Shown here: piece after piece, positions 1 to 64,000 of the stretch | Layout: the number at the start of each line of letters is the position of its first letter | Position numbering within the stretch: the stretch's first letter is position 1 | NCBI GenBank assembly: GCA_902779395.1 | Contig: CACZBK010000005.1 | Location: 119,197-183,196 of the forward strand | DNA from: an uncultured Lachnospiraceae bacterium | GTDB lineage: Bacteria > Bacillota > Clostridia > Lachnospirales > Lachnospiraceae | Reading direction: 5' to 3' | Length of the DNA: 64,000 bases | The notes under the pieces: generated by a model | What the model saw: only the letters and a program-made list of their open reading frames with translations | Database searches by the model: none | Told to the model about the DNA's origin: nothing | Translations under genes and position numbers: made by a program

Positions 1-580
1 CATAATCCTCATAAGTCAATGTGCTTCCGCTCTCCACAGCCATCTGAAGAACCTTCATCTGCTCTTCACCCAGATCGGCCGCATCGCGTCTGGCCTGCTC
101 AAGCCGCCCCATAAGATGGCCGCCCAGCGCATCCAGCTCGATAGGAGTGATATCGGACTCATCGGCTGCTATTATATTCAGCACATACGTATCAACCTCA
201 TCTATCATCTGACGGTCCAGCAGTACCGCTATCTCATCCGCTGCAAGCTTATCCGGTACAGCATCCGCATCCGTAAGCTTCGCCACGGCAAAGCCTGTTC
301 CGTCAAGTTCTGCTTTTTCCGATGAAAAATCAAGATAAGTATCATTTACAAAATAGATCTGCTTAAGATCCATCTCGTCATTGATGGCATCGGTACTCTG
401 CGCCGCGCCCATGCCGGCGCTCATTCCCAGCTGGTTTATGGGGCCCATGACCATCATCAGGACGATGAACATGATATAGCTCACCCTGTACGCACGGTTC
501 TTAAAGGTCTGGGATAAGGTAAATGAAAAAACCTTTGCAAGTCCCGTGCAGCTGTATATATTATTGCTGCTCTTCTTCAT
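1..580 (-). CDS. ABC-2 type transporter permease, NatB-like (3-prime end outside window)
   Basis: Start ATG is at 578-580 and the frame runs open to the window edge, giving about 193 residues of the N-terminus. After a short cytosolic start there is one clear membrane segment (about residues 32-52, RVSYIMFIVLMMVMGPINQ), followed by a long hydrophilic, acidic stretch that would lie outside the membrane. This is the usual start of ABC-2/NatB export permeases, whose other membrane segments sit in the C-terminal half. The start overlaps the end of the ABC ATPase gene by 20 bp, so the two are probably translated together and form one exporter. The substrate is unknown. It is the last visible gene of a PadR-led operon. 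Confidence 0.8.
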   Translation of the reverse strand, partial: MKKSSNNIYSCTGLAKVFSFTLSQTFKNRAYRVSYIMFIVLMMVMGPINQLGMSAGMGAAQSTDAINDEMDLKQIYFVNDTYLDFSSEKAELDGTGFAVAKLTDADAVPDKLAADEIAVLLDRQMIDEVDTYVLNIIAADESDITPIELDALGGHLMGRLEQARRDAADLGEEQMKVLQMAVESGSTLTYEDY

Positions 581-1517
581 TTGCACCCACCTCTTTTACG
601 AATATCTCATGAAGGGAAAGTTCCGAAAGATCAAACTTGATGATCGGTATCGTTGCATTCACAAGGTTCCATAACAGGGCATTTGCCTGCTGGTCTCCCG
701 TAACCCGCAGCTCGTACTCGTTTTCCTTCTCCGACAGTATCTGTATGCCCAGCTCATTTATGTAGCTGCTGACATCCTGCTCGCATTTAAGAGACAGGTT
801 AACACGCCCGTAGCCTTTCTTGATCTCGTTGAGATTACCCTGTACCAGAGCTTTCGAACGGCACATGATGGTTATATCGGTACAGAACTCCTCCACAGCC
901 GCCATCTGATGGCTGCTCATGATGATATACTTGCCTGCTGCAATCTGCTCGCGAACCACATCCTTGAGTATATCCGTATTAACGGGATCCAGGCCTGAAA
1001 AAGGCTCATCAAGGACCAATAGTTCCGGATCGGAGAGCATAGCTATAAGGAACTGTATCTTCTGCTGGTTACCTTTTGAAAGCTGGTCGGGGCTCTTGGG
1101 CTTTACTTTCTTTACGCGTCCTCTTGCATCCTTTGTCTCTGCGGGATACAGATACTCATCCAGCTTAAGACGTCCGGACCAGTATTTTATCTTTGTTTTG
1201 AGCACATCATCCTTAACACCGCGCAGACGCCCGAAATACATTATCTGATCCATTAACGAATACTTCTGATAAAGCCCTCTTTCCTCTGCCAGATAACCTA
1301 TATTGCAGGTATCAAAGCTTAAAGGCTTGCCGTTCCAGAGTACTTCGCCGGTATCCTTATCCAGCATATCCAGTATCATTCGTATGCTGGTAGTCTTGCC
1401 GGCACCATTGGTACCCAGAAGCGCATAGACACCCGGCTTCTCCATCGAAAAGCTGATGTGATCCACTACTGTTTTTTCACCGTACTTCTTTGACAGATCC
1501 TTTACTTCCAAACCCAT
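561..1517 (-). CDS. ABC transporter ATP-binding protein, NatA-like
   Basis: 318 residues, the length of NatA/DrrA-type ATPases with a C-terminal accessory region. Walker A is GTNGAGKTT (35-43), the signature is LSKGNQQ (146-152), Walker B is LLVLDEP (166-172) and the switch histidine is in SSHQM (H203). The last 80 residues form the extra domain seen in export ATPases of this group. The start is preceded by GGGAGGATATT. It powers the permease encoded just downstream. Two genes upstream sits a PadR regulator, so expression probably responds to a ligand sensed by PadR (inference). Substrate unknown. Confidence 0.9.
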   Translation of the reverse strand: MGLEVKDLSKKYGEKTVVDHISFSMEKPGVYALLGTNGAGKTTSIRMILDMLDKDTGEVLWNGKPLSFDTCNIGYLAEERGLYQKYSLMDQIMYFGRLRGVKDDVLKTKIKYWSGRLKLDEYLYPAETKDARGRVKKVKPKSPDQLSKGNQQKIQFLIAMLSDPELLVLDEPFSGLDPVNTDILKDVVREQIAAGKYIIMSSHQMAAVEEFCTDITIMCRSKALVQGNLNEIKKGYGRVNLSLKCEQDVSSYINELGIQILSEKENEYELRVTGDQQANALLWNLVNATIPIIKFDLSELSLHEIFVKEVGANEEEQQ

Positions 1518-1545
1518 CTTTTTAATATCCTCCCTATTAATTATT

Positions 1546-2235
1546 TCACTCCCTGTTTGCTGCGGTGTTGATCACGCCGCCTCCTATAAGTAGCAGTGCT
1601 GCGATCAGCATCACCCATCTTAAAACTATCGGTATCCTCTCCTGCAGCAGCAGATTTACCGCATTTATCAGAAATCCTGCCGGGACAAGGGGCGATACCC
1701 TGCGTCCCATATTAGCGGGCGGCATCTCGCCTTTCTGTTCATACAGCTTATTAAGCACTCTCTTTGTCCTCACCGTCATATTCATGAAGCAGCATAATAC
1801 GGCAGCGATAATAAATACCAGCGTCCAGATCGATGCATCCCGCGTCGCGCCGTATACTTCCAAAAGCAGACATAAGAACTCTATAACAGTGACCAGCTTA
1901 AACATCAGAAGTATCTTTTTGTAATGCTCTATGCGGCTGTCAACATCCGAATAAAGCTGAAACTCACCGTCCGCGCGGTGTCTTCGCAGTATCACCCAGG
2001 GCCCCCAGGCCTGGACTATCTCCACGCCCATCTCCTCCATAAACTGTGCATATTCGCGGTTCACCGAAAAGAACCCCTTGCCAATATCGATCTGGTACTG
2101 CCACTCACCCTTTTCACAGGGCTCAAAGCTGTATATGCCTGCGAAGAAGCTCTTAAGCGCATAACCATCGTCCGCCATCTGATCCAGCCACTGTGTCTCT
2201 TTATCCTTATCAAGCATCAAACGAAAGCGTATCAT
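1546..2235 (-). CDS. DUF2812-type membrane protein
   Basis: 229 residues. The N-terminal 105 residues match the DUF2812 pattern: start MIRFRL, W16, and an aromatic-rich stretch with QAWGPWVILRR. Hydrophobic segments follow at about 108-128, 136-154 and 203-221. Proteins of this family are regularly encoded next to PadR regulators in Firmicutes, and here the start overlaps the padR stop by 4 bp (ATGA). Its job is not known; a role in modulating the PadR regulator or the downstream exporter is only suggested by the gene order. Confidence 0.75.
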   Translation of the reverse strand: MIRFRLMLDKDKETQWLDQMADDGYALKSFFAGIYSFEPCEKGEWQYQIDIGKGFFSVNREYAQFMEEMGVEIVQAWGPWVILRRHRADGEFQLYSDVDSRIEHYKKILLMFKLVTVIEFLCLLLEVYGATRDASIWTLVFIIAAVLCCFMNMTVRTKRVLNKLYEQKGEMPPANMGRRVSPLVPAGFLINAVNLLLQERIPIVLRWVMLIAALLLIGGGVINTAANRE

Positions 2236-2591
2236 TCTGTCCCCTCCGTTTTGTTGGTGATCGCAGCATCTGTAAACAGTTGTGAGTTCTTAAGCAGTTC
2301 CGCCAGCCTTTCACATTCTGCGACAAATACTTCACGTCCGATATTGGTGATCACATATTCCTTTTTCTTTCGTGAACCTGCATCCGCGCTCACCACCATG
2401 ATCCACCCTTTTTTCTCCAGAGTCTGCAGCGCTCCGTAGAGTGTTCCCGCGCCCAGTACCACCCGGTGCGCCGTAAGCTCCTCCACCTCGCCTATGATGC
2501 CATATCCGTGATTGGGCTGCCTCACTGCCAGCAGGATATAGAATACAGCCTCGGTTAAAGGCAGATCTTTTTCCACAGCCGGATCGATCAA
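2232..2591 (-). CDS. PadR-family transcriptional regulator
   Basis: 119 residues with a winged helix-turn-helix fold. The sequence LPLTEAVFYILLAVRQPNHGYGIIGEVEELT is followed by LGAGTLYGALQTLEKKGWI, which is the diagnostic PadR recognition-helix and wing region. It is short and lacks a long C-terminal dimerisation arm, like the s1 subgroup. It overlaps both neighbours by 4 bp (ATGA), so it is translationally coupled in the operon it probably represses. Repeated TATATCG elements around the promoter at 2892-2952 are the likely binding sites. Confidence 0.9.
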   Translation of the reverse strand: MIDPAVEKDLPLTEAVFYILLAVRQPNHGYGIIGEVEELTAHRVVLGAGTLYGALQTLEKKGWIMVVSADAGSRKKKEYVITNIGREVFVAECERLAELLKNSQLFTDAAITNKTEGTE

Positions 2592-2815
2592 TTTCTGTTA
2601 CGTCCTTTTAATACTATCATTCTTACAGAGGCAAAGATCATAACCGGTGACGCTGCAAGTGCCATTGCGCCCATGATACGTACTACAGTATCCGAGAGTG
2701 TGATCATTCCGGTTGAACTGAAAAGCATGAGCAGGTATGCTGCTGCCAGGACCACTGCACTGGCAAGTCTTACGCTTTCAAGTACTCTGAGCGATCTGCT
2801 GATATCCTTTGTCAT
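2588..2815 (-). CDS. small two-segment membrane protein
   Basis: 75 residues from the ATG at 2815, chosen because AAGGAGGAAATAAAA lies directly upstream; a longer in-frame start at 2932 would run through the promoter. Two hydrophobic segments (about 15-33 and 44-66) end in a basic tail (KGRNRN). I do not recognise a family. It is the first gene of the PadR/DUF2812/ABC operon and overlaps padR by 4 bp. Confidence 0.65.
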   Translation of the reverse strand: MTKDISRSLRVLESVRLASAVVLAAAYLLMLFSSTGMITLSDTVVRIMGAMALAASPVMIFASVRMIVLKGRNRN

Positions 2816-2891
2816 TTTTATTTCCTCCTTTTTTGATCCCCCGCTGTTTATGAGTGGGGTGACAAGGGCTTTGCCCCGTTTATCGCCAGCT

Positions 2892-2952
2892 GATATATCG
2901 TCCGTCGTTATATCGTAGCCATAATATATCACCTTCCGATATATCGTGTCAA
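2892..2952 (-). promoter_or_regulatory. promoter with clustered PadR-type sites
   Basis: On the minus strand -35 is TTGACA (2947-2952) and -10 is TATATT (2923-2928), with an 18-bp spacer. The perfect palindrome CGATATATCG (2937-2946) fills the spacer. Further copies of the TATATC core lie at 2892-2901 (GATATATCGT) and 2909-2917 (TTATATCGT). The placement fits repression by the PadR protein of the same operon (inference). Confidence 0.6.
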
Positions 2953-2983
2953 GTAGTATTTTATAAATATTTTTTCAGGAGGA

Positions 2984-4429
2984 TCAACGTCTTCGCCAGG
3001 TTGCCGGACTGATCAGCACAAGAAGAGGGAACAGCTCCAGACGTCCTGCAAGCATATCAAACATAAGGACATATTTTGCAAGACCCGAAAAATGAGCAAA
3101 ATTACAGGTCGGTCCCACGAGTGAAAAACCGGGGCCTATGTTTCCAAGCGCCGACGCCACTGCAGTGAAATTGGTGGTATGATCGTAACCGTCAAGCGCA
3201 ACGAGCAGCATCGAGATAACAAATATAAGCGCATAGGTGATCAGGAATATATTTGCTGAACGCAGCACGGCATGGGGCAGCGCCTTGCCCTCTACTTTTA
3301 ACACCTTTACGCTTCTGGGATGGCAGAGCTGTGAAAGTTCCTTCCCGACAGTCTTTAAATATATCAGGATACGGGATATCTTTATGCCGCCGCAGGTAGA
3401 ACCCGCGCAGCCTCCGATAAGCATAAGAAGTATCAGTATCTCCCTGCAGAGTGAAGGCCACAGGTCAAAATCCGCCGACGAAAAACCTGCCGTGGTCATG
3501 ATAGACCCCACCTGGAAAAACGCCTGACGAAAGCCCTCTTCCGCTCCCTGTCCGAATCCGAATATCAGATTCAGACTGATAAGCGCCGTAGCGATCCAGA
3601 AAATAGCCGTATAAAGCCTGATCTCCTCCGAACAGAAGGCATCCTTAAAACGCCTGCTCCAGAGATTGAAAAAGAAGTTATAATTGAAACCGGCAAAGAA
3701 CAAAAATATCGCCACAACATACTGTACAGAAGGGCCGTAAGCGGCAAGTGAAGTATTGCGCACACCGAATCCTCCGGTACTGGTGGTGGTGAATGCCGTA
3801 CAGATACTGTCAAATACGGGGCAGCCCGCAATGATCAGCGCAACTATCTCAAGACCTGTGAGGATAAAATATATGATATACAGATAATATGCTGTCTGCC
3901 TTACTTTGGGCACCAGCTTGGATACGCTGGGGCCGGGGCTCTCCGCTTTCATAAGGTACAGATCCTGCCCGCCTGTGGAAGGAAGCAGCGCCAGCATGAA
4001 TACCAGTACTCCCATACCTCCGATCAGCTGTATGAAGCAGCGCCAGAAGTTCATACAATGACTCAGCTTCTCAACTTCGGGAACTATGGACGCCCCTGTA
4101 GTGGTAAAGCCTGAAATACACTCAAAAAGCGCATCCGTGAAAGACGGGATCTCCCGGCTTAAAAACATGGGAAAACAGCCTGCCACCGACAGCAGAAACC
4201 AGCTGAGTGCCGTAACAACAAAGCCTTCCCTTGCATAAAACGATTTATTCTTCGGGCGTGAAAAGCGACACACCAGCGTGCCAAGCGCAAGCGTGATTGC
4301 GCCACATGCCATAAAATATATACCGCTCCTCTCATGATAGATAATGGAAACTATAAACGGACATACCATCATTGTTCCCGTGATCTCCATTATCTTCCCA
4401 AGAAGATAGATTATCATCGCATAATTCAT
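2984..4429 (-). CDS. trkH: Trk/Ktr potassium uptake channel subunit TrkH
   Basis: 481 residues, full length for TrkH. The four pore-loop filters can be read in order: ISGFTTTGAS, CTAFTTTSTGGFG, SIMTTAGFSSAD and ASALGNIGPG. Each carries the glycine that lines the potassium filter. The C-terminus LELFPLLVLISPATWRR is the usual end of the family. It acts in the cytoplasmic membrane with the NAD/ATP-sensing TrkA protein, encoded 12 bp upstream in the same operon. Confidence 0.95.
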   Translation of the reverse strand: MNYAMIIYLLGKIMEITGTMMVCPFIVSIIYHERSGIYFMACGAITLALGTLVCRFSRPKNKSFYAREGFVVTALSWFLLSVAGCFPMFLSREIPSFTDALFECISGFTTTGASIVPEVEKLSHCMNFWRCFIQLIGGMGVLVFMLALLPSTGGQDLYLMKAESPGPSVSKLVPKVRQTAYYLYIIYFILTGLEIVALIIAGCPVFDSICTAFTTTSTGGFGVRNTSLAAYGPSVQYVVAIFLFFAGFNYNFFFNLWSRRFKDAFCSEEIRLYTAIFWIATALISLNLIFGFGQGAEEGFRQAFFQVGSIMTTAGFSSADFDLWPSLCREILILLMLIGGCAGSTCGGIKISRILIYLKTVGKELSQLCHPRSVKVLKVEGKALPHAVLRSANIFLITYALIFVISMLLVALDGYDHTTNFTAVASALGNIGPGFSLVGPTCNFAHFSGLAKYVLMFDMLAGRLELFPLLVLISPATWRRR

Positions 4430-4441
4430 TACTTATCCCTT

Positions 4442-5803
4442 TCAGGCGCGGATATCATCCACATCCTTAAGCCCCAGCTCGGTGGTGACTATGATCACAT
4501 TATCTCCGGCATGTATCTCATCTTTACCGCCCGGAGTTATCACCTTCCCTTTTCGCAGTATCGCACAGACAAGAAGGTTTTTCTTCAGCTTAAGATCCAT
4601 AAGAGGTTTATCGGTGATCTTTGAATCCGAACTGACCTTAAATTCCAGAACCTCAACACGGTCATTCAATATCCTGTACATGGTCTCTATATTACTGCCA
4701 TGCGTATTCTCAAGAGCCCTTGCGTATTGAAGTATGGTCTTAGTAGATATAGCCTTGGGGCTTACAACCACGTCTATAGGCAGATCCTGAAGCACCTCAT
4801 CGATCGAGATAGTATTCAGTTTGGTGATAGTCTTTGTTTTTCCCTTGCTGACTTTATTACAGAAGATAGAGAGTACCAGATTCTCCTCATCCATATTTGT
4901 CAGAGCTACCATGCAGTCCTTTTCGCTTACTCCCTCTTCCATCAGTATCTGCCTGTCGGAAGCATTACCCTCTATTATCATCGCACCCGGAAGCATCTCC
5001 GAGAGCTGTTCACATCTGGCATGATCCTGCTCTATTATCTTTACATCTATCGGCAGATTGGATAAATGTCTTGCAAGATAATATGCTGTAGACCCGCCCC
5101 CGGCTATCAGAACGCTCCGCATCGGTTTTGTTTTGATCCCAAGCTTCTGGCACAGCCCGACTATCTGTCTGGGCTGAAGGATAACATACATATTATCACC
5201 GGATAAGAGCTTGGTATGACCGTTGGGGATTATTACCGCTCCATCCCGTTCCAAAGCCGTTACCAGAGTATCTTTGCTTATCTTATTTGAAAAATCTATA
5301 ATGCTCATTCCATCCACCGGAGAATCCTTCGGTATGGGAAGACGCACAAGGTCAATGCGGCCGCGCGCAAAAGTCGTTATATCCAGCGCACCCGGTACTT
5401 CTATAAGCTTAGCTATGCTCTTTGCACAATCCAGCTGGGGATTGATAGTCATTGAAAGTCCAAGCTCATCCTGAAGATACTGAACTTCTTCATTATACGT
5501 AGGATTCTGAACACGCGCTATGGCATGCTTTATTCCGCTCCTTCTTGCGATGAGGCAGCATAACAGATTCACCTCATCCTGTCCGGTCACGGCTATCATC
5601 ATATCACAGCTGCCTACCCCGGCTTCCTGCTGTACTCTGAATGATGTACCGTTACCTTCCACCGCCTGAACATCCAAAACAGCCACCATACGTTCCAGCT
5701 TATCAGCCTTTGTATCGATAACCGTCACATCATGCTTTTCTTCCGAAAGCTGTCTTGCCAGAGCATATCCCACACGGCCACAGCCCACGATGATTATCTT
5801 CAT
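4442..5803 (-). CDS. trkA: Trk potassium uptake regulatory protein TrkA
   Basis: 453 residues with two tandem RCK modules, as in full-length TrkA. The first Rossmann motif is GCGRVGYALA (7-16) and the second is GGGSTAYYLA (235-244); each is followed by a TrkA-C domain. The second motif departs from GxGxxG (GGGSTA), common in the second half of TrkA. It forms the cytosolic gating ring on TrkH and responds to nucleotides. trkA is first in the operon and trkH follows after 12 bp. Confidence 0.95.
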   Translation of the reverse strand: MKIIIVGCGRVGYALARQLSEEKHDVTVIDTKADKLERMVAVLDVQAVEGNGTSFRVQQEAGVGSCDMMIAVTGQDEVNLLCCLIARRSGIKHAIARVQNPTYNEEVQYLQDELGLSMTINPQLDCAKSIAKLIEVPGALDITTFARGRIDLVRLPIPKDSPVDGMSIIDFSNKISKDTLVTALERDGAVIIPNGHTKLLSGDNMYVILQPRQIVGLCQKLGIKTKPMRSVLIAGGGSTAYYLARHLSNLPIDVKIIEQDHARCEQLSEMLPGAMIIEGNASDRQILMEEGVSEKDCMVALTNMDEENLVLSIFCNKVSKGKTKTITKLNTISIDEVLQDLPIDVVVSPKAISTKTILQYARALENTHGSNIETMYRILNDRVEVLEFKVSSDSKITDKPLMDLKLKKNLLVCAILRKGKVITPGGKDEIHAGDNVIIVTTELGLKDVDDIRA

Positions 5804-5873
5804 AGATCAGATTCTCCCTAAAAAGCTTCTTTTCTTTAACCGGTACTGCACAGTATGATTTCCCATAGGGTCT

Positions 5874-6164
5874 TTACATTATAACAAACCGTCCCGAACC
5901 TATCATATAAGCAGCCAGTACCAGATGTATACCAAGTATCAGCGGAAAGCCATATCGGAAATACCACTTCTTTGTCTTATGCCGAAACAGGTACATACCC
6001 GTAAAACACCCAAGACTGCCTCCGATGATACATACTATAAAAAGATGTATCTCCGGTATACGCCACCGGTGTGATGACGCCTTCCATTTGTCAAGCCCCA
6101 TCAGCAACAGTCCCAGCACATTAAGGACAGCAAGATATATTAATATTATCTTTATAACATCCAT
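5874..6164 (-). CDS. DUF1294 small membrane protein
   Basis: 96 residues. It shows the DUF1294 pattern: a first membrane helix, the cytosolic motif MGLDKWKASSHRWRIPE, a second helix with GGSLGCFTGMYLFRHKTKKWYFRYG, and a last helix. The W..R.PE and H.T....F..G residues are the family hallmarks. The function of the family is not established. It stands alone between trkA and argG. Confidence 0.85.
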   Translation of the reverse strand: MDVIKIILIYLAVLNVLGLLLMGLDKWKASSHRWRIPEIHLFIVCIIGGSLGCFTGMYLFRHKTKKWYFRYGFPLILGIHLVLAAYMIGSGRFVIM

Positions 6165-6183
6165 ATCTCAAAACTGCAAAAAA

Positions 6184-6212
6184 GAAAGGGGCAGGGTATA
6201 CCCCCCGCCCCT
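6184..6212 (-). terminator. intrinsic terminator of argG
   Basis: On the minus strand a GC-rich stem (AGGGGCGGGG / CCCTGCCCCT) around a short loop is followed by TTTCTTT, 12 bp after the argG stop codon. Confidence 0.75.
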
Positions 6213-6223
6213 GATATAATTCA

Positions 6224-7438
6224 TCAGTTGTTATTAAGATGCTTCATGCCGCGGACCTTGCTCGCCAGACCGAAGAGGTTGATAAAGCCCTCTGCATCGT
6301 GATGGTTATACAGATCACCTGTAGTGAAAGAAGCTATACTCTCATTATACAGTGAGTAAGGAGAAGTCTCGCCTGCCTTGATGATATTGCCCTTGTAGAG
6401 CTTGAACTTAACCTCACCGGTAACATACTGCTGTGTACTCTCGATGAATGCCTGTACAGCCTCGCGAAGAGGTGTGAACCACTTTCCTTCATATACTATC
6501 TGAGCAAAGAGATTGCCCATATCCAGCTTGGTCTTGGTGGTCTCACGATCAAGGATCAGCTCCTCAAGCTGCTGGTGAGCCTCATAGAGGATGGTTCCGC
6601 CCGGTGTCTCATAAACGCCGCGGCTCTTCATGCCTACCACACGGTTTTCTACTATATCAATGATACCGATGCCGTGCTTGCCGCCCAGCTCGTTTAACTT
6701 GCGGATAACATCTGCTACCTTCATCTTCTCGCCGTTAACAGCGGTGGGAACACCCTTTTCAAAGCTGATGGTAACATACTCGCCCTCATCGGGAGCCTTC
6801 TCTGGTGTAACGCCCAGTACCAGCAGATGATCGAAGTTAGGCTCGTTTGCGGGATCCTCAAGCTCCAGGCCCTCATGACTGATATGCCATAAGTTACGGT
6901 CACGGCTGTAGGAAGAATCCGCAGAGAAAGGCAGGTTGATGCCGTGCTGCTTGCAGTACTCTATCTCGGACTCACGTGAATCCATGGTCCACTTATCATT
7001 ACGCCATGCAGCGATTATCTTAAGATCGGGAGCCAGAGCCTTGATGCCCAGCTCAAAACGGATCTGGTCGTTACCCTTGCCGGTAGCTCCGTGGCAGATC
7101 GCAGCAGCACCTTCCTTACGTGCTATCTCAACCAGTTTCTTTGCGATAAGAGGGCGTGCCATGGAAGTACCCAGAAGATACTTGTTCTCATATACTGCGT
7201 GTGCCTGTACGCAGGGAACGATATAATGCTCTGCAAACTCATCGGTCACATCAAGGATATAGAGTTTCTCTGCCCCGCAGAATTTAGCTCTCTCCTCAAG
7301 TCCGTCAAGCTCCTCTGCCTGTCCGCAGTCGATGCAGACGCAGATAACTTCATAATCAAAATTCTCTTTAAGCCAGGGTATGATGGCTGTGGTATCCAGC
7401 CCGCCTGAATAAGCAAGTATTACTTTTTCCTTTGCCAT
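6224..7438 (-). CDS. argG: argininosuccinate synthase
   Basis: 404 residues, the normal length. It joins citrulline and aspartate using ATP, the penultimate step of arginine synthesis, in the cytosol. The ATP pyrophosphatase P-loop AYSGGLDTT is at 9-17. Other family blocks are GATGKGNDQIRFE, YSRDRNLWHISHEGLELEDP and GVYETPGGTILYEAHQ. The start has GGAGCGAAAGAAA before it. argH is not adjacent. A leader of about 125 bases with two hairpins separates the predicted promoter (TTGCAA 7590-7595, TATATT 7567-7572, 17-bp spacer) from the start; no classical ARG box was evident. Confidence 0.97.
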   Translation of the reverse strand: MAKEKVILAYSGGLDTTAIIPWLKENFDYEVICVCIDCGQAEELDGLEERAKFCGAEKLYILDVTDEFAEHYIVPCVQAHAVYENKYLLGTSMARPLIAKKLVEIARKEGAAAICHGATGKGNDQIRFELGIKALAPDLKIIAAWRNDKWTMDSRESEIEYCKQHGINLPFSADSSYSRDRNLWHISHEGLELEDPANEPNFDHLLVLGVTPEKAPDEGEYVTISFEKGVPTAVNGEKMKVADVIRKLNELGGKHGIGIIDIVENRVVGMKSRGVYETPGGTILYEAHQQLEELILDRETTKTKLDMGNLFAQIVYEGKWFTPLREAVQAFIESTQQYVTGEVKFKLYKGNIIKAGETSPYSLYNESIASFTTGDLYNHHDAEGFINLFGLASKVRGMKHLNNN

Positions 7439-7566
7439 TTTCTTTCGCTCCTTTACTGCATCTTATCCGATGCGCTACTCTTAAATGTATCATTCCGGAT
7501 TTTTTATCTCCGGATCACGGGGCTTTGCGCGCCGCACGCACTCCTCCCCCGTAAATATCGCCCTAT

Positions 7567-7595
7567 AATATAACTCATAGTGATGCAATTTGCAA
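7567..7595 (-). promoter_or_regulatory. predicted argG promoter with structured leader
   Basis: TTGCAA (7590-7595), 17 bp, TATATT (7567-7572) on the minus strand. The leader down to 7439 can fold into two hairpins: one with TTACGGGG/CCCCGTGA arms, and one with TCCGGA repeated around GATAAAAAA. No known riboswitch was recognised. Confidence 0.45.
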
Positions 7596-7602
7596 GTTTT
7601 GC

Positions 7603-7980
7603 TCAATCCCCAAGATATGCAGTAACTTCCACCTCACAGAGCACGTTCTTAGGCAGGGTCTTTACTGCCACGCAGCTTCTTGCCGGTTTCTCCGTAAAAT
7701 ACTTCTCATATACCGCATTGAATGCAGCGAAATCAGCCATATCAGCCAAAAAGCAGGTAGTCTTTACAACATGTGCATAGTCGGTGCCTGCTGCCTTAAG
7801 TATCTCTCCCGCATTCTTTATAGCCTGCTCTGCCTGAGCCTCAATGCCCTCAGCTTCAATATTGCCGGTTGCGGGGTTAATGGGGATCTGGCCCGATGCA
7901 AAGAGCATATTACCTGCTACTATTGCCTGTGAATAAGGGCCGATGGCTGCAGGCGCATTTTCCGTACTGATCTTCTTCAT
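7603..7980 (-). CDS. ridA: RidA family reactive intermediate deaminase
   Basis: 125 residues. RidA hydrolyses 2-aminoacrylate and related enamines or imines made by PLP enzymes. Family blocks are APAAIGPYSQAIVAGNMLFASGQIPINP, the central VKTTCFLADM, and PARSCVAVKTLPKNVLCEVEVTAYL with the substrate-binding arginine. The stretch with this arginine and glutamate (CEVEV) is intact. It follows the 77-residue gene by 14 bp and is probably co-transcribed with it. Confidence 0.93.
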   Translation of the reverse strand: MKKISTENAPAAIGPYSQAIVAGNMLFASGQIPINPATGNIEAEGIEAQAEQAIKNAGEILKAAGTDYAHVVKTTCFLADMADFAAFNAVYEKYFTEKPARSCVAVKTLPKNVLCEVEVTAYLGD

Positions 7981-7994
7981 TACTTTAATTCCTC

Positions 7995-8228
7995 CTACTG
8001 ATCTTCAAACTGTACCGTTACATAAAACCCCCGCGGGGTTTCCTGTACCTTAGTTACCACCCCTTTATTCACATAAAGCCTGTCACGAAGTTTGAAATTC
8101 GCGGACATGGCCAGCGAAGGGTCTATAGTATAGTAATAACTGCTGGGCAGCAAACCCTCAGTCACCGTAACCTCCTGCCCTTCCTGCAGAAGTCCGGGTC
8201 TCTCCATCTTAAAATCCATCTCGCGCAT
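7995..8228 (-). CDS. hypothetical protein of 77 residues
   Basis: Start at 8228 is chosen because GGGAGG lies 8 bases upstream; an upstream in-frame ATG at 8288 has no such site. The protein is hydrophilic and looks beta-rich (REMDFKMERPGLL, EGQEVTVTEGLLP, GFYVTVQFED) with no membrane segment or metal site. I do not recognise the family. It precedes ridA by 14 bp. Confidence 0.6.
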   Translation of the reverse strand: MREMDFKMERPGLLQEGQEVTVTEGLLPSSYYYTIDPSLAMSANFKLRDRLYVNKGVVTKVQETPRGFYVTVQFEDQ

Positions 8229-8314
8229 ATCACTGCCCTCCCGATCACTATAAAGCTGTATTTTAAACAAGTAATGGGATTTTTGCAAGTATCCGCCGGC
8301 ATAATGCCCGCTCT

Positions 8315-9059
8315 CTACGGATACGCCTTAAATTCCTCAGGCGTGCCGTTAAACACATTCATATCTATATACCGTTCTTCGCCTTCATACCCCCTTAAGC
8401 CGGTGCCTGTTCGAAAACTGCCAGAAACTCCATCGCTGTTCCTTCGGTATTTTCGCATACACACTTCTTATCCACAGATCACAGTCGTCAAAACTTTCTC
8501 CGATTATCGTTTCATTGGTTTCTTTACTCACATAGATAACCGGCATCATCCCGTAGGCTTCATTTAATCGTTCTATCATATCTCTGAGCTCGGAGCGCAC
8601 TTTTGATACATCGATATCTGCCGAAGTATGAAAGCTTCCGTAATACTCCACATCAATAACAGGAGGCAGCATGTTCTCTACCGGACTGACTGTTTTGATA
8701 AAATGCTCCGCCTGTGTTCTTCCCGGTGACTCAAAGCTGAAAAAATGATAGGCTCCTGTCCTTATATCACATTCCGAAGCCTTTTCCCAGTTGTAGGAAA
8801 AGCAGCGGTCAGTATGGGAAGAGCCCTCAGTAGCCTTAATATACGCAAAACTGATATCCTGAGAGCTTAAGACCTTCCAGTCCACATCCCCCTGATAGGC
8901 CGAAACATCAACTCCGACTACCGGATATCTGTTTATCCCCGGGTTATTTATGTGAAGTATACCAAAATAAAACAGTGACAGCGTCCCCGCTATCCCGGCG
9001 ATCATGAATATAACGGTTATGATAATAACTTTCTTCTTTGCGATCCCTTTCTCATCCAT
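8315..9059 (-). pseudogene. membrane-anchored GH25 lysozyme, frameshifted near its C-terminus
   Basis: A signal-anchor helix (about residues 9-34) is followed by a GH25 muramidase domain: VGVDVSAYQGDVDW, FAYIKATEG, GAYHFFSF, the catalytic DVEYYG pair and FWQFSN. The frame stops early at 8385-8387, directly after KG. If one G of the five-G run (C run at 8390-8394 on the plus strand) is dropped, the frame continues with YEGEERYIDMNVFNG and stops at 8315-8317. That is the normal GH25 end and gives about 247 residues. So this is either a real slippage mutation or a one-base sequence error. The active-site residues lie upstream and are intact. The gene looks leaderless (see the promoter at 9066-9094). 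Confidence 0.85.
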
Positions 9060-9065
9060 GGGCGT

Positions 9066-9094
9066 ATTCTATCAGATCCACTGATATTCTTCAA
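9066..9094 (-). promoter_or_regulatory. promoter of the GH25 gene, leaderless type
   Basis: TTGAAG (9089-9094), 17 bp, TAGAAT (9066-9071) with an upstream TGA extension. Only 6 bases separate -10 from the start ATG (9057-9059), so transcription should begin at or beside the A of ATG. No ribosome site can fit. Confidence 0.65.
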
Positions 9095-9131
9095 TGTTCG
9101 CAGCGCTCTGCGGAGGCATCTCCCGCTTATA

Positions 9132-9160
9132 TTGACGATATATACTTGGAATAATATAAT
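9132..9160 (+). promoter_or_regulatory. promoter of the zinc-ribbon protein gene
   Basis: TTGACG (9132-9137), 17 bp, TATAAT (9155-9160), 39 bases before the start ATG. Confidence 0.7.
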
Positions 9161-9199
9161 TACTGGGTCACTGATCATTAATATGTGGGGTAAAACAAC

Positions 9200-9946
9200 A
9201 TGAATATCAGAACTATACAGTGCCCATCCTGCGGTGCTAATCTTCAGTTTGAAGACCGTAACCAGTCTCTTTTCTATTGCAATTACTGCGGAGCTGCGAT
9301 CCAGATCGAAACCAACCATAACAAAGGTTATGATATGGAAATGGGCAGACTTGATGCCCGCGGCGAACTTGCGGATTCAGTCATCGCAAAGATCGAAAGC
9401 ATCAAAGATAAACTGATCCTTAACGGAAATGCGAGATACAGCGTGGAATCCTACCCCATGCAGATCGCACAGCTAAAAGACGATCTCCATTACGAGCGTT
9501 TCAGCGGCTGGGGTGAGGCTATTTTCAAGCCGTTGCTAAAAGGGATAGGATTGCTGCTTATAGCAAGCATTGCTATAGTAAGCCTCTACAGCCTCCTGCC
9601 CAAGCCTGTACTGACACTCCTGGAATTCGCCGCGCTGGCCCTTCCGATAGCTTTGCCGGCGGTAAAAGTCATATCAAAGATAAAAAAGATCAATATGTAC
9701 AAAAGCGGTATAGAATCTTATAATAACCGGCTCAGGGAAGCACAGCGGATCTATGATGAAACCGAAGCCTATATCAGGGAAAATGCCGAAGTTGATATCC
9801 CGCCGCGTTTCAGACATGAAGGCGCATTGGATTACATATTAAAAGGTCTTAGGGCCAGAGAATTCGTTTCACTTGAGCAGGCATTTTTCAGATATGATGA
9901 AACCTACGGCACGGATGACAGTGTATTCAGATTCCATCCGATCTGA
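9200..9946 (+). CDS. zinc-ribbon membrane protein of unknown function
   Basis: 248 residues. An N-terminal zinc ribbon CPSC-CNYC (C8, C11, C27, C30) resembles the short ribbons on many Firmicute membrane proteins. Two helices follow at about 112-132 and 137-158 with almost no loop between them. The C-terminal 90 residues are charged and probably helical (YNNRLREAQRIYDETEAYIRENAEV). I cannot assign a role. It is the only plus-strand gene in its neighbourhood and has its own promoter. Confidence 0.75.
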   Translation: MNIRTIQCPSCGANLQFEDRNQSLFYCNYCGAAIQIETNHNKGYDMEMGRLDARGELADSVIAKIESIKDKLILNGNARYSVESYPMQIAQLKDDLHYERFSGWGEAIFKPLLKGIGLLLIASIAIVSLYSLLPKPVLTLLEFAALALPIALPAVKVISKIKKINMYKSGIESYNNRLREAQRIYDETEAYIRENAEVDIPPRFRHEGALDYILKGLRAREFVSLEQAFFRYDETYGTDDSVFRFHPI

Positions 9947-9981
9947 CCACTTCAATATGGACGTCTTATATAAAGCGCTGA

Positions 9982-10683
9982 TCAGAAAGCGTTTTTTTCC
10001 AGGTACGCATACAGGGCTTCTTTAAGCCCTGATGCTGCGCCCCGGCTTACCGGGACCGCCCCTCCGCCTTCCATGACAGCCTCATTCTTAGCAAGTTTCT
10101 TTACTTTTCCAAGTGATACCAGATAGCTTCTGTGAGTTTTATAAAAGCCGTCGTTTTTAAGTTCCTCTTCATAATCCGAAAGATTGTATCTTACCAGATA
10201 ATCTTTATCTTTGGTATATATCATCACATACTGATCACGGGCTTCAAAATAATAGATATCGCTGATATTTACAAAAATATCCTCTCCGTCCACCCTTATC
10301 CTTATATGCCGTGCGTCGCTCATCTTATCGGATACATATTTTACCACTTCCTTAAGCTTATCCTCATTTACCGGCTTTGTAAGATATCTTAAGGCGTTTA
10401 CCTCATATCCTTCGAGCGCATATTCCACATGTCCCGTAAGAAATACTATATATACCTTATCGCTGAGTTCCCTTAATCTCCTGGCGGCTTCTATCCCGTT
10501 CATCTCGGGCATCTCAATATCCAGAAAAACCAGATCATAGGGCTTTTTTTCAAACTTATCTATAAGATCCGGCGCGCTGCTGTAACTGTCGACCATAACA
10601 TCCAGGCTGCCAAAAAGCCTGTCTACATGATCCCTTATATCCGCTCTGAAGCGTTCTTCATCATCACATACTGCTATTCTCAT
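9982..10683 (-). CDS. LytTR-type response regulator
   Basis: 233 residues. Receiver domain (1-120) has the acidic pair D8/D9, the phosphoacceptor D55 in LVFLDIEMP, T84 in FLTGH and K102 in YLTKP. A LytTR DNA-binding domain (about 130-228) has YYFEARDQYVMIYT and FYKTHRSYLVSL. Such regulators bind paired direct repeats two helical turns apart. It pairs with the GHKL kinase at 12406-13869; a CPBP protease and a membrane protein lie between. A predicted extended -10 (TGATATAAT) is at 10762-10767. Confidence 0.93.
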   Translation of the reverse strand: MRIAVCDDEERFRADIRDHVDRLFGSLDVMVDSYSSAPDLIDKFEKKPYDLVFLDIEMPEMNGIEAARRLRELSDKVYIVFLTGHVEYALEGYEVNALRYLTKPVNEDKLKEVVKYVSDKMSDARHIRIRVDGEDIFVNISDIYYFEARDQYVMIYTKDKDYLVRYNLSDYEEELKNDGFYKTHRSYLVSLGKVKKLAKNEAVMEGGGAVPVSRGAASGLKEALYAYLEKNAF

Positions 10684-10798
10684 CCATCACCTCAATATTC
10701 CATTCAGCGGCTCTGTGCATAAACATATCCGGCAGCGGAAGCTATCCTTCCGATACCGGATATTATATCACAATCTGTTAAACTGTATATCCGTATTA

Positions 10799-11698
10799 TC
10801 AGCAGAGCGCTGTTCTTTCTTTGTTCCTGCTTATTCCGCCGGAAAGGAGCATAACAAAGATCCCCGCGCCGATTAAGATGTATCCGATATACACTATCAA
10901 AGGAAGCATAAGCGTTGCTGCAAGACATCCGTACAGATTGAACATAAAATGCATTATCATGCCGGGGACTATGGAATCATACTTAACATCGATCATTGCT
11001 ACTAAAAGCCCCATCACAAAGGTATATGCTATCCATAAGGGATTGCCGTGTACCAGCGCGAAAGCAAGCGAACTTACGATCACTGCGCTCCAAACGGGCA
11101 TTACTTTCTTTAATCTGCCAAGTATCACGCCTCTGAAAAGGATCTCTTCTGCCAGAGCGGGAGCTATCACTACGCCGATGATCTGCCCTACCAGTGAACT
11201 GCCTGTTATAAAAGAAGAGGCCGATGAATATGAACTGATAAGCCACTCAGGCAAAGGTAATACACTCAAAACGCCATTGATCACTGCTATTAGTCCAAAG
11301 CCTGCAAGTATTGAGAGAACAGTCTTTACGGCTGATATCTTTCTGATTCCAAGTTCTTTGACTACGCCGCCCATTGCTTCTTTGGCGCTTAAGCTTCTTC
11401 CTTCATTGCGCGCCGCTCTCTTTTTACTGCCAAGCGCTATCAGAAAGATCACAGCGCAGGAAATAAGTGAAGATACAAAACTTACTATGCCAAGATTCTC
11501 TGCTACAAACTCATTAGCTCTTTCATAATAAAGGGTCACAAACTCTTCGCTTGTAACATCCACGCCTTCCGCTACAAGAGCGGCTGACACTTTATACCCC
11601 GATACAGTGTTAATAACCGTACTGACTAAAAACTGTATGCCAAAATACATCAGTATAAACAGCAAACATACACCTGCGCTCTTAATAACTTTTTTCAT
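10799..11698 (-). CDS. CPBP family intramembrane metalloprotease (CAAX/Abi type)
   Basis: 299 residues with about eight membrane helices. The three CPBP motifs are intact: EEILFRG (E184, E185, R189), a central histidine in FALVHG (H217) and H250 plus N254 in MHFMFN. Families of this type include bacteriocin immunity and processing proteins. Its position between a GHKL kinase and a LytTR regulator fits a peptide-signalling or bacteriocin-immunity role, but no peptide precursor gene was found. The start overlaps the upstream gene by 17 bp. Confidence 0.9.
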   Translation of the reverse strand: MKKVIKSAGVCLLFILMYFGIQFLVSTVINTVSGYKVSAALVAEGVDVTSEEFVTLYYERANEFVAENLGIVSFVSSLISCAVIFLIALGSKKRAARNEGRSLSAKEAMGGVVKELGIRKISAVKTVLSILAGFGLIAVINGVLSVLPLPEWLISSYSSASSFITGSSLVGQIIGVVIAPALAEEILFRGVILGRLKKVMPVWSAVIVSSLAFALVHGNPLWIAYTFVMGLLVAMIDVKYDSIVPGMIMHFMFNLYGCLAATLMLPLIVYIGYILIGAGIFVMLLSGGISRNKERTALC

Positions 11699-12245
11699 TT
11701 TTCTTTCCTCCTTTTTTTGCCATGATCGCTATATATATTATCATTATGATATTAATGATCGATACTACTGCTCCGGCCCTGCTGCCGGCTAAGCTTGCGC
11801 TTATAGTCGCTATCATCGGATTGGTCATGCAGATGATTATCGGAACCATTATGCTGACCTTTTTATTTCTGTCCTCTTCATCCAGGCCCATCACATTACC
11901 TTCAAAGACAGCTCCTTCATATTTTCCCTTAAAGATCTCTTTATGTATAAGCCTCTTTACTCCCTGATCGATCTCCGCTTCCACCAGATCATCCATCGAC
12001 ATCAGAAGCTTTTGTTTTAAATAAAGATCAGCCCTTATACATTCCAGGACATACAGCCCGACCAGCTTCTTTTTAAAAAACACGGCGTATACTTTTCCTT
12101 TTCTTTTAAGCAGTTTACTGCACTGCTCATATACACATTCCATATCTTCCGAGAATCTGTAAATACTCAGGTTAAATATCCTGTCCAGGTCTTTTTCCCT
12201 TACATCCGATATCTTTCCGCCTTTTACATATGAAGCTGCAAACAA
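11682..12245 (-). CDS. hypothetical protein with C-terminal membrane helices
   Basis: 187 residues from a TTG start at 12243-12245; GGAGGTGATATTTT directly upstream decides the start. The N-terminal 120 residues are soluble (KGKVYAVFFKKKLVGLYVLECIR reads like two GNAT-type strands, but no acetyl-CoA loop is visible). Two hydrophobic helices lie at about 129-150 and 154-175, with a lysine-rich tail. Family unknown. It is first in the unit with the CPBP protease, behind a LytTR-type direct repeat. Confidence 0.65.
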   Translation of the reverse strand: MFAASYVKGGKISDVREKDLDRIFNLSIYRFSEDMECVYEQCSKLLKRKGKVYAVFFKKKLVGLYVLECIRADLYLKQKLLMSMDDLVEAEIDQGVKRLIHKEIFKGKYEGAVFEGNVMGLDEEDRNKKVSIMVPIIICMTNPMIATISASLAGSRAGAVVSIINIIMIIYIAIMAKKGGKKNEKSY

Positions 12246-12329
12246 AAAATATCACCTCCTTTCTTTACTTGTTTGCGTTACCCTGTCGATGATCCTTTTA
12301 TACCGCACGCAAGAAGATTTAGGTGATAT

Positions 12330-12368
12330 TTGTCGCTAATTGTATTTTTTTTGTCGTAAAATGTATTT
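12330..12368 (-). promoter_or_regulatory. LytTR-type direct repeat upstream of the CPBP unit
   Basis: Two 18-base copies at 12330-12347 (TTGTCGCTAATTGTATTT) and 12351-12368 (TTGTCGTAAAATGTATTT) on the plus strand, 15 of 18 identical, with a period of 21 bp. On the transcribed minus strand a TATAAA -10 lies about 28 bases downstream. Two half-sites two helical turns apart is the arrangement bound by LytTR regulators. Confidence 0.6.
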
Positions 12369-12405
12369 AACCCGTCACGAAAGGTCTGAAATGGCAGATC
12401 GTTGC

Positions 12406-13869
12406 CTACGCCGATATGGGTCTTGGAAGCATCAATGATAAAGTATACATTCCCCCCTCCGCTTCTGCCTTTATCATACCATCATTCTTTTCCACTGCCG
12501 ATCTGATATTCTGAGTACCATAACCATGCAGATTCTTATCCTCCTTGGAAGTGATACGCTCCTTTGCATTAAACAGCTTTCCCAAGTCTAATTTACCATC
12601 CTTCTCTGTATAGGTATTGCTAAGCTTTATATTAAAGAACTGACCCGACTTTCTGATCTGAAGCTTTATCAGCCTTTCATCCTCATCTGCTCTTTCACAG
12701 GCCTCTATGGCATTATCAAGGGCATTTGCAAATATGCTGCATATATCCGTAGGCTTCATGCCAAGCCCTCCGTCAGCCACCCCGTCAAGAGTGAATTTTA
12801 TGCCGCTCAGTTCCATCCTGGAAACCTTCATCCCGACCAGACAATCCAGCATCTCATCACCTGTTATATATTTAGGCGACATAGCGCGTACCTCTCCCAG
12901 CATCTCTTCAAGGTAAGCATCCGCCTCTTTATTCTTTTCGTTTTTTATCATCGAAGAAAGCAGCGACAGATTATTGATCACATCATGCCGGAATACCCTG
13001 GTCTCTTCCTGGCTTTTTTTATACTGGCTTATATACTCAAGCTCCGCCGCGATATAGTTCTCCTGCAGAAGGTTTTTTTCCATGATATTTTTTCGCGATG
13101 TAGCAAGCACTATAAGAATCGGAAAAGCAATTCCCAGTAAAGGATATATCCCTCCCAAAGTCCTTCCCATAATGGTGTACATCTCCGTTTTTGTCGTATC
13201 CCGGTCCACAGGTATCATCACAGACAGGAAAAGTATGATCTCCCAGGCCAGAAACAATATCCTGTAGCGCCATCTTATATACATAATGTTTCCTTTTCTG
13301 TACATGCCGAAATACATGGCTGCAAAAATAGCGACCGCCAATGTAAAATAGGCTATATTATAACCTATATTCTCTGTCGCCAGCCCATTCATATCCTGGA
13401 ACAGATAGCCCGGAATATCCTCGGAATAAAAGGCCTGCGAGAACACGGCAATTGTCTGCATGTAAGTCTCGACTACAACTAAAATTATGTATGTTTCTAT
13501 TCCATGAAGCAGTCTGTGCCTGGAGTATGCCATCCCCGCTGCATATATGATCGCTGCAACAAACGCCAGCTTATTTACCAGATTTACGATCTTGACCCCC
13601 GGCGAGACAAGATCCAAAACAAATAATGCAGAAGGATTATTGTGAACTTCGATCAGGAATTCCACACTCACTGCTACAGCCAGTCCCAATCTTAATACCA
13701 TATATATACCCGGAATGATAAATTGCTTTTTATTGATCTTTATATCACGCAGAAAAAAACACCTGCATATCATCAGGATATTAAACACCATCAGAAACTC
13801 TATAACAACAGAGATCATCCCCAGTACAACCGACAATAAGAATTCCGGTATCATTTGTTCGTAAGTCAT
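12406..13869 (-). CDS. GHKL sensor histidine kinase
   Basis: 487 residues. The first 260 hold about seven membrane helices, as in peptide-sensing AgrC/ComD kinases. A coiled stretch leads to the phosphoacceptor motif FRHDVINNLSLL (H295). The ATPase domain has the N-box NALDNAIEA (N386) and the G-box HGYGTQNI. Start ATG at 13869 has GGAGAATGAT before it. It should phosphorylate the LytTR regulator at 9982-10683. The ligand is unknown. Confidence 0.92.
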   Translation of the reverse strand: MTYEQMIPEFLLSVVLGMISVVIEFLMVFNILMICRCFFLRDIKINKKQFIIPGIYMVLRLGLAVAVSVEFLIEVHNNPSALFVLDLVSPGVKIVNLVNKLAFVAAIIYAAGMAYSRHRLLHGIETYIILVVVETYMQTIAVFSQAFYSEDIPGYLFQDMNGLATENIGYNIAYFTLAVAIFAAMYFGMYRKGNIMYIRWRYRILFLAWEIILFLSVMIPVDRDTTKTEMYTIMGRTLGGIYPLLGIAFPILIVLATSRKNIMEKNLLQENYIAAELEYISQYKKSQEETRVFRHDVINNLSLLSSMIKNEKNKEADAYLEEMLGEVRAMSPKYITGDEMLDCLVGMKVSRMELSGIKFTLDGVADGGLGMKPTDICSIFANALDNAIEACERADEDERLIKLQIRKSGQFFNIKLSNTYTEKDGKLDLGKLFNAKERITSKEDKNLHGYGTQNIRSAVEKNDGMIKAEAEGGMYTLSLMLPRPISA

Positions 13870-13948
13870 ATCATTCTCCGTTCCGGGTCGTTAAATAATT
13901 GCTCAGCCTTCAAAACACTGTATATTCTACCATGTTGAATACAAATGT

Positions 13949-14006
13949 AAACCACGGGGCCGGATCTGGTGGTTTTTTCCCCCATGTTTTCGTCCCCGTG
14001 GTTTTT
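13949..14006 (-). repeat. short palindromic element with doubled arm, terminator-like
   Basis: AAACCACGGGG at the left, GGTGGTTTTTT in the middle and CCCCGTGGTTTTT at the right, so one left arm can pair with either of two right arms. It lies 20 bp after the stop of the 14026 gene and can act as its terminator. It is a member of the dispersed ACCACGGGG family seen elsewhere in the window. Confidence 0.65.
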
Positions 14007-14025
14007 CCCTGTTTCTTACTTTTTC

Positions 14026-15549
14026 TTACTGTATCTTTACCGTAACCGGCTCCGATATCAGCTCGACCGAATTATGATCTTTTCTGTCGGCATCCTGCAA
14101 AAGGACTTCCTTCTCTATCGCAAATGTTATCTCGGATATCCCGTCAGCCCATTCACTGCTGTAGTTTATCCCGGCCTCTTTGCCGAATTGCTCCAGTCCG
14201 AATGCGTTATCATACAGCTCTGCCACAAAATGATCCACATTTACTTCACCGTATGGTGTGCTCTTTTTGCTTCCGTCACCATGTTCAGATCTTAAGAGCA
14301 TAAGGTAGGTATTTCCCAGATCATCCCAGGCCCTGATACGAAGCGAGGCGGCATATTCGATGTTTTGCTCCTCACATATCTTAGTTACCAAAGACCAGTC
14401 CGTTATATATGTCTCATTCCCATACAGCTTAAATCCCGATCCGCCCATCGAATATGCATTTATCTCAAGATCCTGATATATGCCGTCCAGATCCATCTGC
14501 GCGCTTCCGCCGTCTATGCTGATGCGCTCGTGCTCTCCCTCAGCGAATTCACCGCTCAGCCTTGTCTTAAAGCTGTAGGTCCCGCCGTATTCCGCGCCCA
14601 GATCGATGATGATGCTTATGGTACTGTCCAACGGATCCGGCAAAGCTTTCCTGTAATCTTCGAATTCCTGCATTCTTGCCGCGATGATCTCTTTCCTCTC
14701 ATCCTCATATGCCGGAGCTACCTCCGTATATTCATATAAATCGGTAACCGGAGCATCCACCCACTGCCCCGCCTCTGCTTCCTCCGGGTGTTCCCTTAAA
14801 TATGCAGCCCTCTCCTCATATCTTCTGTCTATCTCATCCAGATAAGCCATTGTCATAGTCGTATCCATAAACAGGTCAAGATAAAGAGAATTGCCTTCCA
14901 CAGTATATTTATTTCCCCAGTTAAAGAACGCCGTATCATCAAGCTTTGTCTCGAGGGATATGCCGGTAGCTTCCGTTGCATTCCAGCATGCGCCCTGCTC
15001 AGATGCGCTCTTAAGCGTCTTTGCCAGTTCGGCCAGGTTCTTTTCATCATTAAAGTCAAATCTTACGCCCACCTTCATATTGCTGTGATCCATGCTGATA
15101 GCCGTGATCTCTGCATCCGCATATCCGTTTTTTACAACTCTTTCAATAAGCTTTCCGTCCGTGACATCTCCGGCAACTGCGCCGTCGTACTGCACTTCAT
15201 ATGTGGCTGTGGCTCCGGTAACATCATCATACATCTCTTTGGTCACGGTATCTCCTTCTTCCGCGACCACCCTGGTCTGCGTAGCCCTGACGCGCATATC
15301 ATCTTTTAGGTTCTTCCGATACTGCGCTGCCGCGTATACTCCGCCTCCCACAGCCATAAATCCTATAACGATGACAGCCGCCTTGCCAAGCGTGCTCAGT
15401 GCTTTAGCCGTACTGCCGCCTGTACCTGATCCCAGCTTATTCTTAAGTCTGGCATTTATCTTTTTTATCTCTGTATCCGAAAGCTGTTCCTCTTCAAATT
15501 CATCAAGATCCGTATCTATATCATTTAAAATGCTGTATACACTGTTCAT
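14026..15549 (-). CDS. anti-sigma-like single-pass membrane protein (DUF4179-like)
   Basis: 507 residues from the ATG at 15549, chosen for AAAGGAGATTTTAT just upstream; an ATG at 15579 overlaps the sigma gene by 4 bp but lacks a site. The acidic N-terminus (1-40, DIDTDLDEFEEEQLSDTEI) faces the cytosol. One membrane helix lies at about 56-75, followed by a 430-residue external part. The external part is rich in beta-type segments (GTYSFKTRLSGEF) and has no zinc-binding anti-sigma motif. It follows an ECF sigma gene directly, the usual place for the cognate anti-sigma factor. The acidic N-terminus is the likely sigma-binding part (inference). Confidence 0.75.
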   Translation of the reverse strand: MNSVYSILNDIDTDLDEFEEEQLSDTEIKKINARLKNKLGSGTGGSTAKALSTLGKAAVIVIGFMAVGGGVYAAAQYRKNLKDDMRVRATQTRVVAEEGDTVTKEMYDDVTGATATYEVQYDGAVAGDVTDGKLIERVVKNGYADAEITAISMDHSNMKVGVRFDFNDEKNLAELAKTLKSASEQGACWNATEATGISLETKLDDTAFFNWGNKYTVEGNSLYLDLFMDTTMTMAYLDEIDRRYEERAAYLREHPEEAEAGQWVDAPVTDLYEYTEVAPAYEDERKEIIAARMQEFEDYRKALPDPLDSTISIIIDLGAEYGGTYSFKTRLSGEFAEGEHERISIDGGSAQMDLDGIYQDLEINAYSMGGSGFKLYGNETYITDWSLVTKICEEQNIEYAASLRIRAWDDLGNTYLMLLRSEHGDGSKKSTPYGEVNVDHFVAELYDNAFGLEQFGKEAGINYSSEWADGISEITFAIEKEVLLQDADRKDHNSVELISEPVTVKIQ

Positions 15550-15575
15550 ATAAAATCTCCTTTTCTTTTTACTTA

Positions 15576-16148
15576 TCATACTACCCTGCCCGGTGCAAAT
15601 GCCTTACGAAGCTTGCTTTTGCTTCTTGAAGTGTGATTGTAGATCTGCTCCTTTGTGATGTTCATCGCCCTGCTCACCGTATCTACGCTTTCCCCCTCAA
15701 GATATATGCGCCGCATTATCTCACGGTCTTTTGGTGATAAGCATGAGAGCATACTCTGCGTTTCACTCTCTATCGCCTCTTCTATCGCTGTGATCCTTTC
15801 ATCGTATGCCCCGGGTTCCACAAGCATCTCATCAATGGATCCGGCGGCAAACCTTTCCTCTTCACGCTTTGCTTTTCTCAGATGATCAATAGCCCTGTAC
15901 CTGGCGATCGCGGCGATCCACGTTTTAAATTCACAGCGTGACTCATCATATTCGTCTGAATGCTCCCAAACCTTCATAAGCACATCATCAAAACACTCAT
16001 CTACTTCGTCCGGGATCAGAGCCAGCCTGTTACGCAGTATGGAATATATCAGTCCCGCGTACTTCTTCACCACATACTCCATCGCCCGTTCATCTTTACA
16101 ACGCAGCCCTTCTATATAATTGTCATCATTTATCTTTTTTCCAAACAC
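15576..16148 (-). CDS. ECF-type RNA polymerase sigma factor
   Basis: 190 residues. Region 2 (about 20-95) includes YVVKKYAGLIYSILRNRL, DEVDECFDDVLMKVWEH and FKTWIAAIARYRAIDHLRK. Region 4 (about 130-185) has LSPKDREIMRRIYLEGESVDTVSRAMNITKEQIYNHTSRSKSKLRKAF. Start has AAAAAGGAGCAGGA. The next gene encodes its likely anti-sigma partner, 26 bp on. The signal sensed is unknown. Confidence 0.92.
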   Translation of the reverse strand: MFGKKINDDNYIEGLRCKDERAMEYVVKKYAGLIYSILRNRLALIPDEVDECFDDVLMKVWEHSDEYDESRCEFKTWIAAIARYRAIDHLRKAKREEERFAAGSIDEMLVEPGAYDERITAIEEAIESETQSMLSCLSPKDREIMRRIYLEGESVDTVSRAMNITKEQIYNHTSRSKSKLRKAFAPGRVV

Positions 16149-16255
16149 ATTCCTGCTCCTTTTTCATTTTTGACCGTTATAACGAAAACTCTTCAATGAA
16201 TTCATCTGTAATTATATACGCTCGTAATATCCTGATCCTATCAAAACGCATAAAA

Positions 16256-16281
16256 AAAGACAAAAATATTTTTCTGTCTTT
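16256..16281 (-). terminator. AT-rich hairpin with U-tract
   Basis: AAAGACA and TGTCTTT arms around an AT-rich loop, followed on the minus strand by a T run (the A run at 16252-16258). It is the probable terminator of the ABC operon ending at 16430. The rest of the 281-base gap (16149-16429) holds the leader of the sigma gene. At 16350-16370 there is a weak dyad TCAC-ATTAC-GTGA with no assigned role. Confidence 0.5.
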
Positions 16282-16429
16282 TCATATGCCTTTATGAGTA
16301 CCGACAAACACCTGATCAAACACACAGATTCCCGATTATCCGGTTAAACCTTGTCACATTACGTGATACACCGTTTTCCATTCAGTCAGTCACCTCAAGT
16401 ATACTTTTAATAATAGCAGCGTTCTGCTC

Positions 16430-16927
16430 TCATCCCCGGGTAAGCTCCACGATCACAGGCAGCCCTATCATAAACGCTGCCGGGAGTACGAAATCCCATA
16501 CCGATACGCCCCCCGATACCGCTACGGAATACAGACACCTTATCCCCACAACGACCGCCGTCACTATCACGCAGGGGTTCAATATCTTCTTTATCCTGAA
16601 TATCGTAAGCTGCATGCGGCTGACCGGCAGGTACTTAGTCAGGCCGGATATACTGTATACTTTCTTTGTAAGAGGCTCGGTATAGGATGCATATTTTGTC
16701 CCATAGGAAAACATTCCCATAGCATAGAGCATAAAACCGTATACTATCACCATACGCATGTCATTTTCATATTCGGCGAATGGAATGATAAGCAGTATGG
16801 AAGAAATACCCACCAAAATACACGCTGCCGCCTTACCCAGCACATGATCAGGAAAATATGTTGTCTCCTCCTTAAAAAAAGCCGCTATCTTCTCCTGCTG
16901 CGATCTGTCTTCTTTAAATGCTTTCAT
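16430..16927 (-). CDS. ABC exporter membrane subunit (small)
   Basis: 165 residues from the ATG at 16927, with GGGAGG 6 bases upstream; it overlaps the ATPase gene by 14 bp. About four hydrophobic helices (from ILVGISSILLIIPF through FVLPAAFMIGLPVIVEL) with charged loops. It is the last gene of the five-gene GntR/ABC operon and is likely the partner of the 214-residue ATPase. Sequence alone gives no substrate. Confidence 0.7.
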   Translation of the reverse strand: MKAFKEDRSQQEKIAAFFKEETTYFPDHVLGKAAACILVGISSILLIIPFAEYENDMRMVIVYGFMLYAMGMFSYGTKYASYTEPLTKKVYSISGLTKYLPVSRMQLTIFRIKKILNPCVIVTAVVVGIRCLYSVAVSGGVSVWDFVLPAAFMIGLPVIVELTRG

Positions 16928-17558
16928 GAAAACCTCCCATTCTGCCATCTTCTATAATGGCTGTATAATCAGTGTTTCTCTCTATCTCCGTCATATTGTG
17001 GCTGCTCATCAGCACCGTGACATTTTCATCTGCCAGCAGTCTTCGCAGCATGTTGAAAAGCTCTATCCTGTATACCGGATCCAGTCCGGCCGTTGCTTCA
17101 TCCATAAGCAGCAAAGAGCTTTTATGTGCTATCGCAAATGCCAGCTGCATCTTTATCTTTTCCCCGCGGGACATCTTAAAATATGTGCTCTCCTCCCTGA
17201 TATCCATAGCCTTAAGGCTTTCCTTATACAGATCCATATCAAAGCTGTCATAGAAGCCGCCCAGAAGCTGCGCATTCTGCAAAGCGCTGCGCTCGTTAAA
17301 AAAATTATTATCCTCGGATATGAAGCCTATAGAATTCATGATGCGCTCGTGCCTGCCCTCTATATCTTCACCTTCGAAATATATACTGCCGCTATAGAGC
17401 TTTTTTTCGCTAAGTATATATCTCATCAGCGTAGTCTTGCCTGCGCCGTTCTCACCGGCTATGGCATAAATGAAGCCGGGATCAAGCGAAAAGCTCACAT
17501 CCTTAAGCCCAAACTTCCTGCTCCTTCCGTTCACATTTTTAAATTCCAATACACTCAT
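16914..17558 (-). CDS. ABC transporter ATP-binding protein
   Basis: 214 residues, a bare nucleotide-binding domain. Walker A is GENGAGKTT (35-43), the signature is MSRGEKIKMQ, Walker B is LLLMDEATAGLDP and the switch histidine is in MSSHNM. Its start overlaps the GntR stop by 4 bp. The paired membrane subunit is the next gene. The YtrA-type arrangement (GntR plus ATPase plus permease) suggests envelope stress or drug export (inference). Confidence 0.9.
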   Translation of the reverse strand: MSVLEFKNVNGRSRKFGLKDVSFSLDPGFIYAIAGENGAGKTTLMRYILSEKKLYSGSIYFEGEDIEGRHERIMNSIGFISEDNNFFNERSALQNAQLLGGFYDSFDMDLYKESLKAMDIREESTYFKMSRGEKIKMQLAFAIAHKSSLLLMDEATAGLDPVYRIELFNMLRRLLADENVTVLMSSHNMTEIERNTDYTAIIEDGRMGGFHESI

Positions 17559-17947
17559 TTCTTTCCCTCCGTATTCGTATCGTAAAGAGTTTCCGCCATT
17601 TCCAGAAAATCCTCTTTACTGATGCCCGCATTTTTAACTTCAAATATGATCTCTCCAAGTCTTTTTTCTATCATCATCAGCTGCTTTTCCATAAGATAAT
17701 CCGTATTGTATTCACATACGTAAAAGCCTTTGCCGGCTACGGAGCGTATCAGCCCCTCCTTTTCAAGCTCTTCATAAGCGCGCTTGGTGGTGATCACGCT
17801 CACCGCCAAATCTGCCGCCAGGCTTCGTATGGACGGAAGCGCTTCTCCCGCTTTCATCTCACCGCTCACTATGGCACTTTTCATCTGATTGACTATCTGT
17901 TCGTATATCGCCAGGGTCCCCTGTTGCATAAGGTTTATCTTCAGCAT
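17555..17947 (-). CDS. GntR-family regulator, YtrA type
   Basis: 130 residues from the ATG at 17947, which is 9 bases behind GAGGAGGG and overlaps the permease stop. The winged helix reads IYEQIVNQMKSAIVSGEMKAGEALPSIRSLAADLAVSVITTKRAYEELEKEGLI, the GntR signature. The C-terminal part is only about 50 helical residues, as in the YtrA subfamily. It sits in the middle of an operon with two ABC modules, and the operator at 19481-19524 is its likely target. Confidence 0.9.
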   Translation of the reverse strand: MLKINLMQQGTLAIYEQIVNQMKSAIVSGEMKAGEALPSIRSLAADLAVSVITTKRAYEELEKEGLIRSVAGKGFYVCEYNTDYLMEKQLMMIEKRLGEIIFEVKNAGISKEDFLEMAETLYDTNTEGKK

Positions 17948-18621
17948 CCTAAGCATCCCTCCTCACATATGGCTATATGCTTTATATCCTCTTTCACAGT
18001 CCGCATCAGAGAAATAAAGATCGGCAACTCGATCAGAAGCATAAATGCGAAGGAACAGGCGATAAAAACCAGATCACCGGTCTTAAAGCCGGAAGCAGGC
18101 AGTGTAAACTGTATATAAGAGCTGATATACATTGCAGGTTTTAAAATAACCGCGCGTACAAAGTCCTTCTTATTATCCCGTACATTACTCAGGAACGAAT
18201 ACATCAATCCACAGGGAAGTATATACAGTAAGGGATAAATACCGGTGTCACTTACCACATACAGCGCTATGCATGAAATAACGATCAAAAGGGAGTGAAA
18301 AATGCTGCGGAAAAGGTATGCATTCTTAAGATAAACCACCCTTTCTTCTCTTTTCATGGGACAAAGGTAATACATCCTGCTCATCTTCAACGGATGCTTG
18401 ATCTGCGATATCCATATGATAAGGTATACAATGGTAAATATGCTGTCCCTTAAAGCGTCTGACCACAGATAAGCGCTTCCGCCTGTAATTATCCCCCTTA
18501 ATATGATCACGATCTGCATTACAAGCGGAAACATGGCAACATCACCAACTCCCCCAGGATTATCTTTCAACGGAGTGCTCCTGCCTGTCATTATATAATC
18601 GTTTATCAGTTTTCCGATCAT
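17941..18621 (-). CDS. ABC exporter membrane subunit
   Basis: 226 residues with about six membrane helices (for example FPLVMQIVIILRGII, FRSIFHSLLIVISCIALYVV, FIACSFAFMLLIELPIFISL). The motif YYLCPMKREERVVYLKNAYLFRSIF between helices resembles the coupling segment of small ABC-2 permeases. It overlaps the upstream ATPase by 4 bp and the GntR gene by 7 bp. Confidence 0.75.
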   Translation of the reverse strand: MIGKLINDYIMTGRSTPLKDNPGGVGDVAMFPLVMQIVIILRGIITGGSAYLWSDALRDSIFTIVYLIIWISQIKHPLKMSRMYYLCPMKREERVVYLKNAYLFRSIFHSLLIVISCIALYVVSDTGIYPLLYILPCGLMYSFLSNVRDNKKDFVRAVILKPAMYISSYIQFTLPASGFKTGDLVFIACSFAFMLLIELPIFISLMRTVKEDIKHIAICEEGCLGC

Positions 18622-19463
18622 TTCCCTTCACCTCTTTTACTGTAATGGTACATAAATTCTTCGATGCTTGCCGGCTGATCCGTAAGCCCATCGGGAAAGC
18701 CATGCTTATTTATCACCAGCGCTTTGGATGAATACTTACCTTCTTCAATATTTATCACATACTCTTTGGGTATGTTTTTTAGCAGGTATTTTTCTCCGGA
18801 AAGTATGCGGTATTGCTGCCTGAAGTTCTCCATATCGCCATTGCAGATAATCTTTCCTTCATCCATAAATATCAGCATATCCGCCATGCGGTCCAGATCA
18901 TCCGTCAGATGCGTGGCCAGCAGGACCGAGTTGATACCGTTTGAAGTAAACTGCCGGATGCTCTTCCAGAAGTCTTCACGAAACTCAGGATCGAAATTGG
19001 CCGTCGGCTCATCAAGTATCAGATACTTCGGTCTGATTGCCAGAGCAAAAGCGAACTGGCATTTAAGCTTCTGTCCTCTTGACAGATCCTTAAAACGCTT
19101 TCTGCCGGCTATGTTAAACTTTTCAAGGAAGTGTCTGTATTCCTCTTTATCATAAGCTTCATAAAAGCTGCCGAAGTGATCGCCGTTGTCCTCCGGCGTT
19201 AGATGCTGCATGAACAGTTCGTCCACCAGCACAAATCCCAGAAGCTTCCTTATATCCTTCTCATTATTTTCATAATCCATGCCGTCTATAACTATCTCTC
19301 CGGAATCCGGCTTAATGAGACCAAGCAGCAGGTTGATCAATGTTGTCTTTCCTGCGCCGTTCCTGCCCACCAGGCCGCATATACAGCCCTCCGGGATATC
19401 AAAGGATGCCACCTTCACTTCAAACCTGCCTAATTTCCTGTTTACTTCCTTAAAACTTATCAT
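18618..19463 (-). CDS. ABC transporter ATP-binding protein
   Basis: 281 residues from the ATG at 19463, with GAGGTGAGCTG just upstream. The frame is open further upstream, but that part would cover the promoter. Walker A is GRNGAGKTT (33-41), the signature is LSRGQKLKCQ, Walker B is YLILDEPTANFDP and the switch histidine is in LATHL. An 80-residue C-terminal extension follows. It is the first gene of the five-gene operon and pairs with the 226-residue permease. Confidence 0.92.
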   Translation of the reverse strand: MISFKEVNRKLGRFEVKVASFDIPEGCICGLVGRNGAGKTTLINLLLGLIKPDSGEIVIDGMDYENNEKDIRKLLGFVLVDELFMQHLTPEDNGDHFGSFYEAYDKEEYRHFLEKFNIAGRKRFKDLSRGQKLKCQFAFALAIRPKYLILDEPTANFDPEFREDFWKSIRQFTSNGINSVLLATHLTDDLDRMADMLIFMDEGKIICNGDMENFRQQYRILSGEKYLLKNIPKEYVINIEEGKYSSKALVINKHGFPDGLTDQPASIEEFMYHYSKRGEGK

Positions 19464-19480
19464 CAGCTCACCTCGGTCGA

Positions 19481-19544
19481 CTGTATATGCACCGTTTATC
19501 AACTGTATATGTGCATATATACAGCATATGCACACAGATGTCAA
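19481..19544 (-). promoter_or_regulatory. promoter and YtrA-type operator of the double ABC operon
   Basis: -35 TTGACA (19539-19544), 17 bp, -10 TATATA (19516-19521) on the minus strand. The inverted repeat CTGTATAT (19503-19510) / ATATACAG (19517-19524) covers the -10. A further half-site CTGTATAT is at 19481-19488. A GntR/YtrA dimer bound here would block RNA polymerase (inference). Confidence 0.7.
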
Positions 19545-19597
19545 GCATTATTTATAAAAAAACGGAGGCCATCCCGCTCCCGCCTGATATTTCCTGC

Positions 19598-19625
19598 TTG
19601 AAATCCAAGATGAACGATATATAAT
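19598..19625 (+). promoter_or_regulatory. promoter of the 78-residue protein gene
   Basis: TTGAAA (19598-19603), 16 bp, TATAAT (19620-19625). The leader up to 19743 contains repeated ACCGGCC blocks that can form a small hairpin. Confidence 0.55.
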
Positions 19626-19743
19626 TATGCTTTGTCAGCTGAAATACGCGCTCCGGAGAAAAACCGGCCGTAAGATAAACCGGCCCATATGCCGGCAGGC
19701 ACAGACCGTGAGCGATACATAATTTAAGAAAAGGTGCAGAAAA

Positions 19744-19980
19744 ATGAGTATAAAACTTATAGCACTGATCGGAGGATTGATACTGGTTATACTCATGGGA
19801 GGATGGTATGCAGTCAATCCCGAATCGGTAAGAGAATTCTGCCGCAATCATCCCGAATTTGATAAAGACGGCAGAACTCAGAATTCATCCGATGCAAAAA
19901 TACGCACTGCAGGGATTATCTTTGCCGTCTTAGCCATTATAGGACTGTTCTTTCTTTTAACATGGGTCGGGATAATCTGA
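19744..19980 (+). CDS. small two-helix membrane protein
   Basis: 78 residues, AAAGGTG before the start. Helices at about 4-23 and 56-76 flank a hydrophilic middle (NPESVREFCRNHPEFDKDGRTQNSSDAKIRTAG). The layout resembles DUF6199-type small proteins, but I cannot be certain. It has its own promoter and ends in a two-way terminator. Confidence 0.65.
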   Translation: MSIKLIALIGGLILVILMGGWYAVNPESVREFCRNHPEFDKDGRTQNSSDAKIRTAGIIFAVLAIIGLFFLLTWVGII

Positions 19981-20017
19981 AAAACAAGGGGATGGACCTG
20001 GTTTTCCCCTTGTTTTT
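19981..20017. terminator. two-way intrinsic terminator
   Basis: AAAACAAGGGGA (19981-19992) pairs with TCCCCTTGTTTT; A and T runs flank both sides. It lies between converging genes. The loop TGGACC resembles the loop of the ACCACGGGG palindrome family. Confidence 0.75.
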
Positions 20018-20023
20018 CTTTCT

Positions 20024-21820
20024 TTACTGTCCCAGATCCTGCATCTGGGCGGTATAGAGCTTGTAATATGCACCTTTCTTTTCTATCAGTTCTTTATGAC
20101 TGCCGGCCTCAACTATACCGCCGTCATCAATATACATTATCTTATCGCAGCCTATTATTGTAGAAAGCCTGTGGGCAATGATAAAACTGGTCCGGCCTTT
20201 TAACATCGCATTAAGGCCTGTCTGCAGAGCTTTCTCCGTCTGCACGTCTATACTGGATGTAGCCTCATCAAGTACCAGTATGGCCGGATCGGAAAGCAGG
20301 GTCCTGGCAAAGGATATCAGCTGTTTCTGCCCCTGGGATAAAAGCGATCCGCGCTCCTTAACTTCGGTATCATAACCGTCTTTCATATTTTTTATAAAAT
20401 CCTCGGCACATACCGTAGCTGCAGCCTTTCTTATCTCCTCATCAGTGGCATCCAGCCGTCCGTAACGTATATTGTCCGCTATGGTGCCCGAAAAGATAAA
20501 CGAGTCCTGAAGCATTATTCCCATCTGGGAACGCAGGGATTTAAGCTTTACCTTCGATATATCCTGTCCGTCTATAAGTATCTGCCCTTTATCCACATTA
20601 TAGAAGCGTGAGATAAGGCTCACTATCGTACTCTTTCCGGCTCCGGTAGGACCTACCAGTGCCACGCTCTCACCCGGTTCAACCTTAAACGAAACATTGT
20701 GCAGCACTTCCTTGCCCTTTTCATAGGAGAAGGATACATTCTTAAATTCCACTCTGCCGCTGTTCTTATCCTTGCGCATATCTTTCATTTCTATCGCATC
20801 GGGAGCATCGTCAACGGTAACAGGCTCATCCATGGTCTCAAAGATACGCTCAAGATACGCGATATTATTGATAAAGTTATTAAAGATATTACCAAGGTTC
20901 ATTATGGGCTGCCAGAAACGTGATGCATATCCCGAAATAGCCACTATGGTACCCAGCGTTTCATGTCCCTGCCCGAAGATAAGCAGACCGAAAAGGAATA
21001 TGGCTGCACGCACCAGTACGGAAATGGTATCTATCCCGGGCCATACCAGCGTGATGTAGCTGACCGCCTTAAACCATGAGCTCCGGCAGCGTTCGGAAAG
21101 CTCACGGAATATCTCCGCATTCTCATCCTCTCTGGCAAATATCTGGGTGATACGCGCGCCTACTATGTTTTCCTGCAGATACGCGTTCAGGTTTGAGTTC
21201 TTGTTTGACACATCCTGCCATGCCTTGCGCTGCTTGTTCTTTATCCAGAACATGAACACTGCCAGTACAGGCACGCCTGCCAGCACCACAAGAGACAGTT
21301 TGACATCCACAAGGAACATAAATACCACGATAAATATCAGGTTCAATATCTCCAGAATAACATTGATCAATCCGTTGCTTAACATATCAGATACGGAATT
21401 GACATAGTTGACCACCCTTATCAGTATCTTGCCATGCGGCCTGTCATCGTAATACTGGAAGGGCAGTTTCTGCAGATGTTCAAAGATATCGCCACGTATA
21501 TTGTATATTATGTTCTGGCTCACCTTTGTCATCACACGTGAACGTATGGTGGTAAAGATCACGCTTAAGAGGTATGCGCCAAAAAGCATGAGCGCCAGCA
21601 TATACAGCTGATTCATATCTTTCTGCGGCACCGCTACGTCCAGCGCCTGCTTTGTGATCATGGGTGCCAGCAGCATGGTGATACCGCCCAGAGCCGATAG
21701 GATGAGCGCCAGTATCATCTGTGCCGCATATTTTTTTATGTAGACAAACGCCCTGAGAAGATGCTTTATATTAAAGGGCGTTTCCAGTACTTCATCTTCC
21801 CTGTATGTATTCCTTCTCAT
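20024..21820 (-). CDS. ABC exporter half-transporter, subunit B of a heterodimer
   Basis: 598 residues: six-helix export domain (about 25-320) and ATPase domain. Walker A is GPTGAGKST, the signature is LLSQGQKQ, Walker B is AILVLDEATSSID and the switch histidine is in IAHRLS. The signature LSQGQ, not LSGGQ, is normal for one partner of heterodimeric exporters. Its start ATG (21818-21820) overlaps the stop of the upstream partner by one base. Likely a drug or lipid exporter of the YfiBC/BmrCD class (family inference). Confidence 0.93.
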   Translation of the reverse strand: MRRNTYREDEVLETPFNIKHLLRAFVYIKKYAAQMILALILSALGGITMLLAPMITKQALDVAVPQKDMNQLYMLALMLFGAYLLSVIFTTIRSRVMTKVSQNIIYNIRGDIFEHLQKLPFQYYDDRPHGKILIRVVNYVNSVSDMLSNGLINVILEILNLIFIVVFMFLVDVKLSLVVLAGVPVLAVFMFWIKNKQRKAWQDVSNKNSNLNAYLQENIVGARITQIFAREDENAEIFRELSERCRSSWFKAVSYITLVWPGIDTISVLVRAAIFLFGLLIFGQGHETLGTIVAISGYASRFWQPIMNLGNIFNNFINNIAYLERIFETMDEPVTVDDAPDAIEMKDMRKDKNSGRVEFKNVSFSYEKGKEVLHNVSFKVEPGESVALVGPTGAGKSTIVSLISRFYNVDKGQILIDGQDISKVKLKSLRSQMGIMLQDSFIFSGTIADNIRYGRLDATDEEIRKAAATVCAEDFIKNMKDGYDTEVKERGSLLSQGQKQLISFARTLLSDPAILVLDEATSSIDVQTEKALQTGLNAMLKGRTSFIIAHRLSTIIGCDKIMYIDDGGIVEAGSHKELIEKKGAYYKLYTAQMQDLGQ

Positions 21821-23649
21821 TATGCGACCTCACTTCCCATCTGCAGCTTAACAAGTTCGGCGTAATACCCGCCCTTTCCGATAAGCTCCTCATGCGTACC
21901 CTGCTCGGCTATCTCACCGTTCTTAAGGATTATGATATTATCCGCATCCTTGGTAGTGGATATACGCTGGGCAATGATTATCTTCGTGCATTCAAAATCA
22001 AGCTCTTTTAAGCTGTGCTGTATCTGCTTTTCCGTCTCCAGGTCCACAGCCGAAGTGGTATCGTCAAGTATCAGGATGGAAGGCTTTACTGCCAGTGCGC
22101 GTGCAAGTGAGATACGCTGCTTCTGACCGCCCGATAAGCCCACACCGCGCTCACCTACTATAGTCTCGTAGCCTTCCGGCATCCTTGCTATGAACTCATC
22201 CGCAGCGGAATACCTTGCAAAGCGTACCACTTCTTCCCTTGTAATATTTCCGTCACCATAAGCGATATTTCCGTCAATGGTATCCGAATAGAGCAGCACA
22301 TCCTGAGTGGCAAGGCCTATGGATCCTCGAAGCTCTTTCAGATGCAGATCAGCCACGTTGATATCATCCACAAGGACTTCACCTTCCGTCGGTTCATAAA
22401 AACGCGGGATAAGGTGTATCAGCGAAGTCTTGCCGCATCCGGTCTCACCCATGATGGCTATGGTCTGTCCGGGCATGGCCGTAAACGAGATATGCTTAAG
22501 GACCGGAAGATTTCCGTCTTCATACTGAAAGCTCACGTTCTTAAACTCAACCTTACCCTTAAACCTTTCGGGATGATCAATGGCATCCTCCTTATCCATT
22601 ATGTCCGCCTTTGCATAATAGATATCCATAACCTTTGCGGAGGCTGCAGCAAAACGCTGAAATTCATTCATTATATTTCCCAACTGTCTCATCGGATTGG
22701 CTATAGCCCATGTAAGGCCGGAAAAAGCCACATACTGTCCCATCGTTATCTCACCGGCTATAAGGAAAGCACCGCCCATCACCAGAAGGATCAGGCCCAG
22801 TAAGTTTGCAAATGATTCAATATAGGGATAATAACGAAGCCAGGTAAAAGCTGTCTGTATATTGGTCTCACGGTAATCTGCATTACTCTTGTCAAACTGT
22901 GCTATCTCATAATCTTCCCGCGCAAAAGCCTTTACGACCCTGTTACCCGAGATATTTTCCTGGGCTATGGTGTTCATATTCGCCAGCTTTTCACGAAGCA
23001 GCCTGTGCTGGGGCGCAACACGGTTTTTAAAGAGAACGATTATCCCCAGTATGAAAGGTGCAACAGCCAAAAGCGAGAGTGCCAGACGCCAGTCCATATA
23101 GAAGAAATAGATCGATACCGAACCGACAAGCACGGCAGCTTCCACTATCATCCTGATGACCCACGCCAGCATATGACGCACGGCATCCAGATCGCCGGTT
23201 ACCCTGGTCATCAGATCGCCGGTACGGTAGGTATTGTAGAACTTCATATCCTGACGCTGTATCTTATCAAAAAGGATATTACGTACACGGTAGAGCACTT
23301 TCTGGGATACGTATTCGTAAGTCATGCAGTCACAATATACGACCACTACCCTTATGATGGTAAGCGCCACCATAGCTATAAGCAGATTTATGAAAACATC
23401 TTTGTGATTTACAAGATTATCTGCAGCATTTTCCCCTGTCAGGAATTCATCAACTATCTTCTGCGAAAAATGAGGCACAACAAGCTGCATGGCATTATAT
23501 ACCACAGTCCCTAAAATGGCTATGATATAGATACCCCTCACACCTTTCATATTCATCCACAGCCAGGCGATACGTCCGGGTCTTACCGTGGATTCCTGCG
23601 CTTCTTTTCTAAGCTCAGCCTCTATCCGCTGTTCTTTTGCAACGTTCAA
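21820..23649 (-). CDS. ABC exporter half-transporter, subunit A of a heterodimer
   Basis: 609 residues from a TTG start at 23647-23649 with GGGAGGGAAAGG upstream. The six-helix domain is followed by an ATPase with Walker A GETGCGKTS, signature GLSGGQKQR and Walker B ILILDDTTSAVD. After the Walker B aspartate there is D, not the catalytic E, so this half carries the degenerate site. The switch residue is Q in IAQRIS in place of H. These are the classic changes in one half of a heterodimeric exporter. A promoter TTGCAA (23709-23714), 17 bp, TAAAGT (23686-23691) precedes it. Confidence 0.93.
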   Translation of the reverse strand: MNVAKEQRIEAELRKEAQESTVRPGRIAWLWMNMKGVRGIYIIAILGTVVYNAMQLVVPHFSQKIVDEFLTGENAADNLVNHKDVFINLLIAMVALTIIRVVVVYCDCMTYEYVSQKVLYRVRNILFDKIQRQDMKFYNTYRTGDLMTRVTGDLDAVRHMLAWVIRMIVEAAVLVGSVSIYFFYMDWRLALSLLAVAPFILGIIVLFKNRVAPQHRLLREKLANMNTIAQENISGNRVVKAFAREDYEIAQFDKSNADYRETNIQTAFTWLRYYPYIESFANLLGLILLVMGGAFLIAGEITMGQYVAFSGLTWAIANPMRQLGNIMNEFQRFAAASAKVMDIYYAKADIMDKEDAIDHPERFKGKVEFKNVSFQYEDGNLPVLKHISFTAMPGQTIAIMGETGCGKTSLIHLIPRFYEPTEGEVLVDDINVADLHLKELRGSIGLATQDVLLYSDTIDGNIAYGDGNITREEVVRFARYSAADEFIARMPEGYETIVGERGVGLSGGQKQRISLARALAVKPSILILDDTTSAVDLETEKQIQHSLKELDFECTKIIIAQRISTTKDADNIIILKNGEIAEQGTHEELIGKGGYYAELVKLQMGSEVA

Positions 23650-23756
23650 AGCCTTTCCCTCCCAATACGTATTCTTCCGAGTATGACTTTACTTTATCAC
23701 CGCAGACTTTGCAATACTTCTCATATTACGGATGTGGATATATCAGTTTTTGACAC

Positions 23757-23787
23757 AAAAAAAGGCGGTATCCTTAACGATACCGCC
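23757..23787 (-). terminator. intrinsic terminator of the aquaporin gene
   Basis: Perfect 9-bp arms GGCGGTATC (23764-23772) and GATACCGCC (23779-23787) around a 6-base loop, followed on the minus strand by seven T. Confidence 0.9.
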
Positions 23788-23802
23788 CCGTTAAAAAGAC
23801 AT

Positions 23803-24537
23803 TTATTTCTTTTTCCTGGACTTTGATGAAGACGTCTCGGCTGCACTGCCGTCCTCAAGCCACTTATAAAGGCCTGCTCCGACAGCGGCTCCGATAAGAG
23901 GACCGACTATAAATGCCAGAATATTTGAGATCCCTTTTGTATCACCGCATAATGCAGATACGATAGCGGGTCCTAAAGATCTGGCAGGGTTAACGGAAGT
24001 TCCTGTTATCCCTATGGATACGATATGCAGTGCTACCAGTGTAAGACCGATAACAAGACCGCCGAAAGATCCGTGAGTCTGCTTCTTGGATGTTACTCCC
24101 AGAATAGTCACGATAAAAATACAGGTAGTGATTATCTCGACCAGGATAGCGGCCAGCATGGGTGATGCAGCATCTGCAGGCAGACCGTTGCAAGCCATAC
24201 CTCCGGTCATATCTGTGATCCCGCCCGCTCCGAAGATCGCTGCCAGCAGGCCTGAACCAAAAGTTGCACCCAATACCTGTGCTACCACGTAGCCAAAGAA
24301 ATCGGTAGTATTCATGCCTCCGTTTATCAATACTGCCAGCGAAACCGCAGGATTGACATGACCACCGGAGATATTACCGAATCCGTAAGCCATAGCCACG
24401 ATCGCAAGACCGAAAGCCAGTGCCGTCAAAAGATAGCCGCTGCCGTTTTTTGCATCACAGCCTACCAGCATTGCGGTACCGCAGCCTATGAATACAAGGA
24501 CAAAGGTACCAAAGAATTCCGCTACATACTTCTTCAT
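23803..24537 (-). CDS. aquaporin / MIP family channel
   Basis: 244 residues with six helices and the two NPA half-helices, GGHVNPAVS and GTSVNPARS. The arginine after the second NPA and the small residues in the filter point to an AqpZ-like water channel more than a glycerol facilitator, which usually has D after NPAR. The tail is lysine-rich (SKSRKKK). It stands alone with its own terminator. Confidence 0.93.
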   Translation of the reverse strand: MKKYVAEFFGTFVLVFIGCGTAMLVGCDAKNGSGYLLTALAFGLAIVAMAYGFGNISGGHVNPAVSLAVLINGGMNTTDFFGYVVAQVLGATFGSGLLAAIFGAGGITDMTGGMACNGLPADAASPMLAAILVEIITTCIFIVTILGVTSKKQTHGSFGGLVIGLTLVALHIVSIGITGTSVNPARSLGPAIVSALCGDTKGISNILAFIVGPLIGAAVGAGLYKWLEDGSAAETSSSKSRKKK

Positions 24538-24635
24538 TGTAAAACCCCTCCTTTTTATTGATCCCCCTGATACGGGATATATTTCAAAGTATAAACCATC
24601 CGGAAACGATTTACAATAAATTATTTACAGTAAAC

Positions 24636-25811
24636 TTAAAACACTCCTCCGCTCAATACCCCCCATCCTGCTGCCAGCAGAACTATCACGCATGGAACTA
24701 TGTATTTCCTGGGATTATGCCACAGATCACTCTCTATCTTCCAGTTCCTTACAGGCATAAAATACTCAAGCAGTATAGTGAGTACCGCACCGGCTGCGGC
24801 AAGTATAGCTCCCAGAACTATGTGGCTCACAGCTATTCCGCCCTGCTGCAGCTGCCAGCTGCCAAGATAGATAGTTACGGATATGATGTTGTATACAAAT
24901 ACAAACAGACCGTAAGGTATAAAGAATCTGCAGGCTCCGGGCATTTCCTTTATGCTGCGCTCAAGATCCGGATCGCAGGAAATAAGTATAGCAATAGGCG
25001 TATTCATAAGCACAACGGCATATCCTATATACAGGAAGGCCCCAGTCATATCCTGCATATCGATGAGTTTAAGATACAGAGGCAGGGCACATGCGATCCC
25101 CCACATAATAAAGGAATTGGCGATATAATTCTTATGGGTGCCTATGTATCTTAACAGGTATACCCATACAAGCGCATGAGCATGACTCTTTACACCTGAT
25201 CTGATACTCTCGTTCTTAACGGCAAGGTCATAAAATACATAAGCATCGCTGTTTAATGTGATGATGAGAGCTGTCAGCAGGCTGACGCCGAATACTGCGA
25301 TCATAGGATATGCTCCCATATCCTTAAGCAGAAATATCGATGCTGCGACTGCTGCCGCCCACAGCAGCACAACAGCCTTTGCCCTGCGGCTCACAAAAAA
25401 TGCCGCGCTCATATAAACTGCACAAAATGCCGCAAGCACAGAGCATATGATCTGCGGCACATCAAAGACATGCACCGCAAAGAACAGCGCCATAACAACT
25501 ATAAGCTTGGTGAATATGGTATAGATCCCCAATACACTGATATAAGTGAACACTAAGGCTTTTTCAGGAAAAGGCATCATTATCATATTGCCGAAGCTCT
25601 GCGAAAAATCATTGGAATTAAGCGCTTTCCACATCACTCCAGCGCTGAATACCGCCGCAGTCAGATACAGTACGGCCGGCGAAACACTGATATTTATGCC
25701 TGCCCCTTTGAGCCCCATAAACATGACCGCACTTATAAAAACAGCCTTTATAAGCCCTTCATACTTTACACCGAATACTTTTTTAGCGAATGCATTAAAT
25801 AGCATCTTCAT
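24636..25811 (-). CDS. polytopic membrane protein, ABC exporter permease
   Basis: 391 residues with about ten to eleven hydrophobic segments and short loops. It starts 17 bp before the stop of the ABC ATPase gene, with GGAGGCGCTTAGAT as ribosome site, and so is the probable membrane partner. No conserved catalytic motif. It is the third gene of the LytTR-regulated unit. Confidence 0.75.
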   Translation of the reverse strand: MKMLFNAFAKKVFGVKYEGLIKAVFISAVMFMGLKGAGINISVSPAVLYLTAAVFSAGVMWKALNSNDFSQSFGNMIMMPFPEKALVFTYISVLGIYTIFTKLIVVMALFFAVHVFDVPQIICSVLAAFCAVYMSAAFFVSRRAKAVVLLWAAAVAASIFLLKDMGAYPMIAVFGVSLLTALIITLNSDAYVFYDLAVKNESIRSGVKSHAHALVWVYLLRYIGTHKNYIANSFIMWGIACALPLYLKLIDMQDMTGAFLYIGYAVVLMNTPIAILISCDPDLERSIKEMPGACRFFIPYGLFVFVYNIISVTIYLGSWQLQQGGIAVSHIVLGAILAAAGAVLTILLEYFMPVRNWKIESDLWHNPRKYIVPCVIVLLAAGWGVLSGGVF

Positions 25812-26523
25812 ATCTAAGCGCCTCCCTGACAGATTCAGCCGTTATCTCCTCTCCTTCGAACTTTTGAGCTATCGCGCCGTTTTCCAGTACCAGTACCCTG
25901 TCCGAAGTGAGCGTTATGCTTTCCAGTATATGTGATGAAAATAAAAGCGTGCCGTATTCCTTATATCCCGCGATCAGTCCGTACAGATATTCCGTACTCT
26001 GAAAATCCAGCCCGTTAACAGGCTCATCTAAAAGCAGCAGCTTCGGACGCAGCGCGAATGCCGTGATAAGGAACGCCTTTTTCCTGTTTCCAGTGGAGAG
26101 ATCCTTAAGCAGGGTATTTTCAAATTCCTCAAAATGAAAGCCCCTTACCATATCAGCCACATCCTGCATTTTTACGCCGTACGCCCTGCTTACGTATTCC
26201 ATATATTCTCGGAAGGTAAAATACTTAAACGAATCATCCTCGGCAAATACCGCATAACGGCTTTTCTTAAATGCATCATCCCTGAAGTCAAGCTCTGCAT
26301 CTTCAAACTTTTTATCAGCCGCCTCATAAGTCTTAAGAAGACCGGTAAGCACCTTCATGAAAGTGGTCTTTCCCGCGCCGTTTAAACCTATAAGGCCTAC
26401 GACCTCATTCTTATCAAGACTTAACGAAAAATCCTTTAATACTTTCTTATCTTCCTTATACCAAGCGTTAAGCCCTTTTATGCTCAGAAGTTCTGCACTC
26501 ATATCCTCTGCTCCCACGATCAT
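25795..26523 (-). CDS. ABC transporter ATP-binding protein
   Basis: 242 residues. Walker A GLNGAGKTT, signature LSTGNRKKAF, Walker B LLLLDEPVNGLDF and the switch histidine in FSSHIL. The start at 26523 overlaps the stop of the 56-residue gene (ATGA), with AAGGG five bases upstream; a second in-frame ATG at 26502 is possible. It sits in the unit led by the second LytTR-type operator. Confidence 0.9.
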   Translation of the reverse strand: MIVGAEDMSAELLSIKGLNAWYKEDKKVLKDFSLSLDKNEVVGLIGLNGAGKTTFMKVLTGLLKTYEAADKKFEDAELDFRDDAFKKSRYAVFAEDDSFKYFTFREYMEYVSRAYGVKMQDVADMVRGFHFEEFENTLLKDLSTGNRKKAFLITAFALRPKLLLLDEPVNGLDFQSTEYLYGLIAGYKEYGTLLFSSHILESITLTSDRVLVLENGAIAQKFEGEEITAESVREALRYEDAI

Positions 26524-26690
26524 TTTTTCCCTTCATTACTCTGCTTTATCAGCCTGTAGCAGCTTAAGCCGTATACAGCGCCTAATGCCAGTGAGATTAT
26601 CGCAACATCCGTCTTTCCCTGTGTGAGGCAGACGATCCCTGACGCCATCCATGCTAATGTTCCAAGCGCTCTTATTATCATATGTCTCAT
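26520..26690 (-). CDS. small membrane protein of 56 residues
   Basis: ATG at 26688-26690 follows AAAGGAGGAAACGGAT, a near-perfect site. The peptide begins MRHMIIRALGTLAWMASGIV, holds two hydrophobic stretches (about 5-22 and 28-43) and ends QSNEGKK. Its stop overlaps the ABC ATPase start by 4 bp, which supports real translation. It may be an accessory subunit of the ABC exporter; no family was recognised. Confidence 0.75.
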   Translation of the reverse strand: MRHMIIRALGTLAWMASGIVCLTQGKTDVAIISLALGAVYGLSCYRLIKQSNEGKK

Positions 26691-26784
26691 ATCCGTTTCC
26701 TCCTTTTGGCTTATGATCCGTATCCGGATCTTTGTTATCTCCTGATGATGTGATGATACAATAAAAAAACCATCCGTGCCCGAA

Positions 26785-26817
26785 TGTCCGCGAATGGTCC
26801 TTTTTTGTCCGTAAACG
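26785..26817 (-). promoter_or_regulatory. LytTR-type direct repeat upstream of the ABC unit
   Basis: TGTCCGCGAA at 26785 and TGTCCGTAAA at 26806 on the plus strand, a period of 21 bp. On the minus strand these read TTTACGGACA and TTCGCGGACA, close to the repeats of the first LytTR system. A TATCAT -10 lies about 26 bases downstream. The same stretch can also fold as ACCAT...ATGGT followed by T7, so it may double as the terminator of the kinase gene. Confidence 0.55.
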
Positions 26818-26831
26818 GTATTTTGATGTCC

Positions 26832-28136
26832 TTAAGAGGCCGTAACTCCCGAAAAAGACAGGGTAACTACGGTAGTAAAGAGCTTTCCGTCAAAATGGCT
26901 CTGAACGGTCCCGTCATATCTCTGCGCTGCCGCTTCCGCGCTCTTTATGCCCCAGCCGTGCAGTCCGCCGTCGGTCTTTGAGCTCTTAAAATGCCCGTCA
27001 CCCGATCCCTGAGGCTCATATTCATAAGTATTCTCCACCTTTATCACCAGCATCTGACGTATCCTGCGTATTACAAGCCTTAGCTTTCTTCCGGAAGGAT
27101 CCTTGCATTTTGACGACGCCTCTATTGCATTATCCAGAAGGTTTGCCAGCACGGCGCACAGATCACTGCTCCTTAAATCGGTATTTCTCGGAAACTCCAC
27201 CTCTGCCTCAAAGCTTATCCCCTTCTTTTGAGCTGCGTCCATCTTGCTTCCTATCAGATAATCGACGGTATCGTCTCCGGTCCAGACGCCTGTGTTTAAT
27301 CCGCTGTCGCCTCCTGTCAGCTCCTCAATGTAATCCAGTGCCTCGGCGCTTTTATCCTTCATCAGGTAATTCTTTATTACCCCCAGATGATTCCTGAAAT
27401 CATGGAAAAGCTTTGCATTTGTTTCGTAAGAGCGGCTTAATGACTGATATTCACGCTCGAGCATCTGTGCTTCCAGAGCTTTTGCCTGCGACAGTTTATG
27501 CTCCGCTTCATAAAGCTTACGCATCTGAAGTATCAGAGCCGAGATCAGTACAAACAGGGCATAGTAGATATAAGAATCCAGCTCATCCTTATCTATCAGT
27601 TCATTCTCCCTGAGCGTGGCGCTGTTTACGATCACTATGGATGTGATGGATACTGCCGCCATGATCCTGAGAAAAAGCTTTGAAGAAATGTCCCGTTTGA
27701 GATATGCCGCCAGCGATACAGCGCTTATGATAAGCGAAAGCACCAGTAAAAGCAGGCCGCCGGCTAAAGTCGCCGGCTCCATAAACTCCTTTTTGCCGCC
27801 AAGCATGATAACGGCAGTCCCGGACATCTTATAGATAAGCGCCGCAGACGCTTCGTATATCATAAAAAAAAGAAGCGCTATTCTTTTATCCGCATTCTTA
27901 AATACAATAACGGTAAGCAGCATGCATACGACTCCGCCCCATACCATGCAGGCCGTATCATTATTGCCTTTGTTTACCAGGAAGGTAAATGCGCTGACAG
28001 CCGCCGCTGCAGCTGCTGCCGCGACCGGTTCAGCTTTGACAATCCTGCTCTTTGACAGCCAGCGGTCAGAGGCGAACAGGCCTCCGATGATATTGAAAAA
28101 TACCGCCAACGTATAGATAACAATGACAGGGATCAT
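26832..28136 (-). CDS. GHKL sensor histidine kinase
   Basis: 434 residues. The N-terminal 205 residues form about six membrane helices, with an unusual run of alanines at 39-46. The phosphoacceptor motif is LFHDFRNHLGVI (H245), the N-box is NLLDNAIEAS and the G-box is HGWGIKSAE. It overlaps the response regulator stop by 4 bp. Together they are the second LytTR/GHKL system; the ABC unit directly downstream is the likely target. Confidence 0.92.
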   Translation of the reverse strand: MIPVIVIYTLAVFFNIIGGLFASDRWLSKSRIVKAEPVAAAAAAAAVSAFTFLVNKGNNDTACMVWGGVVCMLLTVIVFKNADKRIALLFFMIYEASAALIYKMSGTAVIMLGGKKEFMEPATLAGGLLLLVLSLIISAVSLAAYLKRDISSKLFLRIMAAVSITSIVIVNSATLRENELIDKDELDSYIYYALFVLISALILQMRKLYEAEHKLSQAKALEAQMLEREYQSLSRSYETNAKLFHDFRNHLGVIKNYLMKDKSAEALDYIEELTGGDSGLNTGVWTGDDTVDYLIGSKMDAAQKKGISFEAEVEFPRNTDLRSSDLCAVLANLLDNAIEASSKCKDPSGRKLRLVIRRIRQMLVIKVENTYEYEPQGSGDGHFKSSKTDGGLHGWGIKSAEAAAQRYDGTVQSHFDGKLFTTVVTLSFSGVTAS

Positions 28137-28855
28137 ATGTGCTCCCCCCAGTATGTATTGAGCTTTAGCTTTACATCCTGCAGATGCGACCTGCTCACCG
28201 GAAGGCGCTCACCGTTTTTCATGACGGCTTCGGAATCCTTTATCTGCATGACATGGATGATATTAACTATGCAGCCCCTGTCCGTAAAGATGAATTCTTC
28301 ACTCCCCAGCTCATCAAAGACCTGCTGCAGGCTCTTTCGCACCTTTGTGACATTTCCCTTTTCGTCGATCAGCTCCGCATTTTTGCCCTCTTTACGGATA
28401 TAGAGTATATCCTTGTACGGGACTTTTTCCAGCCTGCCTGCACTCTGTATGGCGTATACTTTGCCGCCCTCGAGCGTAAGCAGCTTTATCGCATCCTTCA
28501 CTGCCGCGGGTAGCTTGATCTGCCGCTTATCCTTAGGCACATATCTGAATATGGACAGTTCAAAAGCATCTATCGCATACTCGATATGCGAAGTTATAAA
28601 GATTATCTTAACATCAGGAAGATATGGCTTGATCTTTCCGGCCACATCCATGCCGGAAAAGCCCGGCATCTCTATATCCAGAAGGATCAGATCGTAATAC
28701 ATATCGTCATCGCTTATATCGCATAGCAGATTTTCCGGGACAGTGTATTCGCTTATCTGTCCGATCTCGGAGCATTCACGCAGGCACTCTTCCACCACCT
28801 GCCTGTGACTGTCCACCATCTCCTGTTCATCATCACATATTGCTATATTTAACAT
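28133..28855 (-). CDS. LytTR-type response regulator
   Basis: 240 residues from the ATG at 28855 (GGCGGTG upstream). Receiver domain has D8/D9 and phosphoacceptor D60 in LILLDIEMPG, with a lysine in VPKDK. LytTR domain (about 135-238) has DILYIRKEGKNAEL and EFIFTDRGCIVNIIHVMQI. It lies 10 bp behind the HNH gene and overlaps the kinase gene by 4 bp. Confidence 0.93.
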   Translation of the reverse strand: MLNIAICDDEQEMVDSHRQVVEECLRECSEIGQISEYTVPENLLCDISDDDMYYDLILLDIEMPGFSGMDVAGKIKPYLPDVKIIFITSHIEYAIDAFELSIFRYVPKDKRQIKLPAAVKDAIKLLTLEGGKVYAIQSAGRLEKVPYKDILYIRKEGKNAELIDEKGNVTKVRKSLQQVFDELGSEEFIFTDRGCIVNIIHVMQIKDSEAVMKNGERLPVSRSHLQDVKLKLNTYWGEHI

Positions 28856-28865
28856 GATCACCGCC

Positions 28866-29294
28866 TCATTCATCCAGCAGATCTATACCGTAATCTATGG
28901 TCTCTGCAACCTCTTCATTAGTAAGCATCCCGCCTTTTTTACGGTTGCATCTCCAGCATAATACCTGCAGATTATCCTCGTCGTCGCCGCTGCCCCCATT
29001 GGCTACGGAGTCGATATGATCTATCTCCAAAAGCAGATAGTCCCCCAGTCCCGGGCAGAAGTCGTCAAGATAATCCTTAGATATCCCGCAGATCTGGCAG
29101 GTATAGTCGTCCCGCTCAAGTATATACTGTTTCATCTTTGGCGATATCCGCCTCCTGGACGAAACTTCCCTTTCCGCTTCCCTTTTATATCTTAAGTTCC
29201 TTTGCTGACGCCTGTACAGACAAATAACAAATATAAGTCCCAGTATCAGTACGGCGATTATTATTAATAAAACCTGTCTGTCGGGATCATTCAT
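28866..29294 (-). CDS. membrane-anchored HNH endonuclease domain protein
   Basis: 142 residues. One N-terminal helix (about 6-25) is followed by a basic linker and an HNH domain: CQICG, LLLEIDHIDSVANGGSGDDEDNLQVLCWRCNRKKG. The CxxC and CxxC zinc ligands and the DH/N/H catalytic set are complete. A nuclease domain tethered by a membrane helix is uncommon; whether the enzyme acts on DNA here is unknown. It lies just upstream of the LytTR regulator, possibly in one transcript. Confidence 0.85.
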   Translation of the reverse strand: MNDPDRQVLLIIIAVLILGLIFVICLYRRQQRNLRYKREAEREVSSRRRISPKMKQYILERDDYTCQICGISKDYLDDFCPGLGDYLLLEIDHIDSVANGGSGDDEDNLQVLCWRCNRKKGGMLTNEEVAETIDYGIDLLDE

Positions 29295-29354
29295 TTCCTG
29301 AATCCGTCCTCCATTATGTTTCGTCTTTTTTAGCCTCTGACTCTTTCATCGCAT

Positions 29355-30548
29355 TTAAGCTTTACCCTCTGAGCGTGTCTTATATTTCAGCAGTATAAAT
29401 GAGCAGATGATAAGGATCACCGGAAATACAGCCCCGGCAAGTATGCCCATTCTGAGGTCATCCGCGCATCTCTGTGATACTGCGCCAACCAGAGCCGGCC
29501 CTGCCGCACCGCCGCAGTCTCCTGCCAGCGCCAGGAAAGCAAACAGCGCTGTCCCTGCTCCTTCCAGCTTTTTAGACGAGATACTTATGGATCCCGGCCA
29601 CATAATGCCTACCGAAAAGCCGCAGAGTACGCAGCCGGCAAGCCCCAAGATACTTAAGTCTGACAGAGCCGCCAGCAGATAGCTTATAAGGCATAATACA
29701 CCGGAAATGAGCATAAAGAGCGTCAGGTCCCACTTTTCCCCGTATTTACTGTAAAATATCCTGCTGATACCCATAAATACCGCAAAGAGACAGGGTCCTG
29801 CCAGATCCCCTATGCTCTTTGCCACTCCCAGAGCGGACTCCACAAAGGTGGAAGCCCACTGCGCCATCGCTATCTCGCAGGCTCCCGCGCATATCATAAG
29901 TACCACAAAGAGCCAGAAAAGCTTATTCTTTAAAAGTGCGGTAAGCTTCATGCCCTCACTGCCTTCTTCATTAATAGGCAGAATGGGGCACACCGCAAAG
30001 TTTATCACATTACAGAGCGGTACCAGCGCCCACAGCACCGCCATTATCCTCCATCTGCCTATCCCGGCAAGATTAAAGAATACAGTGGAGATCAGGACTA
30101 CCGCTACAGACCCCCAGCAGTAAAAGGAATGCAGCAGGCTCATCATGCCCGCTTTATTCTCAAAAGGGCAGGCCTCGATGATCGGACTGCAGAGCACTTC
30201 GATCAGGCCGCTGCCTATCGCATATATTATGGTACAGATGAGTATCCCCGCATACCGGTCCGGCAGGATATCCGGCAGGAAAGACAGCAGTATAAGCCCG
30301 GCCCCCGCCGCCACTTCGGCTATGATGATGCTGCGTCTGTAGCCCAGCTTGTCCGCAAGCTTTACACACAGAAGATCCACTATAAGCTGGGTAATAAAAA
30401 ATACAGCCGATATCATTGCCAGTCTCTCAAGGGATATGCCGTAATCCCTGTGAAAGCTCAAAAATAAAAGCGGCACGAAATTTGCCGTTATAGCCTGTGT
30501 TATGAAGCCCAGATAACAGGCGATCTTTGTCCTGTTGTATTTTTTCAT
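29355..30548 (-). CDS. MFS transporter
   Basis: 397 residues with twelve predicted helices in two halves separated by a cytosolic loop near 195 (NEEGSEGMK). The motif VKLADKLGYRRS between helices 2 and 3 is the MFS motif A. The pattern resembles the sugar/FucP-like branch, substrate unknown. The ATG at 30546-30548 is preferred over the TTG at 30551. There is no ribosome site, and a -10 (CATAAT) lies 8 bases upstream, so the message is probably leaderless. Confidence 0.88.
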   Translation of the reverse strand: MKKYNRTKIACYLGFITQAITANFVPLLFLSFHRDYGISLERLAMISAVFFITQLIVDLLCVKLADKLGYRRSIIIAEVAAGAGLILLSFLPDILPDRYAGILICTIIYAIGSGLIEVLCSPIIEACPFENKAGMMSLLHSFYCWGSVAVVLISTVFFNLAGIGRWRIMAVLWALVPLCNVINFAVCPILPINEEGSEGMKLTALLKNKLFWLFVVLMICAGACEIAMAQWASTFVESALGVAKSIGDLAGPCLFAVFMGISRIFYSKYGEKWDLTLFMLISGVLCLISYLLAALSDLSILGLAGCVLCGFSVGIMWPGSISISSKKLEGAGTALFAFLALAGDCGGAAGPALVGAVSQRCADDLRMGILAGAVFPVILIICSFILLKYKTRSEGKA

Positions 30549-30556
30549 CAAGGGGT

Positions 30557-30619
30557 ATTATGCCACAGATCGCAATCCTTGAAAACTCTCTTTCGAAAAA
30601 ACATTAAATATGGTAGAAT
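30557..30619. promoter_or_regulatory. divergent promoters of two leaderless genes
   Basis: Minus strand: -10 CATAAT (plus 30557-30562), 8 bases before the MFS start, with TTTCAA 16 bp upstream. Plus strand: -10 TAGAAT (30614-30619) with upstream TATGG, 8 bases before the ATG at 30628, and a -35 TTCGAA 16 bp upstream. Neither gene has a Shine-Dalgarno sequence. Confidence 0.55.
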
Positions 30620-30627
30620 CTATGATC

Positions 30628-31182
30628 ATGGAAAAAGATACAGACAGACTCAAAATATGGAATACTTTCCGCGACTATATGGAATATTTCCTGATCTATG
30701 CCTTCTTTGGCTGGATATATGAATCCATATGGTGCTGCATGATATATCACAAGAGGGGCTTTATCAACCGCGGCGTCCTTTTCGGGCCCTGGCTCCCCAT
30801 TTATGGTTTTGTATTCTTTGCTATCTGGGGCATCTTCAAATTGTTAAAGGTAAAAAAAGCCATACCCGTTTTTCTTATAGGTACGGCTGTAGCTACTCTT
30901 GCAGAACTGAGCGCAAGCTATGTGATAGATATGGTCATAGGCAAAGCTCTTTGGGATTACCACGGATATTTCATGAACTTTGACGGACGCATCGCCCTGG
31001 AACCTTCTTTGATGTTCGGCCTTTTGATCTGCGCGGCAGTATGTCTTATACAGCCGGCCATCATCAGACTGCAGGGAAAGATACGGGATTCAAAAGTTCA
31101 TAATATTATCTTTGCAGTCATCGCTGTGCTGTTTGTTGTAGATCTGGTATGCCGCATATGGCTTGGCAGTAACATGAAGTAA
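30628..31182 (+). CDS. PF06541-type membrane protein (putative ABC transporter permease)
   Basis: 184 residues with five helices. The conserved N-terminal signature is clear: FLIYAFFGWIYESIWC, RGFINRGVLFGPWLPIYGFG-like sequence (here IYGFVFF). The family is annotated as putative ABC-transporter type IV, without proof of function. The start at 30628 fits a leaderless message; an ATG at 30610 lies inside the promoter. Confidence 0.88.
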   Translation: MEKDTDRLKIWNTFRDYMEYFLIYAFFGWIYESIWCCMIYHKRGFINRGVLFGPWLPIYGFVFFAIWGIFKLLKVKKAIPVFLIGTAVATLAELSASYVIDMVIGKALWDYHGYFMNFDGRIALEPSLMFGLLICAAVCLIQPAIIRLQGKIRDSKVHNIIFAVIAVLFVVDLVCRIWLGSNMK

Positions 31183-31185
31183 CGC

Positions 31186-31641
31186 CTACTCTCCCAGGAC
31201 TTTTGCTGCATAAGAACAGCTCGGTATGATGTTTTCTCCGGCGCGTTCGGCTGCCTCGATCAGCTTATAGACCAGACGCTTTGCTATGCCTTTTCCGCCG
31301 TATGCCGGAGAAACTTCGGTATGATAGATATTCCATCCGTCTGCAGTCTTTTCGAAATCGCATTCCCCTATCAGCTCTTCGCCTTTGTAGGCTGCGCTCC
31401 TGTTATTTTCCGCTTCGAATCTGATATCAACTTCATGCGTATATACGCACCCCAGTGCTCCGCTGGGGCACTTCTCTATAGTCTGCCATATCTCTTTTGC
31501 AGGCGCCTTAGTCAGATCTATCCAGGGCCTTCTTCCGAATTCAAATGTTTCAGGGCTGCCGCTCACGCAGCGTTTGGCATGAAAGCACTTTTCCGAATTC
31601 CAGAATACCGCAATATCCCCATACTCATACAGTCTGTGCAC
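31186..31641 (-). CDS. 4Fe-4S mono-cluster domain fused to GNAT (YjdI-YjdJ type)
   Basis: 151 residues from a GTG start at 31639-31641 (GGAGGTGGGG 4-5 bases upstream). Residues 1-68 match the divergent mono-cluster ferredoxin domain: WNSEKCFHAKRCV, then CPSGALG. Residues 72-151 match the short GCN5-like YjdJ domain: GELIGE, WNIYHTEVSPAYGGKGIAKRLV and a C-terminal PSCSYAAKVL. In other bacteria these are often two adjacent genes. Function not established. Confidence 0.88.
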   Translation of the reverse strand: MHRLYEYGDIAVFWNSEKCFHAKRCVSGSPETFEFGRRPWIDLTKAPAKEIWQTIEKCPSGALGCVYTHEVDIRFEAENNRSAAYKGEELIGECDFEKTADGWNIYHTEVSPAYGGKGIAKRLVYKLIEAAERAGENIIPSCSYAAKVLGE

Positions 31642-32015
31642 TATTCCCCACCTCCGTTTTCAGCTGCCATGCCGGGAGCGCATTGTATTCACTCCCCGGC
31701 GTCTTCATGATGATATTATAAAGATACAAGACATCGATTGCAACCACGGGTCACAAGCCTCTCGTGTTAAATCCTGATATAACATATCCGTAAATCGTTT
31801 ATTTTGACTGCATGCCAAAGGCTTTTGACATACTTATTTCACACGTTTTTCCCTCATGTCCGATCATTTGGACAATACTGCCACCACCTAAAACCCCCTA
31901 TGTCAAACACCTTGGATAGACGAAAGCGAAAAAGTTTTTTAGGATGAGCCTGTAAACAAAAACGCAGCCGGCAGACACACGGCTGGAAAGCAAACATAAA
32001 AAAGGAGATATAAAA
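31642..32015. other. divergent intergenic region, 374 bases
   Basis: No gene found. It holds the GGAGGTGGGG ribosome site of the minus gene, a degraded ACCACGGG palindrome (31742-31766), a TTGACA hexamer at 31830-31835 without a good -10, a small CAGCCG/CGGCTG hairpin (31965-31985), and AAAAAGGAG before the ATG at 32016. Confidence 0.5.
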
Positions 32016-32747
32016 ATGGCAACAGAAATCTTAAAAGTATTGGTATACGCTATCATCGCTTACTTTATTTCAACCATCGTCCACGAAATGGGACATGTGA
32101 CCTGCGGGCTTCTTAATAAATGGAGGTTTTGGCTGCTGGTAGTCGGTCCCTTTAAGCTTTATCGGGAAGATATGAATTCAAAAATAAGATTCGGTCTGGA
32201 AAAAGATCTGACTCTGTGGGGCGGCTGCGGCGGAACTTTTCCCGAAAAGGAAGATGAAATCGCAATAGAAACCTTTGCGAAGATACTGCTGGCCGGTCCT
32301 CTGGCATCATTCATACTTGGAGTGGTCTTTATGATAATCTTTGCATTCTCAAAAAGCGAGCTTACATTAATGATCGGGATGATAGGCATCGCAGAAGGGA
32401 TAGCCTGCATACTCCCCATGAACATCAAGACCGGTATACTCTATAATGACGGCAGCAGATTTAAAAGGATAGTTAAAGGCGGAAAGGAACGAGATGAAGA
32501 AAACGCGTTACTCTCCATAGTCATCAAATCAATGCTTTATGGTGATAAGGCTGTATTTGAAGAGGAGAAGCTTGATATCCTTAAATACTCCGACGATGTC
32601 GATCTTAAGTACTACGGGCTGTTCTACAGCTTTCTGAACGCAAAAGGCCGTAAAGACGAAGCCGCAATGGAAAGGATCCGTCTTGAGGCCGCCCCCCTTA
32701 AGGCTAAAGCCTCCAAATATACCGTACTCGTCTGCGCAATGGAGTAA
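32016..32747 (+). CDS. M50-like membrane metalloprotease
   Basis: 243 residues. The first helix carries HEMGH (H23, E24, H27), the zinc motif of site-2-type proteases. Two more hydrophobic segments follow (LAGPLASFILGVVFMIIF, LMIGMIGIAEGIACILP). The second motif NIKTGILYNDG resembles the NPxxDGG region (third zinc ligand D). The C-terminal 90 residues are soluble. An XRE regulator gene follows. Target unknown. Confidence 0.75.
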   Translation: MATEILKVLVYAIIAYFISTIVHEMGHVTCGLLNKWRFWLLVVGPFKLYREDMNSKIRFGLEKDLTLWGGCGGTFPEKEDEIAIETFAKILLAGPLASFILGVVFMIIFAFSKSELTLMIGMIGIAEGIACILPMNIKTGILYNDGSRFKRIVKGGKERDEENALLSIVIKSMLYGDKAVFEEEKLDILKYSDDVDLKYYGLFYSFLNAKGRKDEAAMERIRLEAAPLKAKASKYTVLVCAME

Positions 32748-32815
32748 TGCCCGAACAGGCTCTTTTCAAACTTTCCGTTTTATGCGACAATACGTCTGTT
32801 GAAAGGAGCATCGCC

Positions 32816-33391
32816 ATGGAAGTAGGAGAACAGATAAAAAAATACAGGGGAGAGCTTAAGCTCTCACAGGAAGCATTTGCGGAAAAGGTCTATGTTTCCA
32901 GGCAGACCATATCAAACTGGGAGACCGGCAAAAATTATCCCGATATAAACAGTCTGCTGCGGATGAGCGAGATATTCGGCGTTTCCGTAGATGTGCTGCT
33001 CAAGGGAGACGTTGAAGAGATGAAAAAGATCATAAATGAGGCTGATATAGATGATTTTCAAAAATGGAGCCGGATATTTACGGTACTGTTCTTTATGACT
33101 CTCATAACCCCGGTCCCGCTGGCCAGATTCCTGAAATGGGCAGGGCTCGGTATATGGGCCATTCTGGCCGCGGTAACCATGTGTGTAGCTCTGACGGTCG
33201 AAAAGAAAAAGTCTGTCTTAAATATCCAGACCTACAGGGAAATAACAGCATTTCTGGAAGGAAAGACGTTAGATGAGATCGAAACAGTCCGCGAAGAGGC
33301 CAAGCGGCCCTATCAGAAGATCCTGCTGATGCTCGCCTTCGCTGTCATCGCCCTGGTAGTCTCTATACTTATGGCCTTTTTGTTGAAATAG
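32816..33391 (+). CDS. XRE-family regulator with C-terminal membrane helices
   Basis: 191 residues from the ATG at 32816, preceded by GAAAGGAGCATCGCC. HTH domain at 6-60: KYRGELKLSQEAFAEKVYVSRQTISNWETGKNYPDINSLLRMSEIFGVSVDVLL. Hydrophobic segments follow at about 84-125 and 166-190. Such membrane-bound XRE regulators occur widely in Firmicutes. It lies 68 bp behind the M50-like gene and may be co-transcribed. Confidence 0.88.
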   Translation: MEVGEQIKKYRGELKLSQEAFAEKVYVSRQTISNWETGKNYPDINSLLRMSEIFGVSVDVLLKGDVEEMKKIINEADIDDFQKWSRIFTVLFFMTLITPVPLARFLKWAGLGIWAILAAVTMCVALTVEKKKSVLNIQTYREITAFLEGKTLDEIETVREEAKRPYQKILLMLAFAVIALVVSILMAFLLK

Positions 33392-33409
33392 CGCCACGGC
33401 AGAACCATT

Positions 33410-33509
33410 GGGTCACAAGACGATCTTCCCACCTTTTAAGCGGCATCAGGTACCTCCCGCGATGCGGGTCCCTCCTAATGCCAAAAGGCGGGCCCCTTCT
33501 TGTGACTTT
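33410..33509 (-). repeat. 100-bp structured hairpin repeat, copy 1
   Basis: Identical over 100 of 100 bases to 39892-39991. On the minus strand it folds as one long hairpin: GTCACAAGA/TCTTGTGAC, CCCGCCTTTT/AAAAGGTGGG, GGCATTAGG/CCTGATGCC and CCCGC/GCGGG around ATC. The two non-Watson-Crick positions are G-U in minus-strand RNA but A-C in plus-strand RNA, so the minus transcript is the better folder. It overlaps the 3-prime end of the CPBP gene. Confidence 0.85.
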
Positions 33510-34233
33510 CCTGGCTTACCCCGTATAGCGCCCCGGATATGATAAATGCACAGGCATCCTGCAGGGCATGGTACACCACGCTCGGCCAGATACTCCTGCC
33601 GGAGCGATAATAGAGCGCTCCGAATACCAGTCCCACGCAAAAGGCTGATACAGCCTGCATTGCAGCCGCAAAAAAGCTGATCTCCGGATTTATGGCATTT
33701 ACCAGATGCATTGCACCGAATATAAATGAAGTAAATGCTATGGAAAGCTTTGCACTTTTAAGCGTATCTGCGCCGAAGATATCAAAAGCCAGCTCAGTGG
33801 CACTTCCCCTGAATATCAATTCCTCGGATACACCTATCAGAATACACTGAGCCATAAACAGCAGGATCTGCCACGGACTGATCATATTATCTGAGACATG
33901 ATCCTTTAAGCTGCTGATAAAATGTACCACTGTAAGTAAAATCATGACTATCCAGGGCAAGCCGCAGATAAACCCTTCTTTCATCCCCTCTGCCCTGATC
34001 TTTAACGCGCTTTTCTTATGAAATACAAAAACCAGTATCAATCCTACCGCAACAGATATTGCCTGATACACAAACTGCAGTGCATAATAATCGGGAAAAA
34101 GGGCCTCTAAACCTTCCCCGAACAAGCGGGATATCACCATAGTGCTTCCTATCCCGATCATTACTGTTAAAATAATAAATACAAATGCCCTTATCTTCGT
34201 TCCCGTAATTTTGTTTTTCATATTCTTTTCCAT
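33475..34233 (-). CDS. CPBP family intramembrane metalloprotease
   Basis: 252 residues with about seven helices. Motifs: SEELIFRG (E137, E138, R142), FGAMH (H176), and YHALQD (H222). Start at 34233 has GGAGGAGAGCGGAA. The last 11 codons (ESHKKGPAFWH and stop) lie inside the 100-bp repeat, so the original C-terminus has been replaced or extended by the repeat. The CPBP core ends before that point and should be intact. A 29-residue gene lies 38 bp upstream. Confidence 0.9.
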   Translation of the reverse strand: MEKNMKNKITGTKIRAFVFIILTVMIGIGSTMVISRLFGEGLEALFPDYYALQFVYQAISVAVGLILVFVFHKKSALKIRAEGMKEGFICGLPWIVMILLTVVHFISSLKDHVSDNMISPWQILLFMAQCILIGVSEELIFRGSATELAFDIFGADTLKSAKLSIAFTSFIFGAMHLVNAINPEISFFAAAMQAVSAFCVGLVFGALYYRSGRSIWPSVVYHALQDACAFIISGALYGVSQESHKKGPAFWH

Positions 34234-34271
34234 TTCCGCTCTCCTCCGTATCAGTGCGTCATTTTATTATA

Positions 34272-34361
34272 TCACAATTTAACAAGCGCAATTGATATTA
34301 TCAGAAAGAATATCACTACCACTGCCACCGTAATAAGAGCTCCGATTAAAATTTTCTTCAT
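34272..34361 (-). CDS. 29-residue single-helix membrane peptide
   Basis: ATG at 34359-34361 is preceded by AAAAGGAGGAAAAAGGAA, a very strong site. The peptide starts MKKILIGALITVAVVVIFFL and ends in VKL: two lysines, one long hydrophobic helix. It sits 38 bp upstream of the CPBP protease gene in the same direction. It may be a membrane micropeptide, a regulator of the protease, or a type I toxin-like peptide. No homology claim can be made. Confidence 0.6.
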   Translation of the reverse strand: MKKILIGALITVAVVVIFFLIISIALVKL

Positions 34362-34615
34362 TTCCTTTTTCCTCCTTTTGATCATCTGCCGCGTCCATCT
34401 GCGCGGCTTATGCGATGATATTACCTCTCCGGGTCAGAAAATCACACGACACAGTGCGGGAAAAGGTCAAAAAAAGCCCCGGACATGTCTTGTCCTGTGG
34501 CAAAAATCCTTTATTTTCAAGCTTTTTAGCCCTTTGCCCCGCTCTGTTAAATTTCCGGGATTTATGATAGAATACTCCTGTTTGCAAGTGAGCAGACATA
34601 CTATGGGAGGAATTT

Positions 34616-35221
34616 ATGGATACCGTTAAGATAGGAAACTTTCTAAGAGAGCTCAGAAAAGAGAAAAATCTTACCCAGGAACAGCTGGCCGAAGTATTTT
34701 CGGTAAGCAACCGTACCGTCTCCAGATGGGAGACCGGAAGCAATATGCCGGACATCAGTCTGCTGCTAGAAATGGCCGAGTATTACGGACTGGATGTAAG
34801 TGAGATATTAAACGGAGAGCGACGTCCTCCTGCAGAAGAAAAAAATACCTCCGGCGCAGCGGATGATACGGCTGCTTTAACGGAAGTCGCCGAATATGCA
34901 GATTCCGATAAGGAAAAAATGGCAGCAAAAACCCGTCTTTATGCCATAGCCGGGCTTGTAGCTGTTATATTGAATGTGACACTTGCAAATTTTGCCTCCG
35001 AAAACATTCCGGCCGTATTCTGGATAAAAAAACTGTGCACACTCCTGATATACCTGGCATTATCCGCCAGCATACTGTATACAACCGAGCGCCTGCAGAT
35101 CCTGCAGCGCAAATACAAGGAGAAGCTGAAAAAGAACCTGGTCGGGATCATCCTGATCGTTATAGGTGCAGTATCTCTTTTATTGGCCGTTGCCCCCTTC
35201 TTCTTGATCGGCCAAAACTAA
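34616..35221 (+). CDS. XRE-family regulator with C-terminal membrane helices
   Basis: 201 residues, GGGAGGAATTT before the start. HTH at 8-62: LRELRKEKNLTQEQLAEVFSVSNRTVSRWETGSNMPDISLLLEMAEYYGLDVSEILNG. A charged linker is followed by three helices (about 105-122, 130-148, 176-198). This is a common architecture in Lachnospiraceae next to ABC or protease genes. An extended -10 TATGATAGAAT lies about 45 bases upstream. Confidence 0.9.
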   Translation: MDTVKIGNFLRELRKEKNLTQEQLAEVFSVSNRTVSRWETGSNMPDISLLLEMAEYYGLDVSEILNGERRPPAEEKNTSGAADDTAALTEVAEYADSDKEKMAAKTRLYAIAGLVAVILNVTLANFASENIPAVFWIKKLCTLLIYLALSASILYTTERLQILQRKYKEKLKKNLVGIILIVIGAVSLLLAVAPFFLIGQN

Positions 35222-35224
35222 GAT

Positions 35225-36328
35225 CTATACAGCCATTGCGCCTTTCATAAGCTGTTCTACCAGTTCACGCTTTTCATACAATACGCAGCCCCCGTCATGA
35301 TCATCCTTAAGGATATCACCGCTGCGCAGCGCCATAAACAGGGGTGAATGCATAGCCTCTCTTAAGGATGTATTCTTTATATTCACATCCGAATAAGGTG
35401 AAAACGGGCACGGCTCAGCACCGCCATGGGAATTTATATGGAAAAAGCCTCTGCCCGCTGCCACGCAGCCGCCGGAACTTTTTTCATCCCCGGGGAATGA
35501 AATATACACAATCTCCGGCCTTTCTTCTCTTAAATGTATGATCCGCTCTTTCAGGTATTCCCTCTCTGCATCCTGCGGGGCAAGTTCTTTACTCTCTTCT
35601 GTCACAGGAACAAATTCAACAAAGATCACCGCCCTGCAGCCCCTTAGTGACAGTTCATCCAGAAATCCGTCTGAAGTGACCTCACTGATATTCTCGCTTG
35701 TGACCGTAACGGATGTTCCGAAGATAAGACCGCGCTTATTCAATTCATCCATATTTTTGATCAGACGCTCATATATCCCGCTTCCCCTTCTGGCATCCGT
35801 TAACTCCTTCTTTCCCTCTATACTCATGATGGGGATAAGATTACGGCATTTATCAAACAGTTCAAAATAACGTTCATCCATAAATGTACCGTTTGTAAAG
35901 ATCGGGAACAGGATATTCTTCTTTTTGCCTGCCGCCTCTATTACTCCCCTGCGAAGCATAGGCTCACCTCCGGCCAGCAGGATAAAACTGATCCCCAGTC
36001 CATCCGCTTCCTCAAAAACATTAAACCAATCCTCATCAGTAAGCTGCGTTACAGGCTCGGTATCCACAGTTGCATGATTACATCTGGAATAACAGCCGGC
36101 ACAGTGAAGATTACATTTGCTCGTGATACTGGCTATCAGAAAAGGAGGTATATGTTCACCGTTCTTTTCTGCCTTCTTGCGCTTAGCGGAAGCTGCTGCA
36201 GATGCCCCGGCAAAAGACAGCATAAAAGCACTCTCTCTTGGATTCTTTAGAGTTGCTTTTACTGCATCAGAAACGACACGTTCCACACCTTTTGTCATAT
36301 ATTCCTGCATATCGAATTCTTTATTCAT
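35225..36328 (-). CDS. radical SAM protein with SPASM-like C-terminus
   Basis: 367 residues from the ATG at 36328 (AAAGGATGAT upstream). The cluster motif CNLHCAGC is at C72, C76, C79. The SAM-binding GGEP block follows (LLAGGEPMLRRG). The C-terminal part has a cysteine and a CPFSPYSDVN block, suggesting at least one auxiliary cluster. No precursor peptide gene was found beside it, so a peptide-modifying role is open. It is expressed from a consensus promoter. Confidence 0.9.
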   Translation of the reverse strand: MNKEFDMQEYMTKGVERVVSDAVKATLKNPRESAFMLSFAGASAAASAKRKKAEKNGEHIPPFLIASITSKCNLHCAGCYSRCNHATVDTEPVTQLTDEDWFNVFEEADGLGISFILLAGGEPMLRRGVIEAAGKKKNILFPIFTNGTFMDERYFELFDKCRNLIPIMSIEGKKELTDARRGSGIYERLIKNMDELNKRGLIFGTSVTVTSENISEVTSDGFLDELSLRGCRAVIFVEFVPVTEESKELAPQDAEREYLKERIIHLREERPEIVYISFPGDEKSSGGCVAAGRGFFHINSHGGAEPCPFSPYSDVNIKNTSLREAMHSPLFMALRSGDILKDDHDGGCVLYEKRELVEQLMKGAMAV

Positions 36329-36391
36329 ATCATCCTTTCCTTTCGACTCTATAGATCGTTTGGAAAAAAACAGCCCTTTATGTTTTGTCAT

Positions 36392-36420
36392 ATTATATTT
36401 TATAAAATGTATTTTGTCAA
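36392..36420 (-). promoter_or_regulatory. consensus promoter of the radical SAM gene
   Basis: TTGACA (36415-36420), 17 bp, TATAAT (36392-36397) on the minus strand, a full consensus match. The spacer holds the palindrome TTTTATAAAA. TGACAAAAYA is present twice, at -35 and just after -10, and could be an operator. Confidence 0.8.
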
Positions 36421-36451
36421 TAAAAAACTATGAAGCATGATATGAAATCAA

Positions 36452-36480
36452 GGGGGCATAGGAAACCTTCCTGTAACCCC
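36452..36480 (-). terminator. probable terminator of the MBL gene
   Basis: On the minus strand GGGG...AGGAA/TTCCT...CCCC forms a hairpin directly after the stop codon at 36487, followed by a weak TTGATTT tract. Confidence 0.45.
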
Positions 36481-36486
36481 ATTACC

Positions 36487-37122
36487 TTAAAACGTTATCT
36501 TTACCTCAACCCTGACCGGTTCCTTCACGTTTTCCGCAAAAATCCTGCCGTCTTCCGGCTTGCCGGTCAGCTCTCCGTAATGGACAGGGATCGCGACTGA
36601 CGGTTTCATTGTATTTACCAGCTCTGCTGCCTGCTTCGCATCCATTGTGTAGAAGCCTCCGATGGGGATCAGCGCTATATCGCATTTTACTGCTTTGGCT
36701 TCTTTTATCGCATCTATATCCCCGGCTATATAGATACGTGTTCCGTCGATCTTCAGTATATATCCGCACCAGAGGGCGCTCTTTGGATGAAAAGGTTTTA
36801 AGATGTTATACATCGGCACCGTCTCAAACTCCAGAGCATCTGCTTCATATGCTGCCCCGGGGTTCACGCTTATGATACGTGCTACCGTTCCCATAAGCTT
36901 TTTCGCCTTGTTCTCCATCTTCTTAGGAACCACCAGCACGGTATTCTCCCCGGCAGCCTTTTCAATATCCTCCGGCGAAAAATGATCGTAATGATCATGG
37001 GTTATAAATATATACGCCGCATCTTTCGGCGTCTCCTTCAGCTGAAACGGATCGATATAGATATTTCCGCATGCTGCCTTTATCCGTATGCTGTTATGCT
37101 TAAAAACCGTTATGTTTTCTGT
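36487..37122 (-). CDS. metal-dependent hydrolase, UlaG/YtkL-like MBL fold
   Basis: 211 residues from the ATG at 37122 (GGGAGGGTTTGT upstream). The metal motif is HDHYDH (H43, H45, D47, H48). Later ligands are in AGDID and VAIPVHYGE. The size and the motif set fit the UPF0173/YtkL group. It is the last gene of the TetR-controlled operon, 14 bp after tetR. Confidence 0.9.
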   Translation of the reverse strand, partial: TENITVFKHNSIRIKAACGNIYIDPFQLKETPKDAAYIFITHDHYDHFSPEDIEKAAGENTVLVVPKKMENKAKKLMGTVARIISVNPGAAYEADALEFETVPMYNILKPFHPKSALWCGYILKIDGTRIYIAGDIDAIKEAKAVKCDIALIPIGGFYTMDAKQAAELVNTMKPSVAIPVHYGELTGKPEDGRIFAENVKEPVRVEVKITF

Positions 37123-37136
37123 CATACAAACCCTCC

Positions 37137-37700
37137 CTATATTTCGCGCCTTTTGATACCGGTCAATCCCAGATAATGATAGGAATGCAGCATCCAAAGC
37201 CTGTGCCTCATCTCATCTTCTTCCCTGCAGTTTAACAGAATATCAATATAGGCGGTCATCATAAGCGATGCCACCTGCTTTTTAAACTCTTTATCCCTGA
37301 GAGGACACCCGGCAACAAAAAAATCACTCATCGCCGCACGGATAGCTTCCTGTTCCTTCCTTTCTCCGGATTTAAGCATTATAAGTATGCCGGAGCGATA
37401 TTCGCTCATAACCTTTGCAAGCACATCGGATACTTCATTTATCTTATCTTCCGTATAATTGCCCGAATATTCCTTACTGCCGAAACGGCGGATCAGCTTC
37501 ATGATGCTTTGTCTGGCCGGGCCGACTATCGTCTCGTAGATCTCTTCTTTTGAACGAAAATATCTGTAGATATTACTCTTACTGATGCTGCACGCACCGG
37601 CGATCATATTCAGGGATGTATCGCTGTATCCGTTTTTAATAAATGATTTTTCCGAAACCGTAAGTATCCTGTTTCTGATATCTTCTTTTTTGGTCTGCAT
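37137..37700 (-). CDS. TetR-family regulator
   Basis: 187 residues from the ATG at 37700 (GAAGGGAAGAGA upstream). N-terminal HTH: ILTVSEKSFIKNGYSDTSLNMIAGACSISKSNIYRYFRSKEEIYETI. The C-terminal helical ligand domain is unlike known subfamilies. It is the third gene of the DUF362/permease operon and probably controls the paired sites at 39787-39861. Confidence 0.9.
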   Translation of the reverse strand: MQTKKEDIRNRILTVSEKSFIKNGYSDTSLNMIAGACSISKSNIYRYFRSKEEIYETIVGPARQSIMKLIRRFGSKEYSGNYTEDKINEVSDVLAKVMSEYRSGILIMLKSGERKEQEAIRAAMSDFFVAGCPLRDKEFKKQVASLMMTAYIDILLNCREEDEMRHRLWMLHSYHYLGLTGIKRREI

Positions 37701-37752
37701 TCTCTTCCCTTCATATTCCAATGAGCTTCCGAACGCCGCATGAATAAACCGC

Positions 37753-38658
37753 TCAAAATCCGATAATATTGATCAGGACCCCCGACACACACGCAAACAG
37801 AATGATAAATGCCCAGTATAGCAGGAAATGCTTAATACCCAGTACTACTTTGAGCGCCCCCAGGTTTGTGATCTTGGTGGCCGGTCCTGTGATCATAAAT
37901 GCTGCCGCACTCCCCAGGCTCATTCCGTTTGCCAGCCATGTCTTTAGTATCGGTATTGTCCCGCCACCGCATACATAAAGCGGCACTCCCACTGTGGACG
38001 CCATCAGTACGCCCCAGGCTTCGTTCCCTCCAAACATAAAAGTAACCGCTTCCTGAGGGACATATCTTTGAAACACCGCAGACAAAAGGATCCCTATAAA
38101 GAAGTAAAGTCCGGTTGCTTTAAAATTCCTGAATATGTTCTTTAAAAGCCTTATAAAAAGATTCGGATCGGTATCCTTGTTTTTCGGCTCATTAAATCCG
38201 TCAAAACGAAAGAACTGCTTTTCTTTATAGAATATCCGTATCAGAAGTCCTGCTGCGATCCCGCACAAAAAACAGCTCACTATCCTGACGATCAAAACTT
38301 TCATCCCCAAAGCTGCGCTGTAGATTATCAGCTGCGGATTCAACAGTATCGAGCTCATCATAAACGAAGCCAGCCATTCATCACGTATGCCGCCCTTTGA
38401 AAAAGAAGCTGCGATGGGTATCGTTCCGTACATGCATAAAGGCGAAGCCACACCCAGAACAGATGCAAAGATGATCCCCACTAAGCTGCTGCCGTCTCCC
38501 TTCATATTCCGCATCAGATTATGGATCCTGTCCTTAAAGAAAACGGATATGACCGATCCGATCACCATGCCGGCAACCCAGTACCAGAAGATCTGCCCCA
38601 GCTGCACGGAGAAATAGTACCATATATAAATGATCTCTCTTTTTATGATCTCGATCAC
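37753..38658 (-). CDS. permease, ArsP/DUF318 type
   Basis: 301 residues from a GTG start at 38656-38658, directly after the DUF362 stop. Eight helices in two related halves with the family motif GVASPLCMYGTIPIA and GVPLYVCGGGTIPI. The cysteine plus GTIPI pattern is the hallmark of ArsP/YraQ permeases, which export trivalent organoarsenicals or related compounds in some species. The real substrate here is unknown. Confidence 0.88.
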   Translation of the reverse strand: MIEIIKREIIYIWYYFSVQLGQIFWYWVAGMVIGSVISVFFKDRIHNLMRNMKGDGSSLVGIIFASVLGVASPLCMYGTIPIAASFSKGGIRDEWLASFMMSSILLNPQLIIYSAALGMKVLIVRIVSCFLCGIAAGLLIRIFYKEKQFFRFDGFNEPKNKDTDPNLFIRLLKNIFRNFKATGLYFFIGILLSAVFQRYVPQEAVTFMFGGNEAWGVLMASTVGVPLYVCGGGTIPILKTWLANGMSLGSAAAFMITGPATKITNLGALKVVLGIKHFLLYWAFIILFACVSGVLINIIGF

Positions 38659-39753
38659 TTAATCTGTTTCCCCTGTTTCCGCTGAGTCAATATTAATGAT
38701 CTCATATGCTCTGTTGCCAAAACCGATCTTCTCGCAATGAGTCAGTATGTGCAAACCGTTCTTTTCCAGTATCCTGTTCTGAAGCGACTGTCCGTCTTCT
38801 GCCTTAAACACCAGATCGATGCATGCCTGATCCAGCGCAACAGGATCTGTCGATGCAAGGATCCCTATATCGTGCATGTCAACTTCCGTCGGAGTCGACA
38901 CACAGTCACAGTCTATCGACATATGGTTCATCACGCTGATATATATTATCTTCTGCCCGTGTCCTTCATAATCCGAAACCGACTTTGCCGCTTCCGCCAT
39001 GGATTCGGTAAAGGTATCCTGATTGGTGAGCATGGATCCGATATCTATCGGAGGCTTCGAAAACACGCCGCCCGTATGTATCCTGACCTTGCCTTCTCTT
39101 GAACCTATACCTATGGAGATATTCTTAAGCGCTCCTCCGAATCCGCCCATCGGATGCCCCTTAAAATGCGAAAGCACTATCACATAATCATAGTTTGCAA
39201 GATTCTGTCCAACCCAGTTTTCCTTAAGATTCACGCCGCCCTCAACCGGAATGACCATATATCCGTCGCGGTCCATGATATCCACATCAGCGATCTCCGT
39301 AAATCCGTGATCCTTAGCAACCTGCATATGCATCTGCGTATCAGTTCTCTTAGATCCCGAATATGCCGTATTGCATTCGATGATCGTTCCGTCCACACTC
39401 TGAACCAGATCCTTTATCAGATCCGGATCCAGATAATTGGGATTGCCGGCCTCTCCGGTAGAAAGCTTTATCGCCACCTTTCCCTGCGGATGTACATCCA
39501 GTGTTTCATAGATCTTCATCAAAGCTTCGGGGCTGATATCGTTTGTCATGTAAACTACGGAATGATCATCATAACTTCTGTTTCCGGCTTCCAGTGACGC
39601 GATATCATAGAATTCATGCTGCTCGATATCGTAATGCATATGCGGAATGTACCAGGCGATAAAGCCCAGCACGATTATCAATATCGATCCTATAACGGTC
39701 AAAAATACTCTGAGAGCGCTTTTCTTTTTTGGCTTATCCTTTTTCTCTTTCAT
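38659..39753 (-). CDS. DUF362 protein with N-terminal membrane anchor
   Basis: 364 residues from the ATG at 39753; upstream ATGs at 39771 and 39786 lack ribosome sites. Lysine-rich start and one helix (about 15-33). The DUF362 core follows: ATGEAGNPNYLDP-like KLSTGEAG, VVLSHFKGHPMGGFGGALKNISIGIGSREGK and VDMHDIGILASTDPVALDQACIDLV. The family often carries ferredoxin parts; none is present here. It leads the operon with the permease, TetR and MBL genes. Confidence 0.88.
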   Translation of the reverse strand: MKEKKDKPKKKSALRVFLTVIGSILIIVLGFIAWYIPHMHYDIEQHEFYDIASLEAGNRSYDDHSVVYMTNDISPEALMKIYETLDVHPQGKVAIKLSTGEAGNPNYLDPDLIKDLVQSVDGTIIECNTAYSGSKRTDTQMHMQVAKDHGFTEIADVDIMDRDGYMVIPVEGGVNLKENWVGQNLANYDYVIVLSHFKGHPMGGFGGALKNISIGIGSREGKVRIHTGGVFSKPPIDIGSMLTNQDTFTESMAEAAKSVSDYEGHGQKIIYISVMNHMSIDCDCVSTPTEVDMHDIGILASTDPVALDQACIDLVFKAEDGQSLQNRILEKNGLHILTHCEKIGFGNRAYEIINIDSAETGETD

Positions 39754-39786
39754 ACTAAAGTGTATCTCCATTCCCCGGCCCGCCAT

Positions 39787-39861
39787 CCAATAGCGACCGT
39801 TTATGCTCTATTATTATCATATATACGCCCTGTTTTCAACATATTGTCGCCAAAAGCGACC
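39787..39861 (-). promoter_or_regulatory. promoter flanked by two matching operator sites
   Basis: -35 TTGAAA (39834-39839), 17 bp, -10 TAATAA (39811-39816) on the minus strand. CCAAAAGCGACC (39850-39861) and CCAATAGCGACC (39787-39798) match at 11 of 12 positions and are 63 bp apart, six helical turns. The upstream copy is part of the palindrome GTCGC-CAAAA-GCGAC. The TetR of the operon is the likely binder. Confidence 0.6.
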
Positions 39862-39891
39862 ACATCTTGATTTCGTTATCAAAAAACCACG

Positions 39892-39991
39892 GGGTCACAA
39901 GACGATCTTCCCACCTTTTAAGCGGCATCAGGTACCTCCCGCGATGCGGGTCCCTCCTAATGCCAAAAGGCGGGCCCCTTCTTGTGACTTT
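39892..39991 (-). repeat. 100-bp structured hairpin repeat, copy 2
   Basis: Identical to 33410-33509. It lies 3-prime of the FMN reductase gene in the same orientation as copy 1. It is framed by AAAAACCACGGG/CCCGTGGTTTTT arms, so the full structure is a nested hairpin ending in a T run on the minus strand, a likely terminator. The element seems to sit inside a member of the ACCACGGGG palindrome family. Confidence 0.85.
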
Positions 39992-40040
39992 GTGACTTGG
40001 ACGGACCCGTGGTTTTTAAATGAATGCTTTATCAGACAGC

Positions 40041-40673
40041 TTAATCATTTATGAAGTGTGTCCACTCATGCTCTTCCTGCTGCGGCAGGCCAAACTGCTC
40101 TTTGCCAAGTGCGATACTCTTCATCAGGAATGTCATATTACGTGCAAGTACCCTCATAGTCTGCAGCCCTTCCAGGTCCTTAGAAGCCTGTCCGGGCGTC
40201 CTTCCGTGTATGCTGTTCCAGTACTGACTTGAAGCTACAGGCATTCCGGAGATTGTAAAATACTTATTCAGCTCATCAAAAGTAGCCGAGCATCCGCCTC
40301 TTCTGGCTACAACAATACTTGCTCCTACCTTCATTGTCCTGTCAAAGTGGCTGCTGTAAAACAGTCTGTCCAGGCAGGCGATCAGCGTGGCATTTGCTGA
40401 TGCATAATAAACCGGCGATGCCACTACCATGCCGTCAGCCGCCTCAAACTTCGGAGCCAGTTCATTTACGATGTCATCAAAAACACATTTTCCGCTTTTT
40501 GAACAGCTGTTGCATGAAACGCATCCGCGGATATCCCTGTTTCCGACATGGACCACTTCAGCCTCAACCCCTTCATCTTCAAAGACCCTGACCATCTCAT
40601 TTACTGCAACCATCGTATTACCGTTGGTCTTAGGGCTTCCGTTCAATAAAAGAACTCGTAGTTTCTTATCCAT
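40041..40673 (-). CDS. NADPH-dependent FMN reductase-like flavoprotein
   Basis: 210 residues from the ATG at 40673 (AAAGGAGGCAGAG upstream). The FMN phosphate loop is LLLNGSPKTNGNTM. A CVSCNSCSKSGKC segment follows the usual place of the iron-sulfur flavoprotein motif, so a cluster is possible. The flavodoxin-like fold continues to DGMVVASPVYYASANATL. Its start lies 69 bp from the stop of the upstream tcdA-like gene. Confidence 0.9.
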   Translation of the reverse strand: MDKKLRVLLLNGSPKTNGNTMVAVNEMVRVFEDEGVEAEVVHVGNRDIRGCVSCNSCSKSGKCVFDDIVNELAPKFEAADGMVVASPVYYASANATLIACLDRLFYSSHFDRTMKVGASIVVARRGGCSATFDELNKYFTISGMPVASSQYWNSIHGRTPGQASKDLEGLQTMRVLARNMTFLMKSIALGKEQFGLPQQEEHEWTHFIND

Positions 40674-40741
40674 CTCTGCCTCCTTTTTGTTTTCCATCAG
40701 ACGATACCGTCTTATTCTGCCATTGTTTACTGCGCCGGTCA

Positions 40742-41509
40742 TTAACCTCTTGTCCGGGTTGCGGCCAGATCATTTATCACTTCGCCGGCTATGATCAGTC
40801 CCGCTACCGACGGAACAAAGGCGGTTGAGCCGGGGATGTCCCTGCGCTCCGTGCATTTCCTTGCTGTCCCCGGGGGACATATACAATGCTGTCTGCAGCT
40901 TATGGACATATCTTCCAGCGGTTTTATGGGCTTTTCCTTTGAATATACTACCTTGAGCGAATCAATCCCTCTCTTTTTACACTCACGCCGCATCACCCTT
41001 GCAAGAGGACATATGGAAGTCTGATACAGATCGGCCACTTCGAAAAGAGAAGCGTTCAGCTTATTTCCTGCGCCCATGGAAGAAATGACCGGCGTTCCCT
41101 CATTTTTCGCCTTTTCTATTATCGCAAGCTTTCCGGTGACCGTATCGATCGCATCTACAACATAATCATACTCACGAAAATCAAACTGATCCTGCGTCTC
41201 CGGCAGAAAGAAAGTCTTATACGCCCTGACCTCGCAGTCGGGATTGATCTCATGAATACGCTCCGCCGCTACATCCACCTTGTATTTACCTACTGTTTTT
41301 CTGGTAGCCAATATCTGCCGGTTTATATTTGTAAGGCATACCCTGTCATCATCTATGATATCCAGAGCTCCTATCCCGCTTCTTGCGAGCGCTTCAACCA
41401 CATAGCCGCCCACTCCGCCTATCCCGAATACCGCGACACGCGCAGCAGCAAACCTTTCCATGGTCTCCGCTCCATATAATAACTGTGTTCTCGAAAACTG
41501 ATTCAGCAT
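40742..41509 (-). CDS. tcdA: tRNA threonylcarbamoyladenosine dehydratase (TcdA-like E1 enzyme)
   Basis: 255 residues. It forms the cyclic t6A modification at tRNA position 37 by ATP-driven dehydration. N-terminus has FSRTQLLYGAETMERF, the adenylation loop FGIGGVGGYVVEAL, DIIDDDRVCLTNINRQ and the later DYVVDAIDTVTGK block. C-terminal PLARVMRRECKKRGI matches TcdA more than MoeB/ThiF. No cysteine desulfurase partner lies beside it. Confidence 0.92.
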   Translation of the reverse strand: MLNQFSRTQLLYGAETMERFAAARVAVFGIGGVGGYVVEALARSGIGALDIIDDDRVCLTNINRQILATRKTVGKYKVDVAAERIHEINPDCEVRAYKTFFLPETQDQFDFREYDYVVDAIDTVTGKLAIIEKAKNEGTPVISSMGAGNKLNASLFEVADLYQTSICPLARVMRRECKKRGIDSLKVVYSKEKPIKPLEDMSISCRQHCICPPGTARKCTERRDIPGSTAFVPSVAGLIIAGEVINDLAATRTRG

Positions 41510-41572
41510 CAGTAACCTCCGTTCTCACCAAATAATATCACAGATTATACCCGCATTCAGTTTATCAGGCAA

Positions 41573-41600
41573 GACCGGGGGGACGGACCTCGCTTTTTTT
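41573..41600. repeat. degraded member of the ACCACGGGG palindrome family
   Basis: AAGACCGGGGGGACGGACC followed by TCGC and a T run. It keeps the GGACGGACC loop but has a poor stem. It lies between two divergent genes, where a terminator has no use. Confidence 0.45.
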
Positions 41601-41610
41601 CTTCAATGCT

Positions 41611-41651
41611 GTTATATAACTGTTGACAACTGTCATATACTGTTATATACT
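41611..41651 (+). promoter_or_regulatory. promoter and YtrA-type operator of the second GntR/ABC operon
   Basis: -35 TTGACA (41623-41628), 17 bp, -10 TATACT (41646-41651). A perfect palindrome GTTATATAAC (41611-41620) lies just upstream, and GTCATATAC and GTTATATAC repeat through the spacer and -10. The GntR protein encoded next is the likely repressor. Confidence 0.75.
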
Positions 41652-41739
41652 GTTTTTGGGCAGAGGGGAAAGACAACTGCAGAAGGTCTTTCATTCCGGT
41701 GCAATGCGCATGTACCGGCTCTGCAGAAAGGAAATCAGC

Positions 41740-42111
41740 ATGCAGATAATAATAAACAATTCGTCCATGATACCTGTATATGAGCAGCTTATGGACCGCA
41801 TCAAACAGGAGATCATAAACGGAGGTATTAAAGAAGGCGAAGCCCTTCCTTCCGTAAGAAGCCTGGCCAACGATCTTAAGATCAGCGCCCTTACGGTGAA
41901 AAAAGCCTATGATAAGCTTGAGGAAGACGGCTATATACTAACCGTTCACGGCAAGGGCAGCTTCGTTACCGCTACGGATATGCAGCTTGCAGCCGAAGCC
42001 AGGAAAAAATCCATAGAAGATTCTTTTGCCCTTACGGTAGAGCATGCCAGAGCTTTAGGGCTCACGGATGAAGAGATCCGCGATATCTTAGAGATCATCC
42101 TGGCCGAATAA
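41740..42111 (+). CDS. GntR-family regulator, YtrA type
   Basis: 123 residues from the ATG at 41740 (AGAAAGGAAATCAGC upstream). HTH: IPVYEQLMDRIKQEIINGGIKEGEALPSVRSLANDLKISALTVKKAYDKLEEDGYI. A short C-terminal helix region follows, as in YtrA. It leads an operon with an ABC ATPase and a permease, 14 bp before the ATPase. Confidence 0.92.
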   Translation: MQIIINNSSMIPVYEQLMDRIKQEIINGGIKEGEALPSVRSLANDLKISALTVKKAYDKLEEDGYILTVHGKGSFVTATDMQLAAEARKKSIEDSFALTVEHARALGLTDEEIRDILEIILAE

Positions 42112-42125
42112 GAAGGAGTCAAGAA

Positions 42126-42965
42126 ATGATACAGATAAATGATCTGCAAAAGAAATATAAAGGTTTTGAACTGAATGTTTCCCTCACTATACCCGAAGGT
42201 ACTGTTACAGGCCTTATCGGAAAAAACGGTGCCGGGAAAAGTACAACCATCAAATCAATACTGGGGCTGGTAAAACCTGACGGAGGCAGTATAAAGGTCC
42301 TTTCGGATGCTCCGGGGAAAAATATGGAATCCATAGGCGTTGTCCTTTCCGACTCCGGTTTTTCCATGATGCTTACCATAAAGGATGTTATCTGGATCCT
42401 GCGCGCCAGTTATAAAGATTTTGAAGAAAAGCGATTTTGTGAATTCTGCAGCAGACAATCACTGCCCATGGACAAACCCATCAAAGAGTTTTCCAGCGGT
42501 ATGAAAGCAAAGCTTAAAGTTATCTCTGCAATAAGCCATAATGCAAAGCTGCTCATACTTGACGAACCTACTACAGGGCTTGATGTTCTGGCGAGAAACG
42601 ACGTGCTTGATCTGCTTCGCGATTATATGGCAGAAGCACCTGAGCGTTCAATTCTGATTAGCTCACATATTTCCTCGGATCTGGAGGGCTTATGTGACGA
42701 TATCTACATGATAGACCGCGGCCGTATCATAATGCATGAAGATACCGATACCCTGCTTGGCCGCTACGGAATACTTAAGATGTCCGAAAAAGAATATGAA
42801 GAGATAGACAAACAATACATAACCATCACTCAAAAAGATCGTATGAATGTAACCTGTCTGACAAACGAAAAACAATTCTATCTTGATAACTATCCTAAAA
42901 TGGTCATAGAAAACAGCAGTATCGATGATATCATCGTTCTTACACTGGGAGGTAATGAGAGATGA
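42126..42965 (+). CDS. ABC transporter ATP-binding protein
   Basis: 279 residues. Walker A GKNGAGKST, signature FSSGMKAKLK, Walker B LLILDEPTTGLDV, switch histidine in ISSHIS. A 70-residue C-terminal extension is present, as in the YtrB/BcrA type. It overlaps the permease start by 4 bp. Confidence 0.93.
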   Translation: MIQINDLQKKYKGFELNVSLTIPEGTVTGLIGKNGAGKSTTIKSILGLVKPDGGSIKVLSDAPGKNMESIGVVLSDSGFSMMLTIKDVIWILRASYKDFEEKRFCEFCSRQSLPMDKPIKEFSSGMKAKLKVISAISHNAKLLILDEPTTGLDVLARNDVLDLLRDYMAEAPERSILISSHISSDLEGLCDDIYMIDRGRIIMHEDTDTLLGRYGILKMSEKEYEEIDKQYITITQKDRMNVTCLTNEKQFYLDNYPKMVIENSSIDDIIVLTLGGNER

Positions 42966-43627
42966 AAGGATTTCTGGTAAAAGATTTCTGCCTGCTTGCA
43001 GGACAGAAAAAACTGTTTATATTATATATATTTCTTATGGCATTTATGAGCTATACGATGGAAAGTTCATTTATAATAAGCTATTTCCCGATGATAGCAA
43101 CTCTGCTGGCCTTTTCCACCATCACCTATGACAGTTTTGATAACGGAATGGCTTTTATCATGACCATGCCCGGAGCGCGGAAGAATTACGCCAATTCAAA
43201 ATATCTTCTTTCCTTCATCATAATCACGGCCAGCTGGATCGCTGCATTAGTGATGCAGTTTGCCACTTTAATAATAAAGAAAGAAGCTTTTGATACCTTT
43301 GATCTGCTGGGACAGGATATGCTTTATGTGCCGATCTTCCTTATCGTCAGCAGCATTATCATCCCTGTAGTTCTTAAATACGGCGCAGAAAAAGGCCGCA
43401 TCATAATGATAATCATCTTTGGCATAGCGGCGCTTATAGTTTTCGCCGGCATCAAACTTAAGCAATCAAATGATCTCAATATCGGCTTCGATGTGAAAGC
43501 ATTTATAAGCTCCATCGAAAGTATTTCGCCTTTCATTATCGCCGCCGGATTAGCAGCTGTTGCTCTTATCATAATGTTCATTTCCATGATAATAAGCAAC
43601 TCTATCATGCATAAGAAAGAATACTAA
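42962..43627 (+). CDS. ABC-2 type permease (DUF3816/YtrC-like)
   Basis: 221 residues with six helices; the segment MPGARKNYANSKYLLSF between helices 2 and 3 is typical of small ABC-2 permeases. It is the membrane partner of the ATPase just upstream. Confidence 0.85.
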   Translation: MKGFLVKDFCLLAGQKKLFILYIFLMAFMSYTMESSFIISYFPMIATLLAFSTITYDSFDNGMAFIMTMPGARKNYANSKYLLSFIIITASWIAALVMQFATLIIKKEAFDTFDLLGQDMLYVPIFLIVSSIIIPVVLKYGAEKGRIIMIIIFGIAALIVFAGIKLKQSNDLNIGFDVKAFISSIESISPFIIAAGLAAVALIIMFISMIISNSIMHKKEY

Positions 43628-43656
43628 ACTTTTGTAGATGAATAATTCCGATTCCT

Positions 43657-43685
43657 TGTAACCTTTTTGCCTCTTGGATCGTATT
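43657..43685 (+). promoter_or_regulatory. ECF-type promoter of the sigma/anti-sigma pair
   Basis: TGTAAC (43657-43662), then 17 bases, then CGTATT (43680-43685). The AAC/CGT pattern is that of ECF sigma promoters and suggests autoregulation by the sigma factor encoded 47 bp on. Confidence 0.55.
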
Positions 43686-43731
43686 ATATGTGAAAGGCCT
43701 TTCTGAATATAATATTTCGGGGACATTTATT

Positions 43732-44232
43732 ATGAGAGAACCTGTCGAAAAACTGATAGAACAGTACCAGAAGCACATTTTTGCAGCAGCTTTCAGCGTA
43801 TGTCAGAATATTGAGGATGCAGATGATGTTGTACAGGATACCTTCTTAAAGTATCACAGTTCAAAAAAAGAATTTTCATCGAACGAGCATACCAAAGCCT
43901 GGCTGCTGCGTGTAGCGATCAATAAAGCCAAAGATCATACAAGAAGCTTTTGGAAAAAGAACACAATATCAATTGAAGAGCTTATGATGGCTTCGCCGGA
44001 TAATGAAGAATTACCTCTTACACAAAAGGACGAAGGGAAAGAAATCCTGGAAGAAGTCATGAAGCTTCCGACCAAATACCGCATTGTGATACATCTGTTC
44101 TATTATGAAGACTATTCCGTCGAGGAGATCGCAAATGTCCTGGGCCTAAGTGTAAGCAATGTCAAAACACGGCTGTCACGTGCCCGGAATATGCTGAAAA
44201 AAGAGATTCTGGAGGTAGAAGCATATGTATGA
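43732..44232 (+). CDS. ECF-type RNA polymerase sigma factor
   Basis: 166 residues from the ATG at 43732; the ribosome site GGGGAC is weak. Region 2 has NIEDADDVVQDTFLKYHSS and TKAWLLRVAINKAKDHTRSFWKK. Region 4 has LPTKYRIVIHLFYYEDYSVEEIANVLGLSVSNVKTRLSRARNMLKKEI. Overlaps the anti-sigma-like gene by 8 bp. Confidence 0.93.
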   Translation: MREPVEKLIEQYQKHIFAAAFSVCQNIEDADDVVQDTFLKYHSSKKEFSSNEHTKAWLLRVAINKAKDHTRSFWKKNTISIEELMMASPDNEELPLTQKDEGKEILEEVMKLPTKYRIVIHLFYYEDYSVEEIANVLGLSVSNVKTRLSRARNMLKKEILEVEAYV

Positions 44233-44893
44233 AAATGAAAACTACAAAAAAGCTTTTGATATGATAGGGAGCCCGGCTGTTATCACTGTCGATTCTCTTG
44301 AAAAAAGAAAGAATGCCCAGCAAAAACGGCGATTACAGCAGGCAATATATGCCTTCGCAGCATGCGCGGTATTGTTTATCGGCTCAAACGCCGTGACCTA
44401 TGCCATGAACGGGGAAAGCTGGTTATCCTATGCCGTGAATTTAAAGACTGACAACGGTGAGATCTCCCTTGAAGAATATTCATCAGATGAGATAAACGAC
44501 GTTTCACTTATCTCTGCGGAATTTCCTGACAGTGAAGATGTTGATTATTATGTACAGGAGGCCGGAAGACTATTCTTTGTTTTTGGAGACATTAAAGAGG
44601 ATATCACCGATGTCTGTACAGGCGATGGTTATTTTTCTCATGAATACTATGATGAAAGCAATATCCGTCATGTTATCGTGATCGGATGTAACGATGGCGT
44701 CCCCGAGTGCGCAGAGTTTATTTATAACGATAACGGCTATACCGTCTGCCTGGCGCCCTTTATAATAAACGGTGCTGCGGAAGATACACTGCATTATTAT
44801 CTTGTTAACTCTCCTCTGGGAGGCGATATCAGATATGAAACAGGCAAACCTGCCTGGCTGGCTAATGCAGAAATATCACTGGGCCTGAAGTAA
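44225..44893 (+). CDS. anti-sigma-like single-pass membrane protein
   Basis: 222 residues. A 40-residue basic cytosolic part is followed by one helix (about 39-58, IYAFAACAVLFIGSNAVTYAM) and a soluble external domain with DUF4367-like features near the end. It overlaps the ECF sigma gene, so it is the likely cognate anti-sigma factor. No zinc-binding HxxxCxxC is present. Confidence 0.75.
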   Translation: MYENENYKKAFDMIGSPAVITVDSLEKRKNAQQKRRLQQAIYAFAACAVLFIGSNAVTYAMNGESWLSYAVNLKTDNGEISLEEYSSDEINDVSLISAEFPDSEDVDYYVQEAGRLFFVFGDIKEDITDVCTGDGYFSHEYYDESNIRHVIVIGCNDGVPECAEFIYNDNGYTVCLAPFIINGAAEDTLHYYLVNSPLGGDIRYETGKPAWLANAEISLGLK

Positions 44894-44899
44894 TCAGGC

Positions 44900-44928
44900 A
44901 AAACCACGAGGTCCGTCCTCGTGGTTTT
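44900..44928. terminator. two-way terminator, best member of the palindrome family
   Basis: AAAACCACGAGG (44900-44911) and CCTCGTGGTTTT (44917-44928) are perfect 12-bp arms around TCCGT. It lies between converging genes and can stop transcription from both sides. Confidence 0.85.
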
Positions 44929-44929
44929 A

Positions 44930-46774
44930 CTATTTGCTGAACCTGAACACCTCTCCCTTTGCCCTGAATGGCAGTCTGGCGCCAACAGGTATCAGAAAAG
45001 CGTGCTCTCTTTTCACATGCAGATCATCTTCTATCATCCCATCTGTGATGATAAGTATTGGAGCATCCTTCGGGAAATCCTTTGCCTCCTGTAAAATATC
45101 CACGCCCGGCTGCAGTATGGTACCGCCGCGCCCTCTCACTTCCACACGCCCTGCGATATCATCCGGTGCCAGATATCCCGCGTCATAAGCATCCGCATCG
45201 CAGAATACTACTCTGGCATATGGAACTTCCTTTGCCGCGCTGTAACTGGCGATCGCACCCAGTGCATATCCTATCATTTCCGCGTTCATCGAACCGGAAG
45301 TATCTACCACCACGCCAAAGGTCCTGTTGTATTCCGGTACATCTGCTGTCACATACCTGGGTCTTGGTATATCAGGCGTGCTGCCCTGTCTGCGGCTGGG
45401 TCTGGCATAAGTACGCTTCGCCTCTAACGGAAGAAAATGAGCATCGAACCATCTTCCCAGTTCCACATCCCATGGGATCGGCGGCATTGCAAGAGCTCTT
45501 ATCTCCTGTACCAGCCCGGCCGGAACCGTTCCCCTTCCGTATTTCAGATGATATTCCAGCCCCTGCTGCATCGCTCTTCGGCAGAACTCATCCAGATCCA
45601 TGGCTTTTCCTGCTGATATCCGCTCACCGTCTCCGATCACATCTCCCATACCGTTACCACGAAAAGTCGCCAGTTTCCTGTACTTCCGAAGATCGGTAAC
45701 AATACGGTCATAAATCTCCTCAGCAGACATTCCTTTCAGTTCCGCATCATACAACAGTCCGTCCTGTGGCATGGATCCCACATGCAGTTCATTCAGCCAG
45801 CCGTTTATCACATAATCACAGGCAACATTCCAAAGATATTTATCCCTTCCGTTACAGCGTGTATGATGCCCAAGACCGGCATGCAGATACTCATGCGCCA
45901 ATACAAACTTAAGCTCCTCTTCGTTAAGCCGCGCCGCAGGATTAATATATATCTCACCGCTGGCAGCATCTACTGCTGCCACCGATATCTCCTCTTTTCT
46001 GCAGAGTTCGGCATCTTCGATTATCTTAAATCCTGCTGCCATGCCGCCAAGGAGCGGGTAATGATTTATAAACCACTCTGCAGCCCTTGCGCCACGCCCT
46101 TTTTTGTTTACTGCATCCGGGTTATGACCTCCTGCCGTACTCACTGCCGCGGATACAGAATATGCCAATGCCCCCGCAAAGATCTCGGTCGGACGCCTGT
46201 TCCACCTGTAGATGTTTTCATACGTGCGCGGCTCATCTAAGCCCCTCATATCCGGCTGCCCCGCAATTGAAGTCCCCCACCAGCATCCTTCCGGAGCTCC
46301 TCTCTCCATCAGCTGCTGATAGATCGAATTCTCGTCCTTTCCGAGCTGTGAAAACACAGTTGTATCATTCAGCGGGTTTCTACCGAATTTGATCTCCTCC
46401 AAAAAACGCGTAATATAAATATCACACGCCACATTCCATATCATTTTGTCAAACTGTATCTGCCTGCTTATTTTCCCGTTATCGCCGATCCATTCCACCG
46501 CCGGCACTTTATCCGCGTCAAAATGGCCGAAAGCAAAATGCAGCTGACAATGCGCGATCAGAAAAGCCCATTCCTGCGGATCATGGGTGACATCTTTATT
46601 AAGAATGATATGTCCACTCGCATCTGCTATAGCAGAAGCCTTCTGCAGTTTATCTTTCTTGCAGATCAGCATCTCACCATACAAACGTGAAAACAGCGAA
46701 CTTTCCTTTATGATCTCCAGACCTTCCAATAAAGCTTCTTCATTCGGACTGATATGCTGCTGATTCTTTCCCAT
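44930..46774 (-). CDS. DUF2201-type metallopeptidase-like/VWA protein with duplicated N-terminal module
   Basis: 614 residues, longer than the usual 380-460 for the family (recalled). Two related modules come first. Module 1 (about 35-155) has HCQLH at 75-79 and WNVACDIY at 113-120. Module 2 (about 250-365) has HEYLH at 294-298 and WNVACDYV at 315-322. Only module 2 keeps the HExxH zinc motif. The C-terminal third is a VWA-like domain with the MIDAS start DTSGS (491-495) and a later ITDG. MoxR ATPases work with VWA proteins, and a moxR gene lies 1 bp upstream. A protease or metal-insertion partner in the RtcB operon is an inference. Confidence 0.88.
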   Translation of the reverse strand: MGKNQQHISPNEEALLEGLEIIKESSLFSRLYGEMLICKKDKLQKASAIADASGHIILNKDVTHDPQEWAFLIAHCQLHFAFGHFDADKVPAVEWIGDNGKISRQIQFDKMIWNVACDIYITRFLEEIKFGRNPLNDTTVFSQLGKDENSIYQQLMERGAPEGCWWGTSIAGQPDMRGLDEPRTYENIYRWNRRPTEIFAGALAYSVSAAVSTAGGHNPDAVNKKGRGARAAEWFINHYPLLGGMAAGFKIIEDAELCRKEEISVAAVDAASGEIYINPAARLNEEELKFVLAHEYLHAGLGHHTRCNGRDKYLWNVACDYVINGWLNELHVGSMPQDGLLYDAELKGMSAEEIYDRIVTDLRKYRKLATFRGNGMGDVIGDGERISAGKAMDLDEFCRRAMQQGLEYHLKYGRGTVPAGLVQEIRALAMPPIPWDVELGRWFDAHFLPLEAKRTYARPSRRQGSTPDIPRPRYVTADVPEYNRTFGVVVDTSGSMNAEMIGYALGAIASYSAAKEVPYARVVFCDADAYDAGYLAPDDIAGRVEVRGRGGTILQPGVDILQEAKDFPKDAPILIITDGMIEDDLHVKREHAFLIPVGARLPFRAKGEVFRFSK

Positions 46775-46775
46775 C

Positions 46776-47849
46776 TCATTCCTTCCTGTTGTTTACAAGC
46801 CTGGGCAGATCACGTACGATCTCCATCATAAACCAGTCCGGCAGTACCTCATTATCCTCTGCCGATACCACCATCTGCGCCAGCTCATAATTTATGCTGC
46901 TGAGCTCCTTGATCATCGCCTTTGCCCTGTGCGTAAAAAACTGCGTATCCTTATTCAGCTTTTCCTTGTTCTGCGGCAGTTCCATCATAAGCCTTGCGCG
47001 GAAAGACTGCGCCAGAAAATACAAAATATCCCGATCCTTCGGATCTGCAGGCCAACGCGCGTTTCCTTTAATGATCGCATTCAGGATGTTCTTATCATCC
47101 AGCGTCCTGCTGTAGGCAACAAACATCCCTGCATGCTGAGGGCTCACACTTCCGTATGCCAGTACCCGCAAGAGTTCCTGCGATATCTCATGTCCTTCTT
47201 CGCCTGCATGATATTCCTTAAGCGCATCACTTAACATATGCCAGCTTCTGGGCGTAGAATAAGGTTCCTCGCTCTTGGGCGGTTCGCTGAAAAGATGATC
47301 GGGACGCTGGCTTATATAATCGGTTACCCAGGGATGCAGAGCGTTTTCGTATGCCCATTCCAGCCACTGCGCCGTATCCGCCACCAGCTGCACATGAAAC
47401 ATCCGGTTTACCAGTGCGGAAGACATCGTCTTTACGATAGCTCCGTCCTGTGAACGATTCCCGGCGCCGATCACCACACTCCCTTCCGGCAGGTGGTATT
47501 CGCCTATCCTGTGTTCGTGGATCAGGCTGTAAAACGCTTTCTGCACTTCCTGGCTGCAGGCGTTGAGTTCATCCAGAAAAAGCACATAAGGCTCTTTCTT
47601 CGCGATCATCTTGGGCGGAAGAAATTCCGATGTTTCTCCGCTGATCCTGGGGATGCCTATGATATCCTCCGGTGCCAGCTGGCTTCCCAGAAGTGATACG
47701 CACTCCATGCCCACTTCATCCGCAAACTTCTGCACCAGAGCGGATTTCCCGATTCCCGGCGCTCCCCAGATGAACACCGGCCTTACCGGCGCAATATTTA
47801 AAAGTATCTCAAACAATTCCTTTTGTGTTACGGTAAATGCTAAATTCAT
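46776..47849 (-). CDS. MoxR-family AAA+ ATPase
   Basis: 357 residues. Walker A is GAPGIGKSA (29-37), Walker B is YVLFLDELNAC, sensor 1 is VIGAGNRS and an arginine finger region is VNRMFHVQL. This matches the MoxR group that acts as chaperone with VWA proteins. It sits between rtcB (1 bp upstream gap) and the VWA gene. Confidence 0.9.
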   Translation of the reverse strand: MNLAFTVTQKELFEILLNIAPVRPVFIWGAPGIGKSALVQKFADEVGMECVSLLGSQLAPEDIIGIPRISGETSEFLPPKMIAKKEPYVLFLDELNACSQEVQKAFYSLIHEHRIGEYHLPEGSVVIGAGNRSQDGAIVKTMSSALVNRMFHVQLVADTAQWLEWAYENALHPWVTDYISQRPDHLFSEPPKSEEPYSTPRSWHMLSDALKEYHAGEEGHEISQELLRVLAYGSVSPQHAGMFVAYSRTLDDKNILNAIIKGNARWPADPKDRDILYFLAQSFRARLMMELPQNKEKLNKDTQFFTHRAKAMIKELSSINYELAQMVVSAEDNEVLPDWFMMEIVRDLPRLVNNRKE

Positions 47850-47850
47850 T

Positions 47851-48990
47851 TCACTCTCCCCCTGCTTTATAATTATAAACAGGCTTTATCACCTTCGTGA
47901 TCTCCACCGTATCCCCGATGGCATTTTTTATATCTTCCATCCCGCGGTATGCAAACGGCGCCTCATCCAGCGTATCTTTATTTATGCAGCTTGAGTAGAT
48001 CCCGCTCATCACTTTCTTAAACTCGGATACCGTATGCAGCGAATCAACCTCCGTCCTTTTGCATATCCTGCCGGCACCGTGCGGTGCAGAGCAGTTCCAG
48101 TCTTCATTCCCGAGGCCAACGCCCAGTATCACGCCGTCCTTCATATTGATCGGAATAATCACCTTCTCTCCCTCTTTTGCACTGATAGAACCCTTGCGCA
48201 GAATTGGCGTATGAGCATCGCTGAAATCCACATAGTTGTGAATGCAGGTAAAGCTGTCTTCAATCTTCCATTTCATTCCCTGCACGATTGCATCGCAAAT
48301 AGCTTCGCGGTTAAGCTCTGCAAACTTCTGCATCACTTCCAGATCGTGAAGATAATCTTCCATCAGCGCTCCGCGAATACAGGTCATCTCATAAGAGGCA
48401 TAGCCACCTTCTTTTTTCATCTGCGCTTCCTTCTGTCCGGCATGCAGATAATACTCCGCAACTTCCATTCCCAGATGCCTGCTGCCGGAATGGATTATCA
48501 GATAAACATCTCCTTCTTCGTCTTTATCGAGCTCGATAAAATGATTACCGCCGCCCAGCGTACCGATACTGCACATCGCCTTTCCTGCGTTGATATGCTT
48601 ATAACAATGCAGCTCTGACAGATCGATACGCGCGGCAAAACGATGCGAAGCAACTCTTATCCTCGGTCCCACCGGAACGTCTTCCCGTATCACACTGTCA
48701 AGCTTCTGAAACTCCAGCCCCTTAGTTTTTACTTTAGCCAGAGTCATGCCGCATCCGATATCTACCCCCACAAGACTTGGCAGTATACTGTCACCGACTG
48801 TCATCGTGAGCCCCACGGTTGCAACCTTTCCTGGATGCACATCCGGCATCACGCGGATCTTACTGCCCTCAGCACTTGGATGATTGCAGATCATCTGTAT
48901 CTGCGCGCGCGCATATTCATCCAGCGCATACTGTTCGTTCGCGACTGTATAAACCAGTGCGTTTGCATATTTTCCGTATATCGTTATCAT
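47851..48990 (-). CDS. rtcB: RtcB family 3-prime-phosphate RNA ligase
   Basis: 379 residues. RtcB joins RNA 2-prime,3-prime-cyclic phosphate or 3-prime-phosphate ends to 5-prime-OH ends using GTP and Mn. Metal ligands are readable: DIGCGM (D77, C80), GGGNHF (H150), HSGSRH (H167), HNYVDF (H251). The guanylated histidine is H304 in SAPHGAGR. Length is near the short bacterial RtcB branch (E. coli about 408). No archease, RtcA or RtcR is present. The operon adds a small Cys-rich protein upstream and MoxR plus VWA downstream. Confidence 0.95.
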   Translation of the reverse strand: MITIYGKYANALVYTVANEQYALDEYARAQIQMICNHPSAEGSKIRVMPDVHPGKVATVGLTMTVGDSILPSLVGVDIGCGMTLAKVKTKGLEFQKLDSVIREDVPVGPRIRVASHRFAARIDLSELHCYKHINAGKAMCSIGTLGGGNHFIELDKDEEGDVYLIIHSGSRHLGMEVAEYYLHAGQKEAQMKKEGGYASYEMTCIRGALMEDYLHDLEVMQKFAELNREAICDAIVQGMKWKIEDSFTCIHNYVDFSDAHTPILRKGSISAKEGEKVIIPINMKDGVILGVGLGNEDWNCSAPHGAGRICKRTEVDSLHTVSEFKKVMSGIYSSCINKDTLDEAPFAYRGMEDIKNAIGDTVEITKVIKPVYNYKAGGE

Positions 48991-48996
48991 AATAAA

Positions 48997-49188
48997 TCAT
49001 CTCCAATCGTCATGTCTGTCCCTGTCCTTCTGCCTGCGCGCTTTTACGGATTCCGTTTTCTTCGCGCTCCTTCGCGGCTCATATTTCGGACAGTTCTTAC
49101 ACTTCTTCATATCAACTTTTACAAATCCTTTATTACAATCTTCACCTTTGCATACATAGTGAATGCAGGGATTCATTCTGTCTTTCAT
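48997..49188 (-). CDS. small Cys-rich basic protein in the rtcB operon
   Basis: 63 residues from the ATG at 49188 (GGAGGGTAACGAG upstream). The N-terminal half has five cysteines (CIHYVCKGEDC and CKNC), fit for a zinc knuckle. The C-terminal half is highly basic (RRSAKKTESVKARRQKDRDRHDDWR), fit for RNA binding. It ends 6 bp before rtcB. I do not recognise a named family. Confidence 0.75.
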   Translation of the reverse strand: MKDRMNPCIHYVCKGEDCNKGFVKVDMKKCKNCPKYEPRRSAKKTESVKARRQKDRDRHDDWR

Positions 49189-49217
49189 CTCGTTACCCTC
49201 CAAAATTCATACATTAA

Positions 49218-49242
49218 CAAGCGTTCCTTTTGCAAAACGCTA
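49218..49242 (-). other. second leader hairpin before the Cys-rich gene
   Basis: AGCGTT (49220-49225) and AACGCT (49236-49241) form a 6-bp stem upstream of the GGAGGG site. No T run follows, so it is not a terminator. Confidence 0.4.
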
Positions 49243-49265
49243 GTGCCGGTCGCATATTTATACAA

Positions 49266-49308
49266 CAAAAAAACACCTTCGCCGTCTGCCTGACGAGCCG
49301 AGGTGTCT
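49266..49308 (-). terminator. attenuator terminator of the rtcB leader
   Basis: On the minus strand ACACCT (49306-49301) pairs with AGGTGT (49278-49273); inside, CGTC pairs with GACG around AGGCA. Seven T follow. It lies between the leader frame (49354-49431) and the first structural gene (49188), so read-through is needed for rtcB expression. Confidence 0.75.
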
Positions 49309-49353
49309 GTCATCCCTGCGTTATATTTTTAATTGGGAAATCCTATATGGAAA

Positions 49354-49431
49354 CTACCGCAAAAATACACCTGGGACAACTGTTGCCTCTGCTGTTCTCA
49401 TCATTCTGTTATTCATATATAAATGCAGCAT
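49354..49431 (-). CDS. 25-residue leader peptide of the rtcB operon
   Basis: ATG at 49429-49431 is preceded by AGAAAGGAGGACAAC. The peptide begins MLHLYMNNRMMRTAEATVV and ends PGVFLR. Its 3-prime coding end AGGTGTATTTTTG nearly copies the terminator 3-prime arm AGGTGTTTTTTTG. Thus the coding end can pair with the terminator 5-prime arm (6 bp, 49372-49367 with 49306-49301). A ribosome stalled early would leave this antiterminator free; one that finishes would cover it. This is inferred from the sequence, without any homolog check. Confidence 0.7.
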   Translation of the reverse strand: MLHLYMNNRMMRTAEATVVPGVFLR

Positions 49432-49470
49432 GTTGTCCTCCTTTCTGCAGCATGGTTTGATAGTTACAAA

Positions 49471-49526
49471 GAGACTCGTGCCTGTCTCTGATTTGTGAGT
49501 ATAGCCGAAACTTTTTTGTCTGTCAA
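49471..49526 (-). promoter_or_regulatory. consensus promoter of the rtcB operon with 5-prime hairpin
   Basis: TTGACA (49521-49526), 17 bp, TATACT (49498-49503) on the minus strand. A GAGAC/GTCTC hairpin (49471-49488) follows at the 5-prime end of the message. The leader to the first structural ATG is about 300 bases. Confidence 0.8.
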
Positions 49527-49551
49527 CATAAAATCTTTTTTCCGGCTTCAA

Positions 49552-49583
49552 AAAAAAACACGAGGTCCATCCCCATGGTTTTC
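49552..49583 (-). terminator. terminator of the 77-residue gene, palindrome family member
   Basis: On the minus strand AAAACCATGGGG pairs imperfectly with CCTCGTGT and is followed by at least nine T. Its loop (ATGGA) and arms mark it as an ACCACGGGG-family element. Confidence 0.65.
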
Positions 49584-49587
49584 TTTT

Positions 49588-49821
49588 TTATCCGCGAACA
49601 AATCCGCATGTACTCCTGACGGGGCTTTCCTCACCGGATTCATAATTCGCCTTAAAAGACATATTGATATCCCTGATCTCACGCTTTCCGTCAATGTAAT
49701 CCTGATACATGTCGGCCAGACCACTTGCACATCCGTCACAGGCACCGTTTATATTCCCTATGGATTCGGCTACGATGCGTTCACGCTCCTGCCTTGTTGT
49801 ATCCTTGATAAGTATGCTCAT
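49588..49821 (-). CDS. small conserved-type protein with CDGC motif
   Basis: 77 residues, AAGGAGGATGAGTA before the start. N-terminus is helical (RQERERIVAESIGNINGACDGCASGLADMYQDYIDGKREIRDINMSFKANY). The CDGCA pair and the YQDYIDGKREIRDINMSF stretch recall a small Firmicute protein of unknown role often misnamed as a purine protein. No function assigned. Confidence 0.7.
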   Translation of the reverse strand: MSILIKDTTRQERERIVAESIGNINGACDGCASGLADMYQDYIDGKREIRDINMSFKANYESGEESPVRSTCGFVRG

Positions 49822-49881
49822 TACTCATCCTCCTTTTTACTCAATATTGTACCCCTTATCTTTTAAGTGCTTCAGCTTCAT

Positions 49882-51291
49882 TTAATCCCAGTAATCCAGT
49901 TCCTCAGTGTTTAATCCTATATCTTTTGCTTTGAAAACGGGATTTTTCCCCTCCTTCTTCTGTTTCTCATAATCCTTCAGAGCATCGATCGCAACTTTCC
50001 CAAGAAGCATACAGATCGGAAGGTTTATGATGGTCATCCCTCCCATCGTAATATCTGCCGCTGCCCATGCCGCATTCATCGGTATCAGCGCACCCAGCAG
50101 TACGATCAATGCGCAGGCAATATGAAAGCATCTCAAAAAATTTTTTGAGGGCTGTTTCTTTTTATTCAGAAAGATCAGGGCATTATCAACATAATAAAGA
50201 TTTCCCAAAAGCGTTGTAAACGCAAAGAGCACCATTGCAACCGTGATAAACGTCGGCCCGATCTTCCCAAAAACCGTGGATATGGCATTCTGTACATAAG
50301 GGGCACCGGAAACAGCTTCACTTCTTTCCACTCCGCTTGACAGACACATGAGCGCCGTAGCGGTACAAAGCAGCAGGGTATCGATATATACAGATAAAGT
50401 CTGCACCAGCCCCTGCTTTACCGGATGTGAAACCTTGGCAGACGCAGATGCATTCGGTGCTGAACCCACACCTGCTTCGTTGGAATACAAACCTCTCTTG
50501 ATACCATATATCACGCATGATCCTGCAATACCCGAAAATATTGCTTTAAAGTCAAACGCATCTCTGAATATCATCGCAAACATCTCCGGAATATTTTTTA
50601 TATTCACTACTATAACGATCATTGAGATCACCACATATGCCAGTCCCATTATCGGAACTATCAAGCCGGTTATCTTTACGATCCTCTTTCCACCTCCCAG
50701 AAGACAATAAGCGGTCAACACCGCCAGTATCCCGCCTATCACGAGCGGTGTGATCTTTTCATCATAAAAAGAATATGCCGCAAAGGTCGACTGCAGATTA
50801 TAAGAGCAGAGCAGGTTAAAACCGACCGCATATGTTGCGATCAGAAATACACAGAATACTGCAGCAAGATGCGGCGCATGCAGGGCTCTTTCAATATAGT
50901 AGGCCGGCCCGCCGTAGCATTCACCGTCTGCATTCTTTCTTTTATAGATCTGCGCAAGAGTACTCTCGATAAATGCCGAAGACGCTCCGATAATACACAT
51001 CACCCACATCCAGAAGCAGGCGCCCGGGCCTCCCAGACATATCGCAGTAGATACGCCTATGATATTTCCAGTTCCTACACGCGATGCCGTTGAGACCAGC
51101 ATAGCCTGAAGCGAGGATACATTCTTTTTATCCTCCGGTGGTTCCTTCAATAATCGTAAGGATTCCGGAAACAGCCGGATCTGTACTCCCCTGGTAAGCG
51201 CTGTAAAATATAAACCGGCCAGTGACATCACAATGATCAATATCGGATAATACATTACACTGTCTATCTTATCTAAAAACTCAGTTATCAT
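49882..51291 (-). CDS. sodium:alanine symporter family protein (AGCS)
   Basis: 469 residues with about eleven helices. AGCS hallmarks are present: GTGNIIGVSTAICLGGPGACFWMW near the start and GVKRGLYSNEAG-type IKRGLYSNEAGVGSAPNASASA. It takes up alanine or glycine with sodium. It overlaps the upstream peptidase-like gene by 4 bp. Confidence 0.95.
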   Translation of the reverse strand: MITEFLDKIDSVMYYPILIIVMSLAGLYFTALTRGVQIRLFPESLRLLKEPPEDKKNVSSLQAMLVSTASRVGTGNIIGVSTAICLGGPGACFWMWVMCIIGASSAFIESTLAQIYKRKNADGECYGGPAYYIERALHAPHLAAVFCVFLIATYAVGFNLLCSYNLQSTFAAYSFYDEKITPLVIGGILAVLTAYCLLGGGKRIVKITGLIVPIMGLAYVVISMIVIVVNIKNIPEMFAMIFRDAFDFKAIFSGIAGSCVIYGIKRGLYSNEAGVGSAPNASASAKVSHPVKQGLVQTLSVYIDTLLLCTATALMCLSSGVERSEAVSGAPYVQNAISTVFGKIGPTFITVAMVLFAFTTLLGNLYYVDNALIFLNKKKQPSKNFLRCFHIACALIVLLGALIPMNAAWAAADITMGGMTIINLPICMLLGKVAIDALKDYEKQKKEGKNPVFKAKDIGLNTEELDYWD

Positions 51292-52223
51292 CTAAACACC
51301 TCATCACAAAAACTCTTAAACTTTTCTTTTACCGTATCTATATCATAGGCTATGATATGATCAAATTCATCACTTTTTTGCATGTATCTAACAAACTTCG
51401 TCCCCAGAAAATACGCTGTATCTCCACGTCCCTCAAAACTCACCCAGTCGCCGAAATACCTCTGATCATCAGGGGTCATGGTCTGCAGATCACGGACAAA
51501 CGAAGCAAGAATGTTAGCGCAGTTTTCTTCGCACCAGTCTTTCCAGCCGTTCACATCCTGCTGATAGAAGTCACTGTCTCCGATCAGTTCCTGCTCAAAG
51601 ACCATGGCAACACCTTCCGTAAACAGCTTCCAAAGGAAATGGTCTTTCATGCTGTCTGTATCAAATCTGAATCTTCCGTACTGCGCCTGATAAACATGTC
51701 CCAATTCATGAAACAGAAGGCCGGTAATGGATCTCTTATCATACCAGCCAAGCTCCATGATCTTTTCGATACCTAAAAGCACGCTTGTCCTTCCGGAAAG
51801 ATCGCACACCCAGCCCGCACCGTTGCATAAACCAAGATACAGGATAATATCAGCATCCACAGTTCTATGGAAAACTTCCGGTATTCTCTCCTCCAGTTTT
51901 TCCGTAAGTGCATGAAACGTATCGATGGCTTTCCTTCGTTTCTCCTCATCCTCCGAAACAGCATTCAAAACAGGTAAAAAATCTTTTTCCCACGAAAACC
52001 CGGCAGCTATACACTCCTGCATATCATTAATGCACAGTTCCTTCGCGGCCGGAATGCACTGATCCATATACGCTTTCCATCTATCAAGATCAAAGCGGCC
52101 GGATATGTATGCTGACAGTAATTCAGCTGAGCTATCATATATTTTCAATTGTTGCTTTCTCATATCCATTAACGTCCGAACTACCGGCCTCTTAAAAATA
52201 TAATAACGGAAACTCTTTCTCAT
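51288..52223 (-). CDS. putative zinc metallopeptidase-like protein (DUF2268-like)
   Basis: 311 residues, no membrane helix. HELGH motif in LLFHELGHVYQAQYG near residue 168 and a downstream E in FTEGVAMVFEQEL. This pattern fits predicted Zn-dependent proteases related to DUF2268. It overlaps the HAD gene and the AGCS gene by 4 bp each, so the three are one operon. Substrate unknown. Confidence 0.75.
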   Translation of the reverse strand: MRKSFRYYIFKRPVVRTLMDMRKQQLKIYDSSAELLSAYISGRFDLDRWKAYMDQCIPAAKELCINDMQECIAAGFSWEKDFLPVLNAVSEDEEKRRKAIDTFHALTEKLEERIPEVFHRTVDADIILYLGLCNGAGWVCDLSGRTSVLLGIEKIMELGWYDKRSITGLLFHELGHVYQAQYGRFRFDTDSMKDHFLWKLFTEGVAMVFEQELIGDSDFYQQDVNGWKDWCEENCANILASFVRDLQTMTPDDQRYFGDWVSFEGRGDTAYFLGTKFVRYMQKSDEFDHIIAYDIDTVKEKFKSFCDEVFR

Positions 52224-52921
52224 GATCCTATTAATTTATGCAATTCCGTTATGTCACAGATCTGATATGCGGCAAAGCCGTTAACATCTGTTTCATTTTC
52301 CCTGTTGATCCATACCGCCTTAAGTCCTGCCTGATAAGCTCCGCAAATGTCGGTCCGGTATGTATCTCCGACAAACATGATATCAGCTATGGTATTTCTC
52401 GGGTGCTCTCTTAGCGCCTCATTTACTGCCATTTTGAAAAATCCCTTATCGGGCTTAGGTCTTCCGAAATCGGCACTGGACCATACTTTTTCAAAATAGC
52501 TGCCTATTCCGTTATCATTAAGCATACGCAATAGCGCCCCTGCAGTAAACCCGCTGTTTGACAGTACATACATCGGGATACTCTTTTTCCGATAAGCTCC
52601 CAGCATTTCCGCTAATCCTTCCGGTACTTTTACGCGGTTGCATCTCATCAGAAAATCGGCTTCTTCCGTGACGTCCATCTTCACTACATCTCCGCCGAAC
52701 TTTTTTGCATATAACGGCAATTCATCTTTTACAAAAGGAAATTCTTTTCCCTTAGCATGAAGTTCCATCATGTATTCGAAAAGCTCTTCCCCGTATGCTT
52801 TGATCTCATCGAATGAACACTTATCCTGATAGTATTTTTCCCAAAGGGATAATAATCCGACATTAAAATCGATCGTCACATTATCAAGGATCGTTTCAAA
52901 AAGATCAAAAATGATTATCAT
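52220..52921 (-). CDS. HAD-superfamily hydrolase
   Basis: 233 residues. Motif I is FDLFETILD with nucleophile D6, but the usual acid two places on is F8, so phosphatase activity is uncertain. Motif II VLSNSG, motif III K (GRPKPDKGFF) and motif IV FVGDTYRTDICGA are intact. It leads the HAD/peptidase/AGCS operon. Confidence 0.88.
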   Translation of the reverse strand: MIIIFDLFETILDNVTIDFNVGLLSLWEKYYQDKCSFDEIKAYGEELFEYMMELHAKGKEFPFVKDELPLYAKKFGGDVVKMDVTEEADFLMRCNRVKVPEGLAEMLGAYRKKSIPMYVLSNSGFTAGALLRMLNDNGIGSYFEKVWSSADFGRPKPDKGFFKMAVNEALREHPRNTIADIMFVGDTYRTDICGAYQAGLKAVWINRENETDVNGFAAYQICDITELHKLIGS

Positions 52922-53043
52922 ATCAGCTCCCGAACAGCTTCTTCAAACCATTCACCTGCTATCAGAATAGATCACCGCACCGACGGATCTCCTGTTTTAC
53001 ATGCACAAATATCAATTTTTTATTATAGCAGTTCTCTCATAAG

Positions 53044-53090
53044 AAAACCACCAGGTCTGTCCCCCCGTGGTTTTCGTCCCCGTGGTTTTA
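53044..53090 (-). terminator. doubled palindrome-family terminator
   Basis: AAAACCACCAGG (from 53044) can pair with CCCCCCGTGGTTTT (to 53074) or with a second right arm CCCCGTGGTTTT (to 53089). The same doubled right arm occurs at 13949-14006. It lies directly after the XRE-TPR stop codon on the minus strand. Confidence 0.65.
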
Positions 53091-53099
53091 CCCGTGTTT

Positions 53100-54167
53100 T
53101 TACGAAACAGCCTGTTTCCAAAGCCTGTTAAGCTCACGGTCTCCTATACGCTTTACCATAGCATCTATGCTCTCTCTTGCCGTTGATCCCAGCAGCAGAT
53201 CGTACACTATCACTTTGTCTGACAGATCAACGATGAAATCCCTGATCCCGTAATCAGGCGACTCATCAAATCTGACTGACATAGCTGCCGCTTTCTTTAA
53301 CAAAGCCCCGGCTTCTTCTTTCTTTCCCGTATGAAGCCGGGTATATGCCAAAAGCACATAATACACAGCACTCAGCTTATAAGCGATATCGATCTCTTTA
53401 CCCATATGAAAACTTCTGATCATATCAAGCCCTGTTTCCAACAGTTCCGCTGCTTTCTTATACTCTTTTCTTTTTGAAAGGATAAAGGCATAGCTCATAA
53501 GCGATGTCAACAGTTTTGCTGCACTGTTTATCAGTGACTGGAGCAAATACGGCTCCGCCTCTTTCGTCTTGTTAAGCTCCATTGCCATCACTGTTCCGAT
53601 AAAATCACTGTACGCGCCGCCCGGATTATTGTTTTTCAGTATATCAAGAGCTTTCTCATATTCTCCCATTGTATAATATACATTTGCCATTTCACTGCGC
53701 ACGGTATCCTCGCTTATCCCCGGATCATCATTCTGTTTTATCAGCATAAGCGCCTGTCCGTACAGTTCCAGCGCTCTTTGGGATACCGCTGTATTCCTGT
53801 TCCCTACTCCGAAAAAAGAATACAGTGATGCGCAGTAATGCACCAGCCAAAAAGAATTCGGGTACTTTTTTAATGCCTTTTCCATTTCCGTCAGCGCTTC
53901 AGGATCCTTCACCTTGGCAAGAGCGGCGATACGATCTACCATGGAATTAAGTGTATTATCCTTCACCTTATAGCCAACAAGCACATCCACAGAGATTTCA
54001 AAAAAATCCGCCAGTTTCAGTATCATATCCAGCTCCGGTACCGACATTGCAGCTTCCCATTTATGCACAGCTCCGGTACTTACTCCCATAACTTCTGCCA
54101 GCTGCTCCTGCGTCAGATGGTTTTGCTTTCTGAATTTTTTAATATTTTCTGATAAAGATAATTCCAT
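53100..54167 (-). CDS. XRE-family regulator with TPR domain
   Basis: 355 residues. HTH at 7-62: KFRKQNHLTQEQLAEVMGVSTGAVHKWEAAMSVPELDMILKLADFFEISVDVLVG. The rest is helical repeats of TPR type (YTMGEYEKALDILKNNNPG, SKRKEYKKAAELLETGLDM, RLHTGKKEEAGALLKKAA). Such regulators can bind peptides through the TPR part. It follows the ABC exporter by 28 bp and may bind the palindrome at 56008-56024. Confidence 0.88.
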   Translation of the reverse strand: MELSLSENIKKFRKQNHLTQEQLAEVMGVSTGAVHKWEAAMSVPELDMILKLADFFEISVDVLVGYKVKDNTLNSMVDRIAALAKVKDPEALTEMEKALKKYPNSFWLVHYCASLYSFFGVGNRNTAVSQRALELYGQALMLIKQNDDPGISEDTVRSEMANVYYTMGEYEKALDILKNNNPGGAYSDFIGTVMAMELNKTKEAEPYLLQSLINSAAKLLTSLMSYAFILSKRKEYKKAAELLETGLDMIRSFHMGKEIDIAYKLSAVYYVLLAYTRLHTGKKEEAGALLKKAAAMSVRFDESPDYGIRDFIVDLSDKVIVYDLLLGSTARESIDAMVKRIGDRELNRLWKQAVS

Positions 54168-54195
54168 ATCATCCTCCGTTTATATCCTGTCCGTA

Positions 54196-55914
54196 TTATT
54201 GTGATACAGTAAACAATGCGTAAAAATATCCTTTTCTTTCCATCAGTTCATTAAAAGTTCCCGTTTCTTCTATTCTTCCATCCTTTAATACCATGATCCC
54301 GTCATAGCGTTTTAACAGCTCTTCCTCTAATGAATGTGTTACTACTATGCGTGTCATTCCCGACTGATCGAGTATATCTTCAGAAACCTGCCACGCCGTC
54401 TGGGGATCGAGTGCCGATGTTGCTTCATCAGCCAGCAGGACGGAGGAATTCTTCAAAAGACTCCTGGCGATCGATATTCTCTGTTTCTCCCCTCCGGATA
54501 AGGCGCATCCGTTTTCACCGCAGAGGGTGTCTCCGCCTCTTTCGTTGATCAGCTCATCCAGATGCGCCTGTCTTACAGCCAGGTCCAGCTCTTCCTGTGA
54601 AAAATCCCGAAACATCGTCACATTGTCCCTGATCGAAGCATTAAACACGAACACATTCTGCTGGATAAGAGATATTATGCCAAATATTGCATCCGGATCG
54701 ATCGTTCTGAGCTCTCTTCCGTCCATACAGATCTGTCCGCTGTAATCTGCACCGGGATTCATTAACAGATTAAGTAAAGTAGACTTTCCGCTGCCGCTGC
54801 CACCGACAATGGCATATGATCTTCCTGCAGCAAACTCAGCATTTATATCATGCAGTATCTCTTTTCCTTCCTCATATCCGAAGGATACATTTTTCAGACT
54901 TATGCCGTTCTTTAAACAGCTGATATCAGCATCGCCTGAAAGCTTAGTGTTGTGCTCCAGTGAATCAGCCAGCTTTCTGATCAGTTCCCTGCCTGCTTGC
55001 CTTCCGGCCAGGATACCCGGCAGAGCAGCAACCGGCTGTATCATAAAATTCATAAGATTCACAAACATCATCACGGTTCCGGTAGTAATATCATGTCCCG
55101 TCAGAATAAGATATGTTCCCGCAATAAATACTCCCATCTGCGCCAGCATCCCCGCCAGTGCCCCTATCATGCCTACAGTCGTTCTCAGCCTTTCACGCGA
55201 AAACCTTGCATTTTCCAGCCTGCGGTTTTCTTTTGCAAATATACCGTATATCTCTTTTTCCGCTTTAAAGCTCTTTATCACGGAATATCCGGCAAGCGTA
55301 TCACTAAGCATCGCCATAAAGCTGCTGTTTTGATCGGATACTGTTTTCTCGGCCTTTACAAGCCTGTCTCCCGTCAGAAGAGATGCTGCCAGCGGCAATA
55401 TCGTAACAAGAACGGATATCAATGTAAGGATCGGTGAATACAGCACCATCAGTATTACCGAACCGAAAAACATGACCAGTTTGCTGACAAGTGAAAATAA
55501 CTGCGAAAGATAATTTGCTTCTATACTTGTGACATCATTGCTCAGCGCCGATATGTATGCTGCGGTACTCTCGTCCCTGAAACTTGCGATCCCTTTCTGC
55601 GTTAGTTTTTCATATGCCATGTTCTTATAAGCGGTAACAGCCCTTCTGATGAATTCCGGCCGTGTATACAGATCCAGCAGGAAAAACAGGATAAACAGCA
55701 GCAGATCTGCTCCGGTAAGTAAGAGGATCGTTTTAAAAGACAATGCTCCCTCGGCACCGGAAGCAGTATCGATCAGTTGTTTAAGCAGCCAGGATACTAT
55801 TATCCCGCCGAAGCCCGAATAAAGTGCTGCTACGCATGCCAGGACAAATCTGATCCTGTTGTGTGAAAACAATTGTCCGCTTAATTGTCTGAATAAACTG
55901 TTTGTATGCTTCAT
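54196..55914 (-). CDS. ABC exporter (membrane and ATPase domains fused)
   Basis: 572 residues from the ATG at 55914 (GGAGGTGCGGGGT upstream). Six helices (about 25-300), Walker A GGSGSGKST, signature LSGGEKQR, Walker B SVLLADEATSALD, switch histidine in VVTHSL. No protease or peptidase N-terminal domain. Likely homodimer, possible peptide or drug exporter. Confidence 0.93.
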   Translation of the reverse strand: MKHTNSLFRQLSGQLFSHNRIRFVLACVAALYSGFGGIIVSWLLKQLIDTASGAEGALSFKTILLLTGADLLLFILFFLLDLYTRPEFIRRAVTAYKNMAYEKLTQKGIASFRDESTAAYISALSNDVTSIEANYLSQLFSLVSKLVMFFGSVILMVLYSPILTLISVLVTILPLAASLLTGDRLVKAEKTVSDQNSSFMAMLSDTLAGYSVIKSFKAEKEIYGIFAKENRRLENARFSRERLRTTVGMIGALAGMLAQMGVFIAGTYLILTGHDITTGTVMMFVNLMNFMIQPVAALPGILAGRQAGRELIRKLADSLEHNTKLSGDADISCLKNGISLKNVSFGYEEGKEILHDINAEFAAGRSYAIVGGSGSGKSTLLNLLMNPGADYSGQICMDGRELRTIDPDAIFGIISLIQQNVFVFNASIRDNVTMFRDFSQEELDLAVRQAHLDELINERGGDTLCGENGCALSGGEKQRISIARSLLKNSSVLLADEATSALDPQTAWQVSEDILDQSGMTRIVVTHSLEEELLKRYDGIMVLKDGRIEETGTFNELMERKGYFYALFTVSQ

Positions 55915-56007
55915 ACCCCGCACCTCCGTCGTATTATTTATGTATACAGCATACTCCGGGGGAATAAAGATATCCACACACTGCGCTTACTATTGGGATA
56001 TTATTTT

Positions 56008-56052
56008 TTATACTGACAGTATAATTTTACATGATGACCACAACACGGTCAA
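56008..56052 (-). promoter_or_regulatory. promoter and perfect palindromic operator of the ABC/XRE-TPR operon
   Basis: -35 TTGACC (56047-56052), 17 bp, -10 TAAAAT (56024-56029) on the minus strand. Directly downstream is the 17-bp perfect palindrome TTATACTGACAGTATAA (56008-56024). It overlaps the -10 end and the start site, as expected for a repressor site. Confidence 0.65.
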
Positions 56053-56066
56053 CAGACTTCTATGAT

Positions 56067-56714
56067 TCATATACCATATTTCTTAAGATCCACACGATCT
56101 TCCTTCACTTCGATCCCGTCTTCTTCCAAAAGGCGTTTTTGCACGCCTGCACCGCCGAAAACAAATTCATCCGCCAGCGCCCCTTTTGAATTAACCACAC
56201 GATAACAGGGTATATTATCGGGATCGGGATTCCGATGCAGAGCATTGCCCACAGCACGGCACATCCTTGGATTACCGGCCATCTCTGCGATCTGCGCATA
56301 CGTGGCAACCTTACCGCGCGGTATCTTCTTTACAGCCTCATAGATCCGCTTCGTCGGCGTATCCGTCACCAGATCATAGCTCTCCGCGATCATCCGCTTT
56401 ACATCCTCATCCGGAACACTTCCATCCAGGATTATGGTATTCCAGTGATCCTTGTTCTGATGATATCCGGGGATCACAGATCTGTATTTCTGTCTCCAAA
56501 AGCGCCCCCACTCCGGATCTACCTTTACATTGATCCAAAGCTGCCCTTCCATCTCATAGGTCCAGAGAAATGCCTTCTTACCCGGGCGGACCCGCACCAG
56601 CTGCCAGTTCTGATCATGAAAAGGCGCCTCCTGATAGGTATCCGGAAAAGATAATCCATATGTCAGGATCCCGCTTCTGCTCTGAAGAGTGGGCGACTGA
56701 CCTTTTGCACTCAT
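56067..56714 (-). CDS. MmcQ/YjbR domain fused to a methylguanine methyltransferase-like domain
   Basis: 215 residues. Residues 10-120 match MmcQ/YjbR (FPDTYQEAPFHDQNWQLVRV, KAFLWTYEMEGQLWINVKVDPE). Residues 125-200 match the MGMT DNA-binding fold: IYEAVKKIPRGKVATYAQIAEMAGNPRMCRAVGNALHRNPDPDNIPCYRVV. The reactive motif is PCYR in place of PCHR: the cysteine is kept but the activating histidine is tyrosine. It may act as an alkyl-base sensor or have lost transfer. Last gene of the GNAT operon. Confidence 0.85.
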   Translation of the reverse strand: MSAKGQSPTLQSRSGILTYGLSFPDTYQEAPFHDQNWQLVRVRPGKKAFLWTYEMEGQLWINVKVDPEWGRFWRQKYRSVIPGYHQNKDHWNTIILDGSVPDEDVKRMIAESYDLVTDTPTKRIYEAVKKIPRGKVATYAQIAEMAGNPRMCRAVGNALHRNPDPDNIPCYRVVNSKGALADEFVFGGAGVQKRLLEEDGIEVKEDRVDLKKYGI

Positions 56715-56740
56715 ACATATACCTCCATCTCCATTCGATA

Positions 56741-57568
56741 TTATATTTCTTCTCCCGAATGCACATAGGAAAGTCTCTCACCCATGATCGTTTTCATGAT
56801 ATCAAATGCATCTACCCCCGTACAATGACAGGTAAAAAATTTTGTGGGATACTTATTCAGCTCCCTCGCGATATCCTCTATTTCCCGGATCTCTTCCTCC
56901 CGGTAGGGTGTTTTCTTCATCAGATGAAAACCGCTGATCACGGCATCCGGCGCTTTTCCGTATTTTTCCATATAGGCATCCATTATGCTCAGGATCCCGT
57001 TATGCGCGCATCCCGACATCAATACCGACTTTCCGTCCTGCCGTATCACAAGATAGTGTTCATGTCTGAAATCATCCCGTATATATTCATTTCCTTTGCG
57101 CACTAAAAGCCTCTTATTTGTAAAGGGCAATTCATGGCTTCTTTTTTGTATCGTAAACAGTTCCAGTTCATCATCGATCACGGTATCACCGCTTATAAAT
57201 CTCAGCTGTGGCAGTTTTTCAATATCAGGATCGATACCTATGTAACGATACCTCTCAGGCGCATCATTTCCGTCATCGGCAAAATATGCATCTGCTGCTG
57301 CTGCCTGCATATATATGGCCGCTTTGTCATTTATCTTTGTAAACGGCATGATCCCACCCGAATGATCATAATGTCCGTGACTCAATATCACGGTATCCAC
57401 ATCAGATAGTTTTATACCTAATGCCGCTGCATTCTTAAGCGTATCTTCCGATGGCCCCAAATCCAACAGCAGTTTATGATTTTTTGTCTCAACATAAAAA
57501 GAAAGCCCGTGAGCGCTTACGCAGTCAGGATTTCCTTCCGTGTTCTCGATAAGATTAACGATCTTCAT
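56741..57568 (-). CDS. metallo-beta-lactamase fold hydrolase
   Basis: 275 residues. Motif HGHYDHSGG and later SGCAHNG, ISGFHL and a C-terminal CTG. It belongs to the MBL group related to the 7,8-dihydropterin synthase-like proteins, by its ENTEG start and SGCAHNGI. It overlaps the upstream GNAT gene by 4 bp. Role unknown. Confidence 0.88.
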   Translation of the reverse strand: MKIVNLIENTEGNPDCVSAHGLSFYVETKNHKLLLDLGPSEDTLKNAAALGIKLSDVDTVILSHGHYDHSGGIMPFTKINDKAAIYMQAAAADAYFADDGNDAPERYRYIGIDPDIEKLPQLRFISGDTVIDDELELFTIQKRSHELPFTNKRLLVRKGNEYIRDDFRHEHYLVIRQDGKSVLMSGCAHNGILSIMDAYMEKYGKAPDAVISGFHLMKKTPYREEEIREIEDIARELNKYPTKFFTCHCTGVDAFDIMKTIMGERLSYVHSGEEI

Positions 57569-58074
57569 ATTTTTTCTCCATGTATTTGATCAAGCGCCTT
57601 TTCGTAACAAAGGAAATCCTGCTCGTACATATGGCACTTTCCGACTATCGAAAAACCAAAGACAGCATAGGATGCGATAGCCTTTTTGTTATGTTTGTTC
57701 ACCAGAAAACGAATGCTTTGAAATCCCCTTTCCTTCAGGATCTTCATTACATGCTGCAGCATCTGTCTGGCCAGTCCTCTGTTCTGCATTTCGGGCAGCA
57801 CTGCAAGGCGCGCCGGTTCACCTGCCGGAGACAGATCTTTATCCCAGCATTCCAGCCTGTCAACATCCTCATCTTCTTCTAAGGATATTGCCGCAACGAT
57901 CCTGTCATCCTCTTTCATAACAAATAACGCATCCCTTGACAGATCTATATCTATGGTTTCTTCACTTGGATAGCCCTCTGTCCACGGGCAGAACTCTCTT
58001 CCGAACTGCTCTTTATACAATTTCAGTATTTCATCTTTATCCTGTTTTGCAGCCATTACGATCTGCATGTTCAA
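57565..58074 (-). CDS. GNAT family acetyltransferase
   Basis: 169 residues. Acetyl-CoA loop is in LAVLPEMQNRGLARQMLQHVMKILKERGF, and the C-terminal fold in NKKAIASYAVFGFSIVGKCHMYEQDFLCYEK. The target is unknown. Part of an operon with four other GNAT domains. Confidence 0.9.
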   Translation of the reverse strand: MNMQIVMAAKQDKDEILKLYKEQFGREFCPWTEGYPSEETIDIDLSRDALFVMKEDDRIVAAISLEEDEDVDRLECWDKDLSPAGEPARLAVLPEMQNRGLARQMLQHVMKILKERGFQSIRFLVNKHNKKAIASYAVFGFSIVGKCHMYEQDFLCYEKALDQIHGEKI

Positions 58075-58092
58075 TATCCTCTCATCTGCTCT

Positions 58093-58530
58093 TTAATATT
58101 TCAGACACATCTCTTCCATGCCGAATTCCCTGAATCCTGTATCGGCAAATCCGGCAGACTCATACAATCCTTTTGCCACCCTATTCCCCGGCGCTACACC
58201 GGTATAGATCTCATCCGGACCAAACTTTTCTTTTATGAATTCAAGCCCCAGTTTGAGCGCCTGCCGGCCGTATCCTTTGTGCTGATATCTTTGATCGATC
58301 ATGAATTTCCAAAGAGTATAATAATGCTTTGCCTCGTAATATCCCATCATGATAAATCCCACGAGCATATCATCTTCATATACGCCAAAAGGCCAGGCTG
58401 TTTCAGAATATACATACGCCTGCGCCAGCGATTCCGCATTCGGAGATACAAAACTCTGCTGTTCTTCGTTTACCCGCAGTTCAAGAATATCATCAAGGTT
58501 TTCTTTTGTGACCGGTCTTAGATTTACCAT
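58093..58530 (-). CDS. GNAT family acetyltransferase
   Basis: 145 residues from the ATG at 58530, 6 bases behind GGAG. It shows NLRPVTKENLDDILEL, the loop IDQRYQHKGYGRQALKLGLEFIKEKFG and GNRVAKGLYESAGF. It resembles diamine/spermine N-acetyltransferase-like GNATs, but the substrate cannot be read from sequence. Confidence 0.9.
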   Translation of the reverse strand: MVNLRPVTKENLDDILELRVNEEQQSFVSPNAESLAQAYVYSETAWPFGVYEDDMLVGFIMMGYYEAKHYYTLWKFMIDQRYQHKGYGRQALKLGLEFIKEKFGPDEIYTGVAPGNRVAKGLYESAGFADTGFREFGMEEMCLKY

Positions 58531-58630
58531 CTTCATCTCCTGTTATATACGCAAACGGATTGTTCATCCGTCCTCACTTCCGGCGGCTACCCGGCAAACG
58601 GGTGATCCCTTTGCTTTATCTGCACACTCA

Positions 58631-59524
58631 TTATAACAGTTCTTTCTCCATATACCCACAGGTAAACGGAAAGAAATCAAATTTTTCTGCCCCGGTATGT
58701 ACAAAACCATAACTCTCATACCACTTTCTAAGGATCGTGTTTTCTTCTACGATCCCGATATTCATCTTTGTGCAGTCAAGCTCTCTTGCTCTCACAAATG
58801 CATCCAGCAGCGCTTCTTCTCCGATACTCTGATGACGATACGCAGGATCCACACAGAGATTGTTCAGCTCACATTCTCCGTTATCCTTAAGCAACAATGA
58901 ATAATATCCGACCAATCTGCAGTCCCTGTAATATCCATACATAGGGCGATGCTCTCTGTTAAGCTGCCACCAGAGTCTTTCCACATTCGTCGCAAAAGCC
59001 GTAAACCTTGGTGCATTTTCTTCTGTGAAGCCGTATTGATCTGCCACGGTTTTGAAGCTTTTCTTAATGAGTTCAACGCATTCCTGTATATCATTTTCAT
59101 TGATCTCCCGAATCGGCCACACAAGTTCACTGACCGTGATCTTCACATCATCTTTTTGCTGCGTTACTGCGATCTGTGTATCATCTTCGTAGATGATCTT
59201 TCCGGGCACCTCATCACATTCCGATAAATACAGTTTCTTTCCGTATTTTCCGGCCATCCTGCGGTAAAAAGACATCTCATGAAAGATCCGGTTCGCTTCC
59301 TTTGTATCCTTATACCAGGTAATGGCGCCCTCCGGATTACCCTGTTCATAATATGGCGGTACCGGAAGGATCCTCTCAAAATATTCCCTGTTCTTCCAAT
59401 AATCTTTTTCTTCTTTTTCGGATAACATCCCGGCATCCACCAGTTTGCCGACTGCCGTAAAAAGACCTCTTGGCTGTTTGGTGATCCATGCCGTCTCATC
59501 CGTATGCACTCTGTAAAACCGCAT
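58631..59524 (-). CDS. GNAT acetyltransferase with unknown N-terminal domain
   Basis: 297 residues, AAAGGAGGCGCAT before the start. Residues 150-297 are GNAT (LNNLCVDPAYRHQSIGEEALLDAFVRAREL, LRKWYESYGFVHTG). Residues 1-140 form a separate, aromatic-rich domain (MRFYRVHTDETAWITKQPRG, EGAITWYKDTKEANRIFHEM) that I do not recognise. It lies 11 bp behind the isochorismatase-GNAT gene. Confidence 0.85.
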   Translation of the reverse strand: MRFYRVHTDETAWITKQPRGLFTAVGKLVDAGMLSEKEEKDYWKNREYFERILPVPPYYEQGNPEGAITWYKDTKEANRIFHEMSFYRRMAGKYGKKLYLSECDEVPGKIIYEDDTQIAVTQQKDDVKITVSELVWPIREINENDIQECVELIKKSFKTVADQYGFTEENAPRFTAFATNVERLWWQLNREHRPMYGYYRDCRLVGYYSLLLKDNGECELNNLCVDPAYRHQSIGEEALLDAFVRARELDCTKMNIGIVEENTILRKWYESYGFVHTGAEKFDFFPFTCGYMEKELL

Positions 59525-59535
59525 ATGCGCCTCCT

Positions 59536-60684
59536 TTATTCTCCGTCTTTTGCTATAAGCGAATAATACAGCCGGTCTTCATAGGCTCCGTCTCTGTAGA
59601 AATAATCCTTCAGTGCCCCGTCAAACTCAAAGGCGCATTTTTCGATCACTTTTTTCGATGCCTTGTTGGACGGTCTTACACAGATCTGCACTTTATGAAA
59701 ACCGATCCTGTCAAAACCATATTCGATCAGCGCCTTAGCTGCTTCCGTAGCATAACCTTTTCCCTGAAAGACCTTTCCGATGCAGTACTCGATCTCCCCG
59801 AAATGATTTTCGGCATCTACCAGAAAATACGCTGCCTGTCCGATACACTCTCCCGTCTCTTTCAGAGTGACGGCCCATCGGTAATAGTAGCCGCTCTGGT
59901 ATCTGCCGATATAAGAATCCAGCAGGCCTTTTACCGCTTCTTTGGTGGGATAGGGCGGTTCCCCGTACATCCACTGATTTTCTTCATCGGCCACCCAGTT
60001 CTTAAGCATCGAATCCGTATCACTGTATTCAAATCGTCGAAGCAATAATCTGCCGGTATCGATACTTTCTGTCCCGCATGCTTTGATCGATCTTTTTGTC
60101 TGCGCCGAATGTCGGTTTTCCGCATCCTTTTCCGACTCGTTCTTAAGCATTTCGATAGTCTCTTCCACAGGCAAACACTTTGCATAACGCCCCGGCCACA
60201 TAAAGCGGTTATAAAATTCATATGCCGTTTTCGCATCGACATAACGGTTTTCCTTCGTACTGTTGCATCCCTGCGGCACGAACACTTCAAATCCATGTTC
60301 AAAAGCACTCTTTACCGTCGCATCAATGCAGAAATCCGTCTGCAGTCCGGTAATGATCAGACGCCTTACATTTTGATTTTCCAGATACGTCAGCAAGCCG
60401 GTATTTTCATGCAGCGCACTGTTAACCTTCTTATCAAAGATCTTTTCCCCGGGAAGCGGCGCGATCGCTTCATATATTTCGAATGCATCATCCCCTGCAG
60501 AAAAGCCGGAGCCCTCCCCGTCATCGTGCCGGACATAGATTACTTCCGTATTATTATTTCTTCCTGCTTCGATCAATGCTGTCACATTTGAAACAAATTT
60601 ATCAAATTCATACAGCCGCTCATCCGTTATCCCCTTTTGTATATCAACAACAAGTAAGACCGTATTATTATTATTCATTTTCAT
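59536..60684 (-). CDS. isochorismatase-like hydrolase fused to GNAT acetyltransferase
   Basis: 382 residues from the ATG at 60684 (GGGAGGGAACG upstream). Residues 1-180 are isochorismatase-type with triad D (LLVVDIQKG), K (FDKKVNSAL) and C (LQTDFCIDAT). Residues 200-380 are RimJ-type GNAT: TGRLLLRRFEYSDTDSMLKNWV, IGKVFQGKGYATEAAKALIEYGF, NKASKKVIEKCAFEFDG. The fusion suggests two linked steps on one compound (inference). It overlaps the upstream gene by 14 bp. Confidence 0.9.
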   Translation of the reverse strand: MKMNNNNTVLLVVDIQKGITDERLYEFDKFVSNVTALIEAGRNNNTEVIYVRHDDGEGSGFSAGDDAFEIYEAIAPLPGEKIFDKKVNSALHENTGLLTYLENQNVRRLIITGLQTDFCIDATVKSAFEHGFEVFVPQGCNSTKENRYVDAKTAYEFYNRFMWPGRYAKCLPVEETIEMLKNESEKDAENRHSAQTKRSIKACGTESIDTGRLLLRRFEYSDTDSMLKNWVADEENQWMYGEPPYPTKEAVKGLLDSYIGRYQSGYYYRWAVTLKETGECIGQAAYFLVDAENHFGEIEYCIGKVFQGKGYATEAAKALIEYGFDRIGFHKVQICVRPSNKASKKVIEKCAFEFDGALKDYFYRDGAYEDRLYYSLIAKDGE

Positions 60685-61744
60685 CGTTCCCTCCCACATG
60701 TTTTTCATAGAATACCAGAGTCAGGCGTTCATTCACGACCTCTTCCTGCCCGGTACGGACAAAGCCGCATTTTTCATACAGATGACAGTTTCGCGGCTCC
60801 TGCTTGATCGTATCGAGTTTCCATGTCTTTATCTCGGGATGCATGGAAAATGCTTTTTGCAATGCCGCATAACCGTACCCTCTGTTCTGATAACGCGGCA
60901 GTATAAAGATAGGACTTACAAATGAAACCTCATGCTCATTCGGGTCTTTGTGTCCTATATTTATCACACCAACCCTGGCGCCAGACACACAGATAAAGTA
61001 ATACTTCCTGTTTGTGGCCTTCGCCCGCTTTCGTATCCGCTCGATCGATTCAAGCGCCGGCGATCCTTCGTCCCGGTAGATCTCGTACAACGGCATAAAA
61101 CTTTCTACCTGCATTGCGTGCAGCTGTTCCAGTTCATCTTCTCTTACCTCTTCCAGATAGATCTGCTGCATCAGTCTGTCTGCCCTCATATCCGGCAGCG
61201 CAAAACGATCTTTTATCATCTTTGCTGCTTCAGAAGGCTCAAGATTTGTATTATCGATCTTGATGTAATTTTCAAAAGGTACCTCTCCCTCACGGCTTTC
61301 TAAGCGGTATTTGGTTTCCTCGCGCGTCATGCGGTCATCAGAGATTACTGTATCTCTCTTGGAAGCCTTATGCAGCAGACGGTTTTCGGTCTTGTTCCGC
61401 TTAAGCCTTACTTCCCGGTCAGCTACAAGCTCCACATAATATACCGTTCCTCCGGTAGCCTCAAAACGCTCTGCAACTCTTTTTATATACTCCCATTCCG
61501 ACGGCAGATCAAAAGCCATCATATATGTAAAGATCATTCCCTGGTAATCAGTTTTTAAAAATGCTTCAAAACAATCCTCTCTGATCTTCTCAACAAGCGA
61601 TGCTTCAAAGCGGCCAAAAAGCTCAAGTACCGGCTCTATCGCAATATGATTATGAAACAGCCTAAAATCCGTGATCTTCATCAGCTCCTGTCCCACTGTC
61701 ATCTTCCCTACTGCGCCACTGCCCAGGATTATTATCAGATCCAT
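60671..61744 (-). CDS. P-loop kinase-like domain fused to GNAT acetyltransferase
   Basis: 357 residues, AAAGGAGGAGTGAAAA before the start. Residues 1-185 carry GSGAVGKMTVGQEL, a P-loop of shikimate-kinase/antibiotic-kinase type, and a DRMTREETKYRLESREG lid-like segment. Residues 195-350 are GNAT: YQNRGYGYAALQKAF and NCHLYEKCGFVRTG. It is the first gene of the operon, behind a leader peptide and attenuator. The two domains could modify one drug or metabolite by phosphorylation and acetylation (inference). Confidence 0.88.
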   Translation of the reverse strand: MDLIIILGSGAVGKMTVGQELMKITDFRLFHNHIAIEPVLELFGRFEASLVEKIREDCFEAFLKTDYQGMIFTYMMAFDLPSEWEYIKRVAERFEATGGTVYYVELVADREVRLKRNKTENRLLHKASKRDTVISDDRMTREETKYRLESREGEVPFENYIKIDNTNLEPSEAAKMIKDRFALPDMRADRLMQQIYLEEVREDELEQLHAMQVESFMPLYEIYRDEGSPALESIERIRKRAKATNRKYYFICVSGARVGVINIGHKDPNEHEVSFVSPIFILPRYQNRGYGYAALQKAFSMHPEIKTWKLDTIKQEPRNCHLYEKCGFVRTGQEEVVNERLTLVFYEKHVGGNDENE

Positions 61745-61767
61745 TTTTCACTCCTCCTTTTTTTGAT

Positions 61768-61848
61768 CGGGCAGGGAAGACGAAGTCGCTCCCTGCTCGG
61801 ACGCGAGCCGCCGGTCAGCTTTAGCTGACATCTTCCTTTCGGCGGCTC
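61768..61848 (-). repeat. pair of strong hairpins in the GNAT operon leader
   Basis: Hairpin 1 (61768-61799): CGGGCAGGGA with TCCCTGCTCG and an inner GAC/GTC. Hairpin 2 (61805-61848): GAGCCGCC with GGCGGCTC, enclosing TCAGCT/AGCTGA. They lie between the attenuator and the first gene. They are more GC-rich than the surroundings and look like a mobile palindromic unit; no known riboswitch was recognised. Confidence 0.6.
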
Positions 61849-61855
61849 TGTGATT

Positions 61856-61892
61856 AAAAAAACCGCTTACCCGGATTCGGATAAGCGGTTTT
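61856..61892 (-). terminator. attenuator terminator of the GNAT operon leader
   Basis: Perfect 11-bp arms TAAGCGGTTTT (61882-61892) and AAAACCGCTTA (61859-61869) with an inner CCG/CGG. On the minus strand it is followed by seven T. It sits 36 bases after the leader frame stop and before all structural genes. Confidence 0.75.
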
Positions 61893-61927
61893 AAAAATAA
61901 GTCTTTAACTGTCTTTTCGCTTCTTCC

Positions 61928-62020
61928 TCATCCTCTTCCAAATACCAAAATATGACCATAACGCTTGGTCATAGTCTCTATCATGGTAATATGTGAATAT
62001 GAGGAATTCAAAACAAACAC
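61928..62020 (-). CDS. 30-residue leader peptide of the GNAT operon
   Basis: GTG start at 62018-62020, AAGGAG 9 bases upstream. The peptide begins MFVLNSSYSHIT and ends MIETMTKRYGHILVFGRG. The inverted repeat TATGACCA (61951-61958) / TGGTCATA (61966-61973) lies inside the coding part, so a ribosome paused there would open or hold this stem. Size, place and hairpins match leader frames of inducible ribosome-drug resistance genes. The loop AAGCG matches the terminator arm over 5 bases only, so the antiterminator is weak on paper. Confidence 0.65.
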   Translation of the reverse strand: MFVLNSSYSHITMIETMTKRYGHILVFGRG

Positions 62021-62050
62021 TTAACAATGCTCCTTAAAAAATATATTGAC

Positions 62051-62079
62051 ACTTTACTACCGCATGGCGTTCTTGTCAA
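62051..62079 (-). promoter_or_regulatory. promoter of the GNAT operon
   Basis: TTGACA (62074-62079), 17 bp, TAAAGT (62051-62056) on the minus strand, about 24 bases before the leader GTG. Confidence 0.7.
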
Positions 62080-62089
62080 CCATTAATTG

Positions 62090-62117
62090 AACCACGGGGA
62101 CGGTCCTCATGGTTTTT
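62090..62117. repeat. ACCACGGGG palindrome family member in a divergent region
   Basis: AACCACGGGGA CGG TCCTCATGGTTTTTT. It sits upstream of both the minus leader and the plus ABC gene, so it cannot serve as their terminator. The gap 61745-62250 otherwise holds the two hairpins, attenuator, leader peptide and promoter listed separately. Confidence 0.7.
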
Positions 62118-62250
62118 TCATTGTGCATCCCTGCATTATATGATATTGTTAAAACATTATTTCTGACTCAGACGGGCATATTATCAAACTGTGTTACATT
62201 CAGTATCCGATCAGCCGCTGAAAGGTAACCATTCTGTAAGGAGCACACTT

Positions 62251-63978
62251 ATGAAAACACTGTGGAAACTCACGAAAGAAGCCGCCCGCTATAAAGGCTT
62301 ATATGTTATCGCAATACTATCTACCTTCGGACTGACAATTGTAAATCTTATCGCTCCCAAGGTCCTCTCCGCAATGACCGGCCTTGTGGAAAAGGGCGTG
62401 GATGATACCGCTCTTACATCCATCATACGCTTAGCCGCCATATTACTGGCGCTGTACCTGCTGCGGGTACTGTTCCGTTTCTTAAGCAATTATCTGGCTC
62501 ACAGAGCAGCCTGGTATCTTGTCGGCGACCTGCGCAGCCGCCTGTATGAAAAGCTTCAAAGCCTAGATCTTGGATTTTTTCACGACAAACAGACCGGCGA
62601 TCTTATGAGCCGCGTGATCAATGACACCAGAGATTTTGAACTGCTTTATGCACATATGATCCCCGATATCATCACAAATCTCGTTACTTTTATCGGCGTA
62701 TTGGCGATCCTGCTTTCTATCAATTGGAAACTTGCTCTTATCACCTGCTGCCCCATACCGCTGATCCTTATATCCGGCGTTATTTTTGCAAAGATCATCC
62801 GCCCGTATTTTAAGGCCTCGCAAAAAGTCATGGGCGAACTCAACGCGCAGCTGCAGGACAGCCTCTCCGGTCTGCACGAGATCCAGGCCTTTGGCCAGGA
62901 AGCATACGAAGGGGAACGTGTCCGGATGAAGAGTCTGGACCAGGTAATAGCAATGCTAAAAGCCTTAAAAGCAAGCGCGATCTTCCATCCCTGTGTAGAG
63001 CTATTGTCCTCTTTGGGTACCGTACTTGTGGTATTTTTCGGTGGATACATGGCTTATCAAAAGCAGATCTCCGTAGCGGACATTGTAGCCTTTGTCCTCT
63101 ATCTTTCGCTGTTTTACGCGCCTGTATCCGGGCTTGCAAACCTTTTGGAAAATCTGCAGCAATCTTTAGCAGGCGCAGAGCGTGTAACGCTTATTCTTGA
63201 CACACCATCAACGATACAGAACGCAGAAGACGCCAAACCTCTGGAAAATGTAAAAGGCGCTCTTTGCTTTGATCATGTTACTTTCCATTATGAAAATGCG
63301 ATCCCGGTGCTCAAAGATGTTTCCTTCTCCTGCGAACCCGGCATGATGGTTGCACTTGTCGGTCCAACGGGTGTCGGCAAAACAACCGCTACACAGCTTA
63401 TCTCCAGATTTTATGATCCCGTGGAAGGCCGTATCCTGATCGACGGACAGGATATCAAAACTGTCACACTTGAAAGCCTTCGCCACAATATTTCCCCCGT
63501 TCTTCAGGATACCTTTCTGTTTAACGGCAGCATCGCCGAAAACATTGGCTATGCCCGCCCCGACGCTACACGCGAAGAGATAGAATCGGCAGCAAAGGCA
63601 GCCAACATTCATGAGGATATACTGCATATGCCGGATAAATATGAAACGCAGGTCGGTGAACGCGGACTTCGTCTTTCCGGAGGACAAAAACAGCGCGTAG
63701 CCATAGCCCGCGCCATTTTAAGAAACAGTCCCATTATTGTGTTGGATGAAGCCACAGCATCTGTTGATGTACGAACGGAACAGCAGATACAGAAAGCGAT
63801 CGGTGAACTGGCAGGAAAACGCACGATCATCGCCATCGCACACCGCCTCTCCACCATAATGAATGCCGATCTTATACTTGTGATCCATGAAGGTATGATC
63901 GCTGAAAGCGGCACACATGATCAGCTCATGGAAAAGAAAGGAATTTACTATAATATGCAGAAGGCCCAGCTGGCCTGA
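62251..63978 (+). CDS. ABC exporter half-transporter
   Basis: 575 residues from the ATG at 62251 (GTAAGGAGCACACTT); an in-frame start at 62191 has no site. Six helices (about 20-300), Walker A GPTGVGKTT, signature LSGGQKQR, Walker B IIVLDEATASVD and switch histidine in AHRLS. The consensus site is complete, so it may form a homodimer or pair with a gene beyond the window. Confidence 0.93.
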   Translation: MKTLWKLTKEAARYKGLYVIAILSTFGLTIVNLIAPKVLSAMTGLVEKGVDDTALTSIIRLAAILLALYLLRVLFRFLSNYLAHRAAWYLVGDLRSRLYEKLQSLDLGFFHDKQTGDLMSRVINDTRDFELLYAHMIPDIITNLVTFIGVLAILLSINWKLALITCCPIPLILISGVIFAKIIRPYFKASQKVMGELNAQLQDSLSGLHEIQAFGQEAYEGERVRMKSLDQVIAMLKALKASAIFHPCVELLSSLGTVLVVFFGGYMAYQKQISVADIVAFVLYLSLFYAPVSGLANLLENLQQSLAGAERVTLILDTPSTIQNAEDAKPLENVKGALCFDHVTFHYENAIPVLKDVSFSCEPGMMVALVGPTGVGKTTATQLISRFYDPVEGRILIDGQDIKTVTLESLRHNISPVLQDTFLFNGSIAENIGYARPDATREEIESAAKAANIHEDILHMPDKYETQVGERGLRLSGGQKQRVAIARAILRNSPIIVLDEATASVDVRTEQQIQKAIGELAGKRTIIAIAHRLSTIMNADLILVIHEGMIAESGTHDQLMEKKGIYYNMQKAQLA

Positions 63979-64000
63979 TCATATCACCTGAAGGGTTCTC

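Follow-up and report, generated by a model that had tools for sequence, protein, structure and literature searches.

A probable ribosome-mediated attenuator with an asparagine-rich leader frame precedes rtcB RNA-repair operons in Lachnospiraceae

The window (the whole 64,000-nucleotide stretch of an uncultured Lachnospiraceae genome analysed here) carries on its minus strand an rtcB operon preceded by a compact leader. An earlier sequence-only reading of this DNA had described a promoter, a 25-codon frame and a terminator ahead of this operon, and all of these elements are present in the sequence (Table 1). The terminator hairpin itself occupies 49307–49272, with a predicted energy of -18.4 kcal/mol (z -3.6), and is followed by the T run. 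Towards the end of the frame, the stretch AGGTGTATTTTTG (49372–49360) is nearly identical to AGGTGTTTTTTTG (49278–49266). A further hairpin that resembles a terminator and has a T run lies on the same strand just upstream of the leader promoter (49559–49577), and perhaps marks the end of the preceding minus-strand frame (49588–49821, 77 aa).

Table 1. Elements of the leader and genes of the rtcB operon, in window positions.
Feature	Position	Strand	Basis or remark
Sigma-70-type promoter, TTGACA-17-TATACT	49498..49526	-	11/12 consensus bases
5' hairpin P1 (GAGAC..GUCUC, loop with GCACGA)	49471..49488	-	all nine genus leaders
Extended Shine-Dalgarno of the leader frame, AGAAAGGAGG	49437..49446	-	direct reading
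Leader frame, 25 codons, MLHLYMNNRMMRTAEATVVPGVFLR; ATG at 49431, TAG at 49354	49354..49431	-	direct reading
Arm 1 (A), GGACAAC-AUG	49429..49438	-	duplex test (n = 37), pair-type tally (n = 47)
Arm 2 part M, CAGAGG	49386..49391	-	fold with ribosome at start and RNA ending before terminator 3' arm
Arm 2 part B, GUUGUCCC	49373..49380	-	alternative partners: arm 1 or arm 3 part C
Mimic stretch proposed by the sequence-only reading, AGGTGTATTTTTG	49360..49372	-	contains GGUGU, kept in the genus
Arm 3 part C, GGGAUGAC	49309..49316	-	second partner of B; adjoins terminator
Intrinsic terminator	49266..49307	-	5' arm GACACCU (end of arm 3), 3' arm AGGUGUU (arm 4), U run
Cys-rich small protein, 63 codons, first gene past terminator	48997..49188	-	open reading frame
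rtcB, 379 aa	47851..48990	-	PF01139, E 3.9e-55
AAA_5 (MoxR-like) ATPase	46776..47849	-	domain match
DUF2201 putative metallopeptidase with VWA-like domain	44930..46774	-	domain match

The Cys-rich protein has no match in Pfam, NCBIfam or PADLOC, and tblastn recovered it clearly at 11 of 46 loci that carry a comparable leader and weakly at a twelfth. Such proteins of 60–63 codons accompany rtcB in different positions, preceding the gene in the genus of the window and following it at loci L046 and L058. No prfH lies beside the rtcB of the window, its place being taken by the AAA_5 ATPase and DUF2201 genes, and none of 35 genomes of the genus gave a PrfH match over the cut-off. Across the 46 leader loci included in the neighbour-gene count (L064 was left out), prfH adjoins rtcB in at least 22; these gene counts are lower bounds because most loci extend no more than 1.5 kb past rtcB. 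Three PrfH proteins from leader loci were tested and all pass the TIGR03072 cut-off. The RtcB of the window gives matches to the PrfH-linked RtcB models that fall below the cut-offs (PRK09588, 136 of 407 bits; TIGR03073, 107 of 272 bits). Since the RtcB of L093, which does have prfH, is likewise below both (146 and 118 bits), these cut-offs may not suit this clade. It is possible that the MoxR-like ATPase and DUF2201 protein form an alternative partner set to PrfH. The combination of RtcB with both proteins, as at 44930–47849 of the window, was also observed at three loci with no detected leader (L044, L051 and L061). In PMC9223846, an RtcB2-PrfH operon is described as shielding E. coli from colicin E3, and repair of 16S rRNA by RtcB2 is discussed. 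The sequence-only reading had also remarked on the absence of RtcR, which holds for the whole genome: a PF06956 search returned no match there, while the E. coli control was positive.

Conservation of the leader was assessed first within the genus. Of 98 genomes searched, 18 (the window's own among them) gave an RtcB match with E no worse than 1e-60, and nine of these, all of the same genus, encode an RtcB at least 77% identical to that of the window; the leader is present in all nine. A covariance model built from these nine leaders was run on 35 genomes of the genus; nine of them have a single strong match each (E below 1e-30), always at rtcB, along with five weak matches (E 0.34–0.92), one of them in the window's own genome. 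A tenth genome of the genus, L012, has a leader of different sequence and the same design ahead of an RtcB that is 58% identical. With L012, the genus thus has two types of rtcB; the L012 leader has the pairing GGAUGGCC:GGUCAUCC and a terminator of its own.

Beyond the genus, we compared 161 distinct upstream regions drawn from family, order and named-genome searches, the last comprising the best 80 of at least 589 matches, with identical regions collapsed. The set excludes L015, L066, L075, L082 and L124 (short upstream DNA or no match) and the order-search matches G485 (a second copy), G628, G709 and G534. A search of these relatives for the short frame, which the sequence-only reading had put forward as a check, showed that a leader of the same design precedes 48 of the 61 rtcB genes whose product is at least 52.5% identical to that of the window, leaving 13 with none detected, and it was found at none of the 100 loci below 52.5% identity. 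One of the 48, L068, resembles a leader and was counted in this tally only, outside the folding, duplex and codon sets. Among the 80 top named-genome matches (of at least 589), seven of the nine leader loci are titled Lachnospiraceae, one Eubacterium and one unclassified; the titles of the matches ranked below these in the same 80 are mixed, with many Oscillospiraceae, Ruminococcus and other Clostridia and few members of other phyla.

A Shine-Dalgarno sequence and a short frame, predicted to be translated, are common to the remaining 47 leaders. A terminator hairpin was found in 44 of them, seven of the 44 being judged misplaced, and a promoter with at least 10 of 12 consensus bases in 31. The hairpin P1 is not universal and has an altered stem in L039 and L041, while GAAAGGAGG in the Shine-Dalgarno sequence shows no variation across the nine genus leaders. 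The L004 leader (about 936–1070) has an inserted C past arm B, which puts the last part of the frame out of register but leaves the arms intact; this is either a real change or an assembly error. A frame of 20–32 codons, a terminator and arm pairing at z ≤ -2.5 occur together at 33 of the 47 leader genes vs 2 of 111 other genes (uncurated long frames that have a Shine-Dalgarno sequence), a comparison that is not selection-free, as the 47 leaders were chosen by eye and partly on duplex score and frame. The feature detector requires ATG, so that frames starting otherwise go undetected.

Four arms can be delineated in these leaders. Arm 1 consists of the Shine-Dalgarno sequence and start region and is complementary to arm 2 in the last part of the frame, a pairing that could conceal the ribosome binding site. 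Arm 2, inside the frame, comprises part M (AGAGG-like) and part B (GUUGUCC-like). Arm 3 consists of part C (GGAUGAC in the window; GGAURRC-like in general) and, at most a few bases further on, the 5' side of the terminator, whose 3' side is arm 4. B can pair with either arm 1 or C, and M with the terminator 5' side (GAGG:CCUC in the window). In these predicted pairings (1:2, 2:3 and the terminator 3:4), the leader looks like a trp-type four-arm attenuator.

The pairings were evaluated by duplex energy in 37 of the 47 leaders, which also form the folding set; outside it are L047, L059 and L060, where no terminator was found, and L062, L064, L091, L095, L166, L169 and L170, where the terminator calls were judged implausible. 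The 1:2 duplex has a mean of -15.7 kcal/mol, against -8.6 for shuffled sequences and -12.5 for mismatched partners, and the 2:3 duplex a mean of -24.9, against -15.2 and -18.3 (n = 37); the choice of leaders bears on the comparison with shuffles, whereas that of matched with mismatched partners is less touched by it. No permutation matched the real partners (0 of 5000 for 1:2 and 0 of 5000 for 2:3), and the result was the same in 26 leaders without the nine related ones of the genus. Furthermore, the 1:2 pairs vary on both sides among lineages (GGACAAU:AUUGUCC, GGGCAAU:AUUGCCC, GGUCAU:AUGGCC and GAAUGACUAUG:CAUAGUUGUUC). The sequence-only reading had suggested a check for covariation of terminator and antiterminator; in the predicted folds, the mimic pair it had in mind is not the one used.

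Refolding with defined ribosome positions shows how these arms may compete. When only arms 1 and 2 have been made, the Shine-Dalgarno sequence is paired at a probability of at least 0.5 in 32 of 37 leaders. With the start masked by a ribosome and arm 4 unmade, the partner of the terminator 5' arm lies upstream of B in 35 of 37 leaders and inside B in the other two; in none does it lie 3' of B, the site of the mimic stretch. C:B reaches at least four pairs in 30. As long as arm 4 is unmade, the terminator 5' arm and the frame pair at 0.43 on average, and at 0.70 once the start is masked; the change exceeds 0.1 upwards in 20 of 37 leaders and downwards in none. For the complete leader, the mean terminator probability is 0.70 in free RNA, 0.58 with the ribosome at the start and 0.92 with the ribosome at the stop (n = 37), this last value being expected because arm 2 is then out of the fold. 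With the ribosome at the start, the terminator is less probable by more than 0.1 in 13 of 37 leaders and more probable in 6, with strong switchers (L012, L039, L063, L088, L093 and L168) and leaders that move in the opposite direction (L005, L010, L041, L043, L090 and L167). The window leader does not switch at equilibrium, its terminator standing at 0.97 in each ribosome state tried, and in the genus leaders other than L005 and L010 the terminator remains at or above 0.88 both free and start-masked. Since the terminator of the window wins at equilibrium, a switch there would have to come from folding in step with transcription. A two-terminator reading, with the Shine-Dalgarno hairpin as the first terminator, was also considered; it fits L039 and some genus members and was set aside, as a U run after arm 2 is missing from most of the leaders inspected.

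Given these results, we regard it as probable that the rtcB leader is a ribosome-mediated, trp-type transcription attenuator induced by early stalling, a model that rests on comparison and predicted folding. The proposal of a ribosome-controlled attenuator before rtcB, already made for the window, thereby gains support, with both frame and terminator conserved. With no ribosome on the leader, arm 1 would pair with arm 2, leaving arm 3 free, so that the terminator would form and rtcB would be off. A ribosome at the stop codon would cover arm 2 and again favour the terminator. Judging from the geometry, a ribosome held within the first ~15 codons would sit in the 1:2 loop and block the 1:2 pairing; arm 2 would then pair with arm 3, and RNA polymerase would read through into the RNA-repair operon.

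The composition of the frame bears on the trigger. Asparagine accounts for 17.3% of codons 2–15 in 42 leaders vs 4.8% in a control set of 179 gene starts, likewise uncurated long frames that have a Shine-Dalgarno sequence, and half of the leaders contain at least three asparagines vs 2.8% of these controls. The level is 16.7% in 30 lineage representatives. The asparagine codons fall mostly at positions 3–15 and are rare beyond, as control codons within the 1:2 loop would be, which suggests that the early asparagine-rich codons may serve in that capacity. This richness makes stalling at asparagine codons the favoured trigger, which could reflect scarce usable tRNA-Asn or ribosomes that decode asparagine poorly; more broadly, early elongation might be slowed in general. 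A trigger through damage to all queuosine tRNAs was weighed and discarded: over codons 2–15, Tyr and Asp show no increase and His goes only from 1.0 to 2.0%, compared with 4.8 to 17.3% for Asn.

The broader alternative amounts to the same attenuator with no choice of codon, in which any slowdown of early elongation, by a drug or by damage, induces rtcB and asparagine is a by-product of an A-rich, unstructured loop. We hold this to be a real possibility, albeit somewhat short of an even one. The loop is 47% A, three of the 30 representatives have no asparagine in codons 2–15, and Thr (11.9 vs 6.6% in leaders and gene starts), Met, Arg and Gln are also raised, so that asparagine is the strongest bias and not the sole one; in addition, armZ of P. 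aeruginosa offers a precedent in its induction by ribosome-targeting antibiotics (PMC12057347). Against it, asparagine codons exceed what composition predicts (102, of which shuffling accounts for a mean of 55 and a maximum of 75 in 300 shuffles) and are a property of this reading frame, the other two yielding 16 and 64. Lysine codons, moreover, are fewer than composition predicts (46 vs 87), although close to the gene-start level (7.8 vs 8.8%).

The remaining explanations dispense with this attenuator altogether or build it from other parts. As a ligand riboswitch, the leader would bind a small molecule through P1 and its conserved segments, and the frame would be incidental. The strong sequence conservation within the genus, where P1 and its GCACGA loop are kept, would fit, but many other genera lose P1 and its loop yet keep the frame, the Shine-Dalgarno sequence and the arms, the in-frame asparagine bias favours translation, and Rfam gave no match in the window at the gathering score and none in the leader at E up to 1; we consider this reading very unlikely. 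Arrest peptides of the erm or msr style control genes by stalling the ribosome through the nascent chain, with or without a drug, and the sequence VVPGVF near the end of the frame in six of nine genus leaders, with VVRGVF in two, could be read as such a peptide. Beyond the genus, however, the peptides differ and the arm is read in other frames, arm 2 being translated as VV, GLS or GCP depending on the leader (by reading of the peptides), which indicates that RNA and not peptide is conserved there. Within the genus, too, arm positions are mostly fixed, third codon positions included, as for RNA, and control by the peptide sequence itself is very unlikely. The antiterminator originally proposed for the window was GGUGU, by the stop codon, paired with the terminator 5' arm. 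The near-identical AGGTGT stretches behind that idea are real and GGUGU is kept in all nine genus leaders, but folding does not support it as the conserved antiterminator: the pair has a probability of 0.00–0.01 at full length in the nine genus leaders, with every 5' boundary tried, and is used in none of the 37 leaders refolded before the terminator 3' arm exists. In the genus consensus fold, GGUGU instead pairs with GCACC ahead of the Shine-Dalgarno sequence, a pairing that is impossible in the window itself and in L004. This version of the switch is thus extremely unlikely. We also dropped direct sensing of intact 16S rRNA anti-Shine-Dalgarno ends, because failed ribosome binding predicts the off state in this anatomy.

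The proposed attenuator can be set against several known systems. Attenuators of the trp and his type have four arms (1:2, 2:3 and 3:4), control codons before arm 2 and a stop codon near arm 2. The rtcB leader shares the four-arm plan, early codons ahead of arm 2 and a stop near it, but it controls RNA repair rather than amino acid synthesis, and its arm 1 is the Shine-Dalgarno sequence and start region itself, so that the off state should silence the leader too. In antibiotic-induced attenuation of vmlR and hflXr, termination in a leader is relieved on ribosome inhibition; the likeness to the rtcB leader lies in this relief, and the difference in the targets, which are resistance factors and not rtcB. 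Most work on the induction of bacterial RNA repair concerns RtcR. RtcR-controlled rtcBA is a damage-induced RtcB operon, as the one described here would be, and is activated in Salmonella by tRNA fragments (PMC7790460), but it depends on a CARF-domain activator, and the window's genome has no RtcR.

The nearest precedent comes from P. aeruginosa, where the leader peptide PA5471.1 is proposed to control armZ, described as an RtcB-like RNA ligase gene, by attenuation in response to impaired or stalled ribosomes; the available portions of that paper urge more study (PMC12057347), and those of another describe translational attenuation (PMC3575510). The order PA5471.1–armZ (PA5471)–prfH (PA5470) resembles the present loci in having a leader peptide before an RtcB-like ligase gene and an adjoining prfH. 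It differs in belonging to another phylum and in that ArmZ is described as an efflux-operon anti-repressor, and the descriptions in these portions, on which the comparison rests, mention neither asparagine codons nor a Shine-Dalgarno-hiding arm. The general idea that an RtcB-like gene is controlled through ribosome sensing is therefore not new, which weakens the novelty that the sequence-only reading had seen in a ribosome-sensing switch for RNA repair. A search of the open-access literature found nothing on the rtcB leader itself. As far as that literature shows, what appears to be new is a covarying rtcB leader across many genera, with the Shine-Dalgarno sequence as predicted arm 1 and asparagine-rich early codons.

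Taken as a whole, a group of rtcB genes, many of them beside prfH, seems to be switched by the position of the ribosome on a short asparagine-rich frame. More tentatively, and we think it rather doubtful, the switch may form part of a repair feedback loop, in which cleavage of tRNA-Asn, or damaged ribosomes that stall at asparagine, would hold the leading ribosome in the 1:2 loop and so open transcription of the ligase. If so, the ligase, accompanied by PrfH or else by the MoxR-like ATPase and the DUF2201 protein, would mend the very damage that triggered it, and the translation machinery would itself detect breaks in its RNA without needing a dedicated regulator. The leader, if confirmed as an attenuator and if the P. 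aeruginosa leader proves unrelated, would suggest that attenuation of RtcB-PrfH arose more than once. If true, the model would point to what signals RtcB-PrfH repair in this group of rtcB genes, titled at seven of nine named loci as Lachnospiraceae, a family of the gut and rumen, and would yield a testable claim on which RNA breaks.
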